This document shows positions 1-64,000 of a DNA stretch of 64,000 nt, piece after piece. A model generated the notes under the pieces. That model made no database searches and was not told the DNA's origin. It worked only from the letters and a program-made list of their open reading frames with translations. Made by a program: the position numbers and the translations under genes. The stretch's first letter is position 1; each line of letters starts with the position of its first letter. The DNA comes from Betaproteobacteria bacterium HGW-Betaproteobacteria-16 (GTDB taxonomy: Bacteria; Pseudomonadota; Gammaproteobacteria; Burkholderiales; Burkholderiaceae_C), in contig PHCQ01000005.1 in the NCBI GenBank assembly GCA_002840835.1, positions 62,001 to 126,000 on the forward strand, read 5' to 3'.

Positions 1-1
1 T

Positions 2-895
2 AGCGAGAAGATGGACACCCGTCTGGTGACCACGATGGAGCAGGCCGGCGTTCAGGTCAGGCGGTTTCATCCACCGCATTGGTCGAACCTGGGGCGCATG
101 AACAACCGGACCCACCGCAAGCTGCTGATCACCGACGGTCGCGTCGGGTTCACCGGCGGCGTCGGGGTGGCGCCGCAGTGGACGGGCCGAGCACAGGACC
201 CCGATCATTGGCGGGACACTCACTTCGAAGTTGAAGGTCCCGTGGTCGCGCAGATGCAGTCGGTCTTCATCGACAACTGGATCAAGGTCACAGGCGATGT
301 TCTCCATGGCCCGGACTACTTTCCCGTGCTGGCGCCGGCTGGCCCGGCCTGGGCGCAGATGTTCAGCAGTTCACCCAGCGGTGGCAGCGAGAGCATGCAG
401 CTGATGTACCTGTTGGCCGTGACGGCGGCGTCGCGTTCGATCGACCTGTCCGCGGCGTATTTCGTGCCTGACGAGCTGACCCGGCAGGCCTTGTTCGACG
501 CACTGAAGCGTGGCGTCAAGCTGCGCATCGTGGTGCCTGGCGAGCACATCGACAGCGAGACGGTGCGCAGGGCTTCCCGGGCCACCTGGGGGCCGCTGCT
601 CAAGGCCGGCGCCACCATTGCCGAATACGCGCCCACGATGTACCACTGCAAGCTCATGATCGTTGACGGCCTGCTCACCTCCGTCGGTTCAACCAACTTT
701 GACAACCGGTCGTTTCGCCTCAACGACGAAGCGACGCTGAACATCGTCGACAGGGCATTCGCCAGCACACAGACCGCTGCCTTTGAGGCCGATCTCGCGC
801 TGTCGCACAGGGTGAGTTACGAGGAGTGGCAGGCCAGGCCAGCACGGGAAAAGCTTGCCGAGTGGCTGGCCTCGCTGATCGACACGCAGCTCTGA
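2..895 (+). CDS. Phospholipase D / cardiolipin synthase family protein, 5'-truncated by the window edge
   Basis: This is the C-terminal part of a PLD-superfamily enzyme that probably makes cardiolipin or transfers phosphatidyl groups at the inner membrane. The reading frame is open to the window edge, so the N-terminus is missing (a ClsB-type protein is about 400 aa; 294 aa follow the first visible Met). Both HxKxxxxD catalytic motifs are present: H35/K37/D42 (THRKLLITDG) and H212/K214/D219 (YHCKLMIVDG), counted from the first Met at 11. The second is followed by the typical GSTNFDNRSF stretch. A minor cardiolipin synthase (ClsB/YbhO-like) is the best fit, but I cannot exclude another PLD-family member. 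Confidence 0.88.
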   Translation, partial: SEKMDTRLVTTMEQAGVQVRRFHPPHWSNLGRMNNRTHRKLLITDGRVGFTGGVGVAPQWTGRAQDPDHWRDTHFEVEGPVVAQMQSVFIDNWIKVTGDVLHGPDYFPVLAPAGPAWAQMFSSSPSGGSESMQLMYLLAVTAASRSIDLSAAYFVPDELTRQALFDALKRGVKLRIVVPGEHIDSETVRRASRATWGPLLKAGATIAEYAPTMYHCKLMIVDGLLTSVGSTNFDNRSFRLNDEATLNIVDRAFASTQTAAFEADLALSHRVSYEEWQARPAREKLAEWLASLIDTQL

Positions 896-943
896 CCATG
901 TTCGCAGGCGTACAGACGAAGCCGGGCTACCACGCGAACATGG
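896..943. repeat. Perfect 10-bp inverted repeat after the PLD gene
   Basis: CCATGTTCGC (896-905) and GCGAACATGG (934-943) are perfect inverted arms around a 28-nt loop, directly after the stop codon of the PLD gene and 56 bp before the next gene. There is no T-run, so it is not a classical terminator. It could be an RNA hairpin or a protein-binding dyad. Confidence 0.45.
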
Positions 944-999
944 CTGCTTGAGTCCTGTGCACCCGCACCGGACACCCGCGGTATTCAGGAGCGATTGCC

Positions 1000-1512
1000 A
1001 TGGACTTTCTCATCTGGCTGTTCGTCGGTGGTGCCATTGGATGGCTGGCCAGCATGTGGATGAGGACCCCTGACCCGCAAAGCGTGTTCCGAAACGTGGG
1101 CGTGGGCGTGGTCGGCGCCATGCTCGGAGGCTGGTTCATCGCACCGCTGACGGGTGTGGGCACCATCGATCAGGGCAACTTCAGCCTGCCCGATCTGATC
1201 GTCTCATTCCTGGGCGCCGCCATTCTGCTGGCTGTCGTGAACGCCTTCCCTCGCGGTCGTGCCGTTGATGGCCTGCCGCCGGTTCCACTCCTACAGCAAA
1301 GCGTACCCATCATGAACCCGAACAATTCATCCCTCGACGAAGAAGCCAACCGAGTTCCCTTGACCGGCGCCCCTGCAGGGGTGGTTGCGAGCACTGACGT
1401 CGAAGGGTGGACCACCAGCCACAGTGCTTCCAGACTGAACTGGCCGCGCGCAAGTCACGCCGCGCGAGATGCCTGGAAACGCATCAGCCCGGCAAACAGA
1501 TCGCGAACATGA
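1000..1512 (+). CDS. GlsB/YeaQ/YmgE-like (transglycosylase-associated) membrane protein with C-terminal extension
   Basis: Residues 1-88 form a small inner-membrane protein with three hydrophobic segments and Gly-rich helices (FVGGAIGWLASMWM, VGVVGAMLGGWF, FLGAAILLAVV). This matches the GlsB/YeaQ stress-associated family, whose members are normally 80-90 aa. The remaining ~80 residues are polar and unlike the family, so this is a fusion, an extension or an old frameshift. The stop codon overlaps the ATG of the following hydrolase (ATGA at 1509-1512), which supports translation through to the end. A purine-rich GGAGCG lies upstream of the start. The function of the family is not well defined. 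Confidence 0.7.
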   Translation: MDFLIWLFVGGAIGWLASMWMRTPDPQSVFRNVGVGVVGAMLGGWFIAPLTGVGTIDQGNFSLPDLIVSFLGAAILLAVVNAFPRGRAVDGLPPVPLLQQSVPIMNPNNSSLDEEANRVPLTGAPAGVVASTDVEGWTTSHSASRLNWPRASHAARDAWKRISPANRSRT

Positions 1513-2255
1513 AACACCTGGCCGCTGAAGTTGTTGCACGTCCATCCCTTGCCATGCTGGGGGCGGAGCCGTTTCGTGCCGCCATGGAATTTGCCTGGCA
1601 AGGTTTTGCACACACCGATGCCGCAACCACCGGTGACGGGCACCCTGTCGTGATCTTCCCGGGTCTGGGCGCAGACGGGCATTCGGTCGCCACCCTGCGC
1701 GGACACTGCCGGTCGCTCGGCTACGACGCCTTTGACTGGGGCCAGGGATTCAATACCGGCCCCCAGGGTGACCTCGACGCCTGGCTGCACACCTTGAAGG
1801 CGCAGGTCGCTGACTTGCTCGCGGGTCACAGCCAGCCGGCCACGCTCATTGGCTGGAGTCTGGGCGGTCTTTACGCACGCGAAATTGGCAAGCTGATGGC
1901 CCCTCGCATCCGGCAGGTGATCACCATCGGAACGCCCTTCAACACGGAGACAGACCACACCAACGTGAGTGGGTTCTTTGGTCTGATGAGTGGCCGCACG
2001 GCGGTGATGGACCCAGCGCTGAGCCTGCGCCTGCGCACACCGCCTCCGCTGCGCACTACCTCGATCTACAGCCGCTCGGACGGCGTGGTCGCTTGGCAGA
2101 CATGCCGCCACCACAAGCGCTCGAGCCTCGTGCAAGACGTCGAAGTCGAAGGCAGCCACTTCGGCCTCGGCTGGAACCGGGAAGTGCTGGCGGTGGTCGC
2201 AGACCGCCTCGGTCAGCAGCCCGGCCCATGGCGTCGCTATGTGCGCGCGCAATGA
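1509..2255 (+). CDS. Alpha/beta-hydrolase fold protein (lipase/esterase-like)
   Basis: A 248-aa alpha/beta hydrolase. It has an N-terminal strand-turn VVIFPGLGADGHS resembling the oxyanion-hole region, the nucleophile elbow GWSLGG (GxSxG), and a late His in EGSHFGLGWN that would complete the triad. No signal peptide is evident, so it is probably cytoplasmic. I chose the ATG at 1509 because it overlaps the upstream stop (ATGA) and the homologous region starts just after it; the open frame continues upstream to 1407 without similarity. The substrate is unknown. Its neighbours suggest a membrane or stress function. Confidence 0.78.
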   Translation: MKHLAAEVVARPSLAMLGAEPFRAAMEFAWQGFAHTDAATTGDGHPVVIFPGLGADGHSVATLRGHCRSLGYDAFDWGQGFNTGPQGDLDAWLHTLKAQVADLLAGHSQPATLIGWSLGGLYAREIGKLMAPRIRQVITIGTPFNTETDHTNVSGFFGLMSGRTAVMDPALSLRLRTPPPLRTTSIYSRSDGVVAWQTCRHHKRSSLVQDVEVEGSHFGLGWNREVLAVVADRLGQQPGPWRRYVRAQ

Positions 2256-2321
2256 GCCCGTCATCGGATCCGCCCCACCCCCCCTATTGAAACGCCTGCC
2301 AACCTCAAGGAGAACGCCAAC

Positions 2322-2648
2322 ATGCACAAGCCATTGACCATGATCGCGCTCAGCACATGCCTGCTGCTGCTGACCGCCTGTGACAAGACACCGACTGCCC
2401 AGCCAACCCCCATCGTCAACCAGCCGGTGCCGGCCGAAGCCGGTGCAAGTGCCGGTGCGGACGTGAACACCTCGGTGCCTTCGGCCGCGTCGGTGTTCCC
2501 GCCGGCAAACTCTGTCCAGGCAGAACCGGTGGAGAAGGAAACGGACGGCACGAGGAAACCTTCACAGGAACCTGAAGCGATGCCAGTGCTCAAACCGATG
2601 CCTGGGCAGAACAACGATCACTCGGCACCGCTCAGCACTTCTCAGTAA
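2322..2648 (+). CDS. Small putative lipoprotein
   Basis: A 108-aa protein with a lipoprotein signal: a hydrophobic stretch and lipobox LLTAC, with the Cys at about residue 20. The mature part is rich in Pro, Ala, Val and Glu and has no recognisable fold, so it is likely an unstructured membrane-anchored periplasmic protein. The ribosome site AAGGAG lies 9 nt before the ATG. I do not recognise a family. It sits in a same-strand cluster with the hydrolase and two small unknown genes. Confidence 0.62.
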   Translation: MHKPLTMIALSTCLLLLTACDKTPTAQPTPIVNQPVPAEAGASAGADVNTSVPSAASVFPPANSVQAEPVEKETDGTRKPSQEPEAMPVLKPMPGQNNDHSAPLSTSQ

Positions 2649-2703
2649 GCCATGCCAGCCGTGGCAGCCGCCGACGCCACACCTGTTTGAGAAGGACATC
2701 GCC

Positions 2704-2913
2704 ATGTCACGCACCCAATTGCACAAGCCCCACCACCCCGAAAAAGACGTGCCGGAAGAGTTCGAGCCCGGTGCGCCGCCCGTCGAACCCGACGAGGGGC
2801 CGGTTCCCGCATTCATCCCGGAAGACCCCGAGCACGAGCGCGCCCCCAACCCGGGTGCGAACGAGACCTTGCCGATCCAGGGCGCCCGTCGTGAAATCGA
2901 ACTGGTGACATGA
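2704..2913 (+). CDS. Small hypothetical protein, acidic and Pro-rich
   Basis: A 69-aa acidic, proline-rich protein (PPVEPDEGPVPAFIPEDPEH) with no membrane segment and no known domain. It is probably disordered. A GAGAAGGA ribosome site precedes the ATG, and the stop overlaps the ATG of the next ORF (ATGA at 2910-2913), which is why I treat it as real. Small proteins of this composition are often seen next to stress genes in Burkholderiales, but I cannot assign a role. Confidence 0.5.
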   Translation: MSRTQLHKPHHPEKDVPEEFEPGAPPVEPDEGPVPAFIPEDPEHERAPNPGANETLPIQGARREIELVT

Positions 2914-3146
2914 CCCTGAACGCTGGAGCCAGGCAGGGTGTTGAACGCCCGCCATTCAAAGACCGGGATCTGTCTCAAGAACGCGGCGAATTGACGGATG
3001 CCACCCCTGAAGCGCCCTTGCACCTGACGATGAATGCCAGGCGCTACGTCGAAGCAGACTTGCGGGCGACCGCCAGTCTGGACGCCAAAATCCGCGCCTG
3101 CCTGGTGCCCGGCCTCCGCAGCAAGCCGCCTTTGTCGAACGGCTAG
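2910..3146 (+). CDS. Small hypothetical protein coupled to the upstream gene
   Basis: A 78-aa polar protein whose start overlaps the stop of the preceding small ORF (ATGA). It contains Arg/Glu-rich and Ala-rich segments, no signal peptide and no recognised motif. The evidence is only the tight coupling and an uninterrupted frame, so it may be spurious. It ends 116 bp before the convergent metal ATPase gene. Confidence 0.35.
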   Translation: MTLNAGARQGVERPPFKDRDLSQERGELTDATPEAPLHLTMNARRYVEADLRATASLDAKIRACLVPGLRSKPPLSNG

Positions 3147-3162
3147 CAGGCTGTCACGGAAC

Positions 3163-3186
3163 GGGTTGCAACAATTGATGCAACCC
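3163..3186. repeat. 8-bp inverted repeat between convergent genes
   Basis: GGGTTGCA (3163-3170), an 8-nt loop and TGCAACCC (3179-3186) form a perfect hairpin in the gap between convergent genes. It could end transcription from either side, but no U-tract follows on either strand. Confidence 0.35.
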
Positions 3187-3262
3187 TGATCGTGTCAGCA
3201 CGCCAGCTCGGGCTGGCCCCAGGGTTTCCTGTTCCAAGTGGTCTGCGCTATCTGCAGGCTTC

Positions 3263-5608
3263 TCACTCCTCTCGTATCGCTGCCCCTCGCAGTCGCAAGG
3301 CATTGCCGATCACCGAAGCAGAACTCAGGCTCATGGCCGCCGCGGCGATCATGGGCGAGAGCAGCCAACCAGTGAAGGGGTACAGCAGGCCGGCGGCCAG
3401 CGGGATGCCCAGTGCGTTGTAGAGGAAGGCAAACGCCAGGTTCTGCTTCATGTTGGCCACCGTGGCCACCGAGAGGGCGCGGGCCGTGGCGATGCCGCGC
3501 AGGTCGCCCTTGACCAGCGTGAGCTGGGCGCTGTTCATGGCCACGTCGGTGCCTGTGCCCATGGCAATGCCCACATCCGCCCGCGCCAGTGCCGGCGCGT
3601 CGTTGATGCCGTCGCCTGCCATGGCCACCACGCGGCCCTCGGCCTGAAGCTTCTCCACCAGTTTGAGTTTGTCTGCCGGCTTCACTTCGCCGTGCACCTC
3701 TTCAATGCCCAGGCGTTGGCCCACCGAGCGCGCCGTGGTCAGGCCGTCGCCAGTGGCCATGACCACGCGGATGTGGGCCTGGCGCAGCGACGCGAGCGCT
3801 TCGGCCGTGGTGGTCTTGATCGGGTCGGAGACGGCCAGCAGGCCGGCCAATGTGTTGTCCACCGCCAGATACATGACACTGGCTCCCTCTGAACGAAGGG
3901 CTTCGGCCTCGGTGGCCATGGGTGATGCATCCACCCCCAGCTGTTGCATCAGCGCCGTGTTACCCAGGGCCAGGTGGGCGGCGCCCACCACACCGCGCAC
4001 ACCGATGCCGGACCCGGAGTCGAACTGTTCGGGCTTGTCGAGCACCATGTCTTGTTGTCTGGCGGCGGCCACGATGGCGGCGGCCAGCGGGTGTTCACTG
4101 CCCTGGTCCAGGCTGGCCGCCAGGCGCAGCACCTCGGCTTCTGAAAAACTGCCATGGCCAATGGCGCGCTCGAACTGCGGTCTTCCTTCGGTGAGCGTGC
4201 CGGTTTTGTCCACGATCAGCGTGTCGACTTTGCGCAGGTTCTCGATGGCGGCGGCATCGCGAAACAGCACGCCGTTGGTGGCGCCCCGCCCGGTGGCCAC
4301 CATGATGGACATGGGTGTGGCCAGGCCCAGTGCGCAAGGGCAGGCGATGATCAGCACGGCCACGGCGTTGATCAGCCCATGAACCCAGCGCGGTTCGGGG
4401 CCGAACAGGCCCCAGCCGAAAAAGGTGAGCAGTGCCGCCGTCACGACCCCCATCACGAAGTAGCCCGCCACCTGGTCGGCCATGCGCTGCATGGGCGCAC
4501 GCGAGCGTTGCGCCATGGCCACCATCTGCACGATCTGCGAGAGCACGGTGGTGGAGCCCACGTGATCCGTCTTCATCACCAGTGCGCCACTGGTGTTGAG
4601 CGTGGCGCCGATCAGCTTGTCGCCGACCCGCTTCGTCACCGGCAGCGGTTCACCCGTGAGCATCGATTCGTCCAGCGCGCTGGCGCCTTCGGTCACCGTG
4701 CCGTCGGTGGGGACCTTCTCGCCAGGGCGCACGCGCAGCAGGTCGCCCACATGCACGTGTGCCAGTGGCACGTCTTCCTCCTGCCCGTCATCCTTGATGC
4801 GCCGCGCGGTTTTGGGCGCCAGGCCCAGCAGGGAACGGATGGCCGCCGACGTCTGCGAGCGCGCCTTGAGTTCCAGCAACTGCCCCAGCAGGGTCAGCGA
4901 GATGATCACCGCAGCCGCTTCAAAATACACCGCCACCCGTCCCATCGATACAAACGACTCGGGAAACACCTGGGGCGCCACCGTGGCCACGGTGCTGTAG
5001 ACAAACGCCGCCCCGGTACCCAGCCCGATGAGGGTCCACATGTTGGGGCTGCGGTTGGCCACCGACTGCGCACCGCGCACAAAAAAGGGCCAGCCCGCCC
5101 ATAACACGATCGGTACTGTGAGAACAAGTTCGATCCAGCTCTGCACCGCCATGTCGAACCAGCCCAGGCCGTGACCGAACATGGCCAGCACGGTGACGAC
5201 CACGGTGAGCGGCAGGGTCCACCAGAAGCGGCGCTGGAAGTCCTTGAGTTCGGGGTTGTCCTGTTCCTCCAGCTCGGGCAGCAGGGGCTCCAGTGACATG
5301 CCGCACTTGGGGCAGTTGCCGGGATGGTCCTGTCGGATCTCCGGGTGCATGGGGCAGGTGTAAACCGTGCCCGCCGCCGCAGGCGCCTGTGCTGGCGCTG
5401 GCGCCGGGTCGAGGTATTGCCGGGGACTCGCCACGAACTTGCCCAGGCATTTCGCGCTGCAGAAATGGAAGGTCCGCCCTTCGTGCACCGTCTGGTGAGG
5501 CGATTGTTCGGTCACCGTCATGCCGCAAACAGGGTCCTTGAGCGTCGCTGGATCGTTCTGATGGGGCGGTGAATGGCCGGCGGGATGCCGGTGTGTTGTC
5601 ATGTCCAT
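3263..5608 (-). CDS. P1B-type heavy-metal ATPase with N-terminal YHS and HMBD domains (copper/silver exporter type)
   Basis: A 781-aa metal-exporting P-type ATPase of the inner membrane. In place of an HMA domain, the N-terminus has a YHS domain (DPVCGMTV ... FCSAKC, about residues 25-65) and a heavy-metal-binding domain (YTCPMHPEI ... [11 protein letters not shown], about 80-110). The core has the ion-site CPC motif C423-P-C425 ([11 protein letters not shown]), the phosphorylated D467 (DKTGTLTEG), TGES-equivalent LTGEPLP and the hinge [11 protein letters not shown]. This layout resembles SilP/CopA-like Cu(I)/Ag(I) ATPases. AAGGAG lies 7 nt before the ATG. It is the last gene of a minus-strand series of metal-related genes starting at 7922. 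Confidence 0.93.
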
Positions 5609-5682
5609 GACGGTGCTCCTTGCTGGTCTTCTGTATCAACCCGTTCCATCCGCTTATCGATTGCGCCATTCCTGGCGGTCCT

Positions 5683-6744
5683 TCAGGGTGTCACGCTGAT
5701 GCCATTGGGCCCAGCACCCACCGGGACGGTGGCCACGGTCTTGCTCGTCTGCACATCAATGACCGTCACCGTATTGGCGTAGAGATTGCTCACATAGGCA
5801 TGGCGACCGTCCGTTCCCACCACCACACCATGGGCGCCACTGCCCACCTGGATCAGCTGCGTGCTGAAATTGGCAAGGTCGATCACGCTCACAGTATTGC
5901 CAGGGTTCTTCCGGCTGCCCTGATTGGCCACAAAGAGGAAGCGGTTGTCGGGGGTCGCATAGAGCTGGATCGGCACATCGCCGACAGACACTTTGCGGAT
6001 CACTTTGCGGCTGGCCGGGTCGATGACGGCAACGCTGGCTTCTTGCGACAAAGACACGAAGGCCAGTTGGCCATCAGGTGTGAAGCCCACCTGGGCAGGG
6101 CCTTTGCCCACCGGAATCTGCCCGATTTCCTTGCGGCTATCCGTGTCGATGACCGACACCGTGTTGCCTTTCAGATTGGCGACATACACCTGTTTGCCAT
6201 CCGGGCTCAGGCGAAGGCCGTGGGGGTATTCGCCGGTGGGAACTGTGTCGGCAACTTTGAGCGATGCCGCATCCACCACGCTGACGGTGTTGTCGCCACC
6301 GTTGGTGACATAAGCCCAGCGGTTGTCGGCAGACACCACCACGTGGGCTGGGTGCTTGCCCACCACCACCCGCGCCACCACCGCTTCGGTCCCGGTGTCG
6401 ATGGCCCAGACCTCGCCGGCGTGCGCCATGGCGCCGTGTCCGGCGCCAGAATGGCCCTTGCCTGAGGCAGACGCTTTCATTGCGCCATTGTTGGTGACCC
6501 AGGCCAGCTTTCCATCGGGCGACACCTGGACGTTGTGCGCCCCCGCACCCACCGCAATGTGGCGGGTGACCTTGAAGGTGGCCCCGTCAATCACGCTCAC
6601 GGTGCCTGCGCCCTCGTTGGCCACATAGATCTTGCGATCTGCGGCGAAGGCAGACAGGCTGACAAAGGCCAGCGACGCCGACAGGACGGCCAGTTTCCAG
6701 GTTGATTTTTTTGGGTTCAAGAGATTCTCCAGTTTGCAATTCAA
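5683..6744 (-). CDS. Exported YVTN-family beta-propeller repeat protein
   Basis: A 353-aa protein with an N-terminal signal peptide (hydrophobic stretch ending FAADRK, cleavage about residue 34) followed by repeated blades with signatures YVANEGAGTVSVIDG, YVTNGGDNTVSVVD, YVANLKGNTVSVID and YVSNLYANTVTVID. It therefore folds as a roughly seven-bladed propeller in the periplasm. Such proteins in copper clusters may bind metal or act as scaffolds, but the biochemical role is unproven. One inter-blade insertion is rich in Gly, His, Met and Ala (GKGHSGAGHGAMAHAG) and could bind metal. It lies 74 bp upstream of the ATPase gene in the same orientation. Confidence 0.85.
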   Translation of the reverse strand: MNCKLENLLNPKKSTWKLAVLSASLAFVSLSAFAADRKIYVANEGAGTVSVIDGATFKVTRHIAVGAGAHNVQVSPDGKLAWVTNNGAMKASASGKGHSGAGHGAMAHAGEVWAIDTGTEAVVARVVVGKHPAHVVVSADNRWAYVTNGGDNTVSVVDAASLKVADTVPTGEYPHGLRLSPDGKQVYVANLKGNTVSVIDTDSRKEIGQIPVGKGPAQVGFTPDGQLAFVSLSQEASVAVIDPASRKVIRKVSVGDVPIQLYATPDNRFLFVANQGSRKNPGNTVSVIDLANFSTQLIQVGSGAHGVVVGTDGRHAYVSNLYANTVTVIDVQTSKTVATVPVGAGPNGISVTP

Positions 6745-6867
6745 AGGGGGCCAGTCAGGCTGGCAGGTGACGTCCTCGGTCGGCAGCCGTCACACCCAGG
6801 CAGATTCGACCGCGCTCAACATGGGGCGCCCGGCAGTCCCCGGTCCCATGTCTCACTGGGCGGGCAG

Positions 6868-7380
6868 TCACTTGGCGGCGGGAGGGCTGGCCACACCCGG
6901 CATGCGCTGCATCATCATTTCCATCATGGTCTGCATCATGTCCATGCGCATCTCCATCATCTGATGGTGCTTGGCCATGTCTTTCATCGGCATGTCCTTC
7001 ATGCCCGACATGCCTCCCATGCCCTGCATGCCCTGCATGCCCTGCATGCCTTGCATGTTCCCCATGCCTTTCATCATCGCCATGCCTTCGTGCATGGTTT
7101 TCATGTGTTCGTCCATCAAGGCCTGACGTTCGGCCGGCGTCTTGGCGTTCATCATCTTGTCGCGCATGGCCTGCATGTTCTTCATGCGATCTTCCATGGC
7201 GGAAGCTGCTGCTGGTGCAGATGCCAAAGGGGTCGGTGCGGTTGCCGCAGCTGGATGGTGCTCGGCATGCGCGGCGTCGTCTGCCGCCGGTACGGGGCCA
7301 GTGCCCGGTGGGGTCGGGTTCGCGCACGCGGTCAGGAAAGCGGTGGTCGAGAGCGCAATGAGGGTGATGAGCTTTTTCAT
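6868..7380 (-). CDS. Methionine-rich periplasmic lipoprotein, probable Cu(I)/Ag(I) binder
   Basis: A 170-aa lipoprotein: signal with lipobox FLTAC (Cys at about residue 19), a Pro/Ala/His linker (AEHHPAAA), then a segment (about 60-155) dominated by Met, including tandem GMQ-type triplets (NMQGMQGMQGMQGMGGM) and HHQMMEMRMDMMQTMMEMMM. Met-rich clusters of this type bind Cu(I) or Ag(I) in CopB/CusF/PcoE-like proteins. I infer metal sequestration in the periplasm, but it matches no single family clearly. An AGGA ribosome site precedes the ATG. It sits between the propeller gene and the small Cys-containing gene on the same strand. Confidence 0.75.
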   Translation of the reverse strand: MKKLITLIALSTTAFLTACANPTPPGTGPVPAADDAAHAEHHPAAATAPTPLASAPAAASAMEDRMKNMQAMRDKMMNAKTPAERQALMDEHMKTMHEGMAMMKGMGNMQGMQGMQGMQGMGGMSGMKDMPMKDMAKHHQMMEMRMDMMQTMMEMMMQRMPGVASPPAAK

Positions 7381-7508
7381 GGTGGTGTCCTGTGAATGAA
7401 TACGGGTGCCGCCAGCGATGGCGTCACGATTGCGGTGTTCGGAAAGGGGTGGGCCGCTGGGGCCGGCCAGAACGCAGGAGTGCGGATCGCGGTGGCCCGC
7501 GATGCGTC

Positions 7509-7922
7509 CTATAGCGTCAAGCGGTGGGGTCGCGCAGCAATGGGCAAGGCCAGGTGCGCGGGTCGGTGGCTGAGCACCGGAAGTCGAACGGCGGTGGTCG
7601 AAGCCAACACCAGCACCGGTGCCTGGGGCAAGGTGCCCAGCATGCCCGCGCCGCCATCGCTGACGGACTGTTCCAGCTTCTTGATGGCCAGCCTGGGTTC
7701 ATCGCAGAACTTGAGGCATCCGGCGGTGCCGGGATTCGGTGCTTCTTTCTGGTGAGCGTGGGCGAGGGGCGTGCCGGGGGTTGCCACAGAGAACGATGAC
7801 TGACTGCTGTGGTTCGGCGTGTTCAGCAGGCAGGCATTGGCCACACCTGCGCCCAACGCAAACAGCCACATCACCAGGATCATCCTGGTGATGTGTCGCA
7901 GTGAGCGGCGGGACAGGTGCAT
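7509..7922 (-). CDS. Small secreted/membrane protein of the metal cluster, unknown function
   Basis: A 137-aa protein with an Arg-rich N-terminus, one hydrophobic segment (about residues 13-31, MILVMWLFALGAGVANAC) that may be a signal peptide or anchor, and Cys pairs including CLKFCDEP. No domain was recognised. Its place as first gene of the minus-strand metal operon and its Cys residues suggest a periplasmic role in metal handling, but this is inference. An FNR-like box lies 59 bp upstream of its start. Confidence 0.6.
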   Translation of the reverse strand: MHLSRRSLRHITRMILVMWLFALGAGVANACLLNTPNHSSQSSFSVATPGTPLAHAHQKEAPNPGTAGCLKFCDEPRLAIKKLEQSVSDGGAGMLGTLPQAPVLVLASTTAVRLPVLSHRPAHLALPIAARPHRLTL

Positions 7923-7955
7923 GTTCGTTCAGGGTTGGAGAGGCAACGGTCCGAG

Positions 7956-7994
7956 GCTATACATTGGCGCTCGAACAGTTTTGATGCAGATCAA
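7956..7994 (-). promoter_or_regulatory. FNR/Anr-type box and possible -10 upstream of the metal-export operon
   Basis: TTGATGCAGATCAA (7981-7994) is a perfect TTGAT-N4-ATCAA dyad, the consensus for FNR/Anr/Dnr regulators. On the minus strand a possible -10 (TATAGC, 7956-7961) lies about 20 bp downstream, close to the geometry of class II activated promoters. The gene at 7922 starts 59 bp below the box. The 382-bp gap 7923-8304 otherwise holds only repeat copy A. Confidence 0.6.
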
Positions 7995-8114
7995 TGGAGC
8001 CGTGCATTGCACGAGTCCTACTGAATCAGTGTGCGACTTGGCGCCGCCCCGGTCGGTGGGCCACCGAACAGATCGAGCCGCATGGGGTATGGCGGGCAGC
8101 GCGCGACCCACGAC

Positions 8115-8202
8115 GCATGAAATGGTCCCATCCAGGGGCACCGCCGGGCCGGCTTTGCCGGACGGCCAGTGCCGCCCTCTTGAGGGGGCTGAGGGCCGCG
8201 GC
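8115..8202 (+). repeat. Dispersed multi-hairpin repeat, copy A
   Basis: This stretch is nearly identical, over about 75 bp, to the reverse complement of 20736-20832. Shared pieces include CATCCAGGGGCACCGCC, GGGCCGGCTTTGCCGGACGG, CCAGTGCCGCCC and TTGAGGGGG. It lies just downstream of the MerR-family gene, in non-coding DNA. Confidence 0.8.
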
Positions 8203-8304
8203 TCCAAGCCTGCCTGCGCAGGCTTGGACAGCCCGAAGAAGCATCGACTCCGGCGATGCTGCGGCCTGCAAGGCACGCGAAGCGGCGCGGGGGTGTTTCC
8301 AGGT

Positions 8305-8856
8305 TCAATGCGCGCCATGGTGAACCTGGACGCCGCGCATCCAGGCCATGAGATCGATGTGACTGGCGGTGCTGGCGGTGCTCGCGCCGGGCGCTTCTCT
8401 TTTGCCGTGCGACGTCCTGATCTGTGGCTTGTGCTCAGGCTGGTGCTCGGCCGGGCTGCCCCACGCGAGTTTTTCCAGAATCGCGCAGTGGGGCTGGTCG
8501 TTGCCATGGCAGGCGTTCACCAGCACGGAAAGCCCTGCCATCATCTGCTCGATTTCAAGGCGCTTTTCTTCCAGGTCGGCCAGGTGGCGCTGAGCCACGG
8601 CCTTGACTTCCCGGCTGCTGCGCTGCGAATCGCTCCACAGGCCGATCAACTCTGCGACCTGCGGGACTGAGAATCCCAGCCGTCGCGACTGCCGGATGAA
8701 TCGCAGCACCGAGACCTCGCGCTCGCCGTACAGGCGGTAGCCCGCATCGCTGCGCTCGGCCGCAGGCAACAGGCCAATCTGTTCGTAGTGGCGAATCATC
8801 TTCGCCGACACGCCTGCGGCGCTGGCCGCTTCGCCGATGTTCATGAGGGGGTTCAT
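8305..8856 (-). CDS. MerR-family metal-responsive regulator (CueR-like)
   Basis: A 183-aa MerR regulator: winged HTH at residues 5-75 (IGEAASAAGVSAKMIRHYEQ ... RLYGERE), a long dimerisation helix, and a Cys-containing metal loop (ACHGNDQPHCAILEKL) matching the CueR-type two-Cys Cu(I)/Ag(I)/Au(I) site. A His-containing C-terminal tail of about 50 residues is longer than usual for CueR. I chose the ATG at 8856 because GGAG lies 6 nt upstream and because the longer frame from 8910 would run into the promoter/operator at 8894-8924. It probably senses copper and controls itself, the chaperone and the HMA-type ATPase nearby, since all three carry similar promoters. Confidence 0.9.
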   Translation of the reverse strand: MNPLMNIGEAASAAGVSAKMIRHYEQIGLLPAAERSDAGYRLYGEREVSVLRFIRQSRRLGFSVPQVAELIGLWSDSQRSSREVKAVAQRHLADLEEKRLEIEQMMAGLSVLVNACHGNDQPHCAILEKLAWGSPAEHQPEHKPQIRTSHGKREAPGASTASTASHIDLMAWMRGVQVHHGAH

Positions 8857-8893
8857 GGTGTGCTCCGTGTTCCGTGGGGGGTGCATGAGACGA

Positions 8894-8924
8894 AGGATGT
8901 ACCTTGCCACCGTGGGAAGGTCAA
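8894..8924 (-). promoter_or_regulatory. MerR/CueR-type promoter of the regulator gene (19-bp spacer)
   Basis: On the minus strand: -35 TTGACC (8919-8924), a 19-nt spacer containing the dyad ACCTTCCC...GGCAAGGT, and -10 CATCCT (8894-8899). The long spacer and the ACCTTCC/GGCAAGGT dyad are those of classical CueR operators. It lies 38 bp above the chosen start at 8856, implying autoregulation. Confidence 0.75.
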
Positions 8925-8950
8925 GACCCTCGCGGGGAGGGTCCTGAATC

Positions 8951-9219
8951 AGGGCCTGTTCACACTATTTTTCCAAGATGCGTTGCGGATCAAAAAGGCC
9001 ATGCGCAAGGCGCGAAACGCAGCCGAGATCGCCCCCCCGGCAAGGCTTCGTAACGCCGCGCATGGTCTTTTTGGCCGCAACCCGAAGGGAATGGGTTGAA
9101 AACAGCGCCACTCGTTGTTGCACTCCTAGGCCAGACATCCAGTCTGGCCGTCGTCGCGCGCCTAGATTGGCGCTGTTTTCAACCCATTCGCACTTGGAAA
9201 AATAGTGTGAACAGGCCCT
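8951..9219. mobile_element. MITE-like element with 27-bp perfect terminal inverted repeats
   Basis: A 269-bp non-coding element. Its ends (8951-8977 and 9193-9219) are perfect 27-bp inverted repeats beginning AGGGCCTGTTCACAC. Inside are a second pair of perfect inverted arms of about 20 bp (9091-9110 / 9168-9187, ATGGGTTGAAAACAGCGCCA), an imperfect arm pair (8983-9006 / 9058-9081) and a short hairpin GGCCAGAC-ATCCA-GTCTGGCC near 9130. No transposase reading frame is present and I see no clean target duplication. It ends 6 bp from the stop of the CopZ-like gene and starts 26 bp from the MerR-type promoter, so it fills most of the 369-bp gap 8857-9225. Confidence 0.72.
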
Positions 9220-9225
9220 AGCCGC

Positions 9226-9417
9226 TCAGAGCGGCGGGTAGCCTGCGTCGGTGAGGGCTTCGAGCAAGGTCTCGCGGTCTTCGGTGCTCTTAACGCCAAC
9301 GCGGTTTTGTGCCACATCGACCTCAATTTCGCAGAGTGGATCGACCCGCTTCAAGGTGACGCTCACTTTGGAAGCGCAGTGGCGACAGGTCATGTCGGGG
9401 AGATGAAATTCGTGCAT
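9226..9417 (-). CDS. copZ: Heavy-metal-associated (HMA) domain copper chaperone, CopZ-like
   Basis: A 63-aa single HMA domain with metal site MTCRHCAS (C11 and C14) and the typical beta-alpha-beta pattern ending EALTDAGYPP. It would carry Cu(I) in the cytoplasm and hand it to the HMA-type ATPase encoded divergently at 9561. I chose the ATG at 9417 because GGAG lies 6 nt upstream; an in-frame ATG at 9429 has no ribosome site. The gene has its own MerR-type promoter (9450-9480). Confidence 0.88.
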   Translation of the reverse strand: MHEFHLPDMTCRHCASKVSVTLKRVDPLCEIEVDVAQNRVGVKSTEDRETLLEALTDAGYPPL

Positions 9418-9449
9418 GGATGACTCCATAAAGGGTTGAGGGAACCCTT

Positions 9450-9480
9450 ACTCTGGGCATTGCCACGGGGGCAAGGTCAA
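9450..9480 (-). promoter_or_regulatory. MerR/CueR-type promoter of the CopZ-like gene (19-bp spacer)
   Basis: On the minus strand: -35 TTGACC (9475-9480), a 19-nt spacer TTGCCCCCGTGGCAATGCC with a TTGCC...GGCAA dyad, and -10 CAGAGT (9450-9455). It matches the promoter in front of the MerR gene in layout. Confidence 0.68.
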
Positions 9481-9493
9481 CCAGCGTGAAGGC

Positions 9494-9524
9494 TTGCGCT
9501 TGACACCGTGTCAAGGCCAAACAT
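9494..9524 (+). promoter_or_regulatory. MerR/CueR-type promoter of the copA-like gene (19-bp spacer)
   Basis: Plus strand: -35 TTGCGC (9494-9499), a 19-nt spacer beginning with the perfect palindrome TTGACACCGTGTCAA (9500-9514), and -10 AAACAT (9519-9524). It drives the ATPase gene at 9561 and is back-to-back with the promoter of the CopZ-like gene. Confidence 0.7.
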
Positions 9525-9560
9525 CCGCATCTCCATCCCCTCACCCCTTGGAGATATGTC

Positions 9561-11756
9561 ATGAACACCGCGACAGCAACGCTCATCAAGCACCAGTTCC
9601 CCATCGAAGGCATGACTTGCGCGTCCTGCGTCGGCCGCGTTGAAAAGGCCTTGAAGGCCGTGGCCGGCGTGAAGGCCGTCAGCGTCAACCTGGCCACCGA
9701 ACGTGCCACGGTGAATGCCGTCCCATCCACGCTGGCGGCCAGCCTGGTGGCTGCGGTGCAAAAGGCCGGCTACAGCGTGGGCAAAGAGCCCAGCGCTGAC
9801 CACTTGGCAGGGCCCGCCAGAAGCAGGGGTGAGCCTTGGTGGCCGGTGGCGCTGGCCGCCGTGCTGTCTGTGCCCCTGGTGCTGCCCATGATCGCCATGC
9901 TCTTTGGCGCCGACTGGACAATCAATGGCTGGCTGCAGCTCGCGCTGGCCACACCCGTTCAGTTCTGGCTGGGCGCGCGCTTTTACCGCGCAGGCTGGAA
10001 GGCCCTGCGGGCCGGCGCAGGCAACATGGACCTGCTGGTGGCCCTGGGCACCAGTGCAGGCTATGGCCTGAGCGTGTACCTGCTGTTCAAGCACGTCGAC
10101 CATGGCACGCCGCACCTGTACTTCGAAGCCTCGGCAGTGATCATCACGCTGGTGCTGCTGGGCAAGTGGCTGGAGTCGCGCGCCAAGCGCCAGACGGCCG
10201 CCGCCATCGCGGCCCTCAACGCGCTCAAGCCCGAGGTGGCGCGCGTGCGCATGCCCTACGGCGATGTGGACGTGGCGATTGAACAGGTGAAGGCGGGCGA
10301 TCTCGTGGTGGTTCGCCCGGGTGAGCGCATTCCGGTGGACGGCGTGGTCACCATCGGCGCCAGCCAGGTGGACGAGTCGCTCATCACCGGTGAGAGCCTG
10401 CCCGTGGCCAAGCACGCGGGCGACAAGGTCACCGGTGGTGCCGTCAATGCCGAAGGGCTGCTGCTGGTGGAAACCACCGCCGTGGGTGCCGAATCCACGC
10501 TCTCGCGCATCGTGCGCATGGTCGAGTCGGCGCAGGCGAAGAAGGCGCCGATTCAACGCATCGTGGACAAGGTGAGTGCCGTCTTCGTGCCGGTGGTGCT
10601 GCTGATCGCGGCGCTCACCCTGCTGGGCTGGGGGCTGGCCACCGGTGACTGGGAGCAGGCCATCCTCAACGCGGTGGCGGTGCTGGTGATTGCCTGCCCG
10701 TGTGCCCTGGGTCTGGCCACACCCACGGCCATCATGGCCGGCACCGGCGTGGCCGCACGCCAGGGCATTCTGATCAAGGACGCCGAGGCGCTGGAAGTGG
10801 CACACCGCATCCACACCGTGGCGTTTGACAAGACGGGCACGCTCACCGAGGGCAAGCCCACACTGGTGGCCGCCCTTGCCGCACCGGGCCATGAAGACAC
10901 ACTGCTGTCGTGGAGCGCGGCCTTGCAGGCCGGCAGCGAACACCCGCTGGCCCGCGCGGTGATGACGGCAGCAGAGCAGGCCGGCCTGCCGCTGCTCTCA
11001 GCCGCCAAGGTCAGCGCTGTGCCGGGGCGTGGCATGTCGGCCGAGGTGCAGGGGCGTGCGCTGCGACTGGGCAGCCCGCGTTACATGCAGGAACTGGGCG
11101 TGGACACCGCCGCACTGGGCGAAGCCGCGCAACGGCTGGCGAACGAAGGACGCACCGTGTCCTGGCTGGCGGACGTGACGGCATCGCCTGTGCTCGTGGG
11201 CATGCTGGCCTTTGGCGATTCGCCCAAGGCCAGCGCGGCGGCCGCCGTGAAGAGCCTGCAGGCCCTGGGTGTGCGCACGGTGATGGTCACCGGCGACAAC
11301 CTGGGCAGTGCGCTGGCCGTGGGCCGCGCACTGGGCATCGACCATATCGAGGCCGAGGTGCTGCCGGCGGACAAGGCCGCCATCGTGAACCGCCTCAAGG
11401 AAGGAGGCCGCTCGGTGGCCATGGTGGGCGATGGCATCAACGACGCACCGGCCCTGGCGTCGGCCGATGTGGGCATTGCCATGTCCACCGGCACCGACGT
11501 GGCCATGCACGCGGCCGGCATCACGCTCATGCGCGGTGACCCGGCGCTGGTGGCCGACGCGATCGACATCTCGCGCCGCACCTACCGCAAGATCCGCCAG
11601 AACCTGTTCTGGGCCTTTGCCTACAACGTCATTGGCATCCCGCTGGCCGTGGCCGGCCTGCTCAAACCGGTGGTGGCCGGCGCGGCCATGGCACTGAGCA
11701 GCGTGAGTGTGGTGAGCAATGCGCTGCTGCTGCGGGGCTGGCAGCGGCGAGGCTGA
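9561..11756 (+). CDS. copA: Copper-exporting P1B-1 ATPase with N-terminal HMA domain
   Basis: A 731-aa inner-membrane Cu(I) exporter. One HMA domain at the N-terminus (GMTCASC, C20/C23), eight predicted membrane segments, TGES (LITGESLP), transmembrane C379-P-C381 ([11 protein letters not shown]), phosphorylated D423 (DKTGTLTEG), an HP-type motif SEHPLA and the hinge [12 protein letters not shown]. These are the CopA hallmarks, along with the C-terminal [16 protein letters not shown] helix. GGAG lies 8 nt upstream of the ATG. It is transcribed divergently from the CopZ-like gene through two adjacent MerR-type promoters. It differs from the ATPase at 3263, which has YHS/HMBD domains instead of HMA. 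Confidence 0.95.
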
Positions 11757-11836
11757 GGCCCTCAAAGACACCGGGGGGCGCATGGGTGAATCAGCGGGAG
11801 GCCGAACGCACAAGAACGTGGTGGCGGCCACCCGCG

Positions 11837-11868
11837 ATGCACCAGCCTAGGGATGGGCATGCACCAGC
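11837..11868 (+). repeat. Direct repeat ATGCACCAGC, 22-bp spacing
   Basis: ATGCACCAGC occurs at 11837-11846 and again at 11859-11868, two helical turns apart, in the gap between copA and the GntR gene. It could be a tandem operator half-site or coincidence. No other structure was clear in this 226-bp gap apart from the palindrome near 11960. Confidence 0.3.
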
Positions 11869-11950
11869 GGCGGCGTGATGTCGTTGATTTGGCGCAATAG
11901 GTGCTCATTTGCAGTGCGAAATGTCGGTTTTTGGCCTGGCACAGCTTTTG

Positions 11951-11974
11951 CTCAACATGACTTGTCATAACGAG
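11951..11974 (+). promoter_or_regulatory. Candidate operator of the GntR/HutC-family gene
   Basis: ATGACTTGTCAT (11957-11968) is a perfect palindrome (ATGAC-TT-GTCAT) flanked by CTC and GAG (11951-11953, 11972-11974), which also pair. It lies 14 bp before the regulator start, which is where autoregulated GntR-family genes carry their operator. Confidence 0.5.
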
Positions 11975-11982
11975 TTAGAGAA

Positions 11983-12789
11983 ATGAGCAGACGAATGGCC
12001 TCAAACGGTTTGCGTGCAGTTGTCACGAACTTGCCTCTCCCGCGCACGGTGGACGAGATACAGGCGTCCTCGCCGACGCCCCTGTATGAGCAGATCAAGG
12101 CGATCTTGCGCTCGCGTGTGCTCGATGGCACCTACAAGCCGCACGAGCAGTTGCCCTCAGAGAGTGAAATGATGACGGCCTTCAATGTGAGCCGCATCAC
12201 GGTGCGCCAGGCATTGAACGACCTGCAGAACGAAGGCCTGGTGTTCCGCATTCACGGCAAGGGCACCTTCGTGTCCAAGCCCAAGGCCTTTCAGGATCTG
12301 GGCCGGCTGCAAGGCTTTGGTGAAGCCATGCGCAAGATGGGCTATGAGACCTTCGCGCGTGTGGTGTCCATGCGCACGGTGGTGCCATCGGCGCAAGTGC
12401 AGGAGCGGCTGCACCTGAGCAAGCGCGCCAAGGTCACCGAGCTGCAGCGCATCCGCTTCCTCAACCGCGAACCCATCTCGCTCGACGTCACCTATTTGCC
12501 GGCCGACATCGGCGCGCGTCTGGCCAAGGAAGACCTCGCCAGCCGCGACATCTTCGTGATCCTGGAAAACGACTACGGCATGTCGCTGGGGCATGCCGAT
12601 CTGCAGATCGGCTCCACGCTGGCCGATGAACGACTGGCCGGTCAACTGCAGGTGGAAGAGGGCTCGCCGGTGCTGGTGATCGAGCGCACCACGCACACCA
12701 CCGACGGCTCCCCCATCGACTACGAACACCTCTATTACCGCGGCGACGCCTTTCAGTACAAGGTGCGCGTCGATCGCGCGCCCATCTGA
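11983..12789 (+). CDS. GntR-family regulator, HutC subfamily (UTRA effector domain)
   Basis: A 268-aa transcription factor. The N-terminal winged HTH (about residues 30-100: PLYEQIKAILRSRVLDGTYKP, LPSESEMMTAFNVSRITVRQAL) is followed by a UTRA ligand domain (about 115-260, ending YRGDAFQYKVRVDR). HutC-type regulators are usually repressors released by a pathway metabolite. It starts the long plus-strand run that continues to 21878, 53 bp before the AprA-like gene, so it probably controls that operon. An alternative start is Met5. Confidence 0.9.
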   Translation: MSRRMASNGLRAVVTNLPLPRTVDEIQASSPTPLYEQIKAILRSRVLDGTYKPHEQLPSESEMMTAFNVSRITVRQALNDLQNEGLVFRIHGKGTFVSKPKAFQDLGRLQGFGEAMRKMGYETFARVVSMRTVVPSAQVQERLHLSKRAKVTELQRIRFLNREPISLDVTYLPADIGARLAKEDLASRDIFVILENDYGMSLGHADLQIGSTLADERLAGQLQVEEGSPVLVIERTTHTTDGSPIDYEHLYYRGDAFQYKVRVDRAPI

Positions 12790-12842
12790 AGCCTGTCTGT
12801 CTGCACCACCTTCTCAGCCTTGAACAACCCGGAAAGGTCAAC

Positions 12843-14579
12843 ATGAAAACCATCGAACTTGAGTACGACATTGTGGTGATCGGTGGCGGCACCGGCGGCC
12901 CCATGGCCGCGGTGAAAGCCAAGGAAAAAAATCCCAAGCTGCGCGTCCTGCTGCTGGACAAGGCCAACGTGAAACGCAGCGGCGCCATCTCCATGGGCAT
13001 GGATGGCCTGAACAACGCCGTAATCCCCGGTCACGCCACGCCCGAGCAGTACACCAAGGAAATCACGGTGGCCAACGACGGCATCGTGGACCAGAAGGGG
13101 GTGTACGCCTACGCATCCAACAGCTTCGCCATGATCGAAGAGCTGGACAAGTGGGGCATCAAGTTCGAGAAGGACGAGACCGGCGACTACGCCGTGCGCA
13201 AGGTGCATCACATCGGCAGCTACGTGCTGCCCATGCCCGAAGGCCACCACATGAAGCGCGTGCTCTACCGCCAGCTAAAAAAAGCGCGCGTGGAAATCAC
13301 CAACCGCGTGGTGGCCACCCGGTTGCTCACCGGCGCCGGGGGTGAGATCACGGGGGTGATGGGCTTTGACTGCCGCACCGCCGACTTCTACGTCATCAAG
13401 GCCAAGGCCGTGGTGATCTGCACCGGCGCCGCCGGGCGCCTCGGGCTGCCGGCTTCCGGCTACATGTTTGGCACGTACGAGAACCCGACCAACACCGGCG
13501 AGGGTCATGTGATGGCATACCACGCCGGTGCCGAGCTCACCAACCTCGAGTGCTTCCAGATCAACCCGCTGATCAAGGACTACAACGGCCCGGCCTGTGC
13601 CTACGTGACCGGACCGTTCGGCGGCTACACCTCGAACAACGCGGGTGAGCGCTTCATCGAATGCGACTACTGGAGCGGCCAGATGATGATGGAGTTCTTC
13701 AACGAACTCGAAGGCGGCAAAGGCCCGGTGTTCCTAAAGCTCGATCACCTGGCGGAAGAAACCATCAGCGAGATCGAGCACATCCTGCACACCAACGAGC
13801 GGCCCAGCCGTGGCCGCTTCCACGAAGGGCGCGGCACCGACTACCGCAAGGCCATGATCGAGATGCACATCTCCGAGATCGGCTTCTGCAGCGGTCACAG
13901 CGCCTCCGGCATCTGGACCAATGAGCGTGGCGAGTGCTCCATTCCCGGCCTCTACGCGGCGGGCGACTGCGCCAGCATTCCACACAACTACATGCTGGGC
14001 GCGTTCGTCTACGGCAAGTTCTGCGGCGAAAACGCCGCCGACTACGTGGCCGGTTCCAGCGATCCACGCGTCGATCAGGACCGGGTGCAGATTGAGCGTG
14101 CGCGCGTCATGGCACCGCTGTCGCGCAGCGAAGGGCCCACCCCGTTTCAGGTCGAATACAAGACCCGCCGCGTCGTCAACGACTACCTGCAGCCGCCCAA
14201 GGTCACCCGCAAGATGGAGATCGGGCTGCAGCGCTTCGACGAGATCCGCGAAGACCTGGACCACATGGTGGCCGAGGACCCGCACGAGCTCATGCGCGCC
14301 ATGGAGGCCCACACGATCCGCGACTGCGCCGAACTGGCCGCGCGTTCGTCGCTGTTCCGCACCGAAAGCCGCTGGGGCCTGTACCACCTGTGTGTGGACC
14401 ACCCGGAAAAGGACGACGAAAACTGGTTCTGCCACACCAACGTGACCAGCGACGCCAACGGCAACGCCAGGTTCCGCAAACGCGAGGTGGAGCCCTATGT
14501 GGTCGAGCTGAACGACCAGGAAAAGGCCGCCTACCAACGCCTGCGCGTGGCCAGCCCGGCCACCGCCAAAGCCGCCTGA
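12843..14579 (+). CDS. FAD-dependent fumarate reductase/AprA-like oxidoreductase, alpha subunit
   Basis: A 578-aa flavoprotein of the succinate dehydrogenase/fumarate reductase/L-aspartate oxidase superfamily. The N-terminal Rossmann motif is DIVVIGGGTGGPMAA. A late FAD-binding segment reads IPGLYAAGDCASIPHNYMLG, and the C-terminal helical domain (about 440-560) resembles AprA and SdhA. The stretch GLNNAVIPGHATPEQYTKE and the immediately following double-cluster ferredoxin make it most like the alpha subunit of dissimilatory APS reductase, though it is shorter (AprA is usually above 600 aa) and may act on a different substrate. AAAGG precedes the ATG. It is the probable catalytic subunit of the operon's enzyme. 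Assignment to AprA proper is not supported by catalytic-residue checks I could make by eye. Confidence 0.8.
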   Translation: MKTIELEYDIVVIGGGTGGPMAAVKAKEKNPKLRVLLLDKANVKRSGAISMGMDGLNNAVIPGHATPEQYTKEITVANDGIVDQKGVYAYASNSFAMIEELDKWGIKFEKDETGDYAVRKVHHIGSYVLPMPEGHHMKRVLYRQLKKARVEITNRVVATRLLTGAGGEITGVMGFDCRTADFYVIKAKAVVICTGAAGRLGLPASGYMFGTYENPTNTGEGHVMAYHAGAELTNLECFQINPLIKDYNGPACAYVTGPFGGYTSNNAGERFIECDYWSGQMMMEFFNELEGGKGPVFLKLDHLAEETISEIEHILHTNERPSRGRFHEGRGTDYRKAMIEMHISEIGFCSGHSASGIWTNERGECSIPGLYAAGDCASIPHNYMLGAFVYGKFCGENAADYVAGSSDPRVDQDRVQIERARVMAPLSRSEGPTPFQVEYKTRRVVNDYLQPPKVTRKMEIGLQRFDEIREDLDHMVAEDPHELMRAMEAHTIRDCAELAARSSLFRTESRWGLYHLCVDHPEKDDENWFCHTNVTSDANGNARFRKREVEPYVVELNDQEKAAYQRLRVASPATAKAA

Positions 14580-14608
14580 ACCGCATCACCCACCGAAAGG
14601 CCATCTCC

Positions 14609-14842
14609 ATGACCATCACCACCACACGAACCCAGGCGCCCGTCGTCGTTGACGACGACAAGTGCATCGCCGACAAGGGTTGCACCGTCTGCGTCGATGT
14701 CTGCCCGCTCGATGTGCTTGCCATCGATCTGGTGAAGAACAAGGCATTCATGAAGTTCGACGAATGCTGGTACTGCATGCCCTGCGAGAAGGACTGCCCC
14801 ACTGGCGCTGTGCACGTGAACATCCCCTACCTGGTGAGGTGA
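14609..14842 (+). CDS. AprB-like ferredoxin with two [4Fe-4S] clusters
   Basis: A 77-aa iron-sulfur protein with two four-Cys sets: C19, C25, C28, C32 (CTVCVDVCPLDVL) and C53, C56, C59, C63 (CWYCMPCEKDCPTGAV). The second motif and the order are those of AprB, the beta subunit of APS reductase, lacking AprB's C-terminal tail. It should pass electrons to or from the FAD of the protein encoded just upstream. It starts 29 bp after that gene. I took the ATG at 14609; the frame runs further upstream without similarity. Confidence 0.85.
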   Translation: MTITTTRTQAPVVVDDDKCIADKGCTVCVDVCPLDVLAIDLVKNKAFMKFDECWYCMPCEKDCPTGAVHVNIPYLVR

Positions 14843-14844
14843 GC

Positions 14845-15822
14845 ATGAGCCAGATCCTTCACCAAAGCATCCGCCAGCGCCTGCAGGACAGCGACCCGGG
14901 CGTGCGCCGCGTCGCCGTGCTCGAACTCCCCTACACCGACGAAGAAGACGACACCGCCCCGCTGCTCATCGAAGCGCTGGGCGACAGCAGCCCGCTGGTG
15001 CGCCTGGAGGCCGCCAAGGCGCTCGAAGGCATTGAAGAGCCGGAAGTGCTCAACGCCCTGGTACCCTTGCTCAAGGACAGCGACGCCGACGTGCGCGACG
15101 CCGTGGCCTACACCCTTGCCGAGCTGAAAGAGCCGGCATCGGCCGGCCCCATCCTGCCGTACCTGGTGGATGCCGACCCACGCGTGAAAGCGGCGGCCCT
15201 GCATGCCGTGAAGGCATTGCGGGTGGACGAGGCCTTCGAGCCTGCCCTGCAGGCACTGGGCGATGCGGACCCCGCAGTGCGGCGCGAAGCGGTGGGCGTG
15301 CTGGGCTACCTCAAGCGGCCCCAGGCCATTGCGGATCTCACCCAGATCGCCGCCCACGATGCCGAGCCCGAAGTGCGGCGGGTGGCGGTGGGGGCATTGG
15401 GCTATGCCGGCGAATCCACCGCCGTGAGCGTGCACCCGGCGCTCAGCCGCGCCCTGGTCGACACCGCCTGGCAGGTTCGTGAAGAAGCCGCCACCACCTT
15501 CGCCAAAACCCGTTCCGCGCTGGGCGTGCCAGACCTCATCCGCGCCATGGACGACGCCTACTGGCAGGTGCGCGTGAAGGCTGCGCGCAGCCTGGGCAAG
15601 CTCAAGGCGGCCGCTGCGGTGCCGGTGCTGGCAGAGGCCACCACCCACGAGGTGAGCAACTTGCGCAAGGAAGCGGTGATCGCACTCGGCGAGATCGGTG
15701 ACACCCGCGCCATCGCCCCGTTGGAGCGCGCGCTGAAAGACAGCGACCCCGATGTGCGCAAGCTGGCCAAGCTCGCGCTCACGTCGATCCAGATGCACGG
15801 CAGCGCGGGAGGTGCGTCATGA
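14845..15822 (+). CDS. HEAT-repeat (PBS-lyase-like) protein
   Basis: A 325-aa protein made almost wholly of about ten 31-residue HEAT repeats with the recurring pattern D-x-DPxVRxxAxxALG (for example LGDSSPLVRLEAAKAL, LGDADPAVRREAVGVL, LKDSDPDVRKLAKLAL). Such solenoids act as docking or assembly platforms; the PBS-lyase-type subgroup is known from phycobilisome chromophorylation and from uncharacterised redox operons. No membrane segment or signal is present. The start is 2 nt after the ferredoxin stop and its own stop overlaps the next ATG (ATGA), so it belongs to the operon. I infer a scaffold or maturation role for the AprAB-like enzyme. Confidence 0.85.
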   Translation: MSQILHQSIRQRLQDSDPGVRRVAVLELPYTDEEDDTAPLLIEALGDSSPLVRLEAAKALEGIEEPEVLNALVPLLKDSDADVRDAVAYTLAELKEPASAGPILPYLVDADPRVKAAALHAVKALRVDEAFEPALQALGDADPAVRREAVGVLGYLKRPQAIADLTQIAAHDAEPEVRRVAVGALGYAGESTAVSVHPALSRALVDTAWQVREEAATTFAKTRSALGVPDLIRAMDDAYWQVRVKAARSLGKLKAAAAVPVLAEATTHEVSNLRKEAVIALGEIGDTRAIAPLERALKDSDPDVRKLAKLALTSIQMHGSAGGAS

Positions 15823-16148
15823 CCCACGTCGTCACCGAAGCCTGTATCAGCTGCAAGTACACCGACTGTGTCTCGGTGTGTCCGGTGGACTGCTTTCACG
15901 AGGGGCCGAATTTTCTCGTGATCGACCCCGAGGTGTGCATCGACTGCGGTGTGTGCATTCCCGAGTGCCCGGTGGAGGCGATTCTGGAAGAGAAGGATTT
16001 GAGCCCCGACCAGCTGGAGTACGTCGCGCTGAACGCCGCGCTCGCACCCCGGTGGCCCGTGATCACCACCACACAAGAGCCCCTGCCCGACGCGGCGTTA
16101 TGGGCCGAGCGCAAAGACAAGCGCAGTCTGCTGAGCGAAACCGCGTGA
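15819..16148 (+). CDS. 7Fe ferredoxin (FdxA-type, [3Fe-4S]/[4Fe-4S])
   Basis: A 109-aa ferredoxin of the Azotobacter FdI type: CISCKYTDCVSVCPVDCF near the N-terminus, then CIDCGVCIPECPVEAI, then the typical C-terminal tail ending in ALWAERKD. It is an electron carrier in the cytoplasm, commonly partnered by an Fpr-type NADPH reductase, and one is encoded downstream at 19957. It starts inside the stop of the HEAT gene (ATGA). Its position between enzyme and transporter genes suggests it serves this operon specifically. Confidence 0.92.
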   Translation: MTHVVTEACISCKYTDCVSVCPVDCFHEGPNFLVIDPEVCIDCGVCIPECPVEAILEEKDLSPDQLEYVALNAALAPRWPVITTTQEPLPDAALWAERKDKRSLLSETA

Positions 16149-16249
16149 GCTCACGTTTGCTGGCCCGCAAATAGCTTGCAGGACAGCACACCAGGCCACG
16201 CCCGGATCCCGATTGATTGATGGATTGTTCAACTCACCTGGAGATTCTC

Positions 16250-17737
16250 ATGACTGCTAAGACACTGACCCCACGCCCTCCCTGGTTCAGCCGCTTCGTG
16301 CGCCCCGCGATGGGCGCGTTGCTGGGCCTGGCCCTGTTGCCATCTGTGTCGCTGGCACAGGCCAAGAAGGAGGTGACGATCGGCATCGGCACCCAGAACA
16401 CGACCACCAACACCGTCACCGGTGGCATCGTGCTCAAGGAACTCAAGCTGCTGGAAAAGCACCTGCCCAAAACCGGCAAGTACGCCAACATCACCTGGAA
16501 GCTGGACTGGCAGAACTTCACCTCCGGTCCGCCGGTCACCAATGGCATGGTGGCCAACAAGCTGCAGATCGGGATGATGGGCGACTACCCGCTGCTGGTG
16601 AACGGCGCCACCGGCCAGCAGAGCCGGGGCAACGAATCCCTGCTGGTTGCCATCATTGCCTACAACGCTTTTGGTTCGGGCAATGGAGTGGTGGTGCACA
16701 AGGACAGCCCCTACTACGAACTGGCCGACCTCAAGGGCAAGACCGTGTCCGTGCCTTTTGGCTCTGCCGCCCACGGCATGATGCTGCAGGCCATGCAGGA
16801 ACGCGGCTGGCCCAACGACTACTGGAACCTGGTGAGCCAGAGCCCCGAGGTGGGTACCACCAACCTGCAGGAAAAGAAGATCGATGCGCACGGCGACTTT
16901 GTTCCCTTCGCCGACCTGCTGCCCTACCGCGGCTTCGCGCGCAAGATCTTTGACGGCGCGCAGACCAAGGTGCCCACCTTTCACGGTGTGGTGGTTCGCA
17001 AGGACTTTGCCGATGCATACCCCGAAGCCGTGGTCGCCTACATCAAGGCGCTGATGGAGGCCAACGACTGGGTGCGCAAGAACCCGAGCATGGCGATGCA
17101 GAAGGTGGAGGAGTGGACCAAGATCGAAAAGGAAGTGGGCTACATGTTCCTTGGCCCCAACGGCATCCACACGCTGGACCCGACCATCAAGCCCCGCTGG
17201 ATCGAGACCATCAAGCTCGCACACGGCGTGCTGTCCAAGCTGGGCCGTGTGAAGGAGTTCGATGTCAACGCCTGGGTCAACGAGACCTATGTACGCCAGG
17301 CTTTCAAGGAGCGCGGCGAAGACTACGACGCGCAGAAGCAGACCTTGGCCAACTACGACATCACGGGCCGCGACCCCATCTGCAACCGCATGGTGAGCAA
17401 CCCCAAGGACGCGGGTGAGATCTGGCTGGAAGGCGCGGGCCTGGTGCCTGTGAGTTCACCGGCCTGCCTGCTGGCGGGGGTTCGGCAGTACCAGACCGAA
17501 GGCAAGAAGGTCTCGGTGGCCTACTTGTTTGACAAGGCGCTGGGCATCAAGCTGTTTGCCGACAAGGCGTTCTATTCGGTCAACCTCAGCAAGCCCAAAG
17601 CCCCTGTGGTGGTGCCCTTTCTGCTGAAGAAGGACGCCGAGGCCTTTGCTGCGAAGAACGGCGGCAAGCTGGCCACGTTTGATGAAGCCCTGGCGCTGGC
17701 GGTGCCCGCCAGCGATCTGGCCATGATCGGGAAATGA
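16250..17737 (+). CDS. ABC transporter substrate-binding protein (TauA/SsuA-like) fused to a NosL-like domain
   Basis: A 495-aa periplasmic protein. After a signal peptide (ending SLAQA, about residue 35) comes a TauA/SsuA/NrtA-type binding domain (about 40-345: QIGMMGDYPLLV, DLKGKTVSVPFGSAAHGMML). The last ~120 residues are not part of that family. They contain DPICNRMVSNPKDAG (C378/M381), SVNLSKPK and DAEAFAAKNGGKLATFDEAL, which resemble NosL, the Cu(I)-binding accessory lipoprotein of nitrous oxide reductase. I chose the ATG at 16250 (GGAG 6 nt upstream) over 16217. The substrate is unknown; sulfonates, sulfate esters, nitrate or other small oxyanions are typical of the family. Confidence 0.82.
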   Translation: MTAKTLTPRPPWFSRFVRPAMGALLGLALLPSVSLAQAKKEVTIGIGTQNTTTNTVTGGIVLKELKLLEKHLPKTGKYANITWKLDWQNFTSGPPVTNGMVANKLQIGMMGDYPLLVNGATGQQSRGNESLLVAIIAYNAFGSGNGVVVHKDSPYYELADLKGKTVSVPFGSAAHGMMLQAMQERGWPNDYWNLVSQSPEVGTTNLQEKKIDAHGDFVPFADLLPYRGFARKIFDGAQTKVPTFHGVVVRKDFADAYPEAVVAYIKALMEANDWVRKNPSMAMQKVEEWTKIEKEVGYMFLGPNGIHTLDPTIKPRWIETIKLAHGVLSKLGRVKEFDVNAWVNETYVRQAFKERGEDYDAQKQTLANYDITGRDPICNRMVSNPKDAGEIWLEGAGLVPVSSPACLLAGVRQYQTEGKKVSVAYLFDKALGIKLFADKAFYSVNLSKPKAPVVVPFLLKKDAEAFAAKNGGKLATFDEALALAVPASDLAMIGK

Positions 17738-17740
17738 ACC

Positions 17741-18763
17741 ATGCGCGCCGCCTCCTTGCTTGACGTGAGCCGTGACCGAGTGGGTTACGTGCCTGACAAC
17801 CCCAACCCGCTCGCTCACGCCGACGAGCCGCTGGAGGCGCCGGCCGCCAGGGCCACGGTGACGCTGCTGAACAGCGCGGAGGGGCAGGGCACGTCCCGGG
17901 GCACCGTGGTCACCGAACCCGCTGCCGTGGGCTCGTCCGGATCCCCTGCAGGCCTGCGCCTTCTGGGTGCCTGGGTGCGGGACCAGATGACCGGCTGGAT
18001 CATGGCCGTGATCTCCATCGGCAGTGTGTTGCTGGCCTGGCACCTAGCCACGCACTACCGGCTCGACTTCTATGTGCGCTTCGGCAACATACCCAGCCCG
18101 GCAGAGGTGTTCGCCAAGGTGATCGAGGTCAACCAGTCGACCACCTTCGTCACCAACATCGGCATCAGCGTGCGCCGCATTCTCTATGGCTTTGCCATTG
18201 CGGCGGTGCTGGGCATCGGCCTGGGCCTGCTGATTGGCCGCTACCGCTGGTTCCGCCAGATCAGCATGCCGGCGCTGGAGGTGTTCCGCCCCATCCCGGC
18301 CATTGCCTGGGTGCCCATGTCCATCATGCTGTGGCCGAGCAACGAGGTCAGCATCGTGTTCATCACCTTCCTTGGTGCCTTCTTCCCCATTTTGCTCAAC
18401 AGCATCCATGGGGTGGAAGCGATCGATCCGGTGCTGCTGCGCGCCGCCCGCTCGCTAGGGGCACGCGAACCCACGCTGCTGTTTGAGGTGGTGCTGCCAG
18501 CCGCCTTGCCGCACATCTTCACCGGTCTGGCCGTTGGCATGGGTGTGGCCTGGGTGTCGTTGATCGCGGCAGAAATGATCTCGGGGCAGTTCGGCATCGG
18601 CTACTTCACGTGGGAGGCGTATTCGCTCATCTCCTATCCGGAAATCGCACTGGGCATGATCACCATCGGCATCCTGGGCTTGCTGTGCAGCAGCGCCATT
18701 CGCCAGGCCGCTCGCCTCGCCATGCCCTGGCAGTCATCGGCTTCACCGGGAGAGCGCTCATGA
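17741..18763 (+). CDS. ABC transporter permease (TauC/SsuC-like)
   Basis: A 340-aa inner-membrane subunit with about six membrane helices and the EAA loop that docks the ATPase (EAIDPVLLRAARSLGAREPT, residues about 227-246). The family (nitrate/sulfonate/taurine permeases) is usually about 260 aa. The extra N-terminal ~75 residues are polar, Ala/Pro-rich and probably cytoplasmic. The ATG at 17741 follows the upstream stop by 3 nt, and the stop overlaps the ATPase ATG (ATGA at 18760). Confidence 0.9.
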   Translation: MRAASLLDVSRDRVGYVPDNPNPLAHADEPLEAPAARATVTLLNSAEGQGTSRGTVVTEPAAVGSSGSPAGLRLLGAWVRDQMTGWIMAVISIGSVLLAWHLATHYRLDFYVRFGNIPSPAEVFAKVIEVNQSTTFVTNIGISVRRILYGFAIAAVLGIGLGLLIGRYRWFRQISMPALEVFRPIPAIAWVPMSIMLWPSNEVSIVFITFLGAFFPILLNSIHGVEAIDPVLLRAARSLGAREPTLLFEVVLPAALPHIFTGLAVGMGVAWVSLIAAEMISGQFGIGYFTWEAYSLISYPEIALGMITIGILGLLCSSAIRQAARLAMPWQSSASPGERS

Positions 18764-19644
18764 GCGCAGTGATGTCAAAGCCCGAAGCGGCGGTTCGCGG
18801 CCTCGTCGAAATGCAGGACGTGTCCATCCAGTTCAAGGTCAAGGGTGCGGTGGTCCAGGCGGTCGATTCGGTCTCCATCCACGTGCAGCCCGGTGAGTTC
18901 GTCTCGCTCATCGGTCCTTCAGGGTGCGGCAAATCGAGCCTGCTCAACGTGGCGGCGGGCTTTGTGCAGCCCAGTGCGGGCGAGGCCCGGCTCGACGGCG
19001 TGCGCATCGAAGAGCCTGGTGCCGACCGTGGCGTTGTGTTTCAGCAGTACTCGCTGTTTCCCTGGATGACCGTGCGCAAGAACGTCGAATTCGGCATGAA
19101 GATCCAGGGCGTGTCGCCCAGCGCACGCGAAACCCGCGCACGCACCTTGCTCGGGCTGGCGGGCCTGCTGCACTTCGAGAACCACTACCCGGACCAGCTC
19201 TCGGGTGGCATGAAGCAGCGCGTGGGCATTGTGCGGGCGCTCTCCACCAGCCCGCAGGTGCTGTTGATGGACGAACCCTTCGGTGCACTGGACTCGCAGA
19301 CGCGGGTGGTGATGCAGGAGATCCTCACCAACATGTGGCAACGCCTGCGCATCTCCGTGCTGTTCATCACCCACGACATCGACGAAGCGATCTTTCTGTC
19401 GGACCGCATCTACGTGATGACGGCGCGGCCGGGCCGCGTGAAGGCAGAGATTGTGGTGCCCTTGCCCCGGCCGCGCACGCCTGAGATGACGTCCACGCCC
19501 GAATTCATCGCCCTGGTGCAGACCATCAAGGGGCTCATCCGCGAAGAGAGCCTGGCCGCCATGGGGGGCGACCTCATGGAAGGCGGCCTGGCCGGCCTCA
19601 GCGTGGAGATGGGGCCCCAGGGCGTGGGGGGATCGATCGAATGA
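18760..19644 (+). CDS. ABC transporter ATP-binding protein (TauB/SsuB-like)
   Basis: A 294-aa ATPase with Walker A GPSGCGKSSLL, Q-loop FQQYSLFPW, signature LSGGMKQRV, Walker B VLLMDEPFGALD and switch His in ITHDIDEAI. It energises the importer formed with the two preceding products. A C-terminal extension of about 30 residues is rich in Gly and Met. I chose the ATG at 18760 because it overlaps the permease stop; its own stop overlaps the DUF971 start. Confidence 0.93.
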   Translation: MSAVMSKPEAAVRGLVEMQDVSIQFKVKGAVVQAVDSVSIHVQPGEFVSLIGPSGCGKSSLLNVAAGFVQPSAGEARLDGVRIEEPGADRGVVFQQYSLFPWMTVRKNVEFGMKIQGVSPSARETRARTLLGLAGLLHFENHYPDQLSGGMKQRVGIVRALSTSPQVLLMDEPFGALDSQTRVVMQEILTNMWQRLRISVLFITHDIDEAIFLSDRIYVMTARPGRVKAEIVVPLPRPRTPEMTSTPEFIALVQTIKGLIREESLAAMGGDLMEGGLAGLSVEMGPQGVGGSIE

Positions 19645-19955
19645 GCGCAGACGGCGTGCACCCGGTGGACATCGTCCACCACCAGGCATCGGGCCAGCTC
19701 GATATCGGCTGGAGCGACGGCCTGCAGGCCTCCATGAACGCGCACGACCTGCGCTGCGCATGCCGTTGCGCCGCGTGCGTGAAGCTGCGGCGCGATGGCA
19801 TCGGTCCCACGTCGCCCGCCACCACCCGCATGACCGAGCTGCACCCGGTGGGTGAGTTTGGCCTGCAGCTGTGTTTTGACGATGGTCACGACCGCGGCAT
19901 CTATCCCTGGCCCTATCTGCGCGAACTCTCATCCACGCTTGCACTGGAGTCCTGA
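19641..19955 (+). CDS. DUF971 (gamma-butyrobetaine hydroxylase N-terminal-like) protein
   Basis: A 104-aa stand-alone DUF971 domain: the Cys-rich part ALRCACRCAACVKLR-like (actual LRCACRCAACVKLR, about 35-48) and the hallmark DGHDRGIYPWPYLREL near the C-terminus. DUF971 is also found at the end of the Fe-S carrier HCF101/Mrp and in bacterial 'iron-sulfur-associated' operons, so a role in cluster assembly or transfer for the three Fe-S proteins here is plausible. This is inference. The start overlaps the ATPase stop, and the next gene follows after 1 nt. Confidence 0.85.
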   Translation: MSADGVHPVDIVHHQASGQLDIGWSDGLQASMNAHDLRCACRCAACVKLRRDGIGPTSPATTRMTELHPVGEFGLQLCFDDGHDRGIYPWPYLRELSSTLALES

Positions 19956-19956
19956 C

Positions 19957-20730
19957 ATGAGCAATCTGTTCGAAGCCCGCGTGCTGTCGGTCCACCACTG
20001 GACCGACCGCCTGTTTTCCTTCACAACCACCCGCGACCCGGGCTTTCGCTACCAGAGCGGCCAGTTCGCCATGATCGGCCTCATGGTCGACGGCAGGCCC
20101 TTGCTGCGTGCATACAGCATGGTGAGCCCGCATTACGAAGAGACGCTTGAGTTCCTGAGCATCAAGGTACCCGATGGACCCCTCACTTCGCGGCTGCAGC
20201 ACATCCAGGTGGGTGACACGGTGCTGGTGGGGCGCAAGGCCTCCGGCACATTGCTCACACAGAACCTCACGCCCGGGCGCCACCTCTACCTGCTGTCCAC
20301 CGGCACGGGTCTGGCGCCGTTCATGAGCGTGATCCGCGACCCCGACGTGTACGAGCTGTTCGACAAGATCGTGCTGGTGCACGGCTGCCGGCAGGTGAAT
20401 GAGCTGGCTTACGAGCGCCTGATCACCCAGGACCTGCCCCGGAGCGAATGGTTTGGCGAACAGGCGCGGGCCAAGCTGCTGTACTACCCCACGGTCACGC
20501 GCGAGGCGTTCCGCCACCAGGGACGCATTCCCACCCTGCTGGAAACCGGGCGCCTCCCGCACGACCTGGGTCTGCCGCCATTGAGCACATCAGACGACCG
20601 TTTCATGCTCTGCGGCAGCCCGGAAATGCTGCGCGACACGCGCGACCTGCTCGACAAGCTGGGCCTGCGAGAAGGCAACATGAGCCAACCCGGGCAGTAC
20701 GTGATCGAACGCGCCTTTGTGGAGAAATGA
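19957..20730 (+). CDS. fpr: Ferredoxin--NADP+ reductase, bacterial Fpr type
   Basis: A 257-aa FAD enzyme linking NADPH and ferredoxin. Visible: FAD motif RAYSMVSP, NADP-site STGTGLAPFMS, the MLCGSPEML motif, and the bacterial C-terminus YVIERAFVEK. It would exchange electrons with the 7Fe ferredoxin encoded at 15819. It is the tenth gene of the plus-strand run starting at 11983. The ATG at 19957 follows the DUF971 stop by 1 nt; an open frame further upstream lacks similarity. A second, housekeeping fpr probably exists elsewhere in the genome, but I cannot see that here. Confidence 0.92.
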   Translation: MSNLFEARVLSVHHWTDRLFSFTTTRDPGFRYQSGQFAMIGLMVDGRPLLRAYSMVSPHYEETLEFLSIKVPDGPLTSRLQHIQVGDTVLVGRKASGTLLTQNLTPGRHLYLLSTGTGLAPFMSVIRDPDVYELFDKIVLVHGCRQVNELAYERLITQDLPRSEWFGEQARAKLLYYPTVTREAFRHQGRIPTLLETGRLPHDLGLPPLSTSDDRFMLCGSPEMLRDTRDLLDKLGLREGNMSQPGQYVIERAFVEK

Positions 20731-20735
20731 AACAC

Positions 20736-20832
20736 CCCCGCGGCCCTTCGCGCCACCCCCTCAAGGGGGCGGCACTGGCCGTCCGGCAGAGCCGGCCCGG
20801 CGGTGCCCCTGGATGGCACCGCTTCATGCCGC
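20736..20832 (-). repeat. Dispersed multi-hairpin repeat, copy B
   Basis: Inverted near-identical copy of 8115-8202, lying between the fpr stop and the YeiH-family gene. It contains the C/G-run hairpin CCCCCTCAAGGGGG and the CCGGCAGAGCCGG hairpin. Because its frame is open, an automatic start call could place the YeiH start at 20727, inside or before this repeat. Confidence 0.82.
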
Positions 20833-20852
20833 AGGGGTGGCGTTCCGGCAGC

Positions 20853-21878
20853 ATGGAAATCTGGCAGGCGCGGTCCGGCCACCTGGTGAGGCTGTGGCCC
20901 GGTGTGGCGCTGTGCGCCGTGATTGCGCTGGCCGCCGTCTTCGTCTCGGGCATGCACGGTGGCCCGCCCATGCTGTACGGCCTGTTCATGGGCGCGGCCT
21001 TCCACTACCAGAGCCACGACCCGCGAACGGCACCTGGCGTGGACGCGTGCATGCGCGTGGTTCTGCGTCTGGGCATTGGTCTGCTGGGTGCGCGCATCAC
21101 GGTCGGGCAGATCGAAAGCCTCGGCTGGGCCACCGGCCTCATCGTGGCGCTGGCGGTGCTCAGCACCGTGTTGTGTGGTGTGCTGGGCGCGCGCTGGCTG
21201 CGACTGCCGTGGAGCATGGGCCTGCTCGCAGGCGGCGCCACCGCCATTTGTGGTGCCGCCGCTGCGCTGGCCATTGCGGCCGTGCTGCCGGCAGATGAAC
21301 ACCGCGAGCGCAACACCCTGAGCGCCGTGGTGCTGGCGACCGTGCTGTCCACCGTGGCCATGCTGCTCTACCCGCTGGTGGCCAGCGCTCTGGATATGCC
21401 GCCCCTGTGGGCGGGTGTCTTTCTGGGCGGCACCATCCACGACGTGGCGCAGGTGGTGGTGGCCGGCTATTCGCTGGGTCAGGAAACCGGGGACACGGCG
21501 TCCATCGTCAAGCTGCTTCGGGTGAGCCTGCTGGTGGTGGTGGTCATGGCGATTTCGGTGGCGGTTCGCAAACTTCCTGCGCAGACCTCAGCTGCCCCGC
21601 CTACGCGCAAGTTCAAGTTGCCGGTGCCGGGCTTTCTGGTGCTGTTCGTGGGCCTGGTGGGCGTTCATTCGGCGGGCTGGGTGCCCACCGGTCTGCAACT
21701 GAGTCTGGGCGAAGGCTCGCGTGCGTGTCTGATGGTGGGTGTGACCGCGCTGGGCATGAAGACCTCGCTGGGCGGTCTGGCCAGAACCGGCTGGCGCCCG
21801 TCGGTGCTGATGCTCGGCACCAGCCTCTGGATCGCTTTGTTCGTGTTGGTGGCCATTGAGGTGGCGATGCAACGCTAA
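20853..21878 (+). CDS. YeiH/UPF0324 family putative sulfate/sulfite exporter
   Basis: A 341-aa integral membrane protein with about ten helices, of the YeiH/UPF0324 family (conserved LRLGIGLLGARIT, GATAICGAAAALA, GGTIHDVAQVVVAGYSLG). Members are often encoded in taurine and sulfonate degradation clusters and are thought to export sulfite or sulfate. That context supports a sulfur-containing substrate for this operon. An ATG at 20727 overlaps the fpr stop, but the first ~35 codons from there are repeat sequence, so I place the start at 20853 (20826 is also possible). Confidence 0.82.
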   Translation: MEIWQARSGHLVRLWPGVALCAVIALAAVFVSGMHGGPPMLYGLFMGAAFHYQSHDPRTAPGVDACMRVVLRLGIGLLGARITVGQIESLGWATGLIVALAVLSTVLCGVLGARWLRLPWSMGLLAGGATAICGAAAALAIAAVLPADEHRERNTLSAVVLATVLSTVAMLLYPLVASALDMPPLWAGVFLGGTIHDVAQVVVAGYSLGQETGDTASIVKLLRVSLLVVVVMAISVAVRKLPAQTSAAPPTRKFKLPVPGFLVLFVGLVGVHSAGWVPTGLQLSLGEGSRACLMVGVTALGMKTSLGGLARTGWRPSVLMLGTSLWIALFVLVAIEVAMQR

Positions 21879-22017
21879 ACACGCCTGTGTTGAAGGGCGG
21901 TTCAAGCCTGACATGCCGTGTCCAGCAACGAGCATGGCACGCAAATCTCAAGGCCTGGGCTACGATCCCACTGCCTGCGCCCAGACTTGAATTCACCCCG
22001 TTTCACAGGAGCCCCAC

Positions 22018-22449
22018 GTGCCACTCATCTGGTCCTATTCCACCGACGGTCTCGACTGGAATGAGCTTGCGGCGCTTTACGACGCAGCGCCACTCGGCAG
22101 CAAAAGTCCGAGCGGCTTGAAGACCGCGTTCACGAACAGCATGTTCAAGTGCTTCGTCTACGACGAACAACAGCTGGTCGGCGTCGGGCGGGCGCTGGCT
22201 GATGGCGTCGACTGCTCCTACATCTGTGACGTAGCGCTGCTGCCCAGCCATCAAGGCCTGGGTCTCGGCAAACAGATCGTGGCCAAGCTGGTGGAACTGT
22301 CCCGTGGCCACAGGAAGATCATTCTCTACTCGGTGCCCGGCAAAGAGTCGTTCTACAAGAAGCTGGGGTTCAAACGCATGAGCACAGCCATGGCAATCTT
22401 CGAAGATCAGGCAGCGGCCCAGGCGCTCGGGTACGTCAACGAGACTTGA
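22018..22449 (+). CDS. GNAT-family N-acetyltransferase
   Basis: A 143-aa acetyltransferase with the acetyl-CoA-binding motif A (VALLPSHQGLGLGKQIVAKL, Q-x-x-G-x-G) and motif B region (FYKKLGFKRM). The start is GTG at 22018 with AGGAG 6 nt upstream. The acceptor is unknown; the protein looks like a small-molecule acetylase of the GNAT fold. It stands alone between the YeiH gene and the convergent SerA-type gene. Confidence 0.85.
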   Translation: MPLIWSYSTDGLDWNELAALYDAAPLGSKSPSGLKTAFTNSMFKCFVYDEQQLVGVGRALADGVDCSYICDVALLPSHQGLGLGKQIVAKLVELSRGHRKIILYSVPGKESFYKKLGFKRMSTAMAIFEDQAAAQALGYVNET

Positions 22450-22512
22450 CTGCCCGAATGGCGCTGTTGGGATGAAACCCCGGTGCCGGGGGCGTGTTGT
22501 GGGCTGGTCGAC

Positions 22513-23775
22513 TCAAAACAGCACGCGACTGCGCAAGGTGCCGGGCACGCGCGCGAGTTCGGCCAGCGCCAGCTCGGAATGCGCGGCGTCGATGTCCATC
22601 ACCACGTAGCCCACGTCTTCGCGCGTCTGGAGGTACTGCGCGGCGATGTTGATCTGGTGGTCGGAAAAAATGCGGTTGATGCTGGAGAGCACGCCGGGCA
22701 CATTGCGGTGAATGTGCAGCAGCCGGTGTTTGCCGGGGTGCGCGGGCAGGGCCACTTCGGGGAAGTTGACGGCCGAGGTGGTGGTGCCGTTGTCGCTGTA
22801 CTTCACCAGCTTTTCTGCCACCTCGATGCCGATGTTTTCCTGCGCCTCCAGCGTGGAGCCGCCGATGTGCGGTGTGAGGATCACGTTATCCAGGCCGCGC
22901 AGGGGCGACTCGAACATGTCCTTGTTGCTGTGCGGCTCTTCAGGGAACACGTCGATGGCGGCGCCGAGCAAGGCCTGGTTTCGCAGCGCGCTGGCCAGTG
23001 CGTCCACCTGCACCACCGTGCCGCGCGAGGCGTTGATGAGCACGGCGCTGGGCTTCATGCGCGCAAGTTGCTGTGCGCCAATCATCCATTGCGTGGCGGG
23101 CGTTTCGGGCACGTGCAGGCTGACCACGTCGGCGGTGGCCATGAGCTCGTCCAGGCTGGTGAGCGGTTTGGCGTTTCCCAGCGGCAGCTTCGTCGCCACG
23201 TCAAAAAACACCACGTGCATGCCCAGCGCTTCGGCCAGCACCGAGAGCTGTGTGCCGATGGCGCCGTAGCCCACGATGCCCAGCGTCTTGCCGCGGATTT
23301 CGAACGAGTTGCTGGCCGACTTCAGCCAGCCGCCGCGGTGCGCCACGGCGTTTTTCTCCGGGATGCCGCGCATCAGCAGAATGCCTTCGGCCAACACCAG
23401 CTCGGCCACCGAGCGGGTGTTGGAAAACGGCGCGTTGAACACCGCCACGCCGCGCTCGCGCGCCGCCGCCAGGTCCACCTGGTTGGTGCCGATGCAGAAG
23501 CAGCCCACAGCGGTGAGGCGGTGGGCGTGACTCAGCACTTCGGCCGTGAGCTGGGTGCGCGAACGGATACCCACGAAATGCGCGTCGGCGAGTTTGGCCA
23601 GGAGCTGATCGTCGGGCAGGGCGCCGGGCAGGCTTTCGATCTGGCTGTAGCCCGCCGCGCGCAGCACCTCGATGGCCGAGGGGTGGATGCCCTCCAGCAA
23701 CAGGAAGCGGATCTTGTGTTTGTCGATCGAGGTCCGTGGAGCGGGCTGGGTGGGGGGCGTGGTGGCTTTGTCCAT
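22513..23775 (-). CDS. serA: D-3-phosphoglycerate dehydrogenase
   Basis: A 420-aa NAD-dependent dehydrogenase that makes 3-phosphohydroxypyruvate, the first step of serine synthesis. It has the substrate-binding part VGIRSRTQL, the NAD motif TLGIVGYGAIGTQL, the catalytic Arg in NASRGTVV, catalytic His in LTPHIGGST and a C-terminal ACT domain (about 345-420, RNVPGVLSSINRIFSDHQIN) that usually senses serine. The length matches E. coli SerA (410 aa). A palindrome (23780-23792) lies 5 bp before the start codon. Confidence 0.93.
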   Translation of the reverse strand: MDKATTPPTQPAPRTSIDKHKIRFLLLEGIHPSAIEVLRAAGYSQIESLPGALPDDQLLAKLADAHFVGIRSRTQLTAEVLSHAHRLTAVGCFCIGTNQVDLAAARERGVAVFNAPFSNTRSVAELVLAEGILLMRGIPEKNAVAHRGGWLKSASNSFEIRGKTLGIVGYGAIGTQLSVLAEALGMHVVFFDVATKLPLGNAKPLTSLDELMATADVVSLHVPETPATQWMIGAQQLARMKPSAVLINASRGTVVQVDALASALRNQALLGAAIDVFPEEPHSNKDMFESPLRGLDNVILTPHIGGSTLEAQENIGIEVAEKLVKYSDNGTTTSAVNFPEVALPAHPGKHRLLHIHRNVPGVLSSINRIFSDHQINIAAQYLQTREDVGYVVMDIDAAHSELALAELARVPGTLRSRVLF

Positions 23776-23779
23776 AGTT

Positions 23780-23792
23780 GACTAATATAGTC
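23780..23792 (-). promoter_or_regulatory. Palindrome just upstream of serA
   Basis: GACTAATATAGTC is a perfect dyad (GACTA-ATA-TAGTC) that begins 5 nt before the serA ATG and includes a TATATT-like -10 on the minus strand. It may be an operator, or a promoter giving a nearly leaderless transcript. Confidence 0.35.
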
Positions 23793-23923
23793 GGACATGT
23801 GACCCTGGGCCAGTTGCACCGCCTTCATCCCCGGTCGGTGCGAGGGTATGAGTCGGGTGTTGGCCCAGCGCACCCCAGAAGGGCAGATCGGCCGCTGGTT
23901 GCGCGACCCAGGCTCAGGGAGCG

Positions 23924-26900
23924 TCACGGAGCCTCCGGCAAGCCGGTCTGGCCGGTGTCCATGGGCAGGCTGAACCAGAAGGTCGCGCCTTCGCCAGGTG
24001 TGGCCTCTGCCCAGATCCGGCCGCGGTGGCGCTCGATGATCCTCGCTGTGATGGCCAGGCCTATCCCCAGGCCGGGCACAGAGGGATCGCCATGCAGCCG
24101 CTGGAACAGGCCAAAGAGCTTCGGGGCCTGGACCATGTCGAAACCGATGCCGTTGTCGCGAACAAAGTAGGCGTCTCGCGCGGCATCAAACCCCAGGTGC
24201 ACCTGCGGCGGTTCGCGATGGCGGGCGTACTTCCACGCGTTGTCCATGAGGTTGCGCAGCGCCTGCTTGATGAGTTTTTCATCGCCGATCGCATTGGGTA
24301 CGGGATCGAGTGTCAGGTCGACACCCGCCGATCGAAGACCCAACTGGTGGTCGATGCCAACGGCCAGGGCGTGCATGTCGATGCTCTCCCCAATGATCTC
24401 AGCGCGAACCACCGCCAGCACATCCAGCATTTCGGTCAGCATCTGCCCCATGCGGGCCGACGAGCCCACAATGCGGGCCAGGGAATTGGCGCCCGCTTCG
24501 CTCAGTCGCTCCGCTTCGCTTTCGAGCAAGACGGCCGCGAAGCCGTTGACCGAGCGCAGCGGCGTGCGCAGGTCATGGGCGATGGAGTAGGCGATGGCCT
24601 CCATGTCGCGCAGCGTGCGCTCCAGGTTCCGGGTTCTGTCGGCCACCAGGCGCTCGAGGTTCTCGTTGAGGGTGTTCACCGTTTCCTGCGCCTTCACCCG
24701 GTCTGATATGTCAATGTGTGTGCCGGACATGTACAGCGGCTGGCCGTCGCTGGCCCGCCGGTGCACGCGACCGCGCGTGTTGATCCAGACCCAGTGCCCT
24801 TGCTTGTGCCGCATGCGGATGTCGCATTCATAGAAGGGAGCCAGCCCGGCGATGTGGGCGTTCCTGGCCGCTTCAGCCATGAGCAGATCGTCCGGGTGGA
24901 CGAGCTGCTCCCAGGTGGCATTCGTCACTTCGCCAAGCTCGTCCAGGGTGTAGCCCACCATCTCTGCCCAGCGGCTGTTGATCTTGAGGTCATCACTCCC
25001 GATGTGGTTTTCCCAGGTGCCGGTGCGCGTGGCTTCCAGGATCCAGGCCAGCCGCTGCCGCTCGGCCGCGAGCTCCTGCTGCGTGGCCATGTAGGGCGTC
25101 ACGTCGGTGATCGTTCGAATGGCCCCGCCTTCGGGCAAGGCCCGGGTGCCCACTTCAAGGTAGCGGCCATCCCGGGTTTTGCGCAGATAGACCTCTGGTG
25201 CTTCGACGCCGCCCGGGGATTGAACATACGCCCGGGCGCCGGGATCCACCAGTTCGAAGTCTTCGCCGAAATCGCCTCGGCGAGCCAGGTATTCCGCCAC
25301 CTGGGTGTGGGTGGGTCCGGATGCCATGAGGGCGTCCGGCACATCGAGCAGCTCCACCATCCGGCGGTTGTAGAACGAGATGCGCTCGTTCGCATCGAGC
25401 TTGGCCAGGCCCTGCGCCATGCTGTCGAGCACGACCTGCAAGGCCCGCCTCTGGGTACTGAGCTGCTCGGAAGTCTCTGCCAGACGCTTCAAGGTGCCCG
25501 CGCGCTCGCTGTGAACGCGCCAGGCCAGCAGCACTTGCGAGGCCGTCCGGATCAGCGGTTCGAGGAAACCCAGTTCGCGGATCACGGCGTCCGGATCGGG
25601 ATGCTGCAGGCCGATGAGTCCGATCAGCTCCACCTGGGCCAGCAGGGGCACCAGCACAAGCGGATCGTCCGTCGGCGACCCCTGTTGCAGGGCTGCATGG
25701 CAGGGGTGGCTGGCCGGCAGCACCACCGCACTTCCGCCAGCCAGCAGGTCAACGGTGGCGGCATCCTCCAGGCGAAACGGCAACGGCCTGCCTGCGGCGC
25801 CCATGAAGACGCCCTCCAGGCTGCTCGGGCGATCCAGCGACCCGGTGGTTGATGTCGTTGTCTCGGCGAGGAACGAGGCGGTGGGACCGACGACCTCGCA
25901 GATGCTCTCGAGCAGGCGACCGAACACCTCTGTCTTGCCATCGGAGGTGATGTAGAGGCTCATGGCCGTGCTCACGGCCTGCAGAAGCTGCTGCTGGCGC
26001 TCCATGGCCGCGCGGGCGTTGCGTTCATCGGTGACGTCGGCCACATAGCCGTGCCACAGCACCGAGCCATCGGGCTCGTTGCGCGGTGACGCCTCGAACC
26101 GGAACCAGCGCTGAGCGCCCGATGGCAGGCAGACCCGGTAGTTCTCTCGCAGGTTGAGACCCAGGGAGGCACACCGATCCAGGTCGCTCAGAAGCCGGGG
26201 GAGGTCTTCGCTGTGTGCGCGCGCGAACAGCGCGCGGGGATCGGTCTTGTGTTCGTGTGGGCCCAGCTCCAGCATCTGCTCGGCCTGATCGCTCAGGAAC
26301 GTCACCTCGGTCTGGCCGTCGGGGCGCCGATGGACCTGGTACATCACGCCAGGCACGCGCTGCGCAATTTCGTTGAGCAGGTCGAGCTGCGACTGAAGCG
26401 CCTGTCGCGCCTCGATCTCTGCCGAGATGTCCTGCACCACGCCGAAGTCGGTTTCGGGATTGCCAGGCACCCGGGATCGCCCCATCCGGCTGCGCAACCA
26501 GCGCGTTTGACCCTGCAGGGTGATCCAGCGGAAGTCGACCGACCGGCCATCCATGGCCTCACGGGCTTCCAGCCAGGTGGGCAGATCGTCGGGATGAATG
26601 CCGCTTCGAGCGGTCTTTTTGTCGAGGGCGAAGCGGCGCGGCCAGCCGGTGATCGCGTGTAGCCCTTCGCTCCAGTTGACGTGCTCTTTGCCAGCCTCAT
26701 TGGTCCAGGCGCCGACCTGGGCGAGCAGTTCGATTTCATGGTGCAGCTCGATGCGCGCGTGCAGTGCCAGGTTGGTGCGGGAAAGTTCATCCAGCGCGCG
26801 TTGCAGGTCGGTGCGAACGGCCGCCTCTTCTGACACCTCTGTCAAGCTGGTCACCAGCAACTCGGCACCTTGCGTGCGCAGCACCCGCGTGCGCAGGCGG

Positions 26901-27241
26901 ATCATCTTTCGCACACCGCCGGCAGCGCGCAGCACATAGATGCGGCTGGTCTCATCCCGATGGGCCAGATAGGTGCTGCGCTGCTCGTCATCGCGCCACA
27001 GACCGAGCTGCGTCGTGGTGTTCCCCAGAGCGCTGGCGCGCGGGATGCCCACGAGCGCACACCATTCGTCATTGACCGCCAGGATCAGCCCATCAGACAG
27101 TCGCACGATGGCGCACGCGACGGGGACGAGTGCGAACACCTCTTCATAGGAGGCGATCAGACCATCCGCAATCGATCCTGGGCCCCGCTCTCCTTGTGAG
27201 GCAGGCTTTTCGCCGCTCGGCTTGCTGGGCCAGGAAGACAT
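23924..27241 (-). CDS. Multi-PAS/GAF hybrid-free sensor histidine kinase (orphan)
   Basis: A 1105-aa signalling kinase. In order: PAS (about 30-140), PAS (about 180-290), PAS (about 300-420), GAF-like (about 430-590), PAS (about 605-715), PAS (about 730-855), HisKA with H889 (SIAHDLRTPLRS) and HATPase (about 985-1095; NLMDNAWKYA, FVRDNGIGFD, GLGIGLAI). The HisKA type is that of phytochrome-like and osmosensor kinases. No transmembrane helices or receiver domain were seen, so it is probably cytoplasmic. No response regulator gene is adjacent. The signal is unknown; several PAS cores could bind heme, flavin or other ligands. Confidence 0.9.
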   Translation of the reverse strand: MSSWPSKPSGEKPASQGERGPGSIADGLIASYEEVFALVPVACAIVRLSDGLILAVNDEWCALVGIPRASALGNTTTQLGLWRDDEQRSTYLAHRDETSRIYVLRAAGGVRKMIRLRTRVLRTQGAELLVTSLTEVSEEAAVRTDLQRALDELSRTNLALHARIELHHEIELLAQVGAWTNEAGKEHVNWSEGLHAITGWPRRFALDKKTARSGIHPDDLPTWLEAREAMDGRSVDFRWITLQGQTRWLRSRMGRSRVPGNPETDFGVVQDISAEIEARQALQSQLDLLNEIAQRVPGVMYQVHRRPDGQTEVTFLSDQAEQMLELGPHEHKTDPRALFARAHSEDLPRLLSDLDRCASLGLNLRENYRVCLPSGAQRWFRFEASPRNEPDGSVLWHGYVADVTDERNARAAMERQQQLLQAVSTAMSLYITSDGKTEVFGRLLESICEVVGPTASFLAETTTSTTGSLDRPSSLEGVFMGAAGRPLPFRLEDAATVDLLAGGSAVVLPASHPCHAALQQGSPTDDPLVLVPLLAQVELIGLIGLQHPDPDAVIRELGFLEPLIRTASQVLLAWRVHSERAGTLKRLAETSEQLSTQRRALQVVLDSMAQGLAKLDANERISFYNRRMVELLDVPDALMASGPTHTQVAEYLARRGDFGEDFELVDPGARAYVQSPGGVEAPEVYLRKTRDGRYLEVGTRALPEGGAIRTITDVTPYMATQQELAAERQRLAWILEATRTGTWENHIGSDDLKINSRWAEMVGYTLDELGEVTNATWEQLVHPDDLLMAEAARNAHIAGLAPFYECDIRMRHKQGHWVWINTRGRVHRRASDGQPLYMSGTHIDISDRVKAQETVNTLNENLERLVADRTRNLERTLRDMEAIAYSIAHDLRTPLRSVNGFAAVLLESEAERLSEAGANSLARIVGSSARMGQMLTEMLDVLAVVRAEIIGESIDMHALAVGIDHQLGLRSAGVDLTLDPVPNAIGDEKLIKQALRNLMDNAWKYARHREPPQVHLGFDAARDAYFVRDNGIGFDMVQAPKLFGLFQRLHGDPSVPGLGIGLAITARIIERHRGRIWAEATPGEGATFWFSLPMDTGQTGLPEAP

Positions 27242-27470
27242 TTAAGGGGCCACCTTCCTTGTTGCCACGGCGACAAACCGTGCGCATCAAGCAAACCCCC
27301 TGAGAAAATTGGTCTACCGAAGTGGCAGTCATACCAAAAAAACGAAGCTTTTGCACGAACTTTTTTCTGCATGCCTTCGTTGCATACCCGCGCATGCGCT
27401 GGTTGTCGACCTTGGCCATGCCCGCAGGGGGCATCGGCCACGGCTTTTGGCAAGGCGCACCATCTGGCGC

Positions 27471-27863
27471 TCATCGACCTGGCTTCACCCACCACCACGC
27501 CAAGAGCACCACCACCGCAAACCCCGTGTAGGCCGTCACGAACACCCACCAGGGCGCGTCCCAGTACAGCAGCCTGGACAGCCAGTGTTCAATGAAGCCC
27601 TCACCGTAGCTGCCCTGGCCCGCCGTGCGCCGCAGTGCCTGCTCCCACACGGTGAGCGGGCACAACTGCCCCAGCCAGGTTTGTGCGGCGATGAAGATCA
27701 TCAGGCCCAGGTGGGTGAGGCGCAGGCCAAGATGGCGGACCCAGCGCCAACCCAGCGCACCGCCGACGAGCACCAGCGGCAACAGGCCGACCACGAACAG
27801 CACGATGGCCACATGCAGCGCCAGCAGGGCGTCGGCCAGCAGGCCGGCAAGGGTGGGTGACAT
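27471..27863 (-). CDS. DUF2784 integral membrane protein
   Basis: A 130-aa protein with four predicted membrane helices and the DUF2784 features FIAAQTWLGQLCPLTVWE and YWDAPWWVFVTAYTGF. The function of the family is unknown. The length is typical. It lies 88 bp from the end of the Liv binding-protein gene, which is on the same strand, and is separated from it by a strong terminator. Confidence 0.85.
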   Translation of the reverse strand: MSPTLAGLLADALLALHVAIVLFVVGLLPLVLVGGALGWRWVRHLGLRLTHLGLMIFIAAQTWLGQLCPLTVWEQALRRTAGQGSYGEGFIEHWLSRLLYWDAPWWVFVTAYTGFAVVVLLAWWWVKPGR

Positions 27864-27897
27864 GCGACCACCTTAGCGCAAGCACCCAGCCACAGGC

Positions 27898-27931
27898 AAA
27901 AAAAAGCCGCCGGCACGTGCGCGCCGGCGGC
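27898..27931 (-). terminator. Rho-independent terminator after the Liv operon
   Basis: On the minus strand a GC-rich stem GCCGCCGGCG...TGCCGGCGGC (27906-27931) is followed by eight T residues (27898-27905). It begins 21 bp after the stop of the branched-chain-type binding-protein gene and ends the six-gene minus-strand operon. Confidence 0.9.
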
Positions 27932-27951
27932 AGTGAACAAGACTTGGAGGT

Positions 27952-29118
27952 TCAGTTCACCTTGAAATAGTCTGACACCACTTTCCAGCGCGCGTTCTCC
28001 AGTTGCGACAGACGGGTGGCATTGCTGCCCAGGCGTTTCTGCGGACCGAAGGTCATCTCAGAGCTGCCGAACATGTCCGGTGGAATCACCATGGTGTCCA
28101 TGGCCTTGATGAAGCTCTCGGTGGTCAGGTTCGGGCCGGCCTTGCTGGCGGCGCGCAGGAAGGAGTCGACCAGCGAATAGCCGTACACCGAGAACACGGT
28201 CGGGTCTTCGTTGAACTTGGTCTTGTACTTGTTGGCCCAGAAGCGGATCGGCTGCGAGGCTGCGTCCAGGTAGGGGTTCTGCACCGTCATGGTGGCGTAG
28301 AAACCATCCATGGCCGGGCCGCCCAGTTTGTGGATCAGGTCGGTGTAGGCCGCGCTGGAACCCAGGAAGGTGGGGTTGAAGCCCAGGCGCTTGGCTGTGG
28401 CAATGCCGCCGATGGTCTCGCGGATGATGGTGCCCATCACCACGAAGTCGCACTGGGAGGAGGCCAACTTCTGCATCTGCGAGGCGAAGTCGGTGGCACC
28501 GCGCTTGAAGGTGGTGACCTCGGCGAACTTCATGCCCAAGCTCTTCAGACCTTCTTCGGCGCCGCGGAACACCTCCAGGCCGAACTCGTCGTCCTGGTAC
28601 ATGGTGCAGACCTTCTTGGCGCCTTTTTCCTTCACCAGCAGCGGCACAGCGGCCTTCATCTGGTCGTAGTAGGTGGCGGCGAACGAGTACTTCAGCTTGT
28701 GGAAGGGCTCATACATCTCACGCGCGGCGGTCACAGGGAAGAAGTTGATCACGTTCTTCTGGAACTGCACCGGCATGGCGGCCATGTTCTGCGCGGTGCC
28801 GATGTGGCCCACCATGGCGAAGATCTTGTCCTGGTTGACCAGCTTCTGCGCGGCCAGCACGGCGCGACGGGGCTCGTAGCCGGAGTCTTCCACGTTGAGC
28901 TTGATCTTGCGGCCATTGATGCCGCCCTGCTCATTGGCCTCGTCCACGCGCAGCATCATGCCGAAGCGCACCTGCTTGCCGAAGCCCGCCAGCGGGCCGG
29001 AAAGATCCTGGATCGATCCCAGCACGATCTCGTCTTTGGTGACGCCCTGGGTCTGGGCAAAGGCGGTTGCGCTGGCCAGCAAAAGGCTGGCGGCGATCAG
29101 TGTCGGTTTGGTCTTCAT
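27952..29118 (-). CDS. Branched-chain amino acid-type ABC transporter substrate-binding protein
   Basis: A 388-aa periplasmic binding protein of the LivJ/LivK class (type I fold). It has a signal peptide (ending ATAFAQ, about residue 22) and begins the mature domain with EIVLGSIQDLSGPLAGFGKQ. Context, with an acyl-CoA ligase gene upstream and LivHMGF genes, suggests an aromatic or fatty carboxylate ligand rather than an amino acid. It is the last gene before the terminator at 27898. Confidence 0.9.
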   Translation of the reverse strand: MKTKPTLIAASLLLASATAFAQTQGVTKDEIVLGSIQDLSGPLAGFGKQVRFGMMLRVDEANEQGGINGRKIKLNVEDSGYEPRRAVLAAQKLVNQDKIFAMVGHIGTAQNMAAMPVQFQKNVINFFPVTAAREMYEPFHKLKYSFAATYYDQMKAAVPLLVKEKGAKKVCTMYQDDEFGLEVFRGAEEGLKSLGMKFAEVTTFKRGATDFASQMQKLASSQCDFVVMGTIIRETIGGIATAKRLGFNPTFLGSSAAYTDLIHKLGGPAMDGFYATMTVQNPYLDAASQPIRFWANKYKTKFNEDPTVFSVYGYSLVDSFLRAASKAGPNLTTESFIKAMDTMVIPPDMFGSSEMTFGPQKRLGSNATRLSQLENARWKVVSDYFKVN

Positions 29119-29180
29119 GCACTTGTCTCCTTGGTTGTGAACGGGTGATGGGCGGTGGCGTTGCGGTTGCGTGTGCAGGA

Positions 29181-31037
29181 TCAGCCGTACATGGCCTCGA
29201 TCTGCGGGGAATACTTCTTTTCAACCAGCTTGCGTTTGAGCTTCATGGTGGGCGTGAGTTCTTCGTCTTCGGCAGAAAGCTGGGTGTCGAGCAGGAAGAA
29301 CTTCTTGATCTGTTCCACGCGGGCAAACTTCTTGTTCACGCGGTCGATCTCTTCCTGAATGAGCTGCTGCACCTCGGGTGAACGGGTCAGGCTGGCGTAA
29401 TTGGAAAACGGCACGTCGTTGTCCTGCGCAAATTTCTCCACGTTCTCCTGGTCGATCATGATGATCACGGTGAGGTAGGCACGCTTGTCACCGATCACCA
29501 CCGCATCGGTCACGTAGGGCGAGAACTTCAGTTCGTTCTCCAGCTCACTGGGCGTGATGTTCTTGCCCCCTGCGGTGATGATGATGTCTTTCATGCGGTC
29601 GGTGATGCGGAAAAACCCTTCCTCATCGACCACACCCACATCCCCGGTGTGCAACCAGCCATCGGCATCGATGGTCTCGGCGGTTTTTTCGGGCAGGTTC
29701 AGGTAGCCCATGAACACGTTGGGCCCGCGCACCAGGATCTCGCCGGTGGCGGGGTCCAGCTTCACTTCGTTGTAGCTGGCGGCCGGGCCAATGCTGCCCG
29801 GCTTGATGCGTTCGGCCGGAATACCGGTGGAGGCCCCACAGGTTTCCGTCATGCCCCACACCTCCAGCATGGGCACGCCCAGCGCCATGTACCAGCGCAC
29901 CAGATCGGGCGAAATGGGTGCTGCGCCGGTCACCAGGAAGCGTGCCTTGTGGATGCCGATGAGCTTGCGCACGTTGTTGAGCACCAGCATGCGCGCCACA
30001 TGGAACTGCAACCTGAGCGAGCCGGGAACGGGCTGCTTGGCCAGCACCAGATCGGCCACGCGCTGGCCCACGCCAATGGCCCAGCTGTAGGCCGCCTGCT
30101 GCAGCTTGCCGGATTCCTTGAGCGCAATCATCACGCCCGAATAGAACTTCTCCCACACGCGCGGTACGGCGGTGAACACCGTGGGAGCGATCTCGCGCAC
30201 GTTTTCCGGCACCGTCTCCGGGTTCTCCACGAAATTGAGCTTGGCGCCGGTGTAGAGCGAGAAGTACTCGCCGCCCATGCGCTCGGCGATGTGGCACAGC
30301 GGCAGAAAACACATGCACTCGTCGTTCTCGTCGCGCGAGATCAGCGTGTTGTAGCCGCGCACGGTGTAGATCAGCCCCTTGTGACTGTGCATGGCGCCTT
30401 TGGGCTTGCCGGTGGTGCCCGATGTGTAGACGAGGATGGCCAGGTCGTCCGGCTGACAGCCGGCCACCCGCTCCTCCAACAACTGTGGGTGCTGGCGTGC
30501 ATGCTCGCGGCCCAGTTCGCGCAGCGCGTCCAGGCTGATCACCTGCGGGTCGTCCAGCTCGCGCAAGCCTTCCATGTCGAACACCACGATCTTACGCAGC
30601 CTGGGCAGGTGCTCACGCACCGCCAGGGCCTTGTCCAGCTGCTCGTCGTCTTCCACGAACAGCACGGTGGTGCCGGAGTCTTCGCACAGGTATTGCACCT
30701 GCTCAGAAGCGTCGGTGGGGTAGATGCCGTTGGACACACCGCCCGCACTCAGCACCGCCAGATCGCACAACACCCATTCGATGTTGGTGTTCGAAAGAAT
30801 GGATGCGGTTTCCTTCGGTCCAAAGCCCAGCGCCATCAGCCCATGCGAAATCTCGCGCACCGCCTCGGCGGTCTGGTTCCAGGTCCAGGTGCGCCAGATG
30901 CCGAAGTCCTTCTGCCGCATCCACACGTTCGGCCCACGCGCCTTCGCGGCGTTCCAGAACAGGGCTGGAATGGTCTCGCCGGGCATAACGATGTTGGGCT
31001 GCGGCTGGATGTGGGAAAGATCCCAAAGTGTGCTCAT
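29181..31037 (-). CDS. AMP-dependent acyl-CoA ligase (long-chain/aromatic type)
   Basis: A 618-aa adenylate-forming enzyme that activates a carboxylate with ATP and CoA. Visible: P-loop-like YTSGTTGKPKGAM, WGMTETCG (adenine site), DGWLHTGDVG, and the catalytic-Lys region near the C-terminus (ELTPTMKLKRK). I place the start at 31037 (MSTLWDLS); the longer frame to 31073 is unlikely. Most similar to long-chain fatty-acyl-CoA synthetases (FAA1/FadD15-like). Its place inside a Liv operon suggests it activates the transported acid. Confidence 0.92.
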   Translation of the reverse strand: MSTLWDLSHIQPQPNIVMPGETIPALFWNAAKARGPNVWMRQKDFGIWRTWTWNQTAEAVREISHGLMALGFGPKETASILSNTNIEWVLCDLAVLSAGGVSNGIYPTDASEQVQYLCEDSGTTVLFVEDDEQLDKALAVREHLPRLRKIVVFDMEGLRELDDPQVISLDALRELGREHARQHPQLLEERVAGCQPDDLAILVYTSGTTGKPKGAMHSHKGLIYTVRGYNTLISRDENDECMCFLPLCHIAERMGGEYFSLYTGAKLNFVENPETVPENVREIAPTVFTAVPRVWEKFYSGVMIALKESGKLQQAAYSWAIGVGQRVADLVLAKQPVPGSLRLQFHVARMLVLNNVRKLIGIHKARFLVTGAAPISPDLVRWYMALGVPMLEVWGMTETCGASTGIPAERIKPGSIGPAASYNEVKLDPATGEILVRGPNVFMGYLNLPEKTAETIDADGWLHTGDVGVVDEEGFFRITDRMKDIIITAGGKNITPSELENELKFSPYVTDAVVIGDKRAYLTVIIMIDQENVEKFAQDNDVPFSNYASLTRSPEVQQLIQEEIDRVNKKFARVEQIKKFFLLDTQLSAEDEELTPTMKLKRKLVEKKYSPQIEAMYG

Positions 31038-31112
31038 TTCAGTGATCCATGACGATGACAAGGGCCCACACATGGTCGGAGCGAGATGCCCCCAAATCCA
31101 GGGCTCCCGAGG

Positions 31113-31203
31113 ATCCGGCTCCGCCGGGCCAAGGGTGCGTCCCCCTCCCAGCGCCGAAGGCGCGAAATGGAGAGGGGGAAGACGCGAAGCGGCGCAGGGG
31201 GTG
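31113..31203 (+). repeat. Dispersed multi-hairpin repeat, copy C
   Basis: Lies between the ATP-binding LivF-type gene and the ligase gene. It contains CCGGCTCCGCCGGGCC, a C5/G5 pair (CCCCCTCCCAGCGCC...AGAGGGGG) and GCGAAGCGGCGCAGGGGG, matching the family's three-part layout. Confidence 0.65.
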
Positions 31204-31211
31204 CATCTCCG

Positions 31212-32000
31212 TCATCTCCAGTTTTTCTTTTTCTTCCAGCGTCGGTCCGCCCGCACGCCTTCTTCCTTCATGCCCAGGTAGAACTCCTTGATGTCGTCCT
31301 TCTCGCGCAGCCGGGCACAGGTGTCTTCCATCACGATGCGGCCGTTCTCCAGCACATAGCCGTAGTCCGATGCATTGAGCGCCATGTTGGCGTTCTGCTC
31401 CACCAGCAAAATGGTGGTGCCGCGTTCGCGGTTGATGCGCACCACGATCTCGAAGATCTCCTTGGTCAGCTTCGGGCTCAGGCCCAGGCTGGGTTCGTCG
31501 AGCAGGATCAGGTCGGGGTTGGCCATGAGCGCGCGGCTGATGGCCAGCATCTGCTGCTGCCCGCCGGAGAGCAAGCCGGCGTCCTGTGCGGCGCGCTCGC
31601 GCAGGATGGGGAAATAGCCGAACACAACCTCGATGTCGCGCGCCACCCCGTCGCGGTCTTTGCGGGTGTAGGCGCCCATCAGCAGGTTGTCGCGCACGCT
31701 CAGCAGCGGGAACACCTCGCGCCCCTCGGGCACATGGCTCAGGCCCTGCTGCACGATGAAGGCCGGGTCCTGTGCCGTGATGGGCTCGCCCTTGAATTCG
31801 ATGCTGCCCTTGCGCGGATCGATGATGCCGCTGATGGTTTTGAGGATGGTGGTTTTGCCGGCGCCGTTGGAGCCAAGCACGGTCGCAATTTCGCCGCGCC
31901 GCACCTGCAGGCTCACCCCGCGAATGGCCTTGATGGGGCCATACGCGCTTTCGACGTTGAGCAGCTTGAGGACTGGGGCATCAGAGGTGGCAACAGTCAT
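31212..32000 (-). CDS. livF: Branched-chain-type ABC transporter ATP-binding protein LivF
   Basis: A 262-aa ATPase with Walker A GSNGAGKTTIL, signature LSGGQQQMLAISRAL and Walker B LILLDEPSLGLSP, the last being typical of LivF. With LivG it powers the LivHM permease. I chose the ATG at 32000 (MTVATSDAP). Reading frame continues 45 codons upstream through repeat copy D, which has no similarity to the family. The product ends with a short Lys-rich tail. Confidence 0.92.
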   Translation of the reverse strand: MTVATSDAPVLKLLNVESAYGPIKAIRGVSLQVRRGEIATVLGSNGAGKTTILKTISGIIDPRKGSIEFKGEPITAQDPAFIVQQGLSHVPEGREVFPLLSVRDNLLMGAYTRKDRDGVARDIEVVFGYFPILRERAAQDAGLLSGGQQQMLAISRALMANPDLILLDEPSLGLSPKLTKEIFEIVVRINRERGTTILLVEQNANMALNASDYGYVLENGRIVMEDTCARLREKDDIKEFYLGMKEEGVRADRRWKKKKNWR

Positions 32001-32017
32001 TGGATGGCCCCCACGCT

Positions 32018-32090
32018 TGTCACTTCGTGTACTGCGCTGCCCCCCAGGGGGGCCTTCGCCACTTGGGGCGGCCCGGCGTGGCTCATGCTG
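32018..32090 (-). repeat. Related C/G-run repeat, copy D
   Basis: At the livG/livF junction, overlapping the last codons of livG. It contains CACTTCGTGTACTGCGCTG, the palindrome GCCCCCCAGGGGGGC and CTTGGGGCGGCCCGGCG. It shares the C/G-run core with the other copies but differs in the flanks, so it may be a second subfamily. Confidence 0.6.
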
Positions 32091-33027
32091 AAACTCCTGC
32101 AGTCTTCTGGTGATCACGGCGCAGGTTGGACACATCGTCCACAGACCCCAGATAGGCTTCGATCACGCCAGGGTGGGCCTGCACCTGCGCCGGTGTGCCG
32201 GTGGCCAGTTCTTCGCCCATGCTCATGGCCAGCACGCGGTCAGACACCTTGGACACCAGCGACATGTCATGCTCCACCATCAGCACGGTGATGCCGAGCT
32301 CGTTCTTGATGTCGGTGATCCAGAAGGCCATGTCGTCGGTTTCTTCCACGTTCAGGCCTGAAGACGGCTCGTCCAGCAGCAGCAACTGCGGCTCGGTGCA
32401 CAGCGCCCGCGCCAGCTCCACCACCTTGCGCACGCCATAAGGCAGGCCGGCCACCATGGATTCGCGGTGGTGTTGCAGATCGAGTAACTCGATCACATGC
32501 TCCACCTTCTCGCGCGCCTCGATCTCCGCCGCGCGGGTCTTGCCGGTGAAGAACAGTTCACCCCAGAGCCCGGTCTTGCGGTGCGTGTGGCGCCCGATCA
32601 GCAGGTTCTGCAAAACCGTGGCGTGTTCGAACAACTCGATGTTCTGGAAGGTGCGCGCAATACCGAGCGAGGCTATTCTGTGAGGGGGCTGCTCGGTGAG
32701 CTTGAGCTTGCCGTCAGGGCCCGCGTAGTCGATGTGGCCGGTGGTGGGCGTGTAGATGCGGCTGATCAGGTTGAACACCGTGGTCTTGCCGGCGCCGTTG
32801 GGCCCGATCAGGGTGAACACCTCGCCACGCTTCACGTCGAAGCTCACGTTGTTCACCGCCAGCACGCCGCCAAAGCGAACGCTGAGGTTCTGGGCAGAGA
32901 GCAAGATCCCCCCCGCGCCGCCTGCGGCGTCACCCCCCAGGGGGCGGCGCTGGTGGCCCGGCAAAGCCGGTTCCACGGCGCCCTGGACAGGAGCCCGTCC
33001 TTCGATTGGGATGTTCGGGTGGTTCAT
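32083..33027 (-). CDS. livG: Branched-chain-type ABC transporter ATP-binding protein LivG with repeat-encoded N-terminus
   Basis: A 314-aa ATPase: Walker A GPNGAGKTTVF, signature region PYGVRKVVELARAL, Walker B LLLLDEPSSGLN. LivG proteins are usually about 255-260 aa. The excess is at the N-terminus, where residues 13-40 are encoded by repeat copy E. The ATG at 33027 overlaps the stop of the upstream permease gene (ATGA), which supports it as the original start. If so, the repeat inserted in frame within the 5' end. A TTG near residue 42 would be the alternative start. Confidence 0.88.
   Translation of the reverse strand: MNHPNIPIEGRAPVQGAVEPALPGHQRRPLGGDAAGGAGGILLSAQNLSVRFGGVLAVNNVSFDVKRGEVFTLIGPNGAGKTTVFNLISRIYTPTTGHIDYAGPDGKLKLTEQPPHRIASLGIARTFQNIELFEHATVLQNLLIGRHTHRKTGLWGELFFTGKTRAAEIEAREKVEHVIELLDLQHHRESMVAGLPYGVRKVVELARALCTEPQLLLLDEPSSGLNVEETDDMAFWITDIKNELGITVLMVEHDMSLVSKVSDRVLAMSMGEELATGTPAQVQAHPGVIEAYLGSVDDVSNLRRDHQKTAGVSA
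32908..32991 (-). repeat. Dispersed multi-hairpin repeat, copy E, inside the livG ORF
   Basis: Contains CGCCGCCTGCGGCG, CCCCCCAGGGGG and GGCCCGGCAAAGCCGGTTCC in the order seen in copies B, F and H. It overlaps codons 13-40 of the livG frame and keeps the frame open. Confidence 0.75.
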
Positions 33028-34100
33028 TTCAGTCTGTCGGATTTCTGGAACGATTTCTGCCGCTTGAACATGCCCTTGCGGTAGAACGGGAACAGCTGGA
33101 AATAGGTGCGGATCTTGAGCCAGCGGCCATACAGCCCCATGGGTTCAAACAGCACGATGGCCACCAGCACCACGCCATACACCACGCCCTTGAGGCCGGT
33201 GGCGTCTGCGATCACGGCGGGCAGGAAGTCCTTGCCGATGGAGATCAGCTGCGGCATCACGATGATGAAGATGGCCCCCAGGAACGCGCCATGGATGGAG
33301 CCCAGGCCGCCGATCACGATCATTAGCAGCAGGTCCACCGACTGCAGCAGGCTGAACTGGTCGGGCGAAAGGAACTGGATCTGGTGCGCATACAGCGCAC
33401 CGCCCAGGCCCGCCAGGGCGGCAGACAGCGCAAAGCTCATCGTCTTGTAGCGCGCCAGGTGAATGCCCATGCTCTGCGCCGAGATTTCCGAGTCGCGAAT
33501 GGCTACAAAAGCCCGCCCGGTGGACGAGCGCAGCAGGTTCACGATGCCCAGCGTGCACAGCACCGTGACGGTCAGGCACAGGAAGTAGAACTCGGTCGGT
33601 GTGTCCAGCTCCCAGCCGAACAGGGCAGGGTAGTTGACCATCATGCCGGCGTTGCCGCCGGTCACGCTCTCCCAGCGCGCCATGCCTTCTTCCACGATGA
33701 AGCCGAAGGCCAGTGTGGCCATGCCCAGGTAGATGCCCTTGACCCGCAAGGCCGGCAAACCCACCACCATGCCCACCGCCGCAGACAGCAGACCGGCGCA
33801 GGCCAGCGCCAGCGGAAACGGAAAGCCGGCGTTGACCATGATGGCCTGCGTGTACGCACCCACGCCCAGAAATGCCGCATGGCCCAGCGAGAACAAACCG
33901 GTGAACCCGGCCAACAGCATCAGCCCCAGACCCACGATGGCGTAGATCAGCACGAAGGTGAACTGCGCGAGCCAGTATTCCTGCACCAGCCAGGGCGCGG
34001 CCACCATGAACAGGCACAGCAGCCCGTACCAGAACACATGGCCGCCATGTTTGGCCAGGCGGATGTCCTGGTTGTAGTCGGTCTTGAAAAGAAACCTCAT
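33024..34100 (-). CDS. livM: Branched-chain-type ABC transporter permease LivM
   Basis: A 358-aa inner-membrane permease with about ten helices, LivM type (YAIVGLGLMLLAGFTGLFSLGHAAFLGVG; GIYLGMATLAFGFIVEE; later GGLGSIHGAFLGAIF). It forms the channel with LivH. A basic C-terminal tail is present. The stop overlaps the livG start. Between this gene and livH lies repeat copy F. Confidence 0.93.
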   Translation of the reverse strand: MRFLFKTDYNQDIRLAKHGGHVFWYGLLCLFMVAAPWLVQEYWLAQFTFVLIYAIVGLGLMLLAGFTGLFSLGHAAFLGVGAYTQAIMVNAGFPFPLALACAGLLSAAVGMVVGLPALRVKGIYLGMATLAFGFIVEEGMARWESVTGGNAGMMVNYPALFGWELDTPTEFYFLCLTVTVLCTLGIVNLLRSSTGRAFVAIRDSEISAQSMGIHLARYKTMSFALSAALAGLGGALYAHQIQFLSPDQFSLLQSVDLLLMIVIGGLGSIHGAFLGAIFIIVMPQLISIGKDFLPAVIADATGLKGVVYGVVLVAIVLFEPMGLYGRWLKIRTYFQLFPFYRKGMFKRQKSFQKSDRLK

Positions 34101-34101
34101 A

Positions 34102-34182
34102 GCCCCCCCGCATCGCCTGCGGCGCTACCCCCCCGGGGGGGCGCCACGAGCGGCCCGGCGAAGCCGGTTCCGCCGTGGCTCT
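34102..34182 (-). repeat. Dispersed multi-hairpin repeat, copy F
   Basis: Fills most of the 118-bp gap between livH and livM. It contains GCATCGCCTGCGGCGC, CCCCCCCGGGGGGG and CGGCCCGGCGAAGCCGGTTC. Confidence 0.75.
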
Positions 34183-34218
34183 GGAATGTGTTGTGGCGTT
34201 CGCGGCACTTCGGCATCG

Positions 34219-35094
34219 TCATACCTTTTTCCTTAGTTTTTCGCCGAACAAGCCGTTGGGCTTGAGCACCAGCATGATCAGCACCACGATGTACGGCGCG
34301 ATGTCCTTGAAGCCTTCGGGCAGGTAAAACCCGGCCAGGGCTTCAACGATGCCGATGATCAGGCCGCCAACGATGGCGCCGGGCAGGCTGCCGAAGCCGC
34401 CCACCACCGCAGCCGGGAACGCTTTCAGGCCGATGAAACCCATGTTGGCGTGCACGAAGGTGATGGGTGCGAGCAGCAGGCCGGCCACCGCCGCCACCGA
34501 CGCCGCCAGACCCCACACTAGGCCGTTGATGCGCTTGACCGGAATGCCCATGTAGTAGGCCGCGAGCTGGTTCTGCGAGGCTGCCTGCATGGCGATGCCC
34601 AGCTTGGAATACCGGAACATGGCAAACAGCCCGGCGCACAGCACGACGGTGACCCCGATCACCACCACTTGCTCGGCAGAGAGCACCAGCGCGCCCAAGC
34701 GAAGCACCTCGCCGGCGTAAGGCACGGGCAACGTGTGGGTGTCGGTGCCGATGTCGGGAATCATGGTGATGAGGCCGCGCAGCACGTAGCCCACACCAAT
34801 GGTCAGCATCACGATGGAAAAGGCCGGCTGCCCCAGAATGGGGCGGATCACCACGCGTTCGAGCACCACACCGAACAGGCCCATGGCAATGATGGCCGCC
34901 GGCACCGACAGCCAGAACGGGAAGCCCAGCACGGTCATGGTGGCCAGGCCGGCGAAGGCGCCCACCATCATCAGATCGCCCTGGGCGAAGCTGACTGTTT
35001 CCGTGGCTTTGTAGATCAGCACGAAACCCAGGGCAATGAGTCCGTAAATACAGCCCTGGGCCACGCCGCTGATGAGCAGTTGCAGCAGTTGCAC
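34219..35094 (-). CDS. livH: Branched-chain-type ABC transporter permease LivH
   Basis: A 291-aa permease with about eight helices (LLISGVAQGCIYGLIALGFV, FAQGDLMMVGAFAG, conserved GGFGSLPGAIVGGL). I chose the GTG start at 35094 because AGGAG lies 7 nt upstream and this matches the family N-terminus. It is the first gene of the minus-strand operon livH-livM-livG-livF-ligase-binding protein. The 278-bp space to the divergent AtuA-type gene carries the promoters of both; I saw only the short palindrome ATTCATGAAT at 35261-35270 in it. Confidence 0.92.
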   Translation of the reverse strand: MQLLQLLISGVAQGCIYGLIALGFVLIYKATETVSFAQGDLMMVGAFAGLATMTVLGFPFWLSVPAAIIAMGLFGVVLERVVIRPILGQPAFSIVMLTIGVGYVLRGLITMIPDIGTDTHTLPVPYAGEVLRLGALVLSAEQVVVIGVTVVLCAGLFAMFRYSKLGIAMQAASQNQLAAYYMGIPVKRINGLVWGLAASVAAVAGLLLAPITFVHANMGFIGLKAFPAAVVGGFGSLPGAIVGGLIIGIVEALAGFYLPEGFKDIAPYIVVLIMLVLKPNGLFGEKLRKKV

Positions 35095-35372
35095 GCGGTT
35101 TCTCCTGTGTGGTCTGGCGCCTTCATCCTCCCGGCGGCTGCTGCAGGCTTTGTGGCAGGTCACCCAGACGGTGTGCGGTGTTTATAGCTGTCTTGCACAA
35201 GACTGACGCTAGGGGTTGTCCCGATTCGAGTCGCTTACGTGCCAGCATCAGGCATTGGTGATTCATGAATTCAGTGGCAATCCGGACCGCGGGCAGGTAT
35301 TTTTACAAAGCGAATGCTTGGCAAAAATGATGCAAGGTTTTATGCTGTGACTTCCCCATTCATCCAATCGTC

Positions 35373-37295
35373 ATGAAGTCCATCCGAATCGGCGCAGGCC
35401 TGGGTTTTTACGGTGACAACTGGGAGCCGGTGGTGGCCAGCATCGAGCGCGGCGATGTGCAGTTCATTGCCAGCGACCATCTCGCCGAACTCACGCTCGC
35501 CATCCTGCAGAAAGACCGGCAACGCGACCCGGCGCTGGGCTACGCGCGCGACGTGGTGCCCATGCTGCTGCGCCTGTGGCCGCTCATGCAGCCGCGCGGC
35601 GTGCGCTTCGTCTGCAACGCAGGTGGCCTGAATCCGCACGGTGCGGCACAGGCCGTGCTGGCGGCTTTCGCCGCCAAGGGCCTTCAGGCCCGTGTGGCAG
35701 TGGTCTCTGGCGACGATGTCTTGCCCCAACTGCTCAGCACCGAGGCGCCGTCAGACACGTTTGCCCATCTGTTCAATGGCGCCCCCGTGGACGCCGTGCG
35801 CGAGCGCCTGGTGTTCGCCAACGCCTACCTGGGGGCTGCGCCCATCGTGCGCGCGCTGGAGGCCGGGGCGGACATCGTCATCACCGGCCGTGTGGCCGAC
35901 GCGGCGCTGTTCCTGGGGCCGCTGGTGCATGCGCTGGGCTGGACGCTGGAAGACGCCACCACCGAGACCGACCTGAACCGGCTGGCGCAAGGCCTCACCG
36001 TGGGGCACCTGCTGGAGTGTTCCGGCCAGGGCAGTGGTGGCAACTTCGGCAGCCAGGGCGCCTGGCAGGCCATTCTCGATCTGGCCCACATCGGTTACCC
36101 CATCGCAGAAGTGTGGGAGGACGGCACCGCATTCATCACCAAGGCGCCTGGCACAGGTGGGCGTGTCAACTTCGACACCGTGCGCCAGCAACTGCTGTAC
36201 GAGGTGCACAACCCGCACGCCTACTTTTCGCCTGACGTGGTGCTCGACATGGGCAGCATCCAGCTGAGCGACGAAGGTGACGACCGGGTGCGGTTGACCG
36301 GTGCACGAGGCAGCGCTCCCACCGGCACGCTCAAGGTGGTGGCCGGCTACCGGGATGGCCACAAGGCAGAAGTGACCTGGGGTTTCTCGTGGCCCGATGC
36401 CTGGGACAAGGCACAGGCCGCCCAGGCCACCATCCGCTCGCTGCTGGCGGACAAGCGCGTGCCATTTGACGAGCTGTTTGTTGAATACCCGGGTCTGAAT
36501 TCCGCCCATGGTGCGCTGGCGCCTGTGCCCGATGCGGTCGCGCTCAACGAGCTGAACGAAATCTGGACGCGCTTCGTGCTGCGCACGCCCAGCAAGGCCG
36601 CCGCCGACGGTTTTGGCCGGTTGTTTCCCTGGATCGGCCTGAGCGGCCCGGCCTACACCTGTGGCTTCAGCGGGCTGCACAACACCAGCGAACTGCTGGG
36701 CATCTGGCCCACGCTGGTGCCACGGCAGACGGTGGAAGCCGGTGTGAGGATCGACCTGCTGGGCAGTTCCGCGTCGGTTGCCGTGCCGGTCAACGCAAAG
36801 GCCAAGGCCGGTGCCGCACCACCTGCACCACCGGACGCCGTGGGTGCCGAGCCTGTCGCCCGACGATCTGAAGACGGACCACGCAGCGACACCGTCCGCA
36901 TTCCCCTGGTGCGTATTGCGCACGCGCGCAGCGGCGACAAGGCCGACTGGGTCGACTTTGGCCTGTTCGCCTGGAACGCAGCGGGTTACGCCTTGCTGGC
37001 ACGAGAGGTCACTGCAGCGCGCGTGCAGGCGCATTTCGCGCCCTGGCTGCCAGGCGAGGTGGACGCCTGGCCCTTGCCCAACATCCTGGCGCTCAAATTC
37101 GTGCTGCGCGGCGCATTGCAAGGCGGTGGCGCGCGCAACCTGCGCCTGGACAACCTGGGCAAGGCGATGGCGGGGGCCTTGTTGCGGCTGGAGATTGAGG
37201 TGACGCAGGCCGAACTGGAACAGGCTTTGAACACCCCGCGTGTGGGGTGGTGGGGCGAGGGCCAGCAAACGAACCCAGGGGAAACAAGCCCATGA
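35373..37295 (+). CDS. AtuA-family protein (DUF1446, acyclic terpene utilisation)
   Basis: A 640-aa protein with the DUF1446/AtuA domain at the N-terminus (IRIGAGLGFYGDNWEP, CNAGGLNPHGAAQAV, VAVVSGDD, ITGRVADAALFLGPLVH) and a C-terminal AtuA-like domain (about 505-625: RIPLVRIAHARSGDKADWVD). AtuA is required for growth on citronellol and geranyl compounds in pseudomonads, but its reaction is not known. Family members also occur in short-chain CoA degradation clusters. It overlaps the following crotonase start (ATGA) and is divergent from the Liv operon, so it likely helps break down the acid taken up there. Confidence 0.88.
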   Translation: MKSIRIGAGLGFYGDNWEPVVASIERGDVQFIASDHLAELTLAILQKDRQRDPALGYARDVVPMLLRLWPLMQPRGVRFVCNAGGLNPHGAAQAVLAAFAAKGLQARVAVVSGDDVLPQLLSTEAPSDTFAHLFNGAPVDAVRERLVFANAYLGAAPIVRALEAGADIVITGRVADAALFLGPLVHALGWTLEDATTETDLNRLAQGLTVGHLLECSGQGSGGNFGSQGAWQAILDLAHIGYPIAEVWEDGTAFITKAPGTGGRVNFDTVRQQLLYEVHNPHAYFSPDVVLDMGSIQLSDEGDDRVRLTGARGSAPTGTLKVVAGYRDGHKAEVTWGFSWPDAWDKAQAAQATIRSLLADKRVPFDELFVEYPGLNSAHGALAPVPDAVALNELNEIWTRFVLRTPSKAAADGFGRLFPWIGLSGPAYTCGFSGLHNTSELLGIWPTLVPRQTVEAGVRIDLLGSSASVAVPVNAKAKAGAAPPAPPDAVGAEPVARRSEDGPRSDTVRIPLVRIAHARSGDKADWVDFGLFAWNAAGYALLAREVTAARVQAHFAPWLPGEVDAWPLPNILALKFVLRGALQGGGARNLRLDNLGKAMAGALLRLEIEVTQAELEQALNTPRVGWWGEGQQTNPGETSP

Positions 37296-38095
37296 ATACC
37301 GCCTGCGTCACCACCGAAAAGCGAGCCGACGGCATCTGGATCGTCACCCTTGATCGCCCCGAGGTGCGCAATGCGGTCGATACGCCCACTGCCCACGCCC
37401 TGCATGCCGCCTTCCTGGCCTTTGAAGACGACCCCGTTGCCAAGGTGGCGGTGTTTCATGGTGCGCACGGGCATTTTTGCGCTGGCTGGGACCTGCAGTT
37501 CGGCGCGGCATTGGCGGAAGGTGAGCAAAGCGGCGGTCTTGAGGGACTGGACTTCGCTGCCAGCGATGAGCGGGCCCTCGGCCCCATGGGCCCCAGCAGG
37601 CTGAGCTTGAGCAAACCCGTGATCGCCGCGATCAGCGGCGCCGCCGTGGCAGGCGGCATGGAACTCGCCCTGTGGTGCGACCTTCGGGTGATGGAAGAGG
37701 ATGCCTACTTTGGCGTCTACTGCCGCCGTTTCGGCGTGCCGCTGATCGACGGTGGCACGGTCAGGTTGCCGCGACTGATCGGCATGGGCCATGCGATGGA
37801 CCTGATCCTGACCGGGCGCAAGGTGGAGGCCGCAGAGGCGCAACGCATCGGCCTGGCCAACCGGGTGGTACCCCCGGGCCAGGCGCGCGCATCTGCTGTC
37901 GAACTGGCGCAGCAACTGGCGAAATTCCCGCAAGCCACCCTGCGAACCGACCGCGACAGTGCCTACCGGCAGTGGGACCTGCCCATGGGAGAAGCCCTGC
38001 AGCAGGAGTGGGAGCGCGGCCGTGAGCGCATTCCCGACGCCCTGGAAGGCGCGCGCCGCTTCGCCAGCGGGGCCGGTCGCCACGGCCAGTTCTGA
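37292..38095 (+). CDS. Enoyl-CoA hydratase/isomerase family protein (crotonase fold)
   Basis: A 267-aa crotonase-fold protein. It has the oxyanion-hole segments HFCAGWDL and SGAAVAGGMELALWCDLRV (catalytic-Glu position present), then FGVPLIDGGTVRLPRLIG, where Asp replaces the second catalytic Glu seen in true hydratases, and a typical C-terminal helix. It therefore probably acts on an acyl-CoA but perhaps not as a classical hydratase. The ATG at 37292 overlaps the AtuA-family stop; an earlier ATG at 37247 is out of context. Confidence 0.88.
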   Translation: MNTACVTTEKRADGIWIVTLDRPEVRNAVDTPTAHALHAAFLAFEDDPVAKVAVFHGAHGHFCAGWDLQFGAALAEGEQSGGLEGLDFAASDERALGPMGPSRLSLSKPVIAAISGAAVAGGMELALWCDLRVMEEDAYFGVYCRRFGVPLIDGGTVRLPRLIGMGHAMDLILTGRKVEAAEAQRIGLANRVVPPGQARASAVELAQQLAKFPQATLRTDRDSAYRQWDLPMGEALQQEWERGRERIPDALEGARRFASGAGRHGQF

Positions 38096-38151
38096 TCGGT
38101 TCCCCGGCGCTGTTCCCCATTGGCTCCTCTATGGGCAGATGACTTCGTATC

Positions 38152-38910
38152 ATGGGTCGGATGACTGACCGATCCAGCAACGCGCCCAACAACCACCCAC
38201 CGGAAGTGCTCGTGCTGCAGCACACCCTGGAAGATGCCCCCGGCTACCTGGGGCAGTGGCTGGATGCCCAGGGCGTGCCGTGGCAGGTGCTGTGTGCCGA
38301 GGCCGGCGAGGCGTACCCCGACTCCGTGCGCGGTTTTCGCGCGCTTGCCGTGCTGGGTGGCGAGTGGAGCGCCAACGACGACCGCCCCACGCTGCGTCAG
38401 GCCGAGGCCCTGATCCGTGAGGCCGACGCATTGGGCATACCGGTCATTGGTCATTGCCTGGGCGGCCAGCTCATGGCGAGAGCGTTTGGTGGACGCGTGG
38501 AGCGACTGCCCCAACCCGAGGTAGGCTGGCTACCCATTCAGATGGCAGACAGCGACGCAGCGCGCACCTGGCTGGGTGAAGCGCGTGAAGCCGTGGTCTA
38601 CCAATGGCACTACGACAGCTTCGTGGCCTTGCCCAAAGGGGGAGAACGCCTGTCCACATCCGCCACCTGCGCCCACCAGGCCTTCTCCATTGGCCCTCAC
38701 CTGGCCATGCAGTTCCACATCGAAATCACCCCCGAAAAAATCGCCACCTGGCTGGCCGCGCCGGGCCATGTGTACCCCGCAGCCATCGCTCGACACCCTG
38801 ACAGCGTGCAGTCTCCCGCAGACATGAACGCAGCCACCCGCCAGTACCAAGCTGGGAGCCAGGCGCTGGCGGACCACATCTATAAGCAGTGGCGTTCGCG
38901 CTGGCGCTGA
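38152..38910 (+). CDS. Class I glutamine amidotransferase-like protein
   Basis: A 252-aa GATase1-fold protein with nucleophile elbow GHCLGGQLMA (C102), the His in MQFHIEITPE and a following Glu, the usual triad. It resembles stand-alone GMP synthase-type amidotransferases (YfeJ-like) that hydrolyse glutamine or a gamma-glutamyl compound. Start at 38152 (Met4 at 38161 is equally plausible). No synthetase partner is adjacent. Confidence 0.85.
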   Translation: MGRMTDRSSNAPNNHPPEVLVLQHTLEDAPGYLGQWLDAQGVPWQVLCAEAGEAYPDSVRGFRALAVLGGEWSANDDRPTLRQAEALIREADALGIPVIGHCLGGQLMARAFGGRVERLPQPEVGWLPIQMADSDAARTWLGEAREAVVYQWHYDSFVALPKGGERLSTSATCAHQAFSIGPHLAMQFHIEITPEKIATWLAAPGHVYPAAIARHPDSVQSPADMNAATRQYQAGSQALADHIYKQWRSRWR

Positions 38911-38952
38911 GTCTGTCGCCGCAACAATGAATGCCTCTGTCAAGAGACATCG

Positions 38953-39021
38953 AGGAACCGGCTTTGCCGGGCCTCTGATGTCGCCCCCTTGAGGGGGTCG
39001 CGCAACGCGCGGCGGGGGTGA
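38953..39021 (+). repeat. Dispersed multi-hairpin repeat, copy G
   Basis: In the gap between convergent genes. Contains GGAACCGGCTTTGCCGGGCC, GCCCCCTTGAGGGGGTCGC and AACGCGCGGCGGGGG, a clean example of the family. Confidence 0.8.
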
Positions 39022-39051
39022 GTGCAAGCTCTGCGGTGAGGGGGTGGTTTT

Positions 39052-39627
39052 CTACTTCACAAACACCTTGAGCATCGTATCCGCATCGGTCTCCACCGAG
39101 GTCACACGCCCTTGCTCATTGAAGATCACGGTGAAGGGCGAGTAGCTCCACAGCCAGTAGCGCCAGCGCGGCGCATCCAGGTTCGGGTTCTCGCTGCTGA
39201 CGGGGTAGCCCACAGCCATCGCCACCTGCTCGCGGGTCATGCCCGGCGTGACGCGCGCGGTCTCGATCGCCTGGCGTATCTTGGGGCTGGCCTTTGCCAC
39301 CACCGTGCGGGGATCGGTGGCGACGATGTAGCGCTGGGCAAAAGCCTCTTTGCTCAGGTCGCGGCTGTAGTCATTCCCCAGCCATTGACTCTTGCCTTCC
39401 ATCTCCACTTCCACCCGGTTGCGGCCGTAGCCCTTGAAGGTCAACGGAGTGCCGTAGGGAATGATTCGCTTGCCACTCTCTTCGTAGTTGATGTCGCTGA
39501 TCCAACTGCCATCCGTGCGCATGTTGCAGCACAAAAAACCTTGTTCGGGTACCTGGGCGTGGGCAGTGCCGTTGAGCAGGGAAAAGCACAGGCCCAGCAC
39601 GGCGGGAAGAGCAGTTCGAAGTTTCAT
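39052..39627 (-). CDS. Secreted BamE/SmpA/OmlA-like protein
   Basis: A 191-aa protein with a signal peptide (cleaved near AHAQVPEQ, about residue 25). The C-terminal ~80 residues resemble the BamE/OmlA fold: PGMTREQVAMAVGYPVSSENP, a WRYWLWSY strand and VIFNEQGRVTSVE. No lipobox is present, so it differs from BamE proper. A Cys pair CC appears early in the mature protein. I infer a periplasmic or envelope role. The gene stands alone between convergent and same-strand neighbours. Confidence 0.72.
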   Translation of the reverse strand: MKLRTALPAVLGLCFSLLNGTAHAQVPEQGFLCCNMRTDGSWISDINYEESGKRIIPYGTPLTFKGYGRNRVEVEMEGKSQWLGNDYSRDLSKEAFAQRYIVATDPRTVVAKASPKIRQAIETARVTPGMTREQVAMAVGYPVSSENPNLDAPRWRYWLWSYSPFTVIFNEQGRVTSVETDADTMLKVFVK

Positions 39628-39752
39628 GGCAAGTATCCCTTGATGATTGTCGGAAGGGCCACCCGAAGGGGCGGGATGGGGGTTCGTTGCGCGCCCGGCG
39701 CAAACGTCGGCATGCTAGCAAAGTGGCAGACTGTGGGCTGCCCGCCGCTTGA

Positions 39753-40193
39753 TCAACCCGCCAGACCTGGAATTTTCAGCCCGTCCTTTGGAATGGGGCG
39801 TGGCCGACCTTCGTTGTCGATCGCCACATAGGTCAGACTGGCCTCGGTCACTTTCACATACTGACCCTGTGCCGAGAAGCGCTCGGCAAACACTTCGACC
39901 TGCACCGTGATGGAGGTGTTGCCAATGCGTGTGACGTGCGAGAAGAAGCTCAGGATGTCGCCCACCCGCACCGGCTGCTTGAAAATGAACTGGTTGACCG
40001 CCACGGTGGCCATGCGGCCGCGCACATAGCGCGCCGGCAGCACCGAACCAGCCAGGTCCACCTGGGCCATGACCCAGCCACCAAAGATGTCGCCATTGCC
40101 GTTGGTGTCGGCCGGCATGGGAATGACCTTGAGCACCAGTTCACGGTCCTGGGGCAGGGCACTTTCAGGGCGAGGGCTTGATTCGGTCGACAT
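39753..40193 (-). CDS. Acyl-CoA thioesterase (hotdog fold, YciA-like)
   Basis: A 146-aa hotdog thioesterase with the motif ADTNGNGDIFGGWVMAQVD, whose Asp and neighbouring residues form the YciA/BACH active site, followed by FKQPVRVGDILSF and a C-terminal strand. It cleaves acyl-CoA to acid and CoA in the cytoplasm. I chose the ATG at 40193 (MSTESSPRP). The longer frame is unlikely. It is divergent from the Atm1-like gene, 49 bp away. Confidence 0.9.
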   Translation of the reverse strand: MSTESSPRPESALPQDRELVLKVIPMPADTNGNGDIFGGWVMAQVDLAGSVLPARYVRGRMATVAVNQFIFKQPVRVGDILSFFSHVTRIGNTSITVQVEVFAERFSAQGQYVKVTEASLTYVAIDNEGRPRPIPKDGLKIPGLAG

Positions 40194-40242
40194 GGTCACA
40201 ATCTGGAAACGACAACACACATAACAGCCCACATTCTCGTTC

Positions 40243-42096
40243 ATGCGCCCCACAGCCGTCACCCACCCGCTCCCCGTCGACGCCGCGTCATCAGCTGCTC
40301 AGGCCCCTCGCCGCTCTGACTGGGCCACCCTGTCGCGCCTGCTGCCCTACCTGTGGCGGTACAAGTGGCGTGTGGTGTTGGCGCTGGGTTTCATGGTGGC
40401 TGCCAAGATGGCCAACGTGAGCGTGCCGCTGCTGCTCAAGGAGCTGGTGGACGCGATGAGCATTCAGCCCGGCAGCGTGGAATCCATGCTCGTGGTGCCG
40501 CTGGGGCTGCTGCTGGCCTACGGCGGGCTGCGCCTGTCCACCAGCGTGTTCACCGAGTTGCGCGAGCTGGTGTTTGCCAAGGCCACCGAAGGTGCCACCC
40601 GCAGCATTGCGCTGGAGGTGTTTGGCCACCTGCACGCCCTGAGCCTGCGATTCCACCTGGAGCGGCAGACCGGGGGCATGACACGCGACATCGAGCGTGG
40701 CACGCGCGGCGTGCAGTCGCTGATCTCGTATTCGCTCTACAGCATCGTGCCCACCCTTATCGAGGTGACCATGGTGCTGGCGCTGCTGGGCACCAAGTTC
40801 GACATGGGCTACGTGTGGATCACGCTGGTCGCGCTGGTGCTGTATGTGAGCTTCACCGTGGTGGTCACGGAATGGCGCACCAAGTTCCGGCGCCAGATGA
40901 ACGAGCTGGAATCGGTCAGCCAGACCCGTGCCATCGACTCGTTGCTGAACTATGAAACGGTCAAGTACTTCAACAACGAGGCCTTTGAGGCCAGCCGCTA
41001 CGACGAAGCGCTGGAAAAGTTGCGCCGCGCCCGCATCAAGAGCCAGACCACGCTGTCCTTGCTCAATGCGGGTCAGCAACTGGTGATTGCCATTGCCCTG
41101 GTGCTCATGCTCTGGCGCGCCACACAAGGCGTGGTGGACGGCGAGATGACACTGGGCGATCTGGTCATGGTCAATGCCTTCATGATCCAGCTCTACATTC
41201 CACTGGGATTCCTGGGGGTGCTGTACCGCGAGATCAAGCAGAGCCTGACCGACCTGGACAAGATGTTCGTGCTGCTGGAGAAGGAGCGCGAAATCGCGGA
41301 TGCGCCCGATGCCCAGCCGCTGGCGCTGGATGGCCCGCCGGCAGTGAAGTTCGAGAACGTGCGCTTCGCCTACGAGCCGGCGCGCGAGATCCTGCACGGT
41401 GTGAGTTTCGAGATCCCACCCGGCAAAACCGTGGCCGTGGTCGGGCCGTCCGGTTCAGGAAAATCCACCCTGGCGCGCCTGCTCTACCGCTTCTACGACG
41501 TCGGCAATCAACAGGACACGGGACCCCACGGCGCAGGTCGCATTCTCATCAACGGCCAGGACATCCGCGAAGTCACCCAGTCCAGCGTACGACAAGCCAT
41601 CGGCATCGTGCCGCAGGACACGGTGCTGTTCAACGACACCATCGAATACAACATCCTCTACGGCAAGCCCGACGCTGGCCATGAGGCGGCGGTGGCGGCC
41701 GCCAGCGCGGCCCACATCCACAGCTTCATCGAAAAGCTGCCGCTGGGCTACCGCACCATGGTGGGTGAGCGGGGGCTGAAGCTCTCCGGCGGCGAAAAGC
41801 AGCGTGTGGCCATTGCCCGCACCTTGCTCAAGAACCCGCCCATCGTGATTTTTGACGAAGCCACCTCGGCGCTGGATTCGGCCAACGAGCGCGCCATTCA
41901 GGCGGAACTGAAGTCCGCCGCCCGCAACAAGACCACGCTGGTGATTGCGCACCGCTTGTCGACCGTGGTGGATGCGCATGAGATTCTGGTGCTGGTGAAT
42001 GGCGAAATTGTGGAGCGGGGGACGCATTCAAAGCTTGTGTCGTCGGGGGGTGTTTATGCGGGGATGTGGGCGCTGCAGCAGTCCGGGGCAGATTGA
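40243..42096 (+). CDS. ABC transporter with fused membrane and ATPase domains (Atm1/HMT1-like)
   Basis: A 617-aa half-transporter: six helices (about 35-320, KYFNNEAFEASRYDEALE typical of the Atm1/ABCB7 family) and a C-terminal nucleotide-binding domain with Walker A GPSGSGKSTL, signature LSGGEKQRVAIARTLL and Walker B IVIFDEATSALD. Bacterial Atm1 homologues export glutathione-metal or glutathione-persulfide species and help against heavy-metal stress. It would act as a homodimer in the inner membrane. Its link to the metal island at 3263-11756 is functional only, not physical. Confidence 0.9.
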   Translation: MRPTAVTHPLPVDAASSAAQAPRRSDWATLSRLLPYLWRYKWRVVLALGFMVAAKMANVSVPLLLKELVDAMSIQPGSVESMLVVPLGLLLAYGGLRLSTSVFTELRELVFAKATEGATRSIALEVFGHLHALSLRFHLERQTGGMTRDIERGTRGVQSLISYSLYSIVPTLIEVTMVLALLGTKFDMGYVWITLVALVLYVSFTVVVTEWRTKFRRQMNELESVSQTRAIDSLLNYETVKYFNNEAFEASRYDEALEKLRRARIKSQTTLSLLNAGQQLVIAIALVLMLWRATQGVVDGEMTLGDLVMVNAFMIQLYIPLGFLGVLYREIKQSLTDLDKMFVLLEKEREIADAPDAQPLALDGPPAVKFENVRFAYEPAREILHGVSFEIPPGKTVAVVGPSGSGKSTLARLLYRFYDVGNQQDTGPHGAGRILINGQDIREVTQSSVRQAIGIVPQDTVLFNDTIEYNILYGKPDAGHEAAVAAASAAHIHSFIEKLPLGYRTMVGERGLKLSGGEKQRVAIARTLLKNPPIVIFDEATSALDSANERAIQAELKSAARNKTTLVIAHRLSTVVDAHEILVLVNGEIVERGTHSKLVSSGGVYAGMWALQQSGAD

Positions 42097-42174
42097 TCGA
42101 GTTCTCAAGGGCAGCGGGGCGCTGGTATAACCCCCACCCGCTCCTGCTTCCGGGCCGCTCCATAATCGCCGTCC

Positions 42175-43101
42175 ATGGAAACCAAATGGCTCGAGGACTT
42201 CGTCAGTCTCGCTGAAACCCGCAGCTTCAGCCGGTCGGCGCAGCTGCGGCATGTCACCCAGCCGGCTTTTTCCCGGCGTATCCAGTCGCTGGAAGCCTGG
42301 GCGGGCACCGATCTGGTGGATCGTTCGTCGTATCCCACGCGGCTCACACCGGCCGGTCAGACGCTGTACGACCAGTCGCTGGAAATGCTCCAGGCGCTCC
42401 AGAGCACGCGGGCGATGCTGCGGGCGCACACCGCGGCGGCGCAGGACGTCATCGAGTTTGCGGTGCCGCACACATTGGCGTTCACCTTCTTCCCGTCTTG
42501 GTTGTCCGGCCTGCGCGAGATCAGCGGCCCGATCAAAAGCCGCCTGATTGCACTCAATGTTCACGATGCGGTGATGCGTCTGGTCGAGGGCAGTTGCGAC
42601 CTGTTGATCGCCTACCACCATGCGGCCCAGCCGATCCAGCTCGATGCCGAGCGCTATGAAATGCTGCCCTTGGGCCGTGAGTTGCTGGCGCCCTATGTGC
42701 GGCCCAACGAACAGGGCGCGCCGATGTACGTGTTGCCCGGTACGGCCGGCCAGCCGGTGCCTTATCTGGCCTACGCCCCGGGCGCCTACCTGGGGCGCGC
42801 GGTGGATCAGTTGGTAAAGCAAGGCGGCACGCCCGTGCACATGGATCGTATCTACGAGACCGACATGGCCGAAGGCCTGAAGGCGATGGCGCTGGAGGGA
42901 CATGGCATTGCCTTCCTGCCCGCCAGCGCCGTGCGCAAGGAAGTGCGGGCAAAGAAGCTGGTGTCTGCGGGCGCCGGCCTGGAGGCCGAACTCGACATCC
43001 GCATCTACCGGGCCCGCCCGCTGGACGCCCAGAAGGGCAAACGCACGGTGCAGGTGTTCTGGAGCCGGTTGGCGGAGAGCCTGGCACGCAACAAGGCCTG
43101 A
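42175..43101 (+). CDS. LysR-family regulator (HypT/YjiE-like)
   Basis: A 308-aa LysR regulator. The N-terminal HTH METKWLEDFVSLAETRSFSR and VTQPAFSRRIQSLEAW, followed by the periplasmic-binding-like effector domain with PTLAF-like and GHGIAFLPASAV. The wording of the HTH and the motif LxxxxVHDAVMRLVEGSCDLL resemble the hypochlorite-responsive HypT family. The target is unknown. It is followed by a solute-binding-protein gene on the same strand, which could be regulated by it. Confidence 0.88.
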   Translation: METKWLEDFVSLAETRSFSRSAQLRHVTQPAFSRRIQSLEAWAGTDLVDRSSYPTRLTPAGQTLYDQSLEMLQALQSTRAMLRAHTAAAQDVIEFAVPHTLAFTFFPSWLSGLREISGPIKSRLIALNVHDAVMRLVEGSCDLLIAYHHAAQPIQLDAERYEMLPLGRELLAPYVRPNEQGAPMYVLPGTAGQPVPYLAYAPGAYLGRAVDQLVKQGGTPVHMDRIYETDMAEGLKAMALEGHGIAFLPASAVRKEVRAKKLVSAGAGLEAELDIRIYRARPLDAQKGKRTVQVFWSRLAESLARNKA

Positions 43102-43228
43102 AGCAAGCAGATCGCCGTCAAGGCGCCCCGGCGGTTGCGGCCGGGTTTCGTGACAAAAGTCGGGTGGCATGGCGGCATGCCATAACAGCATTGGCATCTG
43201 CCTTGCTAACTCCCTAAGCTCCCCCTGC

Positions 43229-43249
43229 CCATCCAGCCTGGCTGGATGG
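43229..43249 (+). promoter_or_regulatory. Perfect 21-bp palindrome upstream of the GltI-like gene
   Basis: CCATCCAGCC-T-GGCTGGATGG (43229-43249) is a perfect dyad 40 bp before the binding-protein start. A second dyad TGGCATG-GCGG-CATGCCA is at 43165-43182. These may be operators or mRNA hairpins of the 187-bp gap. Confidence 0.4.
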
Positions 43250-43288
43250 ATGGTTGACCAGGGAGGTTCACCACAACGGAGCTTGTTC

Positions 43289-44188
43289 ATGTCCCATGGT
43301 TTCTGCGCTCGTGCGTTGCTTGTCGCCGCGAGTCTGCTTTCGGCTCTTTCTTTGGCGCAGGCTCAGACGGGCGGCTTGCTGGATCGCATCAAGGCTGAGA
43401 AAAAGCTGGTGCTGGCACACCGCGAGTCGTCTGTGCCGTTTTCGAACCTGGACCCCCAGGGCCGGCCAGTGGGCTATGCGCTCGATGTGTGTGTGATGCT
43501 GGCCAAGGCGGTGCAACGGTCGCTTGCGCTGGATCGGCTCGATGTGAGCTACCTGCAGGTCACACCCGCCAACCGGATCGAAGCGATCGAAAAGGGCCGG
43601 GCCCACATGGAATGCGGATCCACCACCAACAACGCTGCCCGGCGCCAGCAGGTGGCGTTCACCGTGCCACATTTCATCACGGGCGCCCGGTTACTGGTAA
43701 AGGCCGACAGCCCGATCGACCGCATTGATCACCCCGCATTGAAAACGGCGGTCTCCACCCGAAACACCACGCCCCTGGCAGCGCTTCGCAAGGTGGATTT
43801 CGAGCGCCAGCTCAAACTCGACATCATCGAAGCCGACGACCACGAGCGCGCCGTGGAAATGGTGGAGAACGGCAAGGCCCAAGCTTTCGCCATGGACGAC
43901 GTGCTGCTCTACGGCCTGGCGGCAGGGCGCCCGGATCCGAAAGCGCTGAAGGTGGTAGGGAAGTTCCTGACGACCGAGCCCCTGGCGATCATGTTGCCGA
44001 AGAACGAGCCCGCCTTCAAGAAAGTCATTGACGACGAGATGCGGCGCATGATCTACAGCGGTGAGATCCAGCAGATCTACCGCCGCTGGTTCGAGCAGCC
44101 CATTCCGCCCAACAACGTGGCGCTGAACCTGCCCGCGAGCTACCTGCTGCGCGATCTGTGGAAATACCCTACGGACCAGATGCCCTGA
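43289..44188 (+). CDS. Periplasmic amino-acid-type solute-binding protein (GltI-like)
   Basis: A 299-aa protein with a signal peptide (ends LSLAQAQ, about residue 25) and a type II binding fold. Features: VLAHRESSVPFSN, PANRIEAIEKGRAHMECGSTTNN (the Arg/Thr ligand site of glutamate/aspartate binders), FTVPHFITGARLLV. No permease or ATPase gene is beside it, so it is an orphan that may share another transporter or act as a sensor. I chose the ATG at 43289; the frame extends upstream to 43169 without a signal. The C-terminal YLLRDLWKYPTDQMP is typical of the family. Confidence 0.85.
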   Translation: MSHGFCARALLVAASLLSALSLAQAQTGGLLDRIKAEKKLVLAHRESSVPFSNLDPQGRPVGYALDVCVMLAKAVQRSLALDRLDVSYLQVTPANRIEAIEKGRAHMECGSTTNNAARRQQVAFTVPHFITGARLLVKADSPIDRIDHPALKTAVSTRNTTPLAALRKVDFERQLKLDIIEADDHERAVEMVENGKAQAFAMDDVLLYGLAAGRPDPKALKVVGKFLTTEPLAIMLPKNEPAFKKVIDDEMRRMIYSGEIQQIYRRWFEQPIPPNNVALNLPASYLLRDLWKYPTDQMP

Positions 44189-44196
44189 AGGAGACT

Positions 44197-44308
44197 CCCC
44201 CCTGCGCCGCTGACGCGGCTTCCCCCCTCCGTGGCGCGCCGTCAAGCGGCGCTTCGAGGGGGGACGCACCCTGCGGCCCGGCCAAGCCGGTTCCGCGGGT
44301 GCCCTTGA
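44197..44308 (-). repeat. Dispersed multi-hairpin repeat, copy H
   Basis: Between the binding-protein gene and pyrC. Contains GCGCCGCTGACGCGGC, a CCCCCCTC...GAGGGGGG pair spaced by about 30 bp and GGCCCGGCCAAGCCGGTTCC. Longer than other copies because the C/G-run loop is expanded. Confidence 0.65.
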
Positions 44309-44380
44309 TTGAAGGCACTTCGCGTCGGAAGCGGTTTGGGACTGCAGATGGTTTCCTTGCCGGTTTGAGACAATCGGGCG

Positions 44381-45427
44381 ATGAACCCCACCGCCCCAAG
44401 CACCCTCACCATCACCCGGCCTGACGACTGGCACCTGCATGTGCGCGACGGCGATGCCTTGCGCACCGTGGTGCCCCACACCGCAGCGCAGTTTGGCCGC
44501 GCCATCATCATGCCCAACCTGAAGCCGCCGGTGACCACGGCGGCCCAGGCCATGGCCTATGCCGATCGCATCCGTGCCGCAGTGCCGGCTGGCATGGCGT
44601 TCGAGCCGTTGATGACGCTGTACCTCACCGACAACTTGCCGCCCGATGAAATCGCCCGGTCGAAAGACGCGGGCGTGGTGGCGGTCAAGCTCTACCCGGC
44701 CGGTGCCACCACCAACAGCGATGCCGGCGTGACCGACATCCGCAAGACCTACAAGACCCTGGAAGCCATGCAGCGCGCTGGCGTGCTTTTGCTGGTGCAC
44801 GGTGAGGTCACGTCGCCTGACATCGATCTGTTTGACCGGGAAGCGGTGTTCATCGAGCAGCACCTGGCGCCACTGCGCCGCGACTTCCCCGAGCTCAAGA
44901 TCGTGATGGAGCACATCACCACGAAGGAAGCGGCTCAGTACGTGGCCGAAGGCGACCGGTTCCTGGGCGCCACGATCACGGCGCACCATCTGCTGTACAA
45001 CCGCAACGCCATCTTCACCGGTGGCATCCGTCCGCACTACTACTGCCTGCCGGTGCTCAAACGCGAGACCCATCGCCAGGCCCTGGTCGCCGCAGCCACG
45101 GGCGGCGGTGATCGCTTTTTTCTGGGCACCGACAGCGCGCCGCACCCTGCCCACCTGAAGGAACACGCCACCGGCTGCGCCGGCTGCTACACCGCCCACG
45201 CCGCCATCGAGATGTACGCCGAGGTGTTCGAGGCCGCCAACGCGCTGGACAGGCTCGAAGCCTTTGCCAGCTTCAATGGACCGGCGTTCTATGGTCTGCC
45301 GCGCAACACAGGCACCATCACCTTGCGCAAGGAAAGCTGGACACCCCCGGCGAGCTTCAGTTTTGGAGAGGCCGAACTCAAGCCCTTGCGCTCTGGCGAG
45401 GCGCTGCCTTGGCGCCAAGTAGCTTGA
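44381..45427 (+). CDS. pyrC: Dihydroorotase
   Basis: A 348-aa zinc amidohydrolase that closes N-carbamoylaspartate to dihydroorotate in pyrimidine synthesis. It is of the E. coli type II class: zinc ligands H18/H20 (WHLHVRDGD), carbamylated K103 ([15 protein letters not shown]), further His in [16 protein letters not shown] and TAHHLLYN, and catalytic Asp in FLGTDSAPH. Length equals E. coli PyrC (348 aa). The next gene follows by 44 bp and may be co-transcribed. Confidence 0.96.
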
Positions 45428-45470
45428 GGGGCCGAGAGGCTGATGCCAAGCAGAGCGAGCGCGACTTGAC

Positions 45471-46271
45471 ATGGGTCTGGAACGGGAGCTTGACTGGGGG
45501 CAGGCCTGGTTTTCGGCGGTCGCGCCCGATGGCGAGACCGCCTTTCAGCGGGTGGGTGCCGGGGCAAGTCTGCCCCAGGCCCTGAATGAACAGGCAGGTT
45601 CCGGGCGCTTTGTGGGCGCGTCGCGCCCTTTGCGCTTTGTTCCTCAATGCGAGCTGCCGCAAGGCGTCGCCTACGAGAGCCATATCTTCGAAACCGGCTG
45701 CGTGCCCACGCGCGACAACCTGCACGACTTTTTCAACGGTTTGATCTGGCTGCGTTTTCCATGCACCAAGCAGAAGCTCAACCAATTGCAAGGAGCTGAA
45801 ATCGCTGCGGCCGGCGTGGGCGCGGTGCGGGGCAGGGTGCGAGACGCGCTGACCCTGTTTGACGAAAACGCCGCGCTTTTGCAGGCCCCGGAGCCCTTGT
45901 GGCAGGCGCTGCTGGCACGCGACTGGCAGCGGCTCTTTGTGACACTGCGTCCGCTCTGGCCGCAAGCCCGGCTGGTGCTGTTTGGCCACGCCCTGCTGGA
46001 AAAGCTGGTGCAGCCGTACAAGTCGATCACCGCGCATGTGTACCGCCGGGCGGTCCCTGAGGCGCTGGGCAGCGATCTGGCCGACTGGGACAGATGGCTG
46101 GCCAGCCGCCTGGATCGCGACGAACTGGCCGCCAAACCCTTTACGCCGTTGCCGGTGCTGGGTGTGCCGGGCTGGTGGGCCGACAACGCCCTGCCTGCGT
46201 TTTATGACGATTCGTCGGTGTTTCGTCCGCCGCGTCTTCCAGCCACGGCCGGGTTCGGCGCAACGCCTTGA
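45471..46271 (+). CDS. DUF3025 domain protein
   Basis: A 266-aa soluble protein of the DUF3025 family, recognised by FETGCVPTRDNLHDFFNGLIW and PCTKQKLNQLQ near residues 80-110, and by a conserved LFGHALLEKL-type helix. Function unknown. The family often lies near dihydroorotase or exonuclease genes in betaproteobacteria. Starts 44 bp after pyrC. Confidence 0.8.
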   Translation: MGLERELDWGQAWFSAVAPDGETAFQRVGAGASLPQALNEQAGSGRFVGASRPLRFVPQCELPQGVAYESHIFETGCVPTRDNLHDFFNGLIWLRFPCTKQKLNQLQGAEIAAAGVGAVRGRVRDALTLFDENAALLQAPEPLWQALLARDWQRLFVTLRPLWPQARLVLFGHALLEKLVQPYKSITAHVYRRAVPEALGSDLADWDRWLASRLDRDELAAKPFTPLPVLGVPGWWADNALPAFYDDSSVFRPPRLPATAGFGATP

Positions 46272-46287
46272 ATTTCAAGGCATTGCG

Positions 46288-46313
46288 CTTGATTTCCCTT
46301 GCCCTGACCCCAT
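46288..46313 (+). promoter_or_regulatory. Sigma-32 (heat-shock) type promoter for htpX
   Basis: CTTGAT (46288-46293), a 14-nt spacer, then CCCCAT (46308-46313), very close to the sigma-32 consensus CTTGAA-N13-15-CCCCAT. It lies about 140 bp before the htpX ATG, and HtpX is a known heat-shock protease, so the match fits biology. Confidence 0.6.
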
Positions 46314-46452
46314 ACTGGATTCTCGGTATCATGCGCTGCCTCTTCCGGGCAGACCTGGACCGAGACCCCGGTGAACATGGGAACCTTGCGGGCACGCTCC
46401 GGATCGCAAGCCATGCCGGGAAGCCCTGGCGTCAGCCATTTTTGGAGAAAAC

Positions 46453-47319
46453 ATGAAGCGCATCCTGTTGTTTGTCCTGACCAACGTCGCCGTGATGGCG
46501 GTGCTGTTGATCACCACCCGCATCCTGGGCGTGGACCGTTTCCTCACCGCCAACGGCCTGAACATGACCGCGCTGGCCGGCTTCTCGCTGGTCATCGGTT
46601 TTGGCGGCGCCATCATCTCGTTGCTGATCAGCAAGCCCATGGCCAAGTTCAGCACCGGTGCACGGGTGATCAACCAGCCGCAGAACGCTGACGAAGCCTG
46701 GATCGTGCAGACCGTGCAGACCTTTGCCAGCAAGGCCGGCATCGGCATGCCCGAGGTCGCCATCTACGACGGTGCACCCAATGCCTTCGCCACCGGCGCC
46801 TTCAAGAACTCTGCTCTGGTGGCGGTGTCCACGGGCCTGCTGCAGAGCATGACCAGGGAGGAAGTCGAGGCCGTGATCGGCCACGAAGTGGCTCACGTGG
46901 CCAACGGCGACATGGTCACCATGACGCTGATCCAGGGCGTGATGAACACCTTTGTGGTGTTCCTCAGCCGCGTCATCGGCTACGCGGTAGACAGCTTTCT
47001 GCGCAGGGACAGCAACAGCAGCGGTCCCGGTATCGGCTACTTCGTGACCACCATCGTGATGGACATTGTGCTGGGTTTCCTGGCCGCCATCATCGTGGCC
47101 TGGTTCAGCCGTCAGCGCGAGTTTCGTGCCGACGCCGGCGCCGCTCAGCTGATGGGCCGCAAGCAACCCATGATCAATGCGCTGGCCCGTCTGGGAGGCC
47201 TGACGCCAGGCGAGCTGCCCAAGACCATGCAGGCGCTGGGCATTTCCGGGGGGCTGGGCAAGCTGTTTTCGACCCACCCACCGATGGAAGAGCGCATCGA
47301 CGCACTGCAGAAGCTTTGA
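46453..47319 (+). CDS. htpX: Zinc metalloprotease HtpX
   Basis: A 288-aa inner-membrane M48 protease that degrades misfolded membrane proteins. It has two N-terminal helices, the zinc motif H144-E145-x-x-H148 (GHEVAH) with third ligand E223 ([11 protein letters not shown]), and two further helices. Length matches E. coli HtpX (293 aa). GGAG precedes the ATG. A terminator follows at 47364, and a heat-shock-type promoter lies upstream, so it is probably transcribed alone. Confidence 0.95.
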
Positions 47320-47363
47320 AGTGAGGCGCTTCATGCGCCTTCCCTGGACCCGTTCACCAAAAG

Positions 47364-47389
47364 AAAGGCGACCCTTCGGTCGCCTTTTT
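47364..47389 (+). terminator. Rho-independent terminator after htpX
   Basis: A stem AAAGGCGACC / GGTCGCCTTT with a 4-nt loop (CTTC, 47374-47377) ends in a T-run, 45 bp after the htpX stop. The A-rich left side also gives a weaker terminator in the opposite direction. Confidence 0.93.
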
Positions 47390-47463
47390 CGTTTCCACGT
47401 TGCCAGCTGGCGAGAGACCACCGGATTAGGTTGATCGCTCCCTGATCTCGCCTCGCTTCACTT

Positions 47464-48105
47464 TCAGCGCCAGTTGCGCTGGCCACCCTGGTAGTACACC
47501 GGCTGGATCTCTTGCTGCGCTGCGTGGTACTGGGGGCCGACCATCACGTGGGTGGCGGCCGGTGCCTGCATCACGTGGGGCTTGCCATGGGCATGGTGAG
47601 GGCGGCCAGGGTAGGCAGGCGTCACGTTCACATTTACCTTCACATAGCGTCCTGGGTCACGGGGCATCTGCACCTTGTACTTCACGCCAGCGTATTTGTA
47701 GACGACGTCGTAGCCGACGGTGCGGTGCTCAAAATGGGTCTGTGTGCTGCAGTGGCGCACCACCTGGGTCGTGGCATGTCGGGGCGATTCGATGTGGTTG
47801 CCCACCATGGCGCCACCCACCAGACCGATCATCGTGGCCAGGGCGCGGCCATTGCCGTCACCGATGGCATTGCCCATGGCGCCACCGGCGATGCCGCCGA
47901 TGACCGCGCCGGCACCGCTCCTGCGACCTGGCACAACGACCGTTTCGTCATAGCAGACGTCGCGGGGCACAGCGATTTTTTGCACCACGGGTGTGCTGCT
48001 GATCACACGGGCCCGATCCTGCTTGGCTTGAGCAAGGCCGCTGGCGCTCAGACCGATCAGGCCGGCAAGGACGGGAATCAGAACGGGTTTGAACGAGGTT
48101 TTCAT
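47464..48105 (-). CDS. Glycine-zipper 2TM-domain envelope protein
   Basis: A 213-aa exported protein. Signal peptide (about 1-27, ending GLAQAK), then a glycine-zipper segment (AGAVIGGIAGGAMGNAIGDGNG ... MIGLVGGAMVG, about 70-105, written here in parts) that forms two membrane-associated helices, then a His/Tyr-rich tail. Family PF05433 (outer-membrane lipoprotein SlyB-like). No lipobox. I chose the ATG at 48105 with GGAG upstream. The role is structural or stress-related in the envelope and not defined. Confidence 0.82.
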   Translation of the reverse strand: MKTSFKPVLIPVLAGLIGLSASGLAQAKQDRARVISSTPVVQKIAVPRDVCYDETVVVPGRRSGAGAVIGGIAGGAMGNAIGDGNGRALATMIGLVGGAMVGNHIESPRHATTQVVRHCSTQTHFEHRTVGYDVVYKYAGVKYKVQMPRDPGRYVKVNVNVTPAYPGRPHHAHGKPHVMQAPAATHVMVGPQYHAAQQEIQPVYYQGGQRNWR

Positions 48106-48202
48106 GAGGGGGCTCCTGTTGTTTGGAGCCTCTATCGTGATCACCTCATGTCAATCGACCTTGGCGCCTGTGTAAAGCTGTCAGGCGACTTGTAACCTGA
48201 TG

Positions 48203-50044
48203 TCAAGCTGCTTCGCCGGCGCGCAACAGGCCTGGTAGGCCACTGGCCAGCGCCTCTGCCACCTTGATGCCGTCGACCCCCGCCGAGAGAATGCCCCCCG
48301 CATAACCTGCGCCTTCGCCCGCCGGGTAGAGGCCTTGTGTGTTCAGACTCTGGAAGTCGGTGCCCCGGGTGATGCGCAGCGGTGACGAGGTGCGGGTTTC
48401 CACGCCGGTGAGCACCGCGTCCGCCATGTCGTAGCCCTTGATCTTTCGACCGAACACCGGCAGCGCCTCCACCATTGCCTCGATGGCGTAGCCGGGCAGG
48501 GCCTGCGCGAGGTCGATCAGCTTCACGCCGGGCCGGTAGGAGGGTGTCACCGAGCCCAGCGCGGTGGAGGCCTGCCCCGCGATGAAATCACCCACGGTTT
48601 GCCCGGGCGCTTCGTAGGTGCCTCCACCCAGTTCGAACGCCCGGGCCTCCAGTTGCCGCTGCATCACCACCCCGGCCAAGGGGTGGGTCTTTCCAGTGGA
48701 TGCCAAAGCTGTAGCCTGCGCTGCGTAACGAGGGCCGTCGGCCTCCCCGAAGGCGGCGGTCCACAACGGGGTGTCTTGCGGGAAGCATTGGGGAAAGTCG
48801 CGAGGCTCGATACCCACCACGATGCCGGCGTTGGCGTTGCGCTCATTGCGCGAATACTGGCTCATGCCGTTGGTGACCACCCGGCCGGCTTCGGACGTGG
48901 CCGCCACCACCGTGCCGCCCGGGCACATGCAGAAGCTGTAGACGGCGCGGCCGTTCTTGGCGTGGTGCACCAGCTTGTAATCGGCCGCACCCAGCAGGGG
49001 GTGGCCCGCATGGCGGCCCCAGCGCGCACGGTCGATGACGCTCTGGGGGTGTTCGATGCGAAAGCCCACCGAAAATGGCTTGGCTTCCATGTACACGCCA
49101 GCGTCGAACAGCATGGCAAAGGCGTCACGCGCGCTGTGCCCCAGCGCCAGCACCACCCGCTTCACCGGCATTTCAAGCACTTCGTGGGTGTCCAGTCGCT
49201 GCACGGTCAGGCCGGTCACTTGCTGTACGCCCTCCGAGTTGCTCAAACGAACATTGCACACGCGATGCTGGAACCGGATCTCGCCCCCCAGCGCGACAAT
49301 TTTCTCGCGCATGGCCTCCACAACCTTGACCAGTTTGAAGGTGCCGATGTGGGGGTGGGCGGCATACAGGATTTCGGCCGGCGCACCGGCTTCCACGAAT
49401 TCCTGCATCACCTTGCGACCCAGGAAGCGCGGGTCCTTGATCTGGCTGTAGAGCTTGCCGTCTGAAAACAGGCCGGCACCGCCTTCGCCGTACTGCACAT
49501 TGCTTTCCGGGTCGAGCACGCCATGGCGCCAAAGTCCCCAGGTGTCCTTGGTGCGCTGACGGACCGGCTTGCCGCGTTCGAGCACGATCGGTCGCAGTCC
49601 CATCTGGGCCAGCGCCAGCGCCGCAAACAGGCCGCAAGGCCCCAGACCCACCACTACCGGCCGGTCGCTTTCTACGGCGGGCCAGTCCGCCGGGGCGTGC
49701 ACCGGCGCCTGCCAGGTCATGTCAGGTGTGGCCAGGATGTGCGCGTCGTTCTGGTGCCGCTCAAGCAAAGCCTGTTCTGCCGATGGGTCCACCAGCGACA
49801 CGTCCACGATGTAGACCGCCAGCAGGTCGGCCTTGCGCGCATCGAAGCTGCGCTTGAACACCTGCAGGGCCTGAATGACCTCGGTGGGAATACCCAGCTT
49901 CTGTGCGGCCAAGCGGGTCAGCGCTTCCACAGGGTGGGGTACCGGGGTGCGGTCGAGGTCGGTTTCGGCGGGAGCGTCGGCGGCGCGTCGGTGTTCGGCG
50001 GGCAGCTCGGTCAAGGGCAGCTTGAGTTCTGAGAGGCGGATCAT
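48203..50044 (-). CDS. FAD-dependent oxidoreductase of the COG2509 family
   Basis: A 613-aa flavoprotein with an N-terminal ~140-residue part (MIRLSELKLPL, LQVFKRSFDARKA) and a Rossmann FAD motif VVGLGPCGLFAALALA, NVQYGEGGAGLFSDGKL, and a C-terminal YPAGEGAGYAGGILSAGVDG. This is the uncharacterised FAD-dependent dehydrogenase family (COG2509), usually 530-620 aa and widespread in bacteria. The substrate is unknown. I set the start at 50044 because the family begins MIRLSELKLPL; an earlier start at 50068 is possible. Confidence 0.85.
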   Translation of the reverse strand: MIRLSELKLPLTELPAEHRRAADAPAETDLDRTPVPHPVEALTRLAAQKLGIPTEVIQALQVFKRSFDARKADLLAVYIVDVSLVDPSAEQALLERHQNDAHILATPDMTWQAPVHAPADWPAVESDRPVVVGLGPCGLFAALALAQMGLRPIVLERGKPVRQRTKDTWGLWRHGVLDPESNVQYGEGGAGLFSDGKLYSQIKDPRFLGRKVMQEFVEAGAPAEILYAAHPHIGTFKLVKVVEAMREKIVALGGEIRFQHRVCNVRLSNSEGVQQVTGLTVQRLDTHEVLEMPVKRVVLALGHSARDAFAMLFDAGVYMEAKPFSVGFRIEHPQSVIDRARWGRHAGHPLLGAADYKLVHHAKNGRAVYSFCMCPGGTVVAATSEAGRVVTNGMSQYSRNERNANAGIVVGIEPRDFPQCFPQDTPLWTAAFGEADGPRYAAQATALASTGKTHPLAGVVMQRQLEARAFELGGGTYEAPGQTVGDFIAGQASTALGSVTPSYRPGVKLIDLAQALPGYAIEAMVEALPVFGRKIKGYDMADAVLTGVETRTSSPLRITRGTDFQSLNTQGLYPAGEGAGYAGGILSAGVDGIKVAEALASGLPGLLRAGEAA

Positions 50045-50134
50045 TGTCGTGGGGCTTGTGGTGATCAAGCAGAAGACGGAGGAGCCCGCGTATTGTCGCC
50101 AATGCGCATCAGGCCCGGCCGTCTCTTTCTAAAT

Positions 50135-50163
50135 AACCCGGGTAAAAATAATAAACCCGGGTA
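50135..50163 (+). promoter_or_regulatory. Tandem AACCCGGGTA operator upstream of the DUF2239 gene
   Basis: Two identical AACCCGGGTA boxes (50135-50144 and 50154-50163), each with the palindrome ACCCGGGT, repeat at a 19-bp period and end 11 bp before the ATG of the DUF2239 gene. The spacing suggests two dimers binding nearly on the same face of DNA. Confidence 0.65.
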
Positions 50164-50174
50164 CAATTTGCACC

Positions 50175-50774
50175 ATGACTGAATCACTCCATCCCGCTTG
50201 CACGGCGTTTCTCGGCGCCCGCCGTGTGGCCTTCGGCACGTACGGCGAGGTCGCGCGCGCACTCGCCACCCTGGATCTTTCGGCCGGTGGACTGCTGGTG
50301 TTCGACGACAGCACCGGCGCCCAGGTCGACCATCCCTGGCCGGCCAGCTACCCACCCGCACCGCCTGACAGCCCGGCGCCCAGTGAGGCCAAAGCGGCGG
50401 CTCCGCCGCAAGTGGGCAGACCTCGCATGGGAGTGGTGGCGCGAGAGGTGACTCTGCTGCCGCGCCACTGGGAATGGCTCGCGCAACAACGCGGCGGCGC
50501 CTCGGCCGCGCTGCGACGGCTGGTGGAAGATGCCCGCCGCAGCCAGGGCGACCTGGACGTGCAACGCCTGGGCAAGGAGCGCGCCTACCGGTTCATGAGT
50601 GCCATTGCTGGCGGTTTTGAGGGTTTCGAGGAAGCGTCCCGGGCCTTGTTCGGGCACGACGGCCAGGCCTTCGCGCACCGCATCGCGCACTGGCCGCCAG
50701 ACGTGCAGGCGCACCTGGCCTGGCTCGCGCGCGACGCCTTCACGGCCGAGGGCGACGCCCCGGCCCATCCCTGA
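50175..50774 (+). CDS. DUF2239 protein with a ribbon-helix-helix-like segment
   Basis: A 199-aa DUF2239 protein. Residues about 88-120 (VAREVTLLPRHWEWLAQQ then GGASAALRRLVEDARRS) have the strand-helix-helix pattern of ribbon-helix-helix DNA-binding proteins; the C-terminal half (FMSAIAGGFEGFEEASRALF) is helical. With the operator pair just upstream, I suspect an autoregulated transcription factor. This is inference; the family has no assigned function. It precedes the MATE gene by 21 bp and may share its transcript. Confidence 0.78.
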   Translation: MTESLHPACTAFLGARRVAFGTYGEVARALATLDLSAGGLLVFDDSTGAQVDHPWPASYPPAPPDSPAPSEAKAAAPPQVGRPRMGVVAREVTLLPRHWEWLAQQRGGASAALRRLVEDARRSQGDLDVQRLGKERAYRFMSAIAGGFEGFEEASRALFGHDGQAFAHRIAHWPPDVQAHLAWLARDAFTAEGDAPAHP

Positions 50775-50795
50775 TCCTCTCCTGGTCGTTATTCC

Positions 50796-52151
50796 ATGCA
50801 AGCCACTGCCACAGGCCCGCTCTGGCGGGTCTACCTCGTTTTCCTCGTGCCCATGGTGCTGTCCAACATCCTGCAAGGGCTGTCGGGCACCATCAATGGC
50901 ATCTACATTGGCCAGATGCTGGGCACCCACGCGCTCGCGGCTGTCTCCGGCATGTTTCCCATCGTGTTCTTCTTCATCTCGCTCGTGATCGGCATCGGTG
51001 CGGGTGCGTCGGTGCTCATCGGCCAGGCGTGGGGTGCCCGCGAGCCAGGCAAGGTCAAGGCCATCGCTGGCACGGCGCTGGTGCTGGGCGCGTTGATCGG
51101 TCTGGCGGCCGCGGTGGTTGGCGTGGTGTTTGCGCGCCAAGCCATGCAGGCCCTGGGCACGCCACCAGACGTGCTCGACGACGCCGTGGCCTACGCACGC
51201 GTGATGCTGCTCATCATGCCGTTGCTGCTGGTGTTCATCGTGTTCACGCAGTTGCTGCGCGGTGTGAGCGACACCGTCTCGCCGCTGGTGGCCCTGCTGT
51301 TGTCCACCGTGCTGGGGCTGCTGCTCACGCCGGCGCTCATCAAGGGTTGGCTGGGCCTGCCTCCACTGGGTATCCAGAGCGCGGCCTACGCCGGTCTGGT
51401 GTCATACGCAGCGGCGCTGGGCTTCCTGGTCTGGCGCCTCAACCGGCGCCGGCATGTGCTGGCCTTCGACGCCGAGTTGCTGGGCGCGTTGCGACTGGAC
51501 CGCGTGATCCTCGGCAAGGTGATGCGCATCGGCCTGCCCACCGGTTTGCAGATGGTGGTGATCTCGATGTCGGAGCTGGTCATTCTTTCGCTGGTGAACG
51601 GCCATGGTTCGCAGGCCACGGCGGCGTACGGCGCGGTGACGCAGATCGTGAACTATGTGCAGTTCCCTGCGCTGTCGATCGCGATCACCGCTTCCATCCT
51701 CGCGGCGCAGTCCATCGGTGCGGGCAAGGTCGAGCGGCTGAGCCCGATCCTGCGCACCGGCCTGTGGCTCAACCTGGCGCTCACCGGCAGTCTGGTGCTG
51801 CTGGGCTATGCGTTGTCGCACCACCTGCTTGGCCTCTTCCTCACCGATCCCGGTGTGCGTCTGCAGGCTGAGCAGCTGCTTCACATCATGCTGTGGAGCC
51901 TGCTGCTGTTCGGCTTCCAGGCGGTGGTGGGTGGCATCATGCGCGCCAGTGGCGCGGTGCTGGTGCCAATGGCGATCTCCGTCTTCTGCATCCTGTGCGT
52001 GCAACTGCCGGTGGCTTACCTGCTGGACCTGCGTCTGGGCCTGCCTGGCGTCTGGATGGCGTTCCCGATCGCCTACATGGCCATGCTGGTCCTGCAGTCG
52101 GCGTACTACCGAATGGTATGGCGATTCCGAAGGATCGAGCGGCTGGTGTGA
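50796..52151 (+). CDS. MATE-family multidrug/cation efflux pump
   Basis: A 451-aa inner-membrane exporter with twelve helices of the MATE fold (SNILQGLSGTINGIYIGQMLG, LIGQAWGAREPGKVKAIAG, and a second half with QMVVISMSELVILSLVNGHGS). MATE pumps expel cationic drugs with Na+ or H+ antiport. Start at 50796, 21 bp after the DUF2239 gene. If that gene is a regulator, it could control this pump. The substrate cannot be told from sequence. Confidence 0.92.
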   Translation: MQATATGPLWRVYLVFLVPMVLSNILQGLSGTINGIYIGQMLGTHALAAVSGMFPIVFFFISLVIGIGAGASVLIGQAWGAREPGKVKAIAGTALVLGALIGLAAAVVGVVFARQAMQALGTPPDVLDDAVAYARVMLLIMPLLLVFIVFTQLLRGVSDTVSPLVALLLSTVLGLLLTPALIKGWLGLPPLGIQSAAYAGLVSYAAALGFLVWRLNRRRHVLAFDAELLGALRLDRVILGKVMRIGLPTGLQMVVISMSELVILSLVNGHGSQATAAYGAVTQIVNYVQFPALSIAITASILAAQSIGAGKVERLSPILRTGLWLNLALTGSLVLLGYALSHHLLGLFLTDPGVRLQAEQLLHIMLWSLLLFGFQAVVGGIMRASGAVLVPMAISVFCILCVQLPVAYLLDLRLGLPGVWMAFPIAYMAMLVLQSAYYRMVWRFRRIERLV

Positions 52152-52172
52152 GTCGGAGGATAATCCCCCCGT

Positions 52173-52531
52173 GAAGCGCACCAGGCCGCCGCTGGCACGA
52201 CATCCCGAAAGGGTGTGCTGGAGGAACGTCCGGACTGCACAGGACAGCGTAGGAGGTAACACCTCTCCACCGACAAGCTTGAGGAGCTCGCTCCGAAGGC
52301 CCTAAGGTGAGGATCAGAGCAACAGAGACGAGCCGCTTCAGTGCGGGTGAAACGGGCAATCTCTACGCGCAGCAATACCAAATAGGCCAACGTTGACGTG
52401 GTTCCGCGGAGTTGGCGGGTAGGTAGCACCGAGCCGGGTGGGTAACCCCCGGCCCAGATGAATGGCGGTCACATCCGGGGACCTCGCAAGAGGGTCCCGG
52501 ATGCACAGAATCCGGCGTAACGGTGCGCTTC
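52173..52531 (+). ncRNA. rnpB: RNase P RNA, bacterial class A
   Basis: The catalytic RNA that trims the 5' end of pre-tRNA. Ends GAAGCGCACC (52173-52182) and GGTGCGCTTC (52522-52531) pair as P1. Conserved elements are all present: GAGGAACGTCCGGACTGCAC and AGGACAGCG early, AAGGTGAGGATCAGAGCAAC and AGACGAGCCGC in the middle, GGGTGAAACGG, and AGATGAATGGCGGTCAC and ACAGAATCCGGC at the 3' end. The length (about 359 nt) fits class A. Confidence 0.96.
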
Positions 52532-52553
52532 ACACTATTCCAGCGTCGGCGGC

Positions 52554-52874
52554 TCAATGGCCGCCGTCCACCAGCCAGCGCACGAAGCGCCCGGCTTCGT
52601 CGGCGCTCAGGCGTTCGTGAGCCGGCACACCCCCAAACAGGTGGTGTTCGCGCAGGTGTTTGATCTTTTCTTTGATCTGGCTTTCCTGACCCTTGAGTGG
52701 CGCGTAGCGTTCGGCCAGTTGGGTGAAGGTCGGCGTCTTGCCGCGCGGCGGTGAACCATGGCAAGAAAGGCACCCTTTGTCGAGGGCCAGGTTCATGCTG
52801 GCCAGCACGGGCTGGGTGGTCAGGGTCAGGACCAGCAACATCCCCACCATGCTGCAGCGATTAGGCTTCTTCAT
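52554..52874 (-). CDS. Small exported c-type cytochrome
   Basis: A 106-aa periplasmic monoheme cytochrome: a signal peptide (ends PVLAS, about residue 26) and heme motif CLSCH. Class I cytochromes normally supply a Met as sixth ligand near the C-terminus in a PMPP-type motif. Here the equivalent stretch reads GGVPAHERLSADEAGRFVRWL, with no Met. It may use His or lack an axial ligand. The role is electron transfer in the periplasm, partners unknown. I chose the ATG at 52874. Confidence 0.8.
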   Translation of the reverse strand: MKKPNRCSMVGMLLVLTLTTQPVLASMNLALDKGCLSCHGSPPRGKTPTFTQLAERYAPLKGQESQIKEKIKHLREHHLFGGVPAHERLSADEAGRFVRWLVDGGH

Positions 52875-52909
52875 GCGTGCGCCCTGAATGGCTGTGGCAT
52901 TGTGGTTGG

Positions 52910-54598
52910 CTACAGGTTGAAGCCGCCCAGGCTCTGGATGCGCTCCACGTGGGCCAGCAGGGAGCGCTTGGCCACAGGCCACAGGCGTTCGGGCACATCG
53001 TCGTAGGCCAGCTTCACCCAGTCGTCCATCGTGCCTTCGGGTTGGTGTTGCATGGCGCGCGCCACCTTGGCTTCGCGCGCGAGGCGGTGGGCCTTCAGAT
53101 GCGCAATCGCCGCGCGGGCGCCGCCGTGTTCCGGTGCGCTCGGGTTGTCGGCAGTTCGGCGCAGGTCACCCAGCACATAACCGTGCGCGGGCAGGATGAA
53201 TTCCACGCCATGCTGCGCGCAGAGCTGGTCGAGTTTGTCGAGCGAGTCGAGGTAGGCGCCCATGCTGCCGTCGGGTGGATCGATCACCGTGGTGCTGCCG
53301 TTGAGGATGTGGTCGCCGCTGAACAGCAGGCCGTCTTCTTCGAGCAGCAAACAGAGGTGATTGGCGGCGTGGCCGGGCGTGTGCACGACCTGCAGCGTGT
53401 GGGTGGCGCCGTCCTGGCCTTGCAAGACGAGGCGTTCCGCGTTGGCCAGCGCACGTTCGGGCGTGAAGCGGCTGTTCTCGCGGGATGTGGCTGCGCTGGG
53501 CAGGCCGAGGATGGGGGGTCTCTCGGCGCACAGCGCTTGCAGCCGCGATGCGCCCGGCGAATGGTCGGGATGGGAGTGGGTGCAGACGATGGCGCGGATG
53601 TTGCCTCCTGCGGCGCGCCAGAGGCGCTCGATGTGTTCCGGGATGTCCGGGCCAGGATCGATGGCGATGTGGCCGCTGACCGGGTCACCCACCAGGTAGC
53701 TGTTGGTGCCCGGGCCGGTCATGAAGCCGGGGTTGGGTGCGGTGAGCCGTTGCACGTTCTTGAGCAGCGGCACCGGGCGCTCGGTCTGCCATGCCATTTC
53801 GTGCACGATCTGCCCGTGCGGGCTGACCAGCGCGAGCTCACCAAAGGGTTGCTCGTGTTCCATGTGGCGCGACTCGTGGGCGTTCATCAGGCCGGCGCGC
53901 GGGCAACTGGTGAACAAGGGTTCGTCGTTGACTGCACAGGCAGTCAGAACATCGTCCACTGTTTCGTACGCCTGCAGCCGCTCCAGCGTGCGGACGGTCG
54001 GGAAGATGATGAAGAAGCCGCCCGCCGCATGACGAACCAGCGCATCTGCCGGGCGCACCCAGACCGGTTCGAACTGCTCGGACTCATCGGCCACGGGTTC
54101 CTGGCCTTCAGGCATGCGCGCGACCAGAAAAGGCACGTCGAAGCGGCGCGGCAGGTCGCGGTCGGTGATCCAGTGCGCGAGCACAAAGACGTCGGCGCCC
54201 GCAAGTGTGAGCCCTTGCGCCTCACACTGAAGGGCAAACGGCGCCTGGCGGTCAAGCGCAGCGATGTCGGCCGTGCCCAGCGGCGAGCCATCGTTGCGGC
54301 GCGCGAGCAGGATGCCAAGCTCTTCGAAACTCTCGCGGATGGCGGCAATGGCCTGTGTGAGGTGCAGATCACTTTGCGTGGCGCGGCGGGTGGACTGACT
54401 GTGCGCCTGTGCGTCGGCGGCGTCGATGCCCCCGCCGGGGAACACGTAGGCGCCGGGTGCAAAGCTGGCCGTCATCGAGCGGCGCGTCATCAGCACTTCG
54501 ACGCCCTGAGGGCCGTCGCGCAGCAACAGCACGGTGGCGGCGGGGCGCACGGCAGCGGGCGTGCGGGCGGGGTGGAGGAGTTGGGTGGAGCGGACCAT
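52910..54598 (-). CDS. Nudix domain fused to metallo-beta-lactamase-fold hydrolase
   Basis: A 562-aa two-domain hydrolase. The N-terminal ~250 residues form a Nudix fold: FPGGGIDAADA ... AAIRESFEELGI, with an insertion between the G and RE parts of the box, as in NUDT7/19-type enzymes. The C-terminal half is an MBL fold with THSHPDHSPGA (metal-binding HxHxDH), VHTPGHAANH and FSGDHILNG, closest to LACTB2-type proteins. The two domains occur fused in several proteobacteria. The substrate is unknown; possibly CoA-related or RNA. It follows the racemase-family gene, with 58 bp between. Confidence 0.85.
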   Translation of the reverse strand: MVRSTQLLHPARTPAAVRPAATVLLLRDGPQGVEVLMTRRSMTASFAPGAYVFPGGGIDAADAQAHSQSTRRATQSDLHLTQAIAAIRESFEELGILLARRNDGSPLGTADIAALDRQAPFALQCEAQGLTLAGADVFVLAHWITDRDLPRRFDVPFLVARMPEGQEPVADESEQFEPVWVRPADALVRHAAGGFFIIFPTVRTLERLQAYETVDDVLTACAVNDEPLFTSCPRAGLMNAHESRHMEHEQPFGELALVSPHGQIVHEMAWQTERPVPLLKNVQRLTAPNPGFMTGPGTNSYLVGDPVSGHIAIDPGPDIPEHIERLWRAAGGNIRAIVCTHSHPDHSPGASRLQALCAERPPILGLPSAATSRENSRFTPERALANAERLVLQGQDGATHTLQVVHTPGHAANHLCLLLEEDGLLFSGDHILNGSTTVIDPPDGSMGAYLDSLDKLDQLCAQHGVEFILPAHGYVLGDLRRTADNPSAPEHGGARAAIAHLKAHRLAREAKVARAMQHQPEGTMDDWVKLAYDDVPERLWPVAKRSLLAHVERIQSLGGFNL

Positions 54599-54656
54599 CC
54601 AGACATTGTGCGACAGCGTGCGTGAACCGGCTGTCGCATCCCGGGCCTGGGCCTGT

Positions 54657-55403
54657 TCACTCCGTCGGAACAGGGGCGAGTGCCAGCATTTCGGGCGAGA
54701 GGCCTTCCCAGGTGATGTCGAACCCGGGGGTGCTGCGCGACGGCGGCAGCGGTGGTGTGCGCAGCGCCCAGTGGGTGCCGGCGGTGACGCTGTCGATCAC
54801 TGGCACGGGCACATCGCTCTGGATGGCGGCCGCCATGCCGGCCAGGCCCGCGCCGCCGAGGATCACGGCCTGCACACCCAACTGGTGGGCCGCGTCGCGG
54901 CAGGCCTGGGCCAGCAGGCGGTGGGCGGCGGCCGGGTCGGCGGCGAGCTGTGCCCCGGTGGGCACCACGGTGTGGATGCCGGCGAGTTGCTGCGCCTGCC
55001 CCAGTGCCTGTGCGAGGCGCTGCAGCATGGGCCCCCAGCGCTCACCGCCGGTGACGATGGCGTAGCGGCCGTGGCGCGCGGCTTCGATGAAGGCCGCTTC
55101 GGCCAAGCCGGTGACCGGTGCCGGGCTCGATTCGCGCAGCGCCATCAGGCCAGGGTCACCGAAGCAGCCGATCAGCACCGCGTCTGGCCGGGGATCAGGG
55201 CCGGCCAACGTGGCGGCCCAGGCGTCGAGCGCGGCGTGGGCGGCCACGGCATAGCTGGCTTCGTCGGCGATGTAGGGCGCACCGAAGCGCGCGGTCACGG
55301 TACGGACCTGCACGTGGAGACCGGCAGCGGCCTGCACATGGGTTTGCAGCAGCGCGCTCACGCGCGCGGAAGTATTGGGGTTGATGACCAGCAGATGCTT
55401 CAT
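54657..55403 (-). CDS. Asp/Glu/hydantoin racemase-family protein lacking the second catalytic Cys
   Basis: A 248-aa protein of the Asp/Glu/hydantoin racemase superfamily (LLVINPNTSARVS start; CFGDPGLMALRE with the first Cys). Two-base racemases use two Cys residues. The second is expected in LGCAG, but here the segment is VILGGAGLAGMA, with Gly for Cys. The enzyme may be inactive as a racemase, or be a decarboxylase/isomerase variant. I chose the ATG at 55403, 2 nt after the GntR stop. It likely acts on the compound imported by the adjacent transporter. Confidence 0.8.
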   Translation of the reverse strand: MKHLLVINPNTSARVSALLQTHVQAAAGLHVQVRTVTARFGAPYIADEASYAVAAHAALDAWAATLAGPDPRPDAVLIGCFGDPGLMALRESSPAPVTGLAEAAFIEAARHGRYAIVTGGERWGPMLQRLAQALGQAQQLAGIHTVVPTGAQLAADPAAAHRLLAQACRDAAHQLGVQAVILGGAGLAGMAAAIQSDVPVPVIDSVTAGTHWALRTPPLPPSRSTPGFDITWEGLSPEMLALAPVPTE

Positions 55404-55405
55404 GT

Positions 55406-56137
55406 TCAACTGAACAGTTGCATCAGATCCGGCGCGCTGTCGCGGGTGGGCGCGAAGCTCAACTGCGATTCCAGCCGATCCAGGTGCTCCCGCATCAGGC
55501 GCGCGGCCTCGCGTGGGTCCCGCAGCTTGATGGCCGAGAGCAGGGCGCGGTGTTCCTGGCAGCCGCAGGCGGTGGCGTCTTCGCGCGCCAGGTGGTGTGG
55601 CGCGCTGTAGGTCATGAGGATGAGCGAGGTACGCGAGACCAGTTCGCGCAGGATGCGGCCGAGCGTGCCGTGGCCGGCGTGGTCGGCGATGTGCAGGTGG
55701 AAGTCGCCTGACAGGCGGATGGCGCGGCGCATGTCGCCCGCGGCGCGCGCCGCTTCTTCGTCGCGGATGCAGCGGGTGAGGGACTGGATGTCGGCGGTGG
55801 TGGCCGAGGCGATGAAGCGCTCCACCAGCGTGGGCTCGATCATGCGTCGTACCTCGAACACCTCGCGTGCCTCCTGTTCGCTGGGCTGGGCGATGGAGGC
55901 GCCGCGGTTGGGTGTGAGGGTGACCACCTGCTCGTTGGCGAGCCGCACCAGCACCGGGCGGATGCGCGTGCGGGAAACGCCGAAGGCCTCGGCCAACCGG
56001 TCCTCCACCAGCTTGGTGCCGGGGGGCAGGCGGTGGTCGAGGATGGCCGAGACCATGCGCTCGTAGATGTCGTTGTCCGACAGAGGCGCCGGCGCAGGCG
56101 CCTCGACTTCGGTCTTTCGGACTCGGGTGGCGCTCAT
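55406..56137 (-). CDS. GntR-family regulator, FCD domain
   Basis: A 243-aa FadR-type regulator: winged HTH (about 22-90; YERMVSAILDHRLPPGTKL, LAEAFGVSRTRIRPVLVRLA) and FCD effector domain (about 95-225; RRMIEPTLVERF, DFHLHIADHAGHGTL, with metal-type His residues). It probably represses the transporter operon, whose first gene (60474) has a near-perfect operator upstream. Its start overlaps the permease stop (ATGA), so it is in the operon. Confidence 0.9.
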   Translation of the reverse strand: MSATRVRKTEVEAPAPAPLSDNDIYERMVSAILDHRLPPGTKLVEDRLAEAFGVSRTRIRPVLVRLANEQVVTLTPNRGASIAQPSEQEAREVFEVRRMIEPTLVERFIASATTADIQSLTRCIRDEEAARAAGDMRRAIRLSGDFHLHIADHAGHGTLGRILRELVSRTSLILMTYSAPHHLAREDATACGCQEHRALLSAIKLRDPREAARLMREHLDRLESQLSFAPTRDSAPDLMQLFS

Positions 56138-57024
56138 CCGGCACGGCCCTTCTTTTGGCGGCCCAGCAGCATGGCCACGCCCACCGTGACACCAATCACC
56201 GCAAACGACACCACGGTGGTCACGGTGCCCAGCGCATAGATGGCCGGCGTGGTGACGGTGGAGGTCAGTCCCTGCAGTTCCAGCGGCAAGGTGTTGACGT
56301 CACCGATGGCCTGCGAGGTGCGGGCGATCTCGTCCCAACTCAGGGTGAAGCCGAACATGCCGATGCCCACCACCGAAGGCCCGATCAGGGGCAGCACCAC
56401 GTGGCGGAGGGTCTGCCAGGGCGTGGCGCCGAGGTCGCGCGCGGCCTCTTCATACGCCGGGTTGAAACGGTTGAACACCGCGAACATGATCAGCAGGCCA
56501 AAGGGCAGGGTCCAGGTGAGGTGTGCGCCGAGCGCCGAGGTGAACAGGCCCAGCGCTGTGCCGTATTCCTCTAGCGTCGTGGTGGCGCCCACCGCTTCGA
56601 GCAGCCACTTGAGGCCACCGTCAAGCAGCCGGAACTGCAGGCCGATGCCCAGCGACACGATGATGGACGGCATGATCAGGCTGGCCACGGTGACGTAGAA
56701 AAGCGCGTTGCCGCCGCTCAGTTTCTTGCGAAACGCCAGCCCTGCCAGCACCGACAACAGCACCGTGAGCAGCATCACAACGCCACCCAGCATCAGCGAG
56801 CGCAGGAAGGCCGCACCGATGTCCACCGTGCCCAGGCCCTCGGCGAGCTGGCGGAACCAGTGCAGCGACATGCCGCGCAGGGGAAAGGTGAGGCCGCCTT
56901 CAGGACCCTGGAAGCTGAGCACGAAGATCACAAACATCGGGCCGTACATGAACAGCACGAAGAGCGCGAAGACGGCGGCCAGGGGCCAGAAGCCCGGGGC
57001 GCGCGATTCGGTGGTGTGAGCCAT
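56134..57024 (-). CDS. ABC transporter permease (PotC-like)
   Basis: A 296-aa inner-membrane subunit with six helices and the EAA loop region YEEAARDLGATPWQTLRHVVLP. It belongs to the spermidine/putrescine/2-aminoethylphosphonate class. The ATG at 57024 follows the PotB-type stop by 2 nt. The frame extends much further upstream without similarity. The C-terminus ends in a Lys/Arg-rich tail (RQKKGRAG). Confidence 0.9.
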   Translation of the reverse strand: MAHTTESRAPGFWPLAAVFALFVLFMYGPMFVIFVLSFQGPEGGLTFPLRGMSLHWFRQLAEGLGTVDIGAAFLRSLMLGGVVMLLTVLLSVLAGLAFRKKLSGGNALFYVTVASLIMPSIIVSLGIGLQFRLLDGGLKWLLEAVGATTTLEEYGTALGLFTSALGAHLTWTLPFGLLIMFAVFNRFNPAYEEAARDLGATPWQTLRHVVLPLIGPSVVGIGMFGFTLSWDEIARTSQAIGDVNTLPLELQGLTSTVTTPAIYALGTVTTVVSFAVIGVTVGVAMLLGRQKKGRAG

Positions 57025-57026
57025 GC

Positions 57027-57950
57027 TCAGAGTTCCTTCCTGATGTCGACCAGGCGCGTCAGGCCCCAGATGATCATCAGCACGACAGCGAGCAGGATCA
57101 CCGCGTTGGCCGCCGCCAGCGGGAACTGCAGGTAGCTGGTCTGCACCTGGATGATCTTGCCGACCGAGGCGATCTGTTGCCCGCCCATGACGCCGATGGT
57201 GACGAAGTCGCCCATGACAATGGTGATGACGAAGATCGAGCCGATGATGATGCCGGTCTTGCACAGCGGCACGACCACGTTCCACAGCGTCTGCCAGCCG
57301 CTGGCACCCGCGTCGCTGGCGGCTTCGAGCAGGCTGCGGTCGATGCGCATCATGCTGTTGAAGATGGGCACGATCATGAACATGGTGTAGAGGTGCACGA
57401 AGGCCAGCACCACCGAGAAGTCGGAGAACAGCAGCCACTCGATGGGCGTCTCGATCAGGCCGATGCCCTGCAGCGTCTGGTTGACCAGGCCATTGCGACC
57501 CAGCAGCGGCACCCAGGAAATCATGCGTATGACGTTCGACGTCCAGAACGGCACGGTGCACAGGATGAACAGTGCCGTCTGCATGCCTGGTGAGCGCACA
57601 TGAAAAGCCAGGAAATACGCCACCGCAAACCCCAGCACCAGGGTGATGCCCCAGACCAGCAGGCTGAACTTCAACGTGGATAAATAGGTAGAGAGCGAAA
57701 CACAGAAATCGCCATGATCGGTGAGCGTGGAGCAACCCTCAAAAATGGCGAAGTAGCTGCGCAGCGTGAACGCCGGCAGCAACTCGTACTCGTTGAAATC
57801 CCAGAAACTGACCATCACGATCAGCCCCAGCGGAATGAGGAAGAACAGCACAAACACCAACGTGAACGGCGCCGCCTGCCACCAGGCGTGCAGCGTGCGG
57901 TTCGGGCTGTCGGCGACAGGACCGGCGGTGGCGGTGGTTGTGCTGCTCAT
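57027..57950 (-). CDS. ABC transporter permease (PotB-like)
   Basis: A 307-aa permease with six helices and EAA loop LEAASDAGASGWQTLWNVVVP. It pairs with the PotC-type subunit. It follows the binding-protein gene, from which it is separated by repeat copy I and a strong hairpin, which may lower its expression relative to the binding protein. Confidence 0.9.
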   Translation of the reverse strand: MSSTTTATAGPVADSPNRTLHAWWQAAPFTLVFVLFFLIPLGLIVMVSFWDFNEYELLPAFTLRSYFAIFEGCSTLTDHGDFCVSLSTYLSTLKFSLLVWGITLVLGFAVAYFLAFHVRSPGMQTALFILCTVPFWTSNVIRMISWVPLLGRNGLVNQTLQGIGLIETPIEWLLFSDFSVVLAFVHLYTMFMIVPIFNSMMRIDRSLLEAASDAGASGWQTLWNVVVPLCKTGIIIGSIFVITIVMGDFVTIGVMGGQQIASVGKIIQVQTSYLQFPLAAANAVILLAVVLMIIWGLTRLVDIRKEL

Positions 57951-58022
57951 GGAATGTCAATCAAACGAAAGGCGGAAAGCGAAGGACGGGGCAACGCGGC
58001 GAGCGCAGCGAAGCCCCCTCCA

Positions 58023-58101
58023 GGCCACCGCGGAACCGGCTTTGCCGGGCCGCCAGTGGCGCCCCCCTATGGGGGGTGACGCCGCAGGCGGCGCGGGGGG
58101 C
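58023..58101 (+). repeat. Dispersed multi-hairpin repeat, copy I
   Basis: Between the binding-protein and PotB-type genes. Contains GGAACCGGCTTTGCCGGGCC, CGCCCCCCTATGGGGGGTGA and CGCCGCAGGCGGCGCGGGGG: all three hairpins of the family, best seen here. Confidence 0.82.
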
Positions 58102-58134
58102 GAGTTCGTGGCCGCTTACGCGGCCACGAACTCG
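58101..58134 (-). terminator. Perfect 15-bp hairpin around the stop codon of the binding-protein gene
   Basis: CGAGTTCGTGGCCGC (58101-58115) and GCGGCCACGAACTCG (58120-58134) are perfect arms of a stem with a 4-nt loop that holds the TAA stop of the binding-protein gene. No U-run follows, so it may attenuate or protect the mRNA 3' end rather than fully end transcription. I list it as terminator-like. Confidence 0.5.
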
Positions 58135-59405
58135 TTCCACTTCCTCACCATGTACTCGTTCTCATCCATCACCGCGTTCCAGCAGGCGATGCCACCCATG
58201 CGCGCTTCGTAGCTGCCGCCGTCGCGCACCGCGCCAGCCTTGGCCAGCACGTCGCCGTTCGGGCTCTTGATGTCCTGTGCGGCGGGCTTGCCTTCCATCC
58301 AGTAGGCCCATTCGTAGGCTTCCATCTTGGCCTTGGCGGTGTCGAGCACGGCGCTGTAGTAGCCCTGGCGGTTCAGGTAGGCGCCGGCCCAGCCGTCGAG
58401 GAACCAGTTAATGAATTCGTAGGCACCATCGAGCTTGCGGCCCTTGAGCGTGGCGGGCAAGCCGAAGCCGGCGGCCCAGGCGCGGTAGCCCTCTTTCAAT
58501 GGCTGGAAGTTGCAGTCGATGCCCTTGGTGCGCACGGCGGTCACGGCCGGGCTCCACATCGACTGGATCACCACCTCGCCCGAGGCCATCAGGCTGACCG
58601 ACTCGTTGAAGTCCTTCCAGAGGGCGCGGAACTGGCCGGCCTTCTTGGCTTCGATGAGGGTCTTGATCGTGAGATCAATCTCGGCCTTGGTCATGTTGCC
58701 CTTGTCGGGGTACTTGTAGAGGCCCATGGCTTCCACCACCATCGCGGCGTCCATGATGCCGATGCTGGGGATGTTCAGGATCGCGGCCTTGCCCTTGAAT
58801 TCGGGGTTCAGCAATTCGGCCCAGGATTCGATAGGGCGCTTGATCAGGTCGGGTCGGATGCCCAGCGTGTCGGCGTTGTACACGGTGGGGATCAGGCTCA
58901 TGAACTGGGTCGGGCTTTTGGCAAAGACCTTGCTCTTTTCACCTTCAAGGAAGATCACCTTCTTGGGCGCCGTGCCCTGGTCGCCCACGGTTTTGCCTGC
59001 CACGCTGCCGGTGGTGAAAAGTGGCGTGATCTTGTCGGCGTTCTTGATCTTTTTGACGTCGATGCCCTTGAGGTTGCCGGTGGGCACGATCTTCTTCAGC
59101 GAGAAGTATTCGGTGTCGATCAGGTCGAAGCTGTTCGGCGCGGTGACGGCGCGCTTGGTCACGTCGTCGGTGGTCACGGCCACATACTGGATCTTGATGC
59201 CGGTGTCCTTTTCGAACTTCTCACCGATGGCCTTGTCCTGGTTCACCGCAGTGCCCAGGTAGCGCAAGGTGATCTTTTCCTGTGCGATGGCCGGCGAAAT
59301 GCCGGAGGCCAGGATGCCAGCCATGCCAGCGGTACCTTGCAGCAGGCTGCGGCGCGAGAGGCCCGTGACGGGCGCGGCGGAAATGGGATCGATCGGGTCG
59401 GACAT
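58116..59405 (-). CDS. Extracellular solute-binding protein (PotD-like), Tat-type signal
   Basis: A 429-aa periplasmic binding protein of family 1/PotD (ITLRYLGTAVNQDKA mature start, later YEFINWFLDGWAGAYLN). The N-terminus has a twin-arginine motif LSRRSLLQGT followed by a hydrophobic region ending AIAQE, so export is probably by Tat. It is the second gene of the operon. The substrate may be a polyamine, aminophosphonate or N-carbamoyl compound; the family alone does not decide. Confidence 0.88.
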   Translation of the reverse strand: MSDPIDPISAAPVTGLSRRSLLQGTAGMAGILASGISPAIAQEKITLRYLGTAVNQDKAIGEKFEKDTGIKIQYVAVTTDDVTKRAVTAPNSFDLIDTEYFSLKKIVPTGNLKGIDVKKIKNADKITPLFTTGSVAGKTVGDQGTAPKKVIFLEGEKSKVFAKSPTQFMSLIPTVYNADTLGIRPDLIKRPIESWAELLNPEFKGKAAILNIPSIGIMDAAMVVEAMGLYKYPDKGNMTKAEIDLTIKTLIEAKKAGQFRALWKDFNESVSLMASGEVVIQSMWSPAVTAVRTKGIDCNFQPLKEGYRAWAAGFGLPATLKGRKLDGAYEFINWFLDGWAGAYLNRQGYYSAVLDTAKAKMEAYEWAYWMEGKPAAQDIKSPNGDVLAKAGAVRDGGSYEARMGGIACWNAVMDENEYMVRKWNEFVAA

Positions 59406-59463
59406 GGTGATGCTCCTGTGGCTGTGGTTGAAACGGGAAAGGAATTCAGAACGAAAGGGGGTG

Positions 59464-60474
59464 TCAGGCCGCGCCGAAGCTGTGGGCCTGCTCAGGAGCC
59501 CAGGTCAGGCCGACGCGGTCGCCCGGGTGGTAGGGGGTCTGCACGAAATCGGCCTCGGACAACATCACCGAGACCTTGTCGCTGGCTGCTGTCTGTTCCA
59601 GCCGCAGGCCCAGCAGCACGTAGCTGCCCTGGTACTCGACATCGCTGACGGTGGCAGGCCAGCCAGCGCCTTCGGCCGGTGCGAGACGGATGTGGTCGTT
59701 GCGCACAGCAACTTTGCCGCTGGTGGTGTCGAGCACGTTGTGCCCGCCCATGAAGCGCGCCACAAACTCGCTGGCCGGGCGGTTGTAGACCACGTGTGGC
59801 GAACCGACCTGTTCGATGCGGCCGTGGTTCATCACCACCATGGTGTCGGCCAGGGCCATGGCCTCTTCCTGTGAATGGGTGACATGAATGAAGGTCAGGC
59901 CCAGTTCCTTCTGCCAGTGGCGCAGTTCGGCGCGCATCTGGATGCGCAAGAAGGGGTCGAGCGCGGAGAGTGGCTCGTCGAGCAGCAGCACACGCGGCTG
60001 GGTGATGAGCGCCCGCGCCAGTGCCACGCGCTGTTGCTGGCCGCCAGAGAGTTCGCCCGGTTTGCGTTGCGCCAGGTGCCCCATGGCCACACGTTCCAGC
60101 AGGTCCTGCGCCTGGCGGTGGCGGGTGGCCTTGTCCACGCCTTTCATCTTCAGGCTGAAGGCCACGTTGTCCAGCGCCGAGAGGTGCGGGAACAGCGCGA
60201 AGCTCTGGAACATCATGGCCGTGCCGCGCGCGGCGGCTGGTAGTGACGTGATGTTGCGGTTTTCGAGCAGGATGTCGCCGCTGGTGGTGCTTTCGTGTCC
60301 GGCGATCATGCGCAGCGTGGTGCTCTTGCCGCAGCCTGAAGGGCCGAGCAGGCAGCAGTAGCTGTTGGCTGCGATCTTCAGGTCGATGCTGTCCACCGCC
60401 ACGCTGCCCTGGGCGTAGCGCTTGGTCAGAGCAATGAGTTCGATGGCGGCGGGCGGGGGCGTCTGGTCATCCAT
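59464..60474 (-). CDS. ABC transporter ATP-binding protein (PotA-like)
   Basis: A 336-aa ATPase: Walker A GPSGCGKSTTLRM, signature LSGGQQQRVALARAL, Walker B VLLLDEPLSALDP, plus a C-terminal TOBE domain (about 265-330). First gene of the operon PotA, PotD, PotB, PotC, GntR, racemase (order on the minus strand). An operator-like inverted repeat lies 32 bp upstream of its ATG. Confidence 0.92.
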   Translation of the reverse strand: MDDQTPPPAAIELIALTKRYAQGSVAVDSIDLKIAANSYCCLLGPSGCGKSTTLRMIAGHESTTSGDILLENRNITSLPAAARGTAMMFQSFALFPHLSALDNVAFSLKMKGVDKATRHRQAQDLLERVAMGHLAQRKPGELSGGQQQRVALARALITQPRVLLLDEPLSALDPFLRIQMRAELRHWQKELGLTFIHVTHSQEEAMALADTMVVMNHGRIEQVGSPHVVYNRPASEFVARFMGGHNVLDTTSGKVAVRNDHIRLAPAEGAGWPATVSDVEYQGSYVLLGLRLEQTAASDKVSVMLSEADFVQTPYHPGDRVGLTWAPEQAHSFGAA

Positions 60475-60505
60475 GACAGCCCTGTTGCATCAACTGTGCC
60501 AAGTG

Positions 60506-60540
60506 TTTTGTATGCGTTTCTGGATAAATTGCATACAAAA
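60506..60540 (-). promoter_or_regulatory. Inverted repeat TTTTGTATGC...GCATACAAAA upstream of the PotA-type operon
   Basis: Perfect 10-bp arms (60506-60515 and 60531-60540) with a 15-bp centre, in the divergent gap between the potA-like gene (starts 60474) and dapF. The TTGTATGC/GCATACAA half-sites fit a FadR/GntR-type dyad, so it is a good candidate operator for the GntR/FCD regulator of this operon. Confidence 0.6.
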
Positions 60541-60678
60541 AAGCACTGACTTTGTGCGCAATCAGCCGCCTGTGTGCCTGGCGAGAGCCGTTGCGGTGCG
60601 CCTGCACCGCTGTGAGGCGCACCAGTCAGTGGCGATGCCACAGGACAGGGAGCACCGATGTGGACGGATAATCCACTC

Positions 60679-61554
60679 ATGCACATCCGCTTCACCAAAA
60701 TGCAGGGCGCAGGCAACGACTTTGTCGTGCTGGACGAGACGCGCGGCGCGCTGGGGCTGAGCAAGGCGCAATACCGCTGGCTGGCCGACCGGCATTTCGG
60801 CGTTGGTGCCGACCAGATCCTGACCGTGCGCCCATCGCCCGGGCCCGGGCTGGATTTTGAGTACATCATCCACAACGCTGACGGCGGCGAGGTTGAGCAC
60901 TGCGGCAACGGTGCGCGCTGTTTTGTGCGCTATGTGCGTGACAAAGGCCTGACCGATCGCAACCCCGTGCGCGTGAAGGTACAGCAAGGTGAGCTCAGCC
61001 TGAGACTCAACGACGATGGCCGGGTCACGGTCGACATGGGTCCACCGACATTTGAGCTGGGCCGCATCCCGTTCAACAGCCAGGACCTGGATCCACAAAG
61101 CACGGGCGCGTGGGAACAATGGCCGCTGGACCTGACCACCGAACGACGGGTGCTGGTGTCGGTGTTGTCCATGGGCAATCCGCATGCCGTGATGCTGGTC
61201 GACGACGTGGACACCGCGCCGGTGCGGGAATGGGGGCCACAGATCGAAACGCACCCGCGCTTTCCAGCGCGTGTGAATGCCGGTTTTCTCCAGGTGGTGG
61301 ATCGCAGCCACGTCCGCCTCAGGGTGTTTGAGCGCGGCACAGGTGAAACGCTGGCCTGCGGCACGGGCGCCTGCGCAGCGGTGGTCGCCGGCATTCGCCT
61401 GGGGCTGCTCGACAGCGAGGTGGACGTGCAGACCCATGGCGGCGTGCTCACCATCGCCTGGCAAGACGATGCCACCCACACCGCGCCGGTCCTAATGACC
61501 GGCCCGGCCACCACCGTTTTCGAAGGCGAGATCGACGTCCCCGATGTCGATTGA
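60679..61554 (+). CDS. dapF: Diaminopimelate epimerase
   Basis: A 291-aa PLP-independent epimerase converting LL- to meso-diaminopimelate for lysine and peptidoglycan synthesis. Start motif [17 protein letters not shown], catalytic Cys pair C75 ([13 protein letters not shown]) and C227 ([14 protein letters not shown]). I chose the ATG at 60679; an ATG at 60658, with AGGGAG upstream, would add 7 residues. The cluster dapF-DUF484-xerC is conserved in many proteobacteria. Confidence 0.95.
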
Positions 61555-61605
61555 CCATTCACACCATCGCCGTGCGCCGACGCAGGGCGCCAAACTGAAA
61601 GATTC

Positions 61606-62307
61606 ATGATGCACAACCCCATTCCGCCGATCACCGAAGACGACATCGCCGACTATCTGGCCAACACGCCAGACTTCTTCGAGCGCCATGCCAGTCTGCT
61701 GGCGGCGGTGCAACTAACCAGCCCGCACGGCCATCGCGCCGTGAGCCTGCAGGAACGCCAGGCCGAAATGCTGCGGGAAAAGATCCGAGGCCTTGAGCTC
61801 AAGGCGGCCGAAATGATCCGTCACGGTCAGGAGAACACGACGATTGCCGACAAGCTGCAACGCTGGACGCGGGAGCTGCTGCTCACCCGCGAGTCGCGCG
61901 ATCTGCCCGAGGTCATTTCGCGCGAGATTGCAGCGCAGTTTCTGGTGCCGCAGGTGGCGATCAAGGTATGGGGCGTGTCACCCGAATTCGAGCAGGAAGC
62001 GTTTGCGCAAGGCGCCAGTGACGATGTGAAGGCGTTTGCCTCTTCACTGACGCTGCCCTACTGCGGCGCCAACCCCGGTCTGGAGGCGGCGGAGTGGTTG
62101 TTTGACCCGTCGACGGCGGCTTCGCTGGCGCTGATCCCGTTGCGCGCGGGCATGGCGCCTCAGGCCTTTGGCCTGCTGGTGCTGGCGTCGCCCGACGCGC
62201 AGCGTTTTGCCTCCGACATGGGCACCGACTTCCTGGAGCGCATCGGTGAACTGACCAGCGCGGCGCTCTCCAGATTGCGCCCGGTGGTCGAGCCAGAGCT
62301 GGATTGA
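61606..62307 (+). CDS. DUF484 (GAF-like) protein
   Basis: A 233-aa protein of the DUF484 family: ITEDDIADYLANTPDFFERH at the N-terminus, the coiled helix LQERQAEMLREKIRGLELKA, then a GAF-like domain. The family is of unknown function and is conserved between dapF and xerC in gammaproteobacteria and betaproteobacteria. The stop overlaps or abuts the xerC start. Confidence 0.9.
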   Translation: MMHNPIPPITEDDIADYLANTPDFFERHASLLAAVQLTSPHGHRAVSLQERQAEMLREKIRGLELKAAEMIRHGQENTTIADKLQRWTRELLLTRESRDLPEVISREIAAQFLVPQVAIKVWGVSPEFEQEAFAQGASDDVKAFASSLTLPYCGANPGLEAAEWLFDPSTAASLALIPLRAGMAPQAFGLLVLASPDAQRFASDMGTDFLERIGELTSAALSRLRPVVEPELD

Positions 62308-62339
62308 TTTTTGTCGTCTTGCCATCAGGCCTTGATCCT

Positions 62340-63374
62340 GTGACCCACACCGAAAGCGACGCCCAACTGATAGCGGCCTACCTGTCCCATGCACGGGTGG
62401 AAAAACGCCTTGCCGAGCGCACGATGGCGCTCTACGCGCTGGATCTGGAGAAGCTGACCGCCAAGGTGGCGGAAGCCGGGCTGTCGTTGAAGGAGGTGCA
62501 GAACGCCCACATCCGGCGCTGGGTGGCACAGATGCACAGCGCCGGGCGCAGCCCCCGAGGCATCGCGCTGGTTCTCTCAGGCTGGCGTGGACTGTACCTC
62601 TGGATGGGGCGACAGGGGTTGCTGGACCACAACCCGGTTCAGGATGTGCGCGCACCCAAGGCAGGCAAGCCCTTGCCCAAGGCGCTGGGCGTGGACGAAT
62701 CGGTGCAGTTGGCCACCTATGTGGCCGAGGCTGACTCGCCGGCGCTGGAGGCACGCGATCGGTGCATCACCGAATTGCTCTATGGCTGTGGGCTGCGTAT
62801 CGGAGAACTGGTCGGGCTGGATGTGCGGGCCGGGCCGGGTGCGAAGGGCTGGATCGACATGCACGACGGCGAGGCCCATGTGCTGGGCAAGGGCGCCAAG
62901 CGCCGAAGTGTGCCGGTGGGCCGAGCCGCGTTGCAGGCGCTGGCCCGGTGGCTGGAGGCACGCAAGACGTGGCTGGGCCCTGAGGCGGTCGATGCGCAGG
63001 CGTTGTTTGTCGGCGCCAGGGGGCAGCGTCTGACGCCACAGCACATTCGTGTACGTCTCAAGCGCCGCTCGCAGCTTGCCGGCCTCGCCACGCCGGTACA
63101 CCCGCACATGCTGCGCCACTCCTTTGCCAGCCATGTGCTGCAATCCAGTGGCGATCTCAGGGCGGTGCAGGAGTTGCTGGGTCACGCCAGCATCAGCACC
63201 ACGCAGGTTTACACCCGGCTGGACTTCCAGCATCTGGCCAAGGTCTACGATGCGTCTCATCCACGTGCCCTGGTCAAAGGGAAGACGGCCTCCGGTCCCG
63301 CGGGCAGCGATGCTGGCGACGTGGCGGCGGATGCGCGTTCACCGGCCACACCGGAAAAGCCTCGCCATCCGTAG
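62340..63374 (+). CDS. xerC: Tyrosine recombinase XerC
   Basis: A 344-aa site-specific recombinase that resolves chromosome dimers at dif with XerD. N-terminal SAM-like domain (LSHARVEKRLAERTMALYALDLEKL) and catalytic domain: R in GCGLRIGELVGLD, K in KGAKRRSVPVG, HMLRHSFASHVLQSSGD, LLGHASISTTQVYTRLD with nucleophile Y291. The C-terminal tail of about 35 residues is low-complexity. Start is uncertain: a GTG at 62340 or a TTG at 62304 that overlaps the DUF484 stop. Third gene of the conserved dapF-DUF484-xerC cluster. Confidence 0.92.
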   Translation: MTHTESDAQLIAAYLSHARVEKRLAERTMALYALDLEKLTAKVAEAGLSLKEVQNAHIRRWVAQMHSAGRSPRGIALVLSGWRGLYLWMGRQGLLDHNPVQDVRAPKAGKPLPKALGVDESVQLATYVAEADSPALEARDRCITELLYGCGLRIGELVGLDVRAGPGAKGWIDMHDGEAHVLGKGAKRRSVPVGRAALQALARWLEARKTWLGPEAVDAQALFVGARGQRLTPQHIRVRLKRRSQLAGLATPVHPHMLRHSFASHVLQSSGDLRAVQELLGHASISTTQVYTRLDFQHLAKVYDASHPRALVKGKTASGPAGSDAGDVAADARSPATPEKPRHP

Positions 63375-63497
63375 CGGCCTGGTTTCAAGATGAAACCGAG
63401 TTCCAGGACAGGGGTAATCCCGCTGTTACTTGGTTTCTGACCGACCATAATCCATCCATAAGCAAGTTATTACATTTCAATTTTTCGGAGCTTCCCA

Positions 63498-63932
63498 ATG
63501 TCCAAACTGCTGGTGTTCATCAAATCCCTCTTTGTTGTTGCAGTGCTGGCCACCTCGGCGCAGGCTCAGGCGCAAGAGGCCATCAAGGTCGTCTATCACA
63601 TGAGTGAAGGCATTCCCCAGGCCTCCAGGGCAGTCAACAACATCCGCAATCACCTGGCGGCAGACCCCACCGCGAAGATCGTGGTCGTCACCCACGGTCT
63701 GGGCATCGACTTCCTGCTTGATGGCGCCACCAACCAGATGGACCAGTCCTTCGCTGGCGCCATCGGAGACCTCGCTGCCAAAGGGGTCGAGTTCCGTGTG
63801 TGCAACAACACTCTCGTGGCGCGCAAGATCGATCCGGCGAAAGTGGCCATGGAGGCCAAGGTCGTTCCCTCCGGTGTGGCCGAAGTCGCCAGGCTGCAAG
63901 CGCGCGAAGGCTTTGTCTACCTGCGCCCCTGA
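63498..63932 (+). CDS. Secreted DsrE-family protein
   Basis: A 144-aa protein with a signal peptide (MSKLLVFIKSLFVVAVLATS, cleavage about residue 26 after AQAQA) and a DsrE/DsrF-like fold (VVYHMSEG, VVVTHGLGIDFLLDG, and C102 in RVCNNTLVARKID, in the position of the sulfur-carrier Cys). Periplasmic members of the DsrE family are linked to sulfur chemistry, but for this one no activity is known. AATTTTTCGGAG precedes the ATG. It stands alone at the end of the window, 123 bp after xerC. Confidence 0.85.
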   Translation: MSKLLVFIKSLFVVAVLATSAQAQAQEAIKVVYHMSEGIPQASRAVNNIRNHLAADPTAKIVVVTHGLGIDFLLDGATNQMDQSFAGAIGDLAAKGVEFRVCNNTLVARKIDPAKVAMEAKVVPSGVAEVARLQAREGFVYLRP

Positions 63933-64000
63933 GCGCCCTGCTGCGCCCCTTGGGGCAGGCCTCGCGCAGCGCCGCCTGGCCCACTGACAATCGCAGTCAA

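Follow-up and report, generated by a model that had tools for sequence, protein, structure and literature searches.

The window, by which we mean the whole stretch of 64,000 nucleotides that was analysed, carries eleven genes on the forward strand between positions 11983 and 21878 (Table 1). All of them were found with the families given in a preliminary description of this DNA: a UTRA/GntR regulator, a flavoprotein with FAD_binding_2 and Succ_DH_flav_C domains, a dicluster ferredoxin, a HEAT-repeat protein and FdxA, then an NMT1/SsuA-type binding protein, a permease and an ABC ATPase, and finally a PF06155 protein (named DUF971 in annotated relatives), an Fpr-type reductase and a PF03601 YeiH-type protein. 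The genes had also been described as mostly coupled by ATGA overlaps, which is not so: a 4-base ATGA overlap occurs at only four of the ten junctions (HEAT/FdxA, permease/ATPase, ATPase/DUF971 and Fpr/YeiH), three others lie within 3 bases and the remaining gaps measure 53, 29 and 101 bases. A scan of positions 11700-22100 found no sigma-70-like promoter and, of 11 terminator-like sites (6.0 in shuffles, sd 2.6), placed none after the last gene of the operon.

Table 1. Genes and putative operator of the operon (positions within the window; scores in bits where so marked, against the model cut-off where two values are given)
Feature	Position	Strand	Basis or remark
Putative operator of the operon's GntR regulator, 16-base inverted repeat	11960..11975	+	7 bases 5' of gntR start
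GntR/HutC-type (UTRA) transcriptional regulator	11983..12789	+	PF00392 83.6 bits, PF07702 130.8 bits
AsfA-like flavoprotein, APS/PAPS-reductase alpha relative	12843..14579	+	NF006131 (PRK08275) 1066.9 vs 587
AsfB-like 2x[4Fe-4S] ferredoxin subunit, AprB relative	14609..14842 (start ATG 14609)	+	both 4-Cys motifs
HEAT-repeat protein	14845..15822	+	PF13646 230.8 bits
FdxA-type ferredoxin	15819..16148	+	NF045490 155.7 vs 135
Sulfonate-type binding protein, NosL-like C-terminal domain	16250..17737	+	
ABC importer permease	17741..18763	+	PF00528 85.9 bits
ABC importer ATPase	18760..19644	+	PF00005 110 bits
DUF971 (GBBH-like N-terminal domain) protein	19641..19955	+	PF06155 75.1 vs 22.8
Ferredoxin--NADP reductase, Fpr-like	19957..20730 (start ATG 19957)	+	PF00175, PF00970 above cut-off
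YeiH/PF03601-type membrane protein, possible sulfite/sulfate exporter	20727..21878 (true start may be further in)	+	PF03601 193.7 vs 24.5

The comparison covered 126 loci, namely the window and 125 others with near-copies included, in stretches of 9.8 to 25.7 kb outside which genes scored as missing may lie; the scan of genome contigs contributed the best 80 of 591 matches and leans to relatives of its Cupriavidus query. The eleven-gene set recurs in six further genomes of this family (L160, L161, L164, L165, L166 and L167, with L165 counted although its HEAT ORF sorts before AsfB) and, without the YeiH gene, on a Variovorax plasmid (L014), so the grouping is more than chance. The YeiH-type gene is thereby present in 7 of the 8 loci of this layout, called type II here. 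A compact relative (type I) is frequent among the Pseudomonas and Burkholderiaceae loci sampled; both labels were assigned by script and are doubtful for L010, which has FdxA, and L044, where no GntR was found. The type II flavoproteins (window, six relatives and L014) form one clade in a tree built by a quick method with no bootstrap from 72 of the 126 flavoproteins, with 54 omitted from among the 80 loci L017-L096. Sulfur genes near the loci of relatives include YeiH and TauE, metX, metY and YeeE/YedE 8-11 kb downstream of the Nostoc locus and, elsewhere, genes for taurine dioxygenase, a cystine importer and D-cysteine desulfhydrase. Mrp/NBP35 is annotated in both cyanobacterial relatives (L012 and L015). 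A CopA-type ATPase gene upstream, which would have meant a link to copper, was rejected as part of the operon; in the stretches of the 125 other loci a CopA-like ORF (E<=1e-20) was found only in L044, 10 kb away.

The GntR gene precedes the flavoprotein gene in all eight type II loci, and across the 126 loci the closest labelled regulator within 1.5 kb upstream of the flavoprotein gene is GntR in 102, CRP in 3 and LysR in 1 (L012), with none in 20. In Pseudanabaena, the flavoprotein gene adjoins one for a LysR regulator that is fused to a homologue of the binding protein of the operon. The putative operator repeat, at up to 4 mismatches, lies close to the gntR start in 87/111 loci and in 46/2220 random stretches of the same loci, a descriptive figure given that the consensus was built from the loci in which it was counted and that random stretches can include the real site. 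At 0-1 mismatches to the degenerate pattern the site 5' of gntR is the sole place in the genome, and in the window alone 2 matches were reached in 8 of 100 shuffles. With up to 2 mismatches the pattern has 18 sites genome-wide and its reversed control 20, so that it is no commoner than the control and only the site before gntR was counted. The GntR protein would work at this conserved palindrome 5' of its own gene as a dedicated local switch.

By sequence profile, the nearest solved relatives of the flavoprotein are the alpha subunit of PAPS reductase (8a8o, 5.1e-81) and AprA (2fja, 4.4e-59), and the AsfB-like subunit matches AprB (3gyx_B, 1.1e-9). Curated cut-offs nevertheless place the flavoprotein among neither the APS nor the fumarate reductases, since it scores 163.1 vs 641.75 with the AprA model TIGR02061 and stays far under the SdhA/FrdA cut-offs (168.9 vs 567.3 bits for TIGR01812; 131.1 vs 932.7); the small subunit likewise falls below TIGR02060 (37.8 vs 135.65). 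The likeness to AprA drawn earlier holds at the residues facing FAD N5 and in the electron relay: Asn and His occupy the places of AprA Asn74 and His398 in 126/126 loci, and the AsfB-like subunit has, again in 126/126, both 4-Cys motifs and, after the first Cys of the second, a Trp that aligns with the relay Trp-B48 of 3gyx_B. It fails at the invariant Arg265, which is Leu in 126/126 loci as Trp234 is Tyr, so that AprA-like catalysis is not assured; the place of Gln145 aligns with Val. In AprA, according to an excerpt of PMC2211403, Asn74 and His398 contact sulfate oxygens. Asn74 was read off the 2fja alignment and Trp-B48 off that with 3gyx_B, and the pairing of His398 comes by way of 8a8o, the 2fja alignment stopping short. 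The predicted structure of AsfA, from an alignment of 50 sequences 71-75% identical to the query, is poor (mean pLDDT 59, and below 50 for residues 196-290 and 292-356), and the mapping therefore rests on HMMER and MAFFT alignments, with no pocket seen.

The predicted fold of the binding protein is nearest to SsuA and TauA, which rank first among the structure matches listed; these barely cover its NosL-like part, and a NosL structure is absent among them. The extra C-terminal domain scores 20.1 bits, under Pfam's 24, and the protein as a whole stays below the SsuA model TIGR01728 (124.0 vs 163.5 bits). The best NCBIfam models were SaoP (150.0 vs 295) and NtrB (146.2 vs 209.05) for the permease, with TauC and SsuC behind, and SaoA (268.5 vs 360) and TauB (244.7 vs 357) for the ATPase, all under their cut-offs. 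The Sao transporter names point to a selenoproteome review (PMC13188914). The Fpr-type protein, too, is under the cut-off of NF008178 (160.8 vs 390 bits), and the YeiH-type protein, which passes the Pfam cut-off, is under that of TIGR00698 (121.1 vs 232.6).

Desulfonation of arylsulfonates by P. putida proceeds to phenols by monooxygenation, and SsuD is needed for it. SsuD (TIGR03565), the monooxygenase paired with asf in publications, had no match at E<=1e-3 in the genome of the window. In that genome PF00296 recovered no more than two luciferase-type domains, of which one belongs to an NRPS-type protein and the other is MsnO8-type, and PF02668 gave a single TauD-family match. Of the four genomes in which type II is the sole layout, three are without an SsuD match (the window's own, and G547 and G586 at E<=1e-20), while G426 has SsuD. 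Over the sample, SsuD is above cut-off in 17 of 21 flavoprotein-bearing genomes and in 67 of all 398. It is so in 18/18 genomes that have the compact type I, type II being present as well in three of them, as against 9/15 that have only a type II or alpha layout, G200 among the other six having a sub-cut-off match (Fisher p 0.0045, kinship not corrected; type I here takes in the irregular layouts L155, L157 and L168, and type II or alpha takes in L129 and L137, where Fpr is unlabelled).

The conserved operon probably serves to import sulfonates and to free their sulfur by means of an APS-reductase-like enzyme whose electron supply it also encodes. Our best explanation, to which we give a probability of about 0.48, is a self-contained, asf-like operon for acquiring sulfonate sulfur, where sulfite would be released from the imported sulfonate by the AprAB-like pair itself, with electrons supplied by NADPH, Fpr and FdxA. 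A sulfonate, most likely aromatic or otherwise bulky, would enter through the SsuA/TauA-class ABC importer. Judging from the conserved residues, an AprAB-like complex would be formed by the flavoprotein together with the small 2x[4Fe-4S] protein. Electrons from NADPH would reach FAD by way of Fpr, FdxA, both clusters and the conserved Trp, and FAD N5 would attack the sulfonate sulfur, with release of sulfite. The sulfite may then pass to the cell's sulfite/nitrite-reductase-family enzymes, any surplus leaving through the YeiH-type protein; the HEAT and DUF971 proteins probably serve assembly or iron-sulfur maturation. The occurrence of the gene set in seven loci that form one clade with L014, and its agreement with asfRABC as reviewed, suggest such a reading at the level of gene content. 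Counted against it are the enrichment of SsuD in flavoprotein-bearing genomes, which fits cooperation with SsuD, the best scores of importer permease and ATPase being with Sao models, and the possible weakness of NADPH-level electrons as a drive for reductive C-S cleavage.

How far the pair itself does the chemistry is the point on which explanations part. We tentatively propose, with some doubt, that it cleaves sulfonates as a ferredoxin-driven reductase independent of oxygen, applying the FAD-N5 chemistry of APS reductase to an organic sulfonate, type II operons carrying all needed parts, so that asf, for a long time taken for an electron helper of SsuD, would instead encode a separate C-S (or S-O) cleaving enzyme class. 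Excerpts of two publications state the reverse: Asf is an electron supply for oxygenation in PMC4267179, a review that cites the proposal to 1999, and AsfA/AsfB likewise feed a monooxygenase in PMC2864759. AsfA and AsfB would then be reductase and ferredoxin only, serving SsuD or another monooxygenase in oxygenolytic desulfonation, and the flavoprotein would never touch the sulfonate. The presence of SsuD in every type I genome agrees with such a role, but an electron carrier need not keep the catalytic Asn and His of APS reductase, which makes it doubtful, and the lack of an SsuD match in the window's genome, the few PF00296 and PF02668 matches there and the lower SsuD count with type II or alpha layout alone also speak against it; we consider it unlikely, if still a serious contender. 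It is less probable again that the same architecture imports another sulfur compound (sulfate ester, sulfamate, thiosulfate or some other oxyanion) and reduces it to sulfite, given the rank of SsuA and TauA among the fold matches and, if the operon is asf, the arylsulfonate phenotype in the published asf excerpts.

Two enzymatic alternatives are far less credible. An assimilatory APS or PAPS reductase is brought to mind by the best PDB relative, the methanogen PAPS reductase, which an excerpt of PMC10322725 describes as an AprAB-type enzyme serving assimilation. The missed AprA cut-off, the lost Arg265 and the Val at the Gln145 place make this very improbable. Moreover, APS is made inside the cell and needs no sulfonate-class importer. 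An organic-acid enzyme of the fumarate reductase/succinate dehydrogenase kind, in keeping with the NCBIfam name of NF006131 and the shared FAD_binding_2 superfamily, has the least to recommend it: Met and Asn stand in 126/126 loci at the places paired with FrdA Arg390 and His232, which we take, numbers and pairing alike, as the fumarate-reductase reference positions, the SdhA/FrdA cut-offs are far off and the partner subunit is AprB-like.

Self-contained type II operons in genomes that lack an SsuD match set the electron-helper hypothesis apart from that of direct cleavage, and AsfAB with FdxA and Fpr is a ready expression system for testing both; the putative operator and the LysR-binding-protein fusion offer independent routes to the ligand. 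If AsfAB itself cleaves sulfonates, the sulfur cycle would gain a new enzyme class, one of possible relevance to sulfonated pollutants. In PMC9694294 asfA is described as an established marker gene for soil bacteria that mobilise aromatic sulfonates, yet the role given to AsfAB goes back to the electron-supply proposal of 1999.

Among known systems, dissimilatory AprAB and the methanogen PAPS reductase (8a8o) resemble the pair in family, in the two-cluster beta subunit, in the Trp relay and at the Asn74/His398 places, and differ in the Arg265 to Leu and Trp234 to Tyr exchanges and in the size of the small subunit (77 aa in AsfB, 150-166 aa in AprB chains). The flavoprotein is above the cut-off of PRK08275/NF006131, whose fumarate reductase/succinate dehydrogenase name its residues do not support, and a single model, PRK13800/NF010374, spans a flavoprotein and, further on, a HEAT protein, its C-terminal part matching that of the operon (98.5 bits). 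The alkanesulfonate and taurine systems SsuEADCB and TauABCD share the importer class and probably the starvation role, but the operon is without an SsuD- or TauD-type oxygenase. A literature search under the annotation names found no paper combining three of the six names, and excerpts of papers on Acinetobacter DMS, Gordonia fluorotelomer sulfonate and Rhodoferax sulfolane held nothing on these genes under the terms used. The asf cluster is nevertheless already known, its mechanism unexplained, and by description the operon resembles it. The interpretation proposed earlier is supported in part; the statement that no described pathway has this gene set was probably too strong, as published descriptions of asfRABC match it. 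As excerpted from PMC4267179, asf comprises the reductase AsfA, the ferredoxin AsfB, a substrate-binding protein, an ABC transporter and a regulator; the closest known systems are asfRABC of Pseudomonas putida S-313 and, in Cupriavidus metallidurans, AsfAB (Rmet_4334/5). As published descriptions have it for the asf cluster, the AsfA-like reductase is followed by the AsfB-like ferredoxin and accompanied by a binding protein and an ABC transporter. The asf hosts Variovorax, Cupriavidus, Burkholderia and Pseudomonas overlap with those of the present loci. In contrast to asfRABC, whose published regulator AsfR is of the LysR type, the operon has a GntR/UTRA regulator, adds FdxA, Fpr and YeiH, and lies in a genome without an SsuD match.

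The preliminary description had placed eleven + strand genes at this locus, and both their coordinates and their family labels, the latter backed by Pfam and NCBIfam, agree with what we found (see the table); its statement that most junctions are ATGA overlaps applies to only four of the ten. A palindrome lies at 11960-11975 of the window and is kept near the gntR start in relatives, this being the single copy with 0-1 mismatch in the own genome. Two CopA-type P-type ATPases (45% mutual identity) are encoded at 3263-5608 (-) and 9561-11756 (+), and their position beside the operon showed no conservation across the relatives' loci.

Genes of the asf-like operon in the window
Feature	Position	Strand	Support
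GntR/UTRA regulator	11983-12789	+	Pfam/NCBIfam
Flavoprotein	12843-14579	+	Pfam/NCBIfam
Dicluster ferredoxin	14609-14842	+	Pfam/NCBIfam
HEAT protein	14845-15822	+	Pfam/NCBIfam
FdxA	15819-16148	+	Pfam/NCBIfam
Binding protein	16250-17737	+	Pfam/NCBIfam
Permease	17741-18763	+	Pfam/NCBIfam
ATPase	18760-19644	+	Pfam/NCBIfam
DUF971	19641-19955	+	Pfam/NCBIfam
Fpr	19957-20730	+	Pfam/NCBIfam; below NCBIfam cut-off
YeiH-type protein	20727-21878	+	Pfam/NCBIfam; below NCBIfam cut-off

The flavoprotein (A) scored 1066.9 against NCBIfam NF006131 (cut-off 587), and the next best match to this model in the own genome was an SdhA. Among solved structures, the family profile came closest to the alpha subunit of the Methanothermococcus PAPS reductase (8a8o, 5.1e-81) and AprA (2fja, 4.4e-59), with succinate dehydrogenase behind both (7.7e-38). 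In APS reductase, Asn-A74 and His-A398 are described as contacting the sulfate oxygens, Arg-A265 and Trp-A234 as doing so via water, Arg-A265 as possibly also holding phosphate and ribose, and Trp-B48 as the electron relay (PMC2211403). The places of Asn74 and His398 (the latter paired through the 8a8o alignment, because the printed 2fja alignment omits that stretch) are Asn and His in all 126 loci, and those of Arg265 and Trp234 are Leu and Tyr, likewise in 126/126; Gln145, reported as conserved in APS reductases (PMC10322725), pairs with Val. The ferredoxin subunit (B) has both 4-Cys motifs and the relay Trp in every one of the 126 loci. We infer from these alignments that the catalytic end was retained and the nucleotide-binding end swapped for hydrophobic residues. 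Such an exchange would fit a leaving group other than a nucleotide, perhaps an aromatic one. For both published enzymes the proposed mechanism has FAD N5 attacking the sulfur of the substrate (PMC10322725, PMC2211403), and the methanogen enzyme shows that an AprAB-type protein can have an assimilatory role (PMC10322725).

Of 398 sampled Pseudomonadota genomes, 21 encode the flavoprotein, as do 13 of 200 from the window's family (own genome counted in both). Based on gene labels in relatives (BLAST against 71 reference proteins, stretches of 10-26 kb), the window, L160, L161, L164, L165, L166 and L167 all have the complete eleven-gene set, and a Variovorax locus (L014) has ten of the genes, YeiH missing. 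These eight loci, here named type II, form one clade (SH-aLRT 99) in a flavoprotein tree that took in 72 of the 126 sequences. The prevailing layout among the fetched Pseudomonas and Burkholderiaceae loci is a compact one, type I (GntR, A, B, binding protein, permease, ATPase, HEAT, DUF971), and three genomes (G487, G544 and G584) have types I and II together. In the alpha type, DUF971 or Fpr precedes A and the regulator is mostly CRP-type. Other arrangements include Mrp/NBP35 inside the cluster on two cyanobacterial plasmids and an actinobacterial protein of 893 aa (L013) that fits the fused flavoprotein-HEAT model PRK13800. The mobilizable 65-kb plasmid pTcM1 of Acidithiobacillus caldus (L010) carries a GntR-flavoprotein-ferredoxin-HEAT-FdxA block and, next after it, a gene of 3.5 kb for an FAD-dependent oxidoreductase.

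A NosL-like domain was observed in the C-terminal part of the binding protein, as well as in L160, L164, L166, L014, L009, L128 and L131; its Cys pair is found in 8/8 type II, 9/11 alpha and 0/74 type I proteins. On a Pseudanabaena galeata plasmid (L012:9676-11676, -), a LysR regulator gene running divergently from the flavoprotein gene encodes a fusion whose C-terminal domain is a homologue of this binding protein (2e-47). Sulfur-related genes were seen near several clusters, for instance YeiH and TauE adjoining that of Pseudanabaena, metX, metY and YeeE/YedE at 8-11 kb downstream in Nostoc, and, around the cluster of P. taiwanensis (L070), a gene for taurine dioxygenase on the downstream side and, upstream, those for a Cys/Met PLP enzyme, a MetQ-type lipoprotein, D-cysteine desulfhydrase and a cystine importer. 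Seven matches to PF01077 (sulfite/nitrite reductase) occur in the own genome, one of which is a dsrA-type gene for dissimilatory sulfite reductase on contig C142 (L171; 518.8 bits, cut-off 392.85).

SsuD, the monooxygenase paired with asf in the literature, scored over cut-off in 17 of the 21 phylum-sample genomes that encode the flavoprotein and in 10 of 12 further ones of the window's family (67/398 in the whole phylum sample), and this general co-occurrence speaks for cooperation. The SsuD model TIGR03565 gave zero matches at E<=1e-3 in the own genome, an assembly of 232 contigs with listed values of 100 for completeness and 6.26 for contamination. That genome's two luciferase-type domains belong to an NRPS-type and an MsnO8-type protein, the former domain (TIGR04020) being encoded on contig C161 (L097). 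By layout, SsuD was present in 18/18 type I genomes and in 9/15 with type II or alpha only, and one of the remaining six scored below cut-off (Fisher p 0.0045, uncorrected for kinship); among the four with type II alone (G426, G547, G586 and the own genome, G000) three had none. This layout comparison, on few genomes, gives the chief new reason to suppose that SsuD can be dispensed with by types that have an FdxA and Fpr of their own.

The gene content and host range of the operon agree well with those of asf, known here by description, so that the earlier claim of an undescribed gene set was probably too strong. Mutants in asfA are reported to lose aromatic sulfonates and to keep aliphatic ones (PMC4267179), AsfA/AsfB of C. 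metallidurans are termed a reductase-ferredoxin (PMC2864759), and the asfA hosts named include Variovorax, Polaromonas, Cupriavidus, Burkholderia, Pseudomonas and Rhodococcus (PMC9694294). The regulator class, however, differs from that of the asf cluster: among labelled regulators, the one closest upstream of the flavoprotein gene was GntR in 102 of the 126 loci, CRP in 3 and LysR in 1, with none in 20. Because of this difference, and because asf was matched by description and not by AsfA sequence, we name the operon asf-like, not asf. As judged from sequence, it is a conserved variant, with all parts encoded together, of a putative asf-like sulfonate system.
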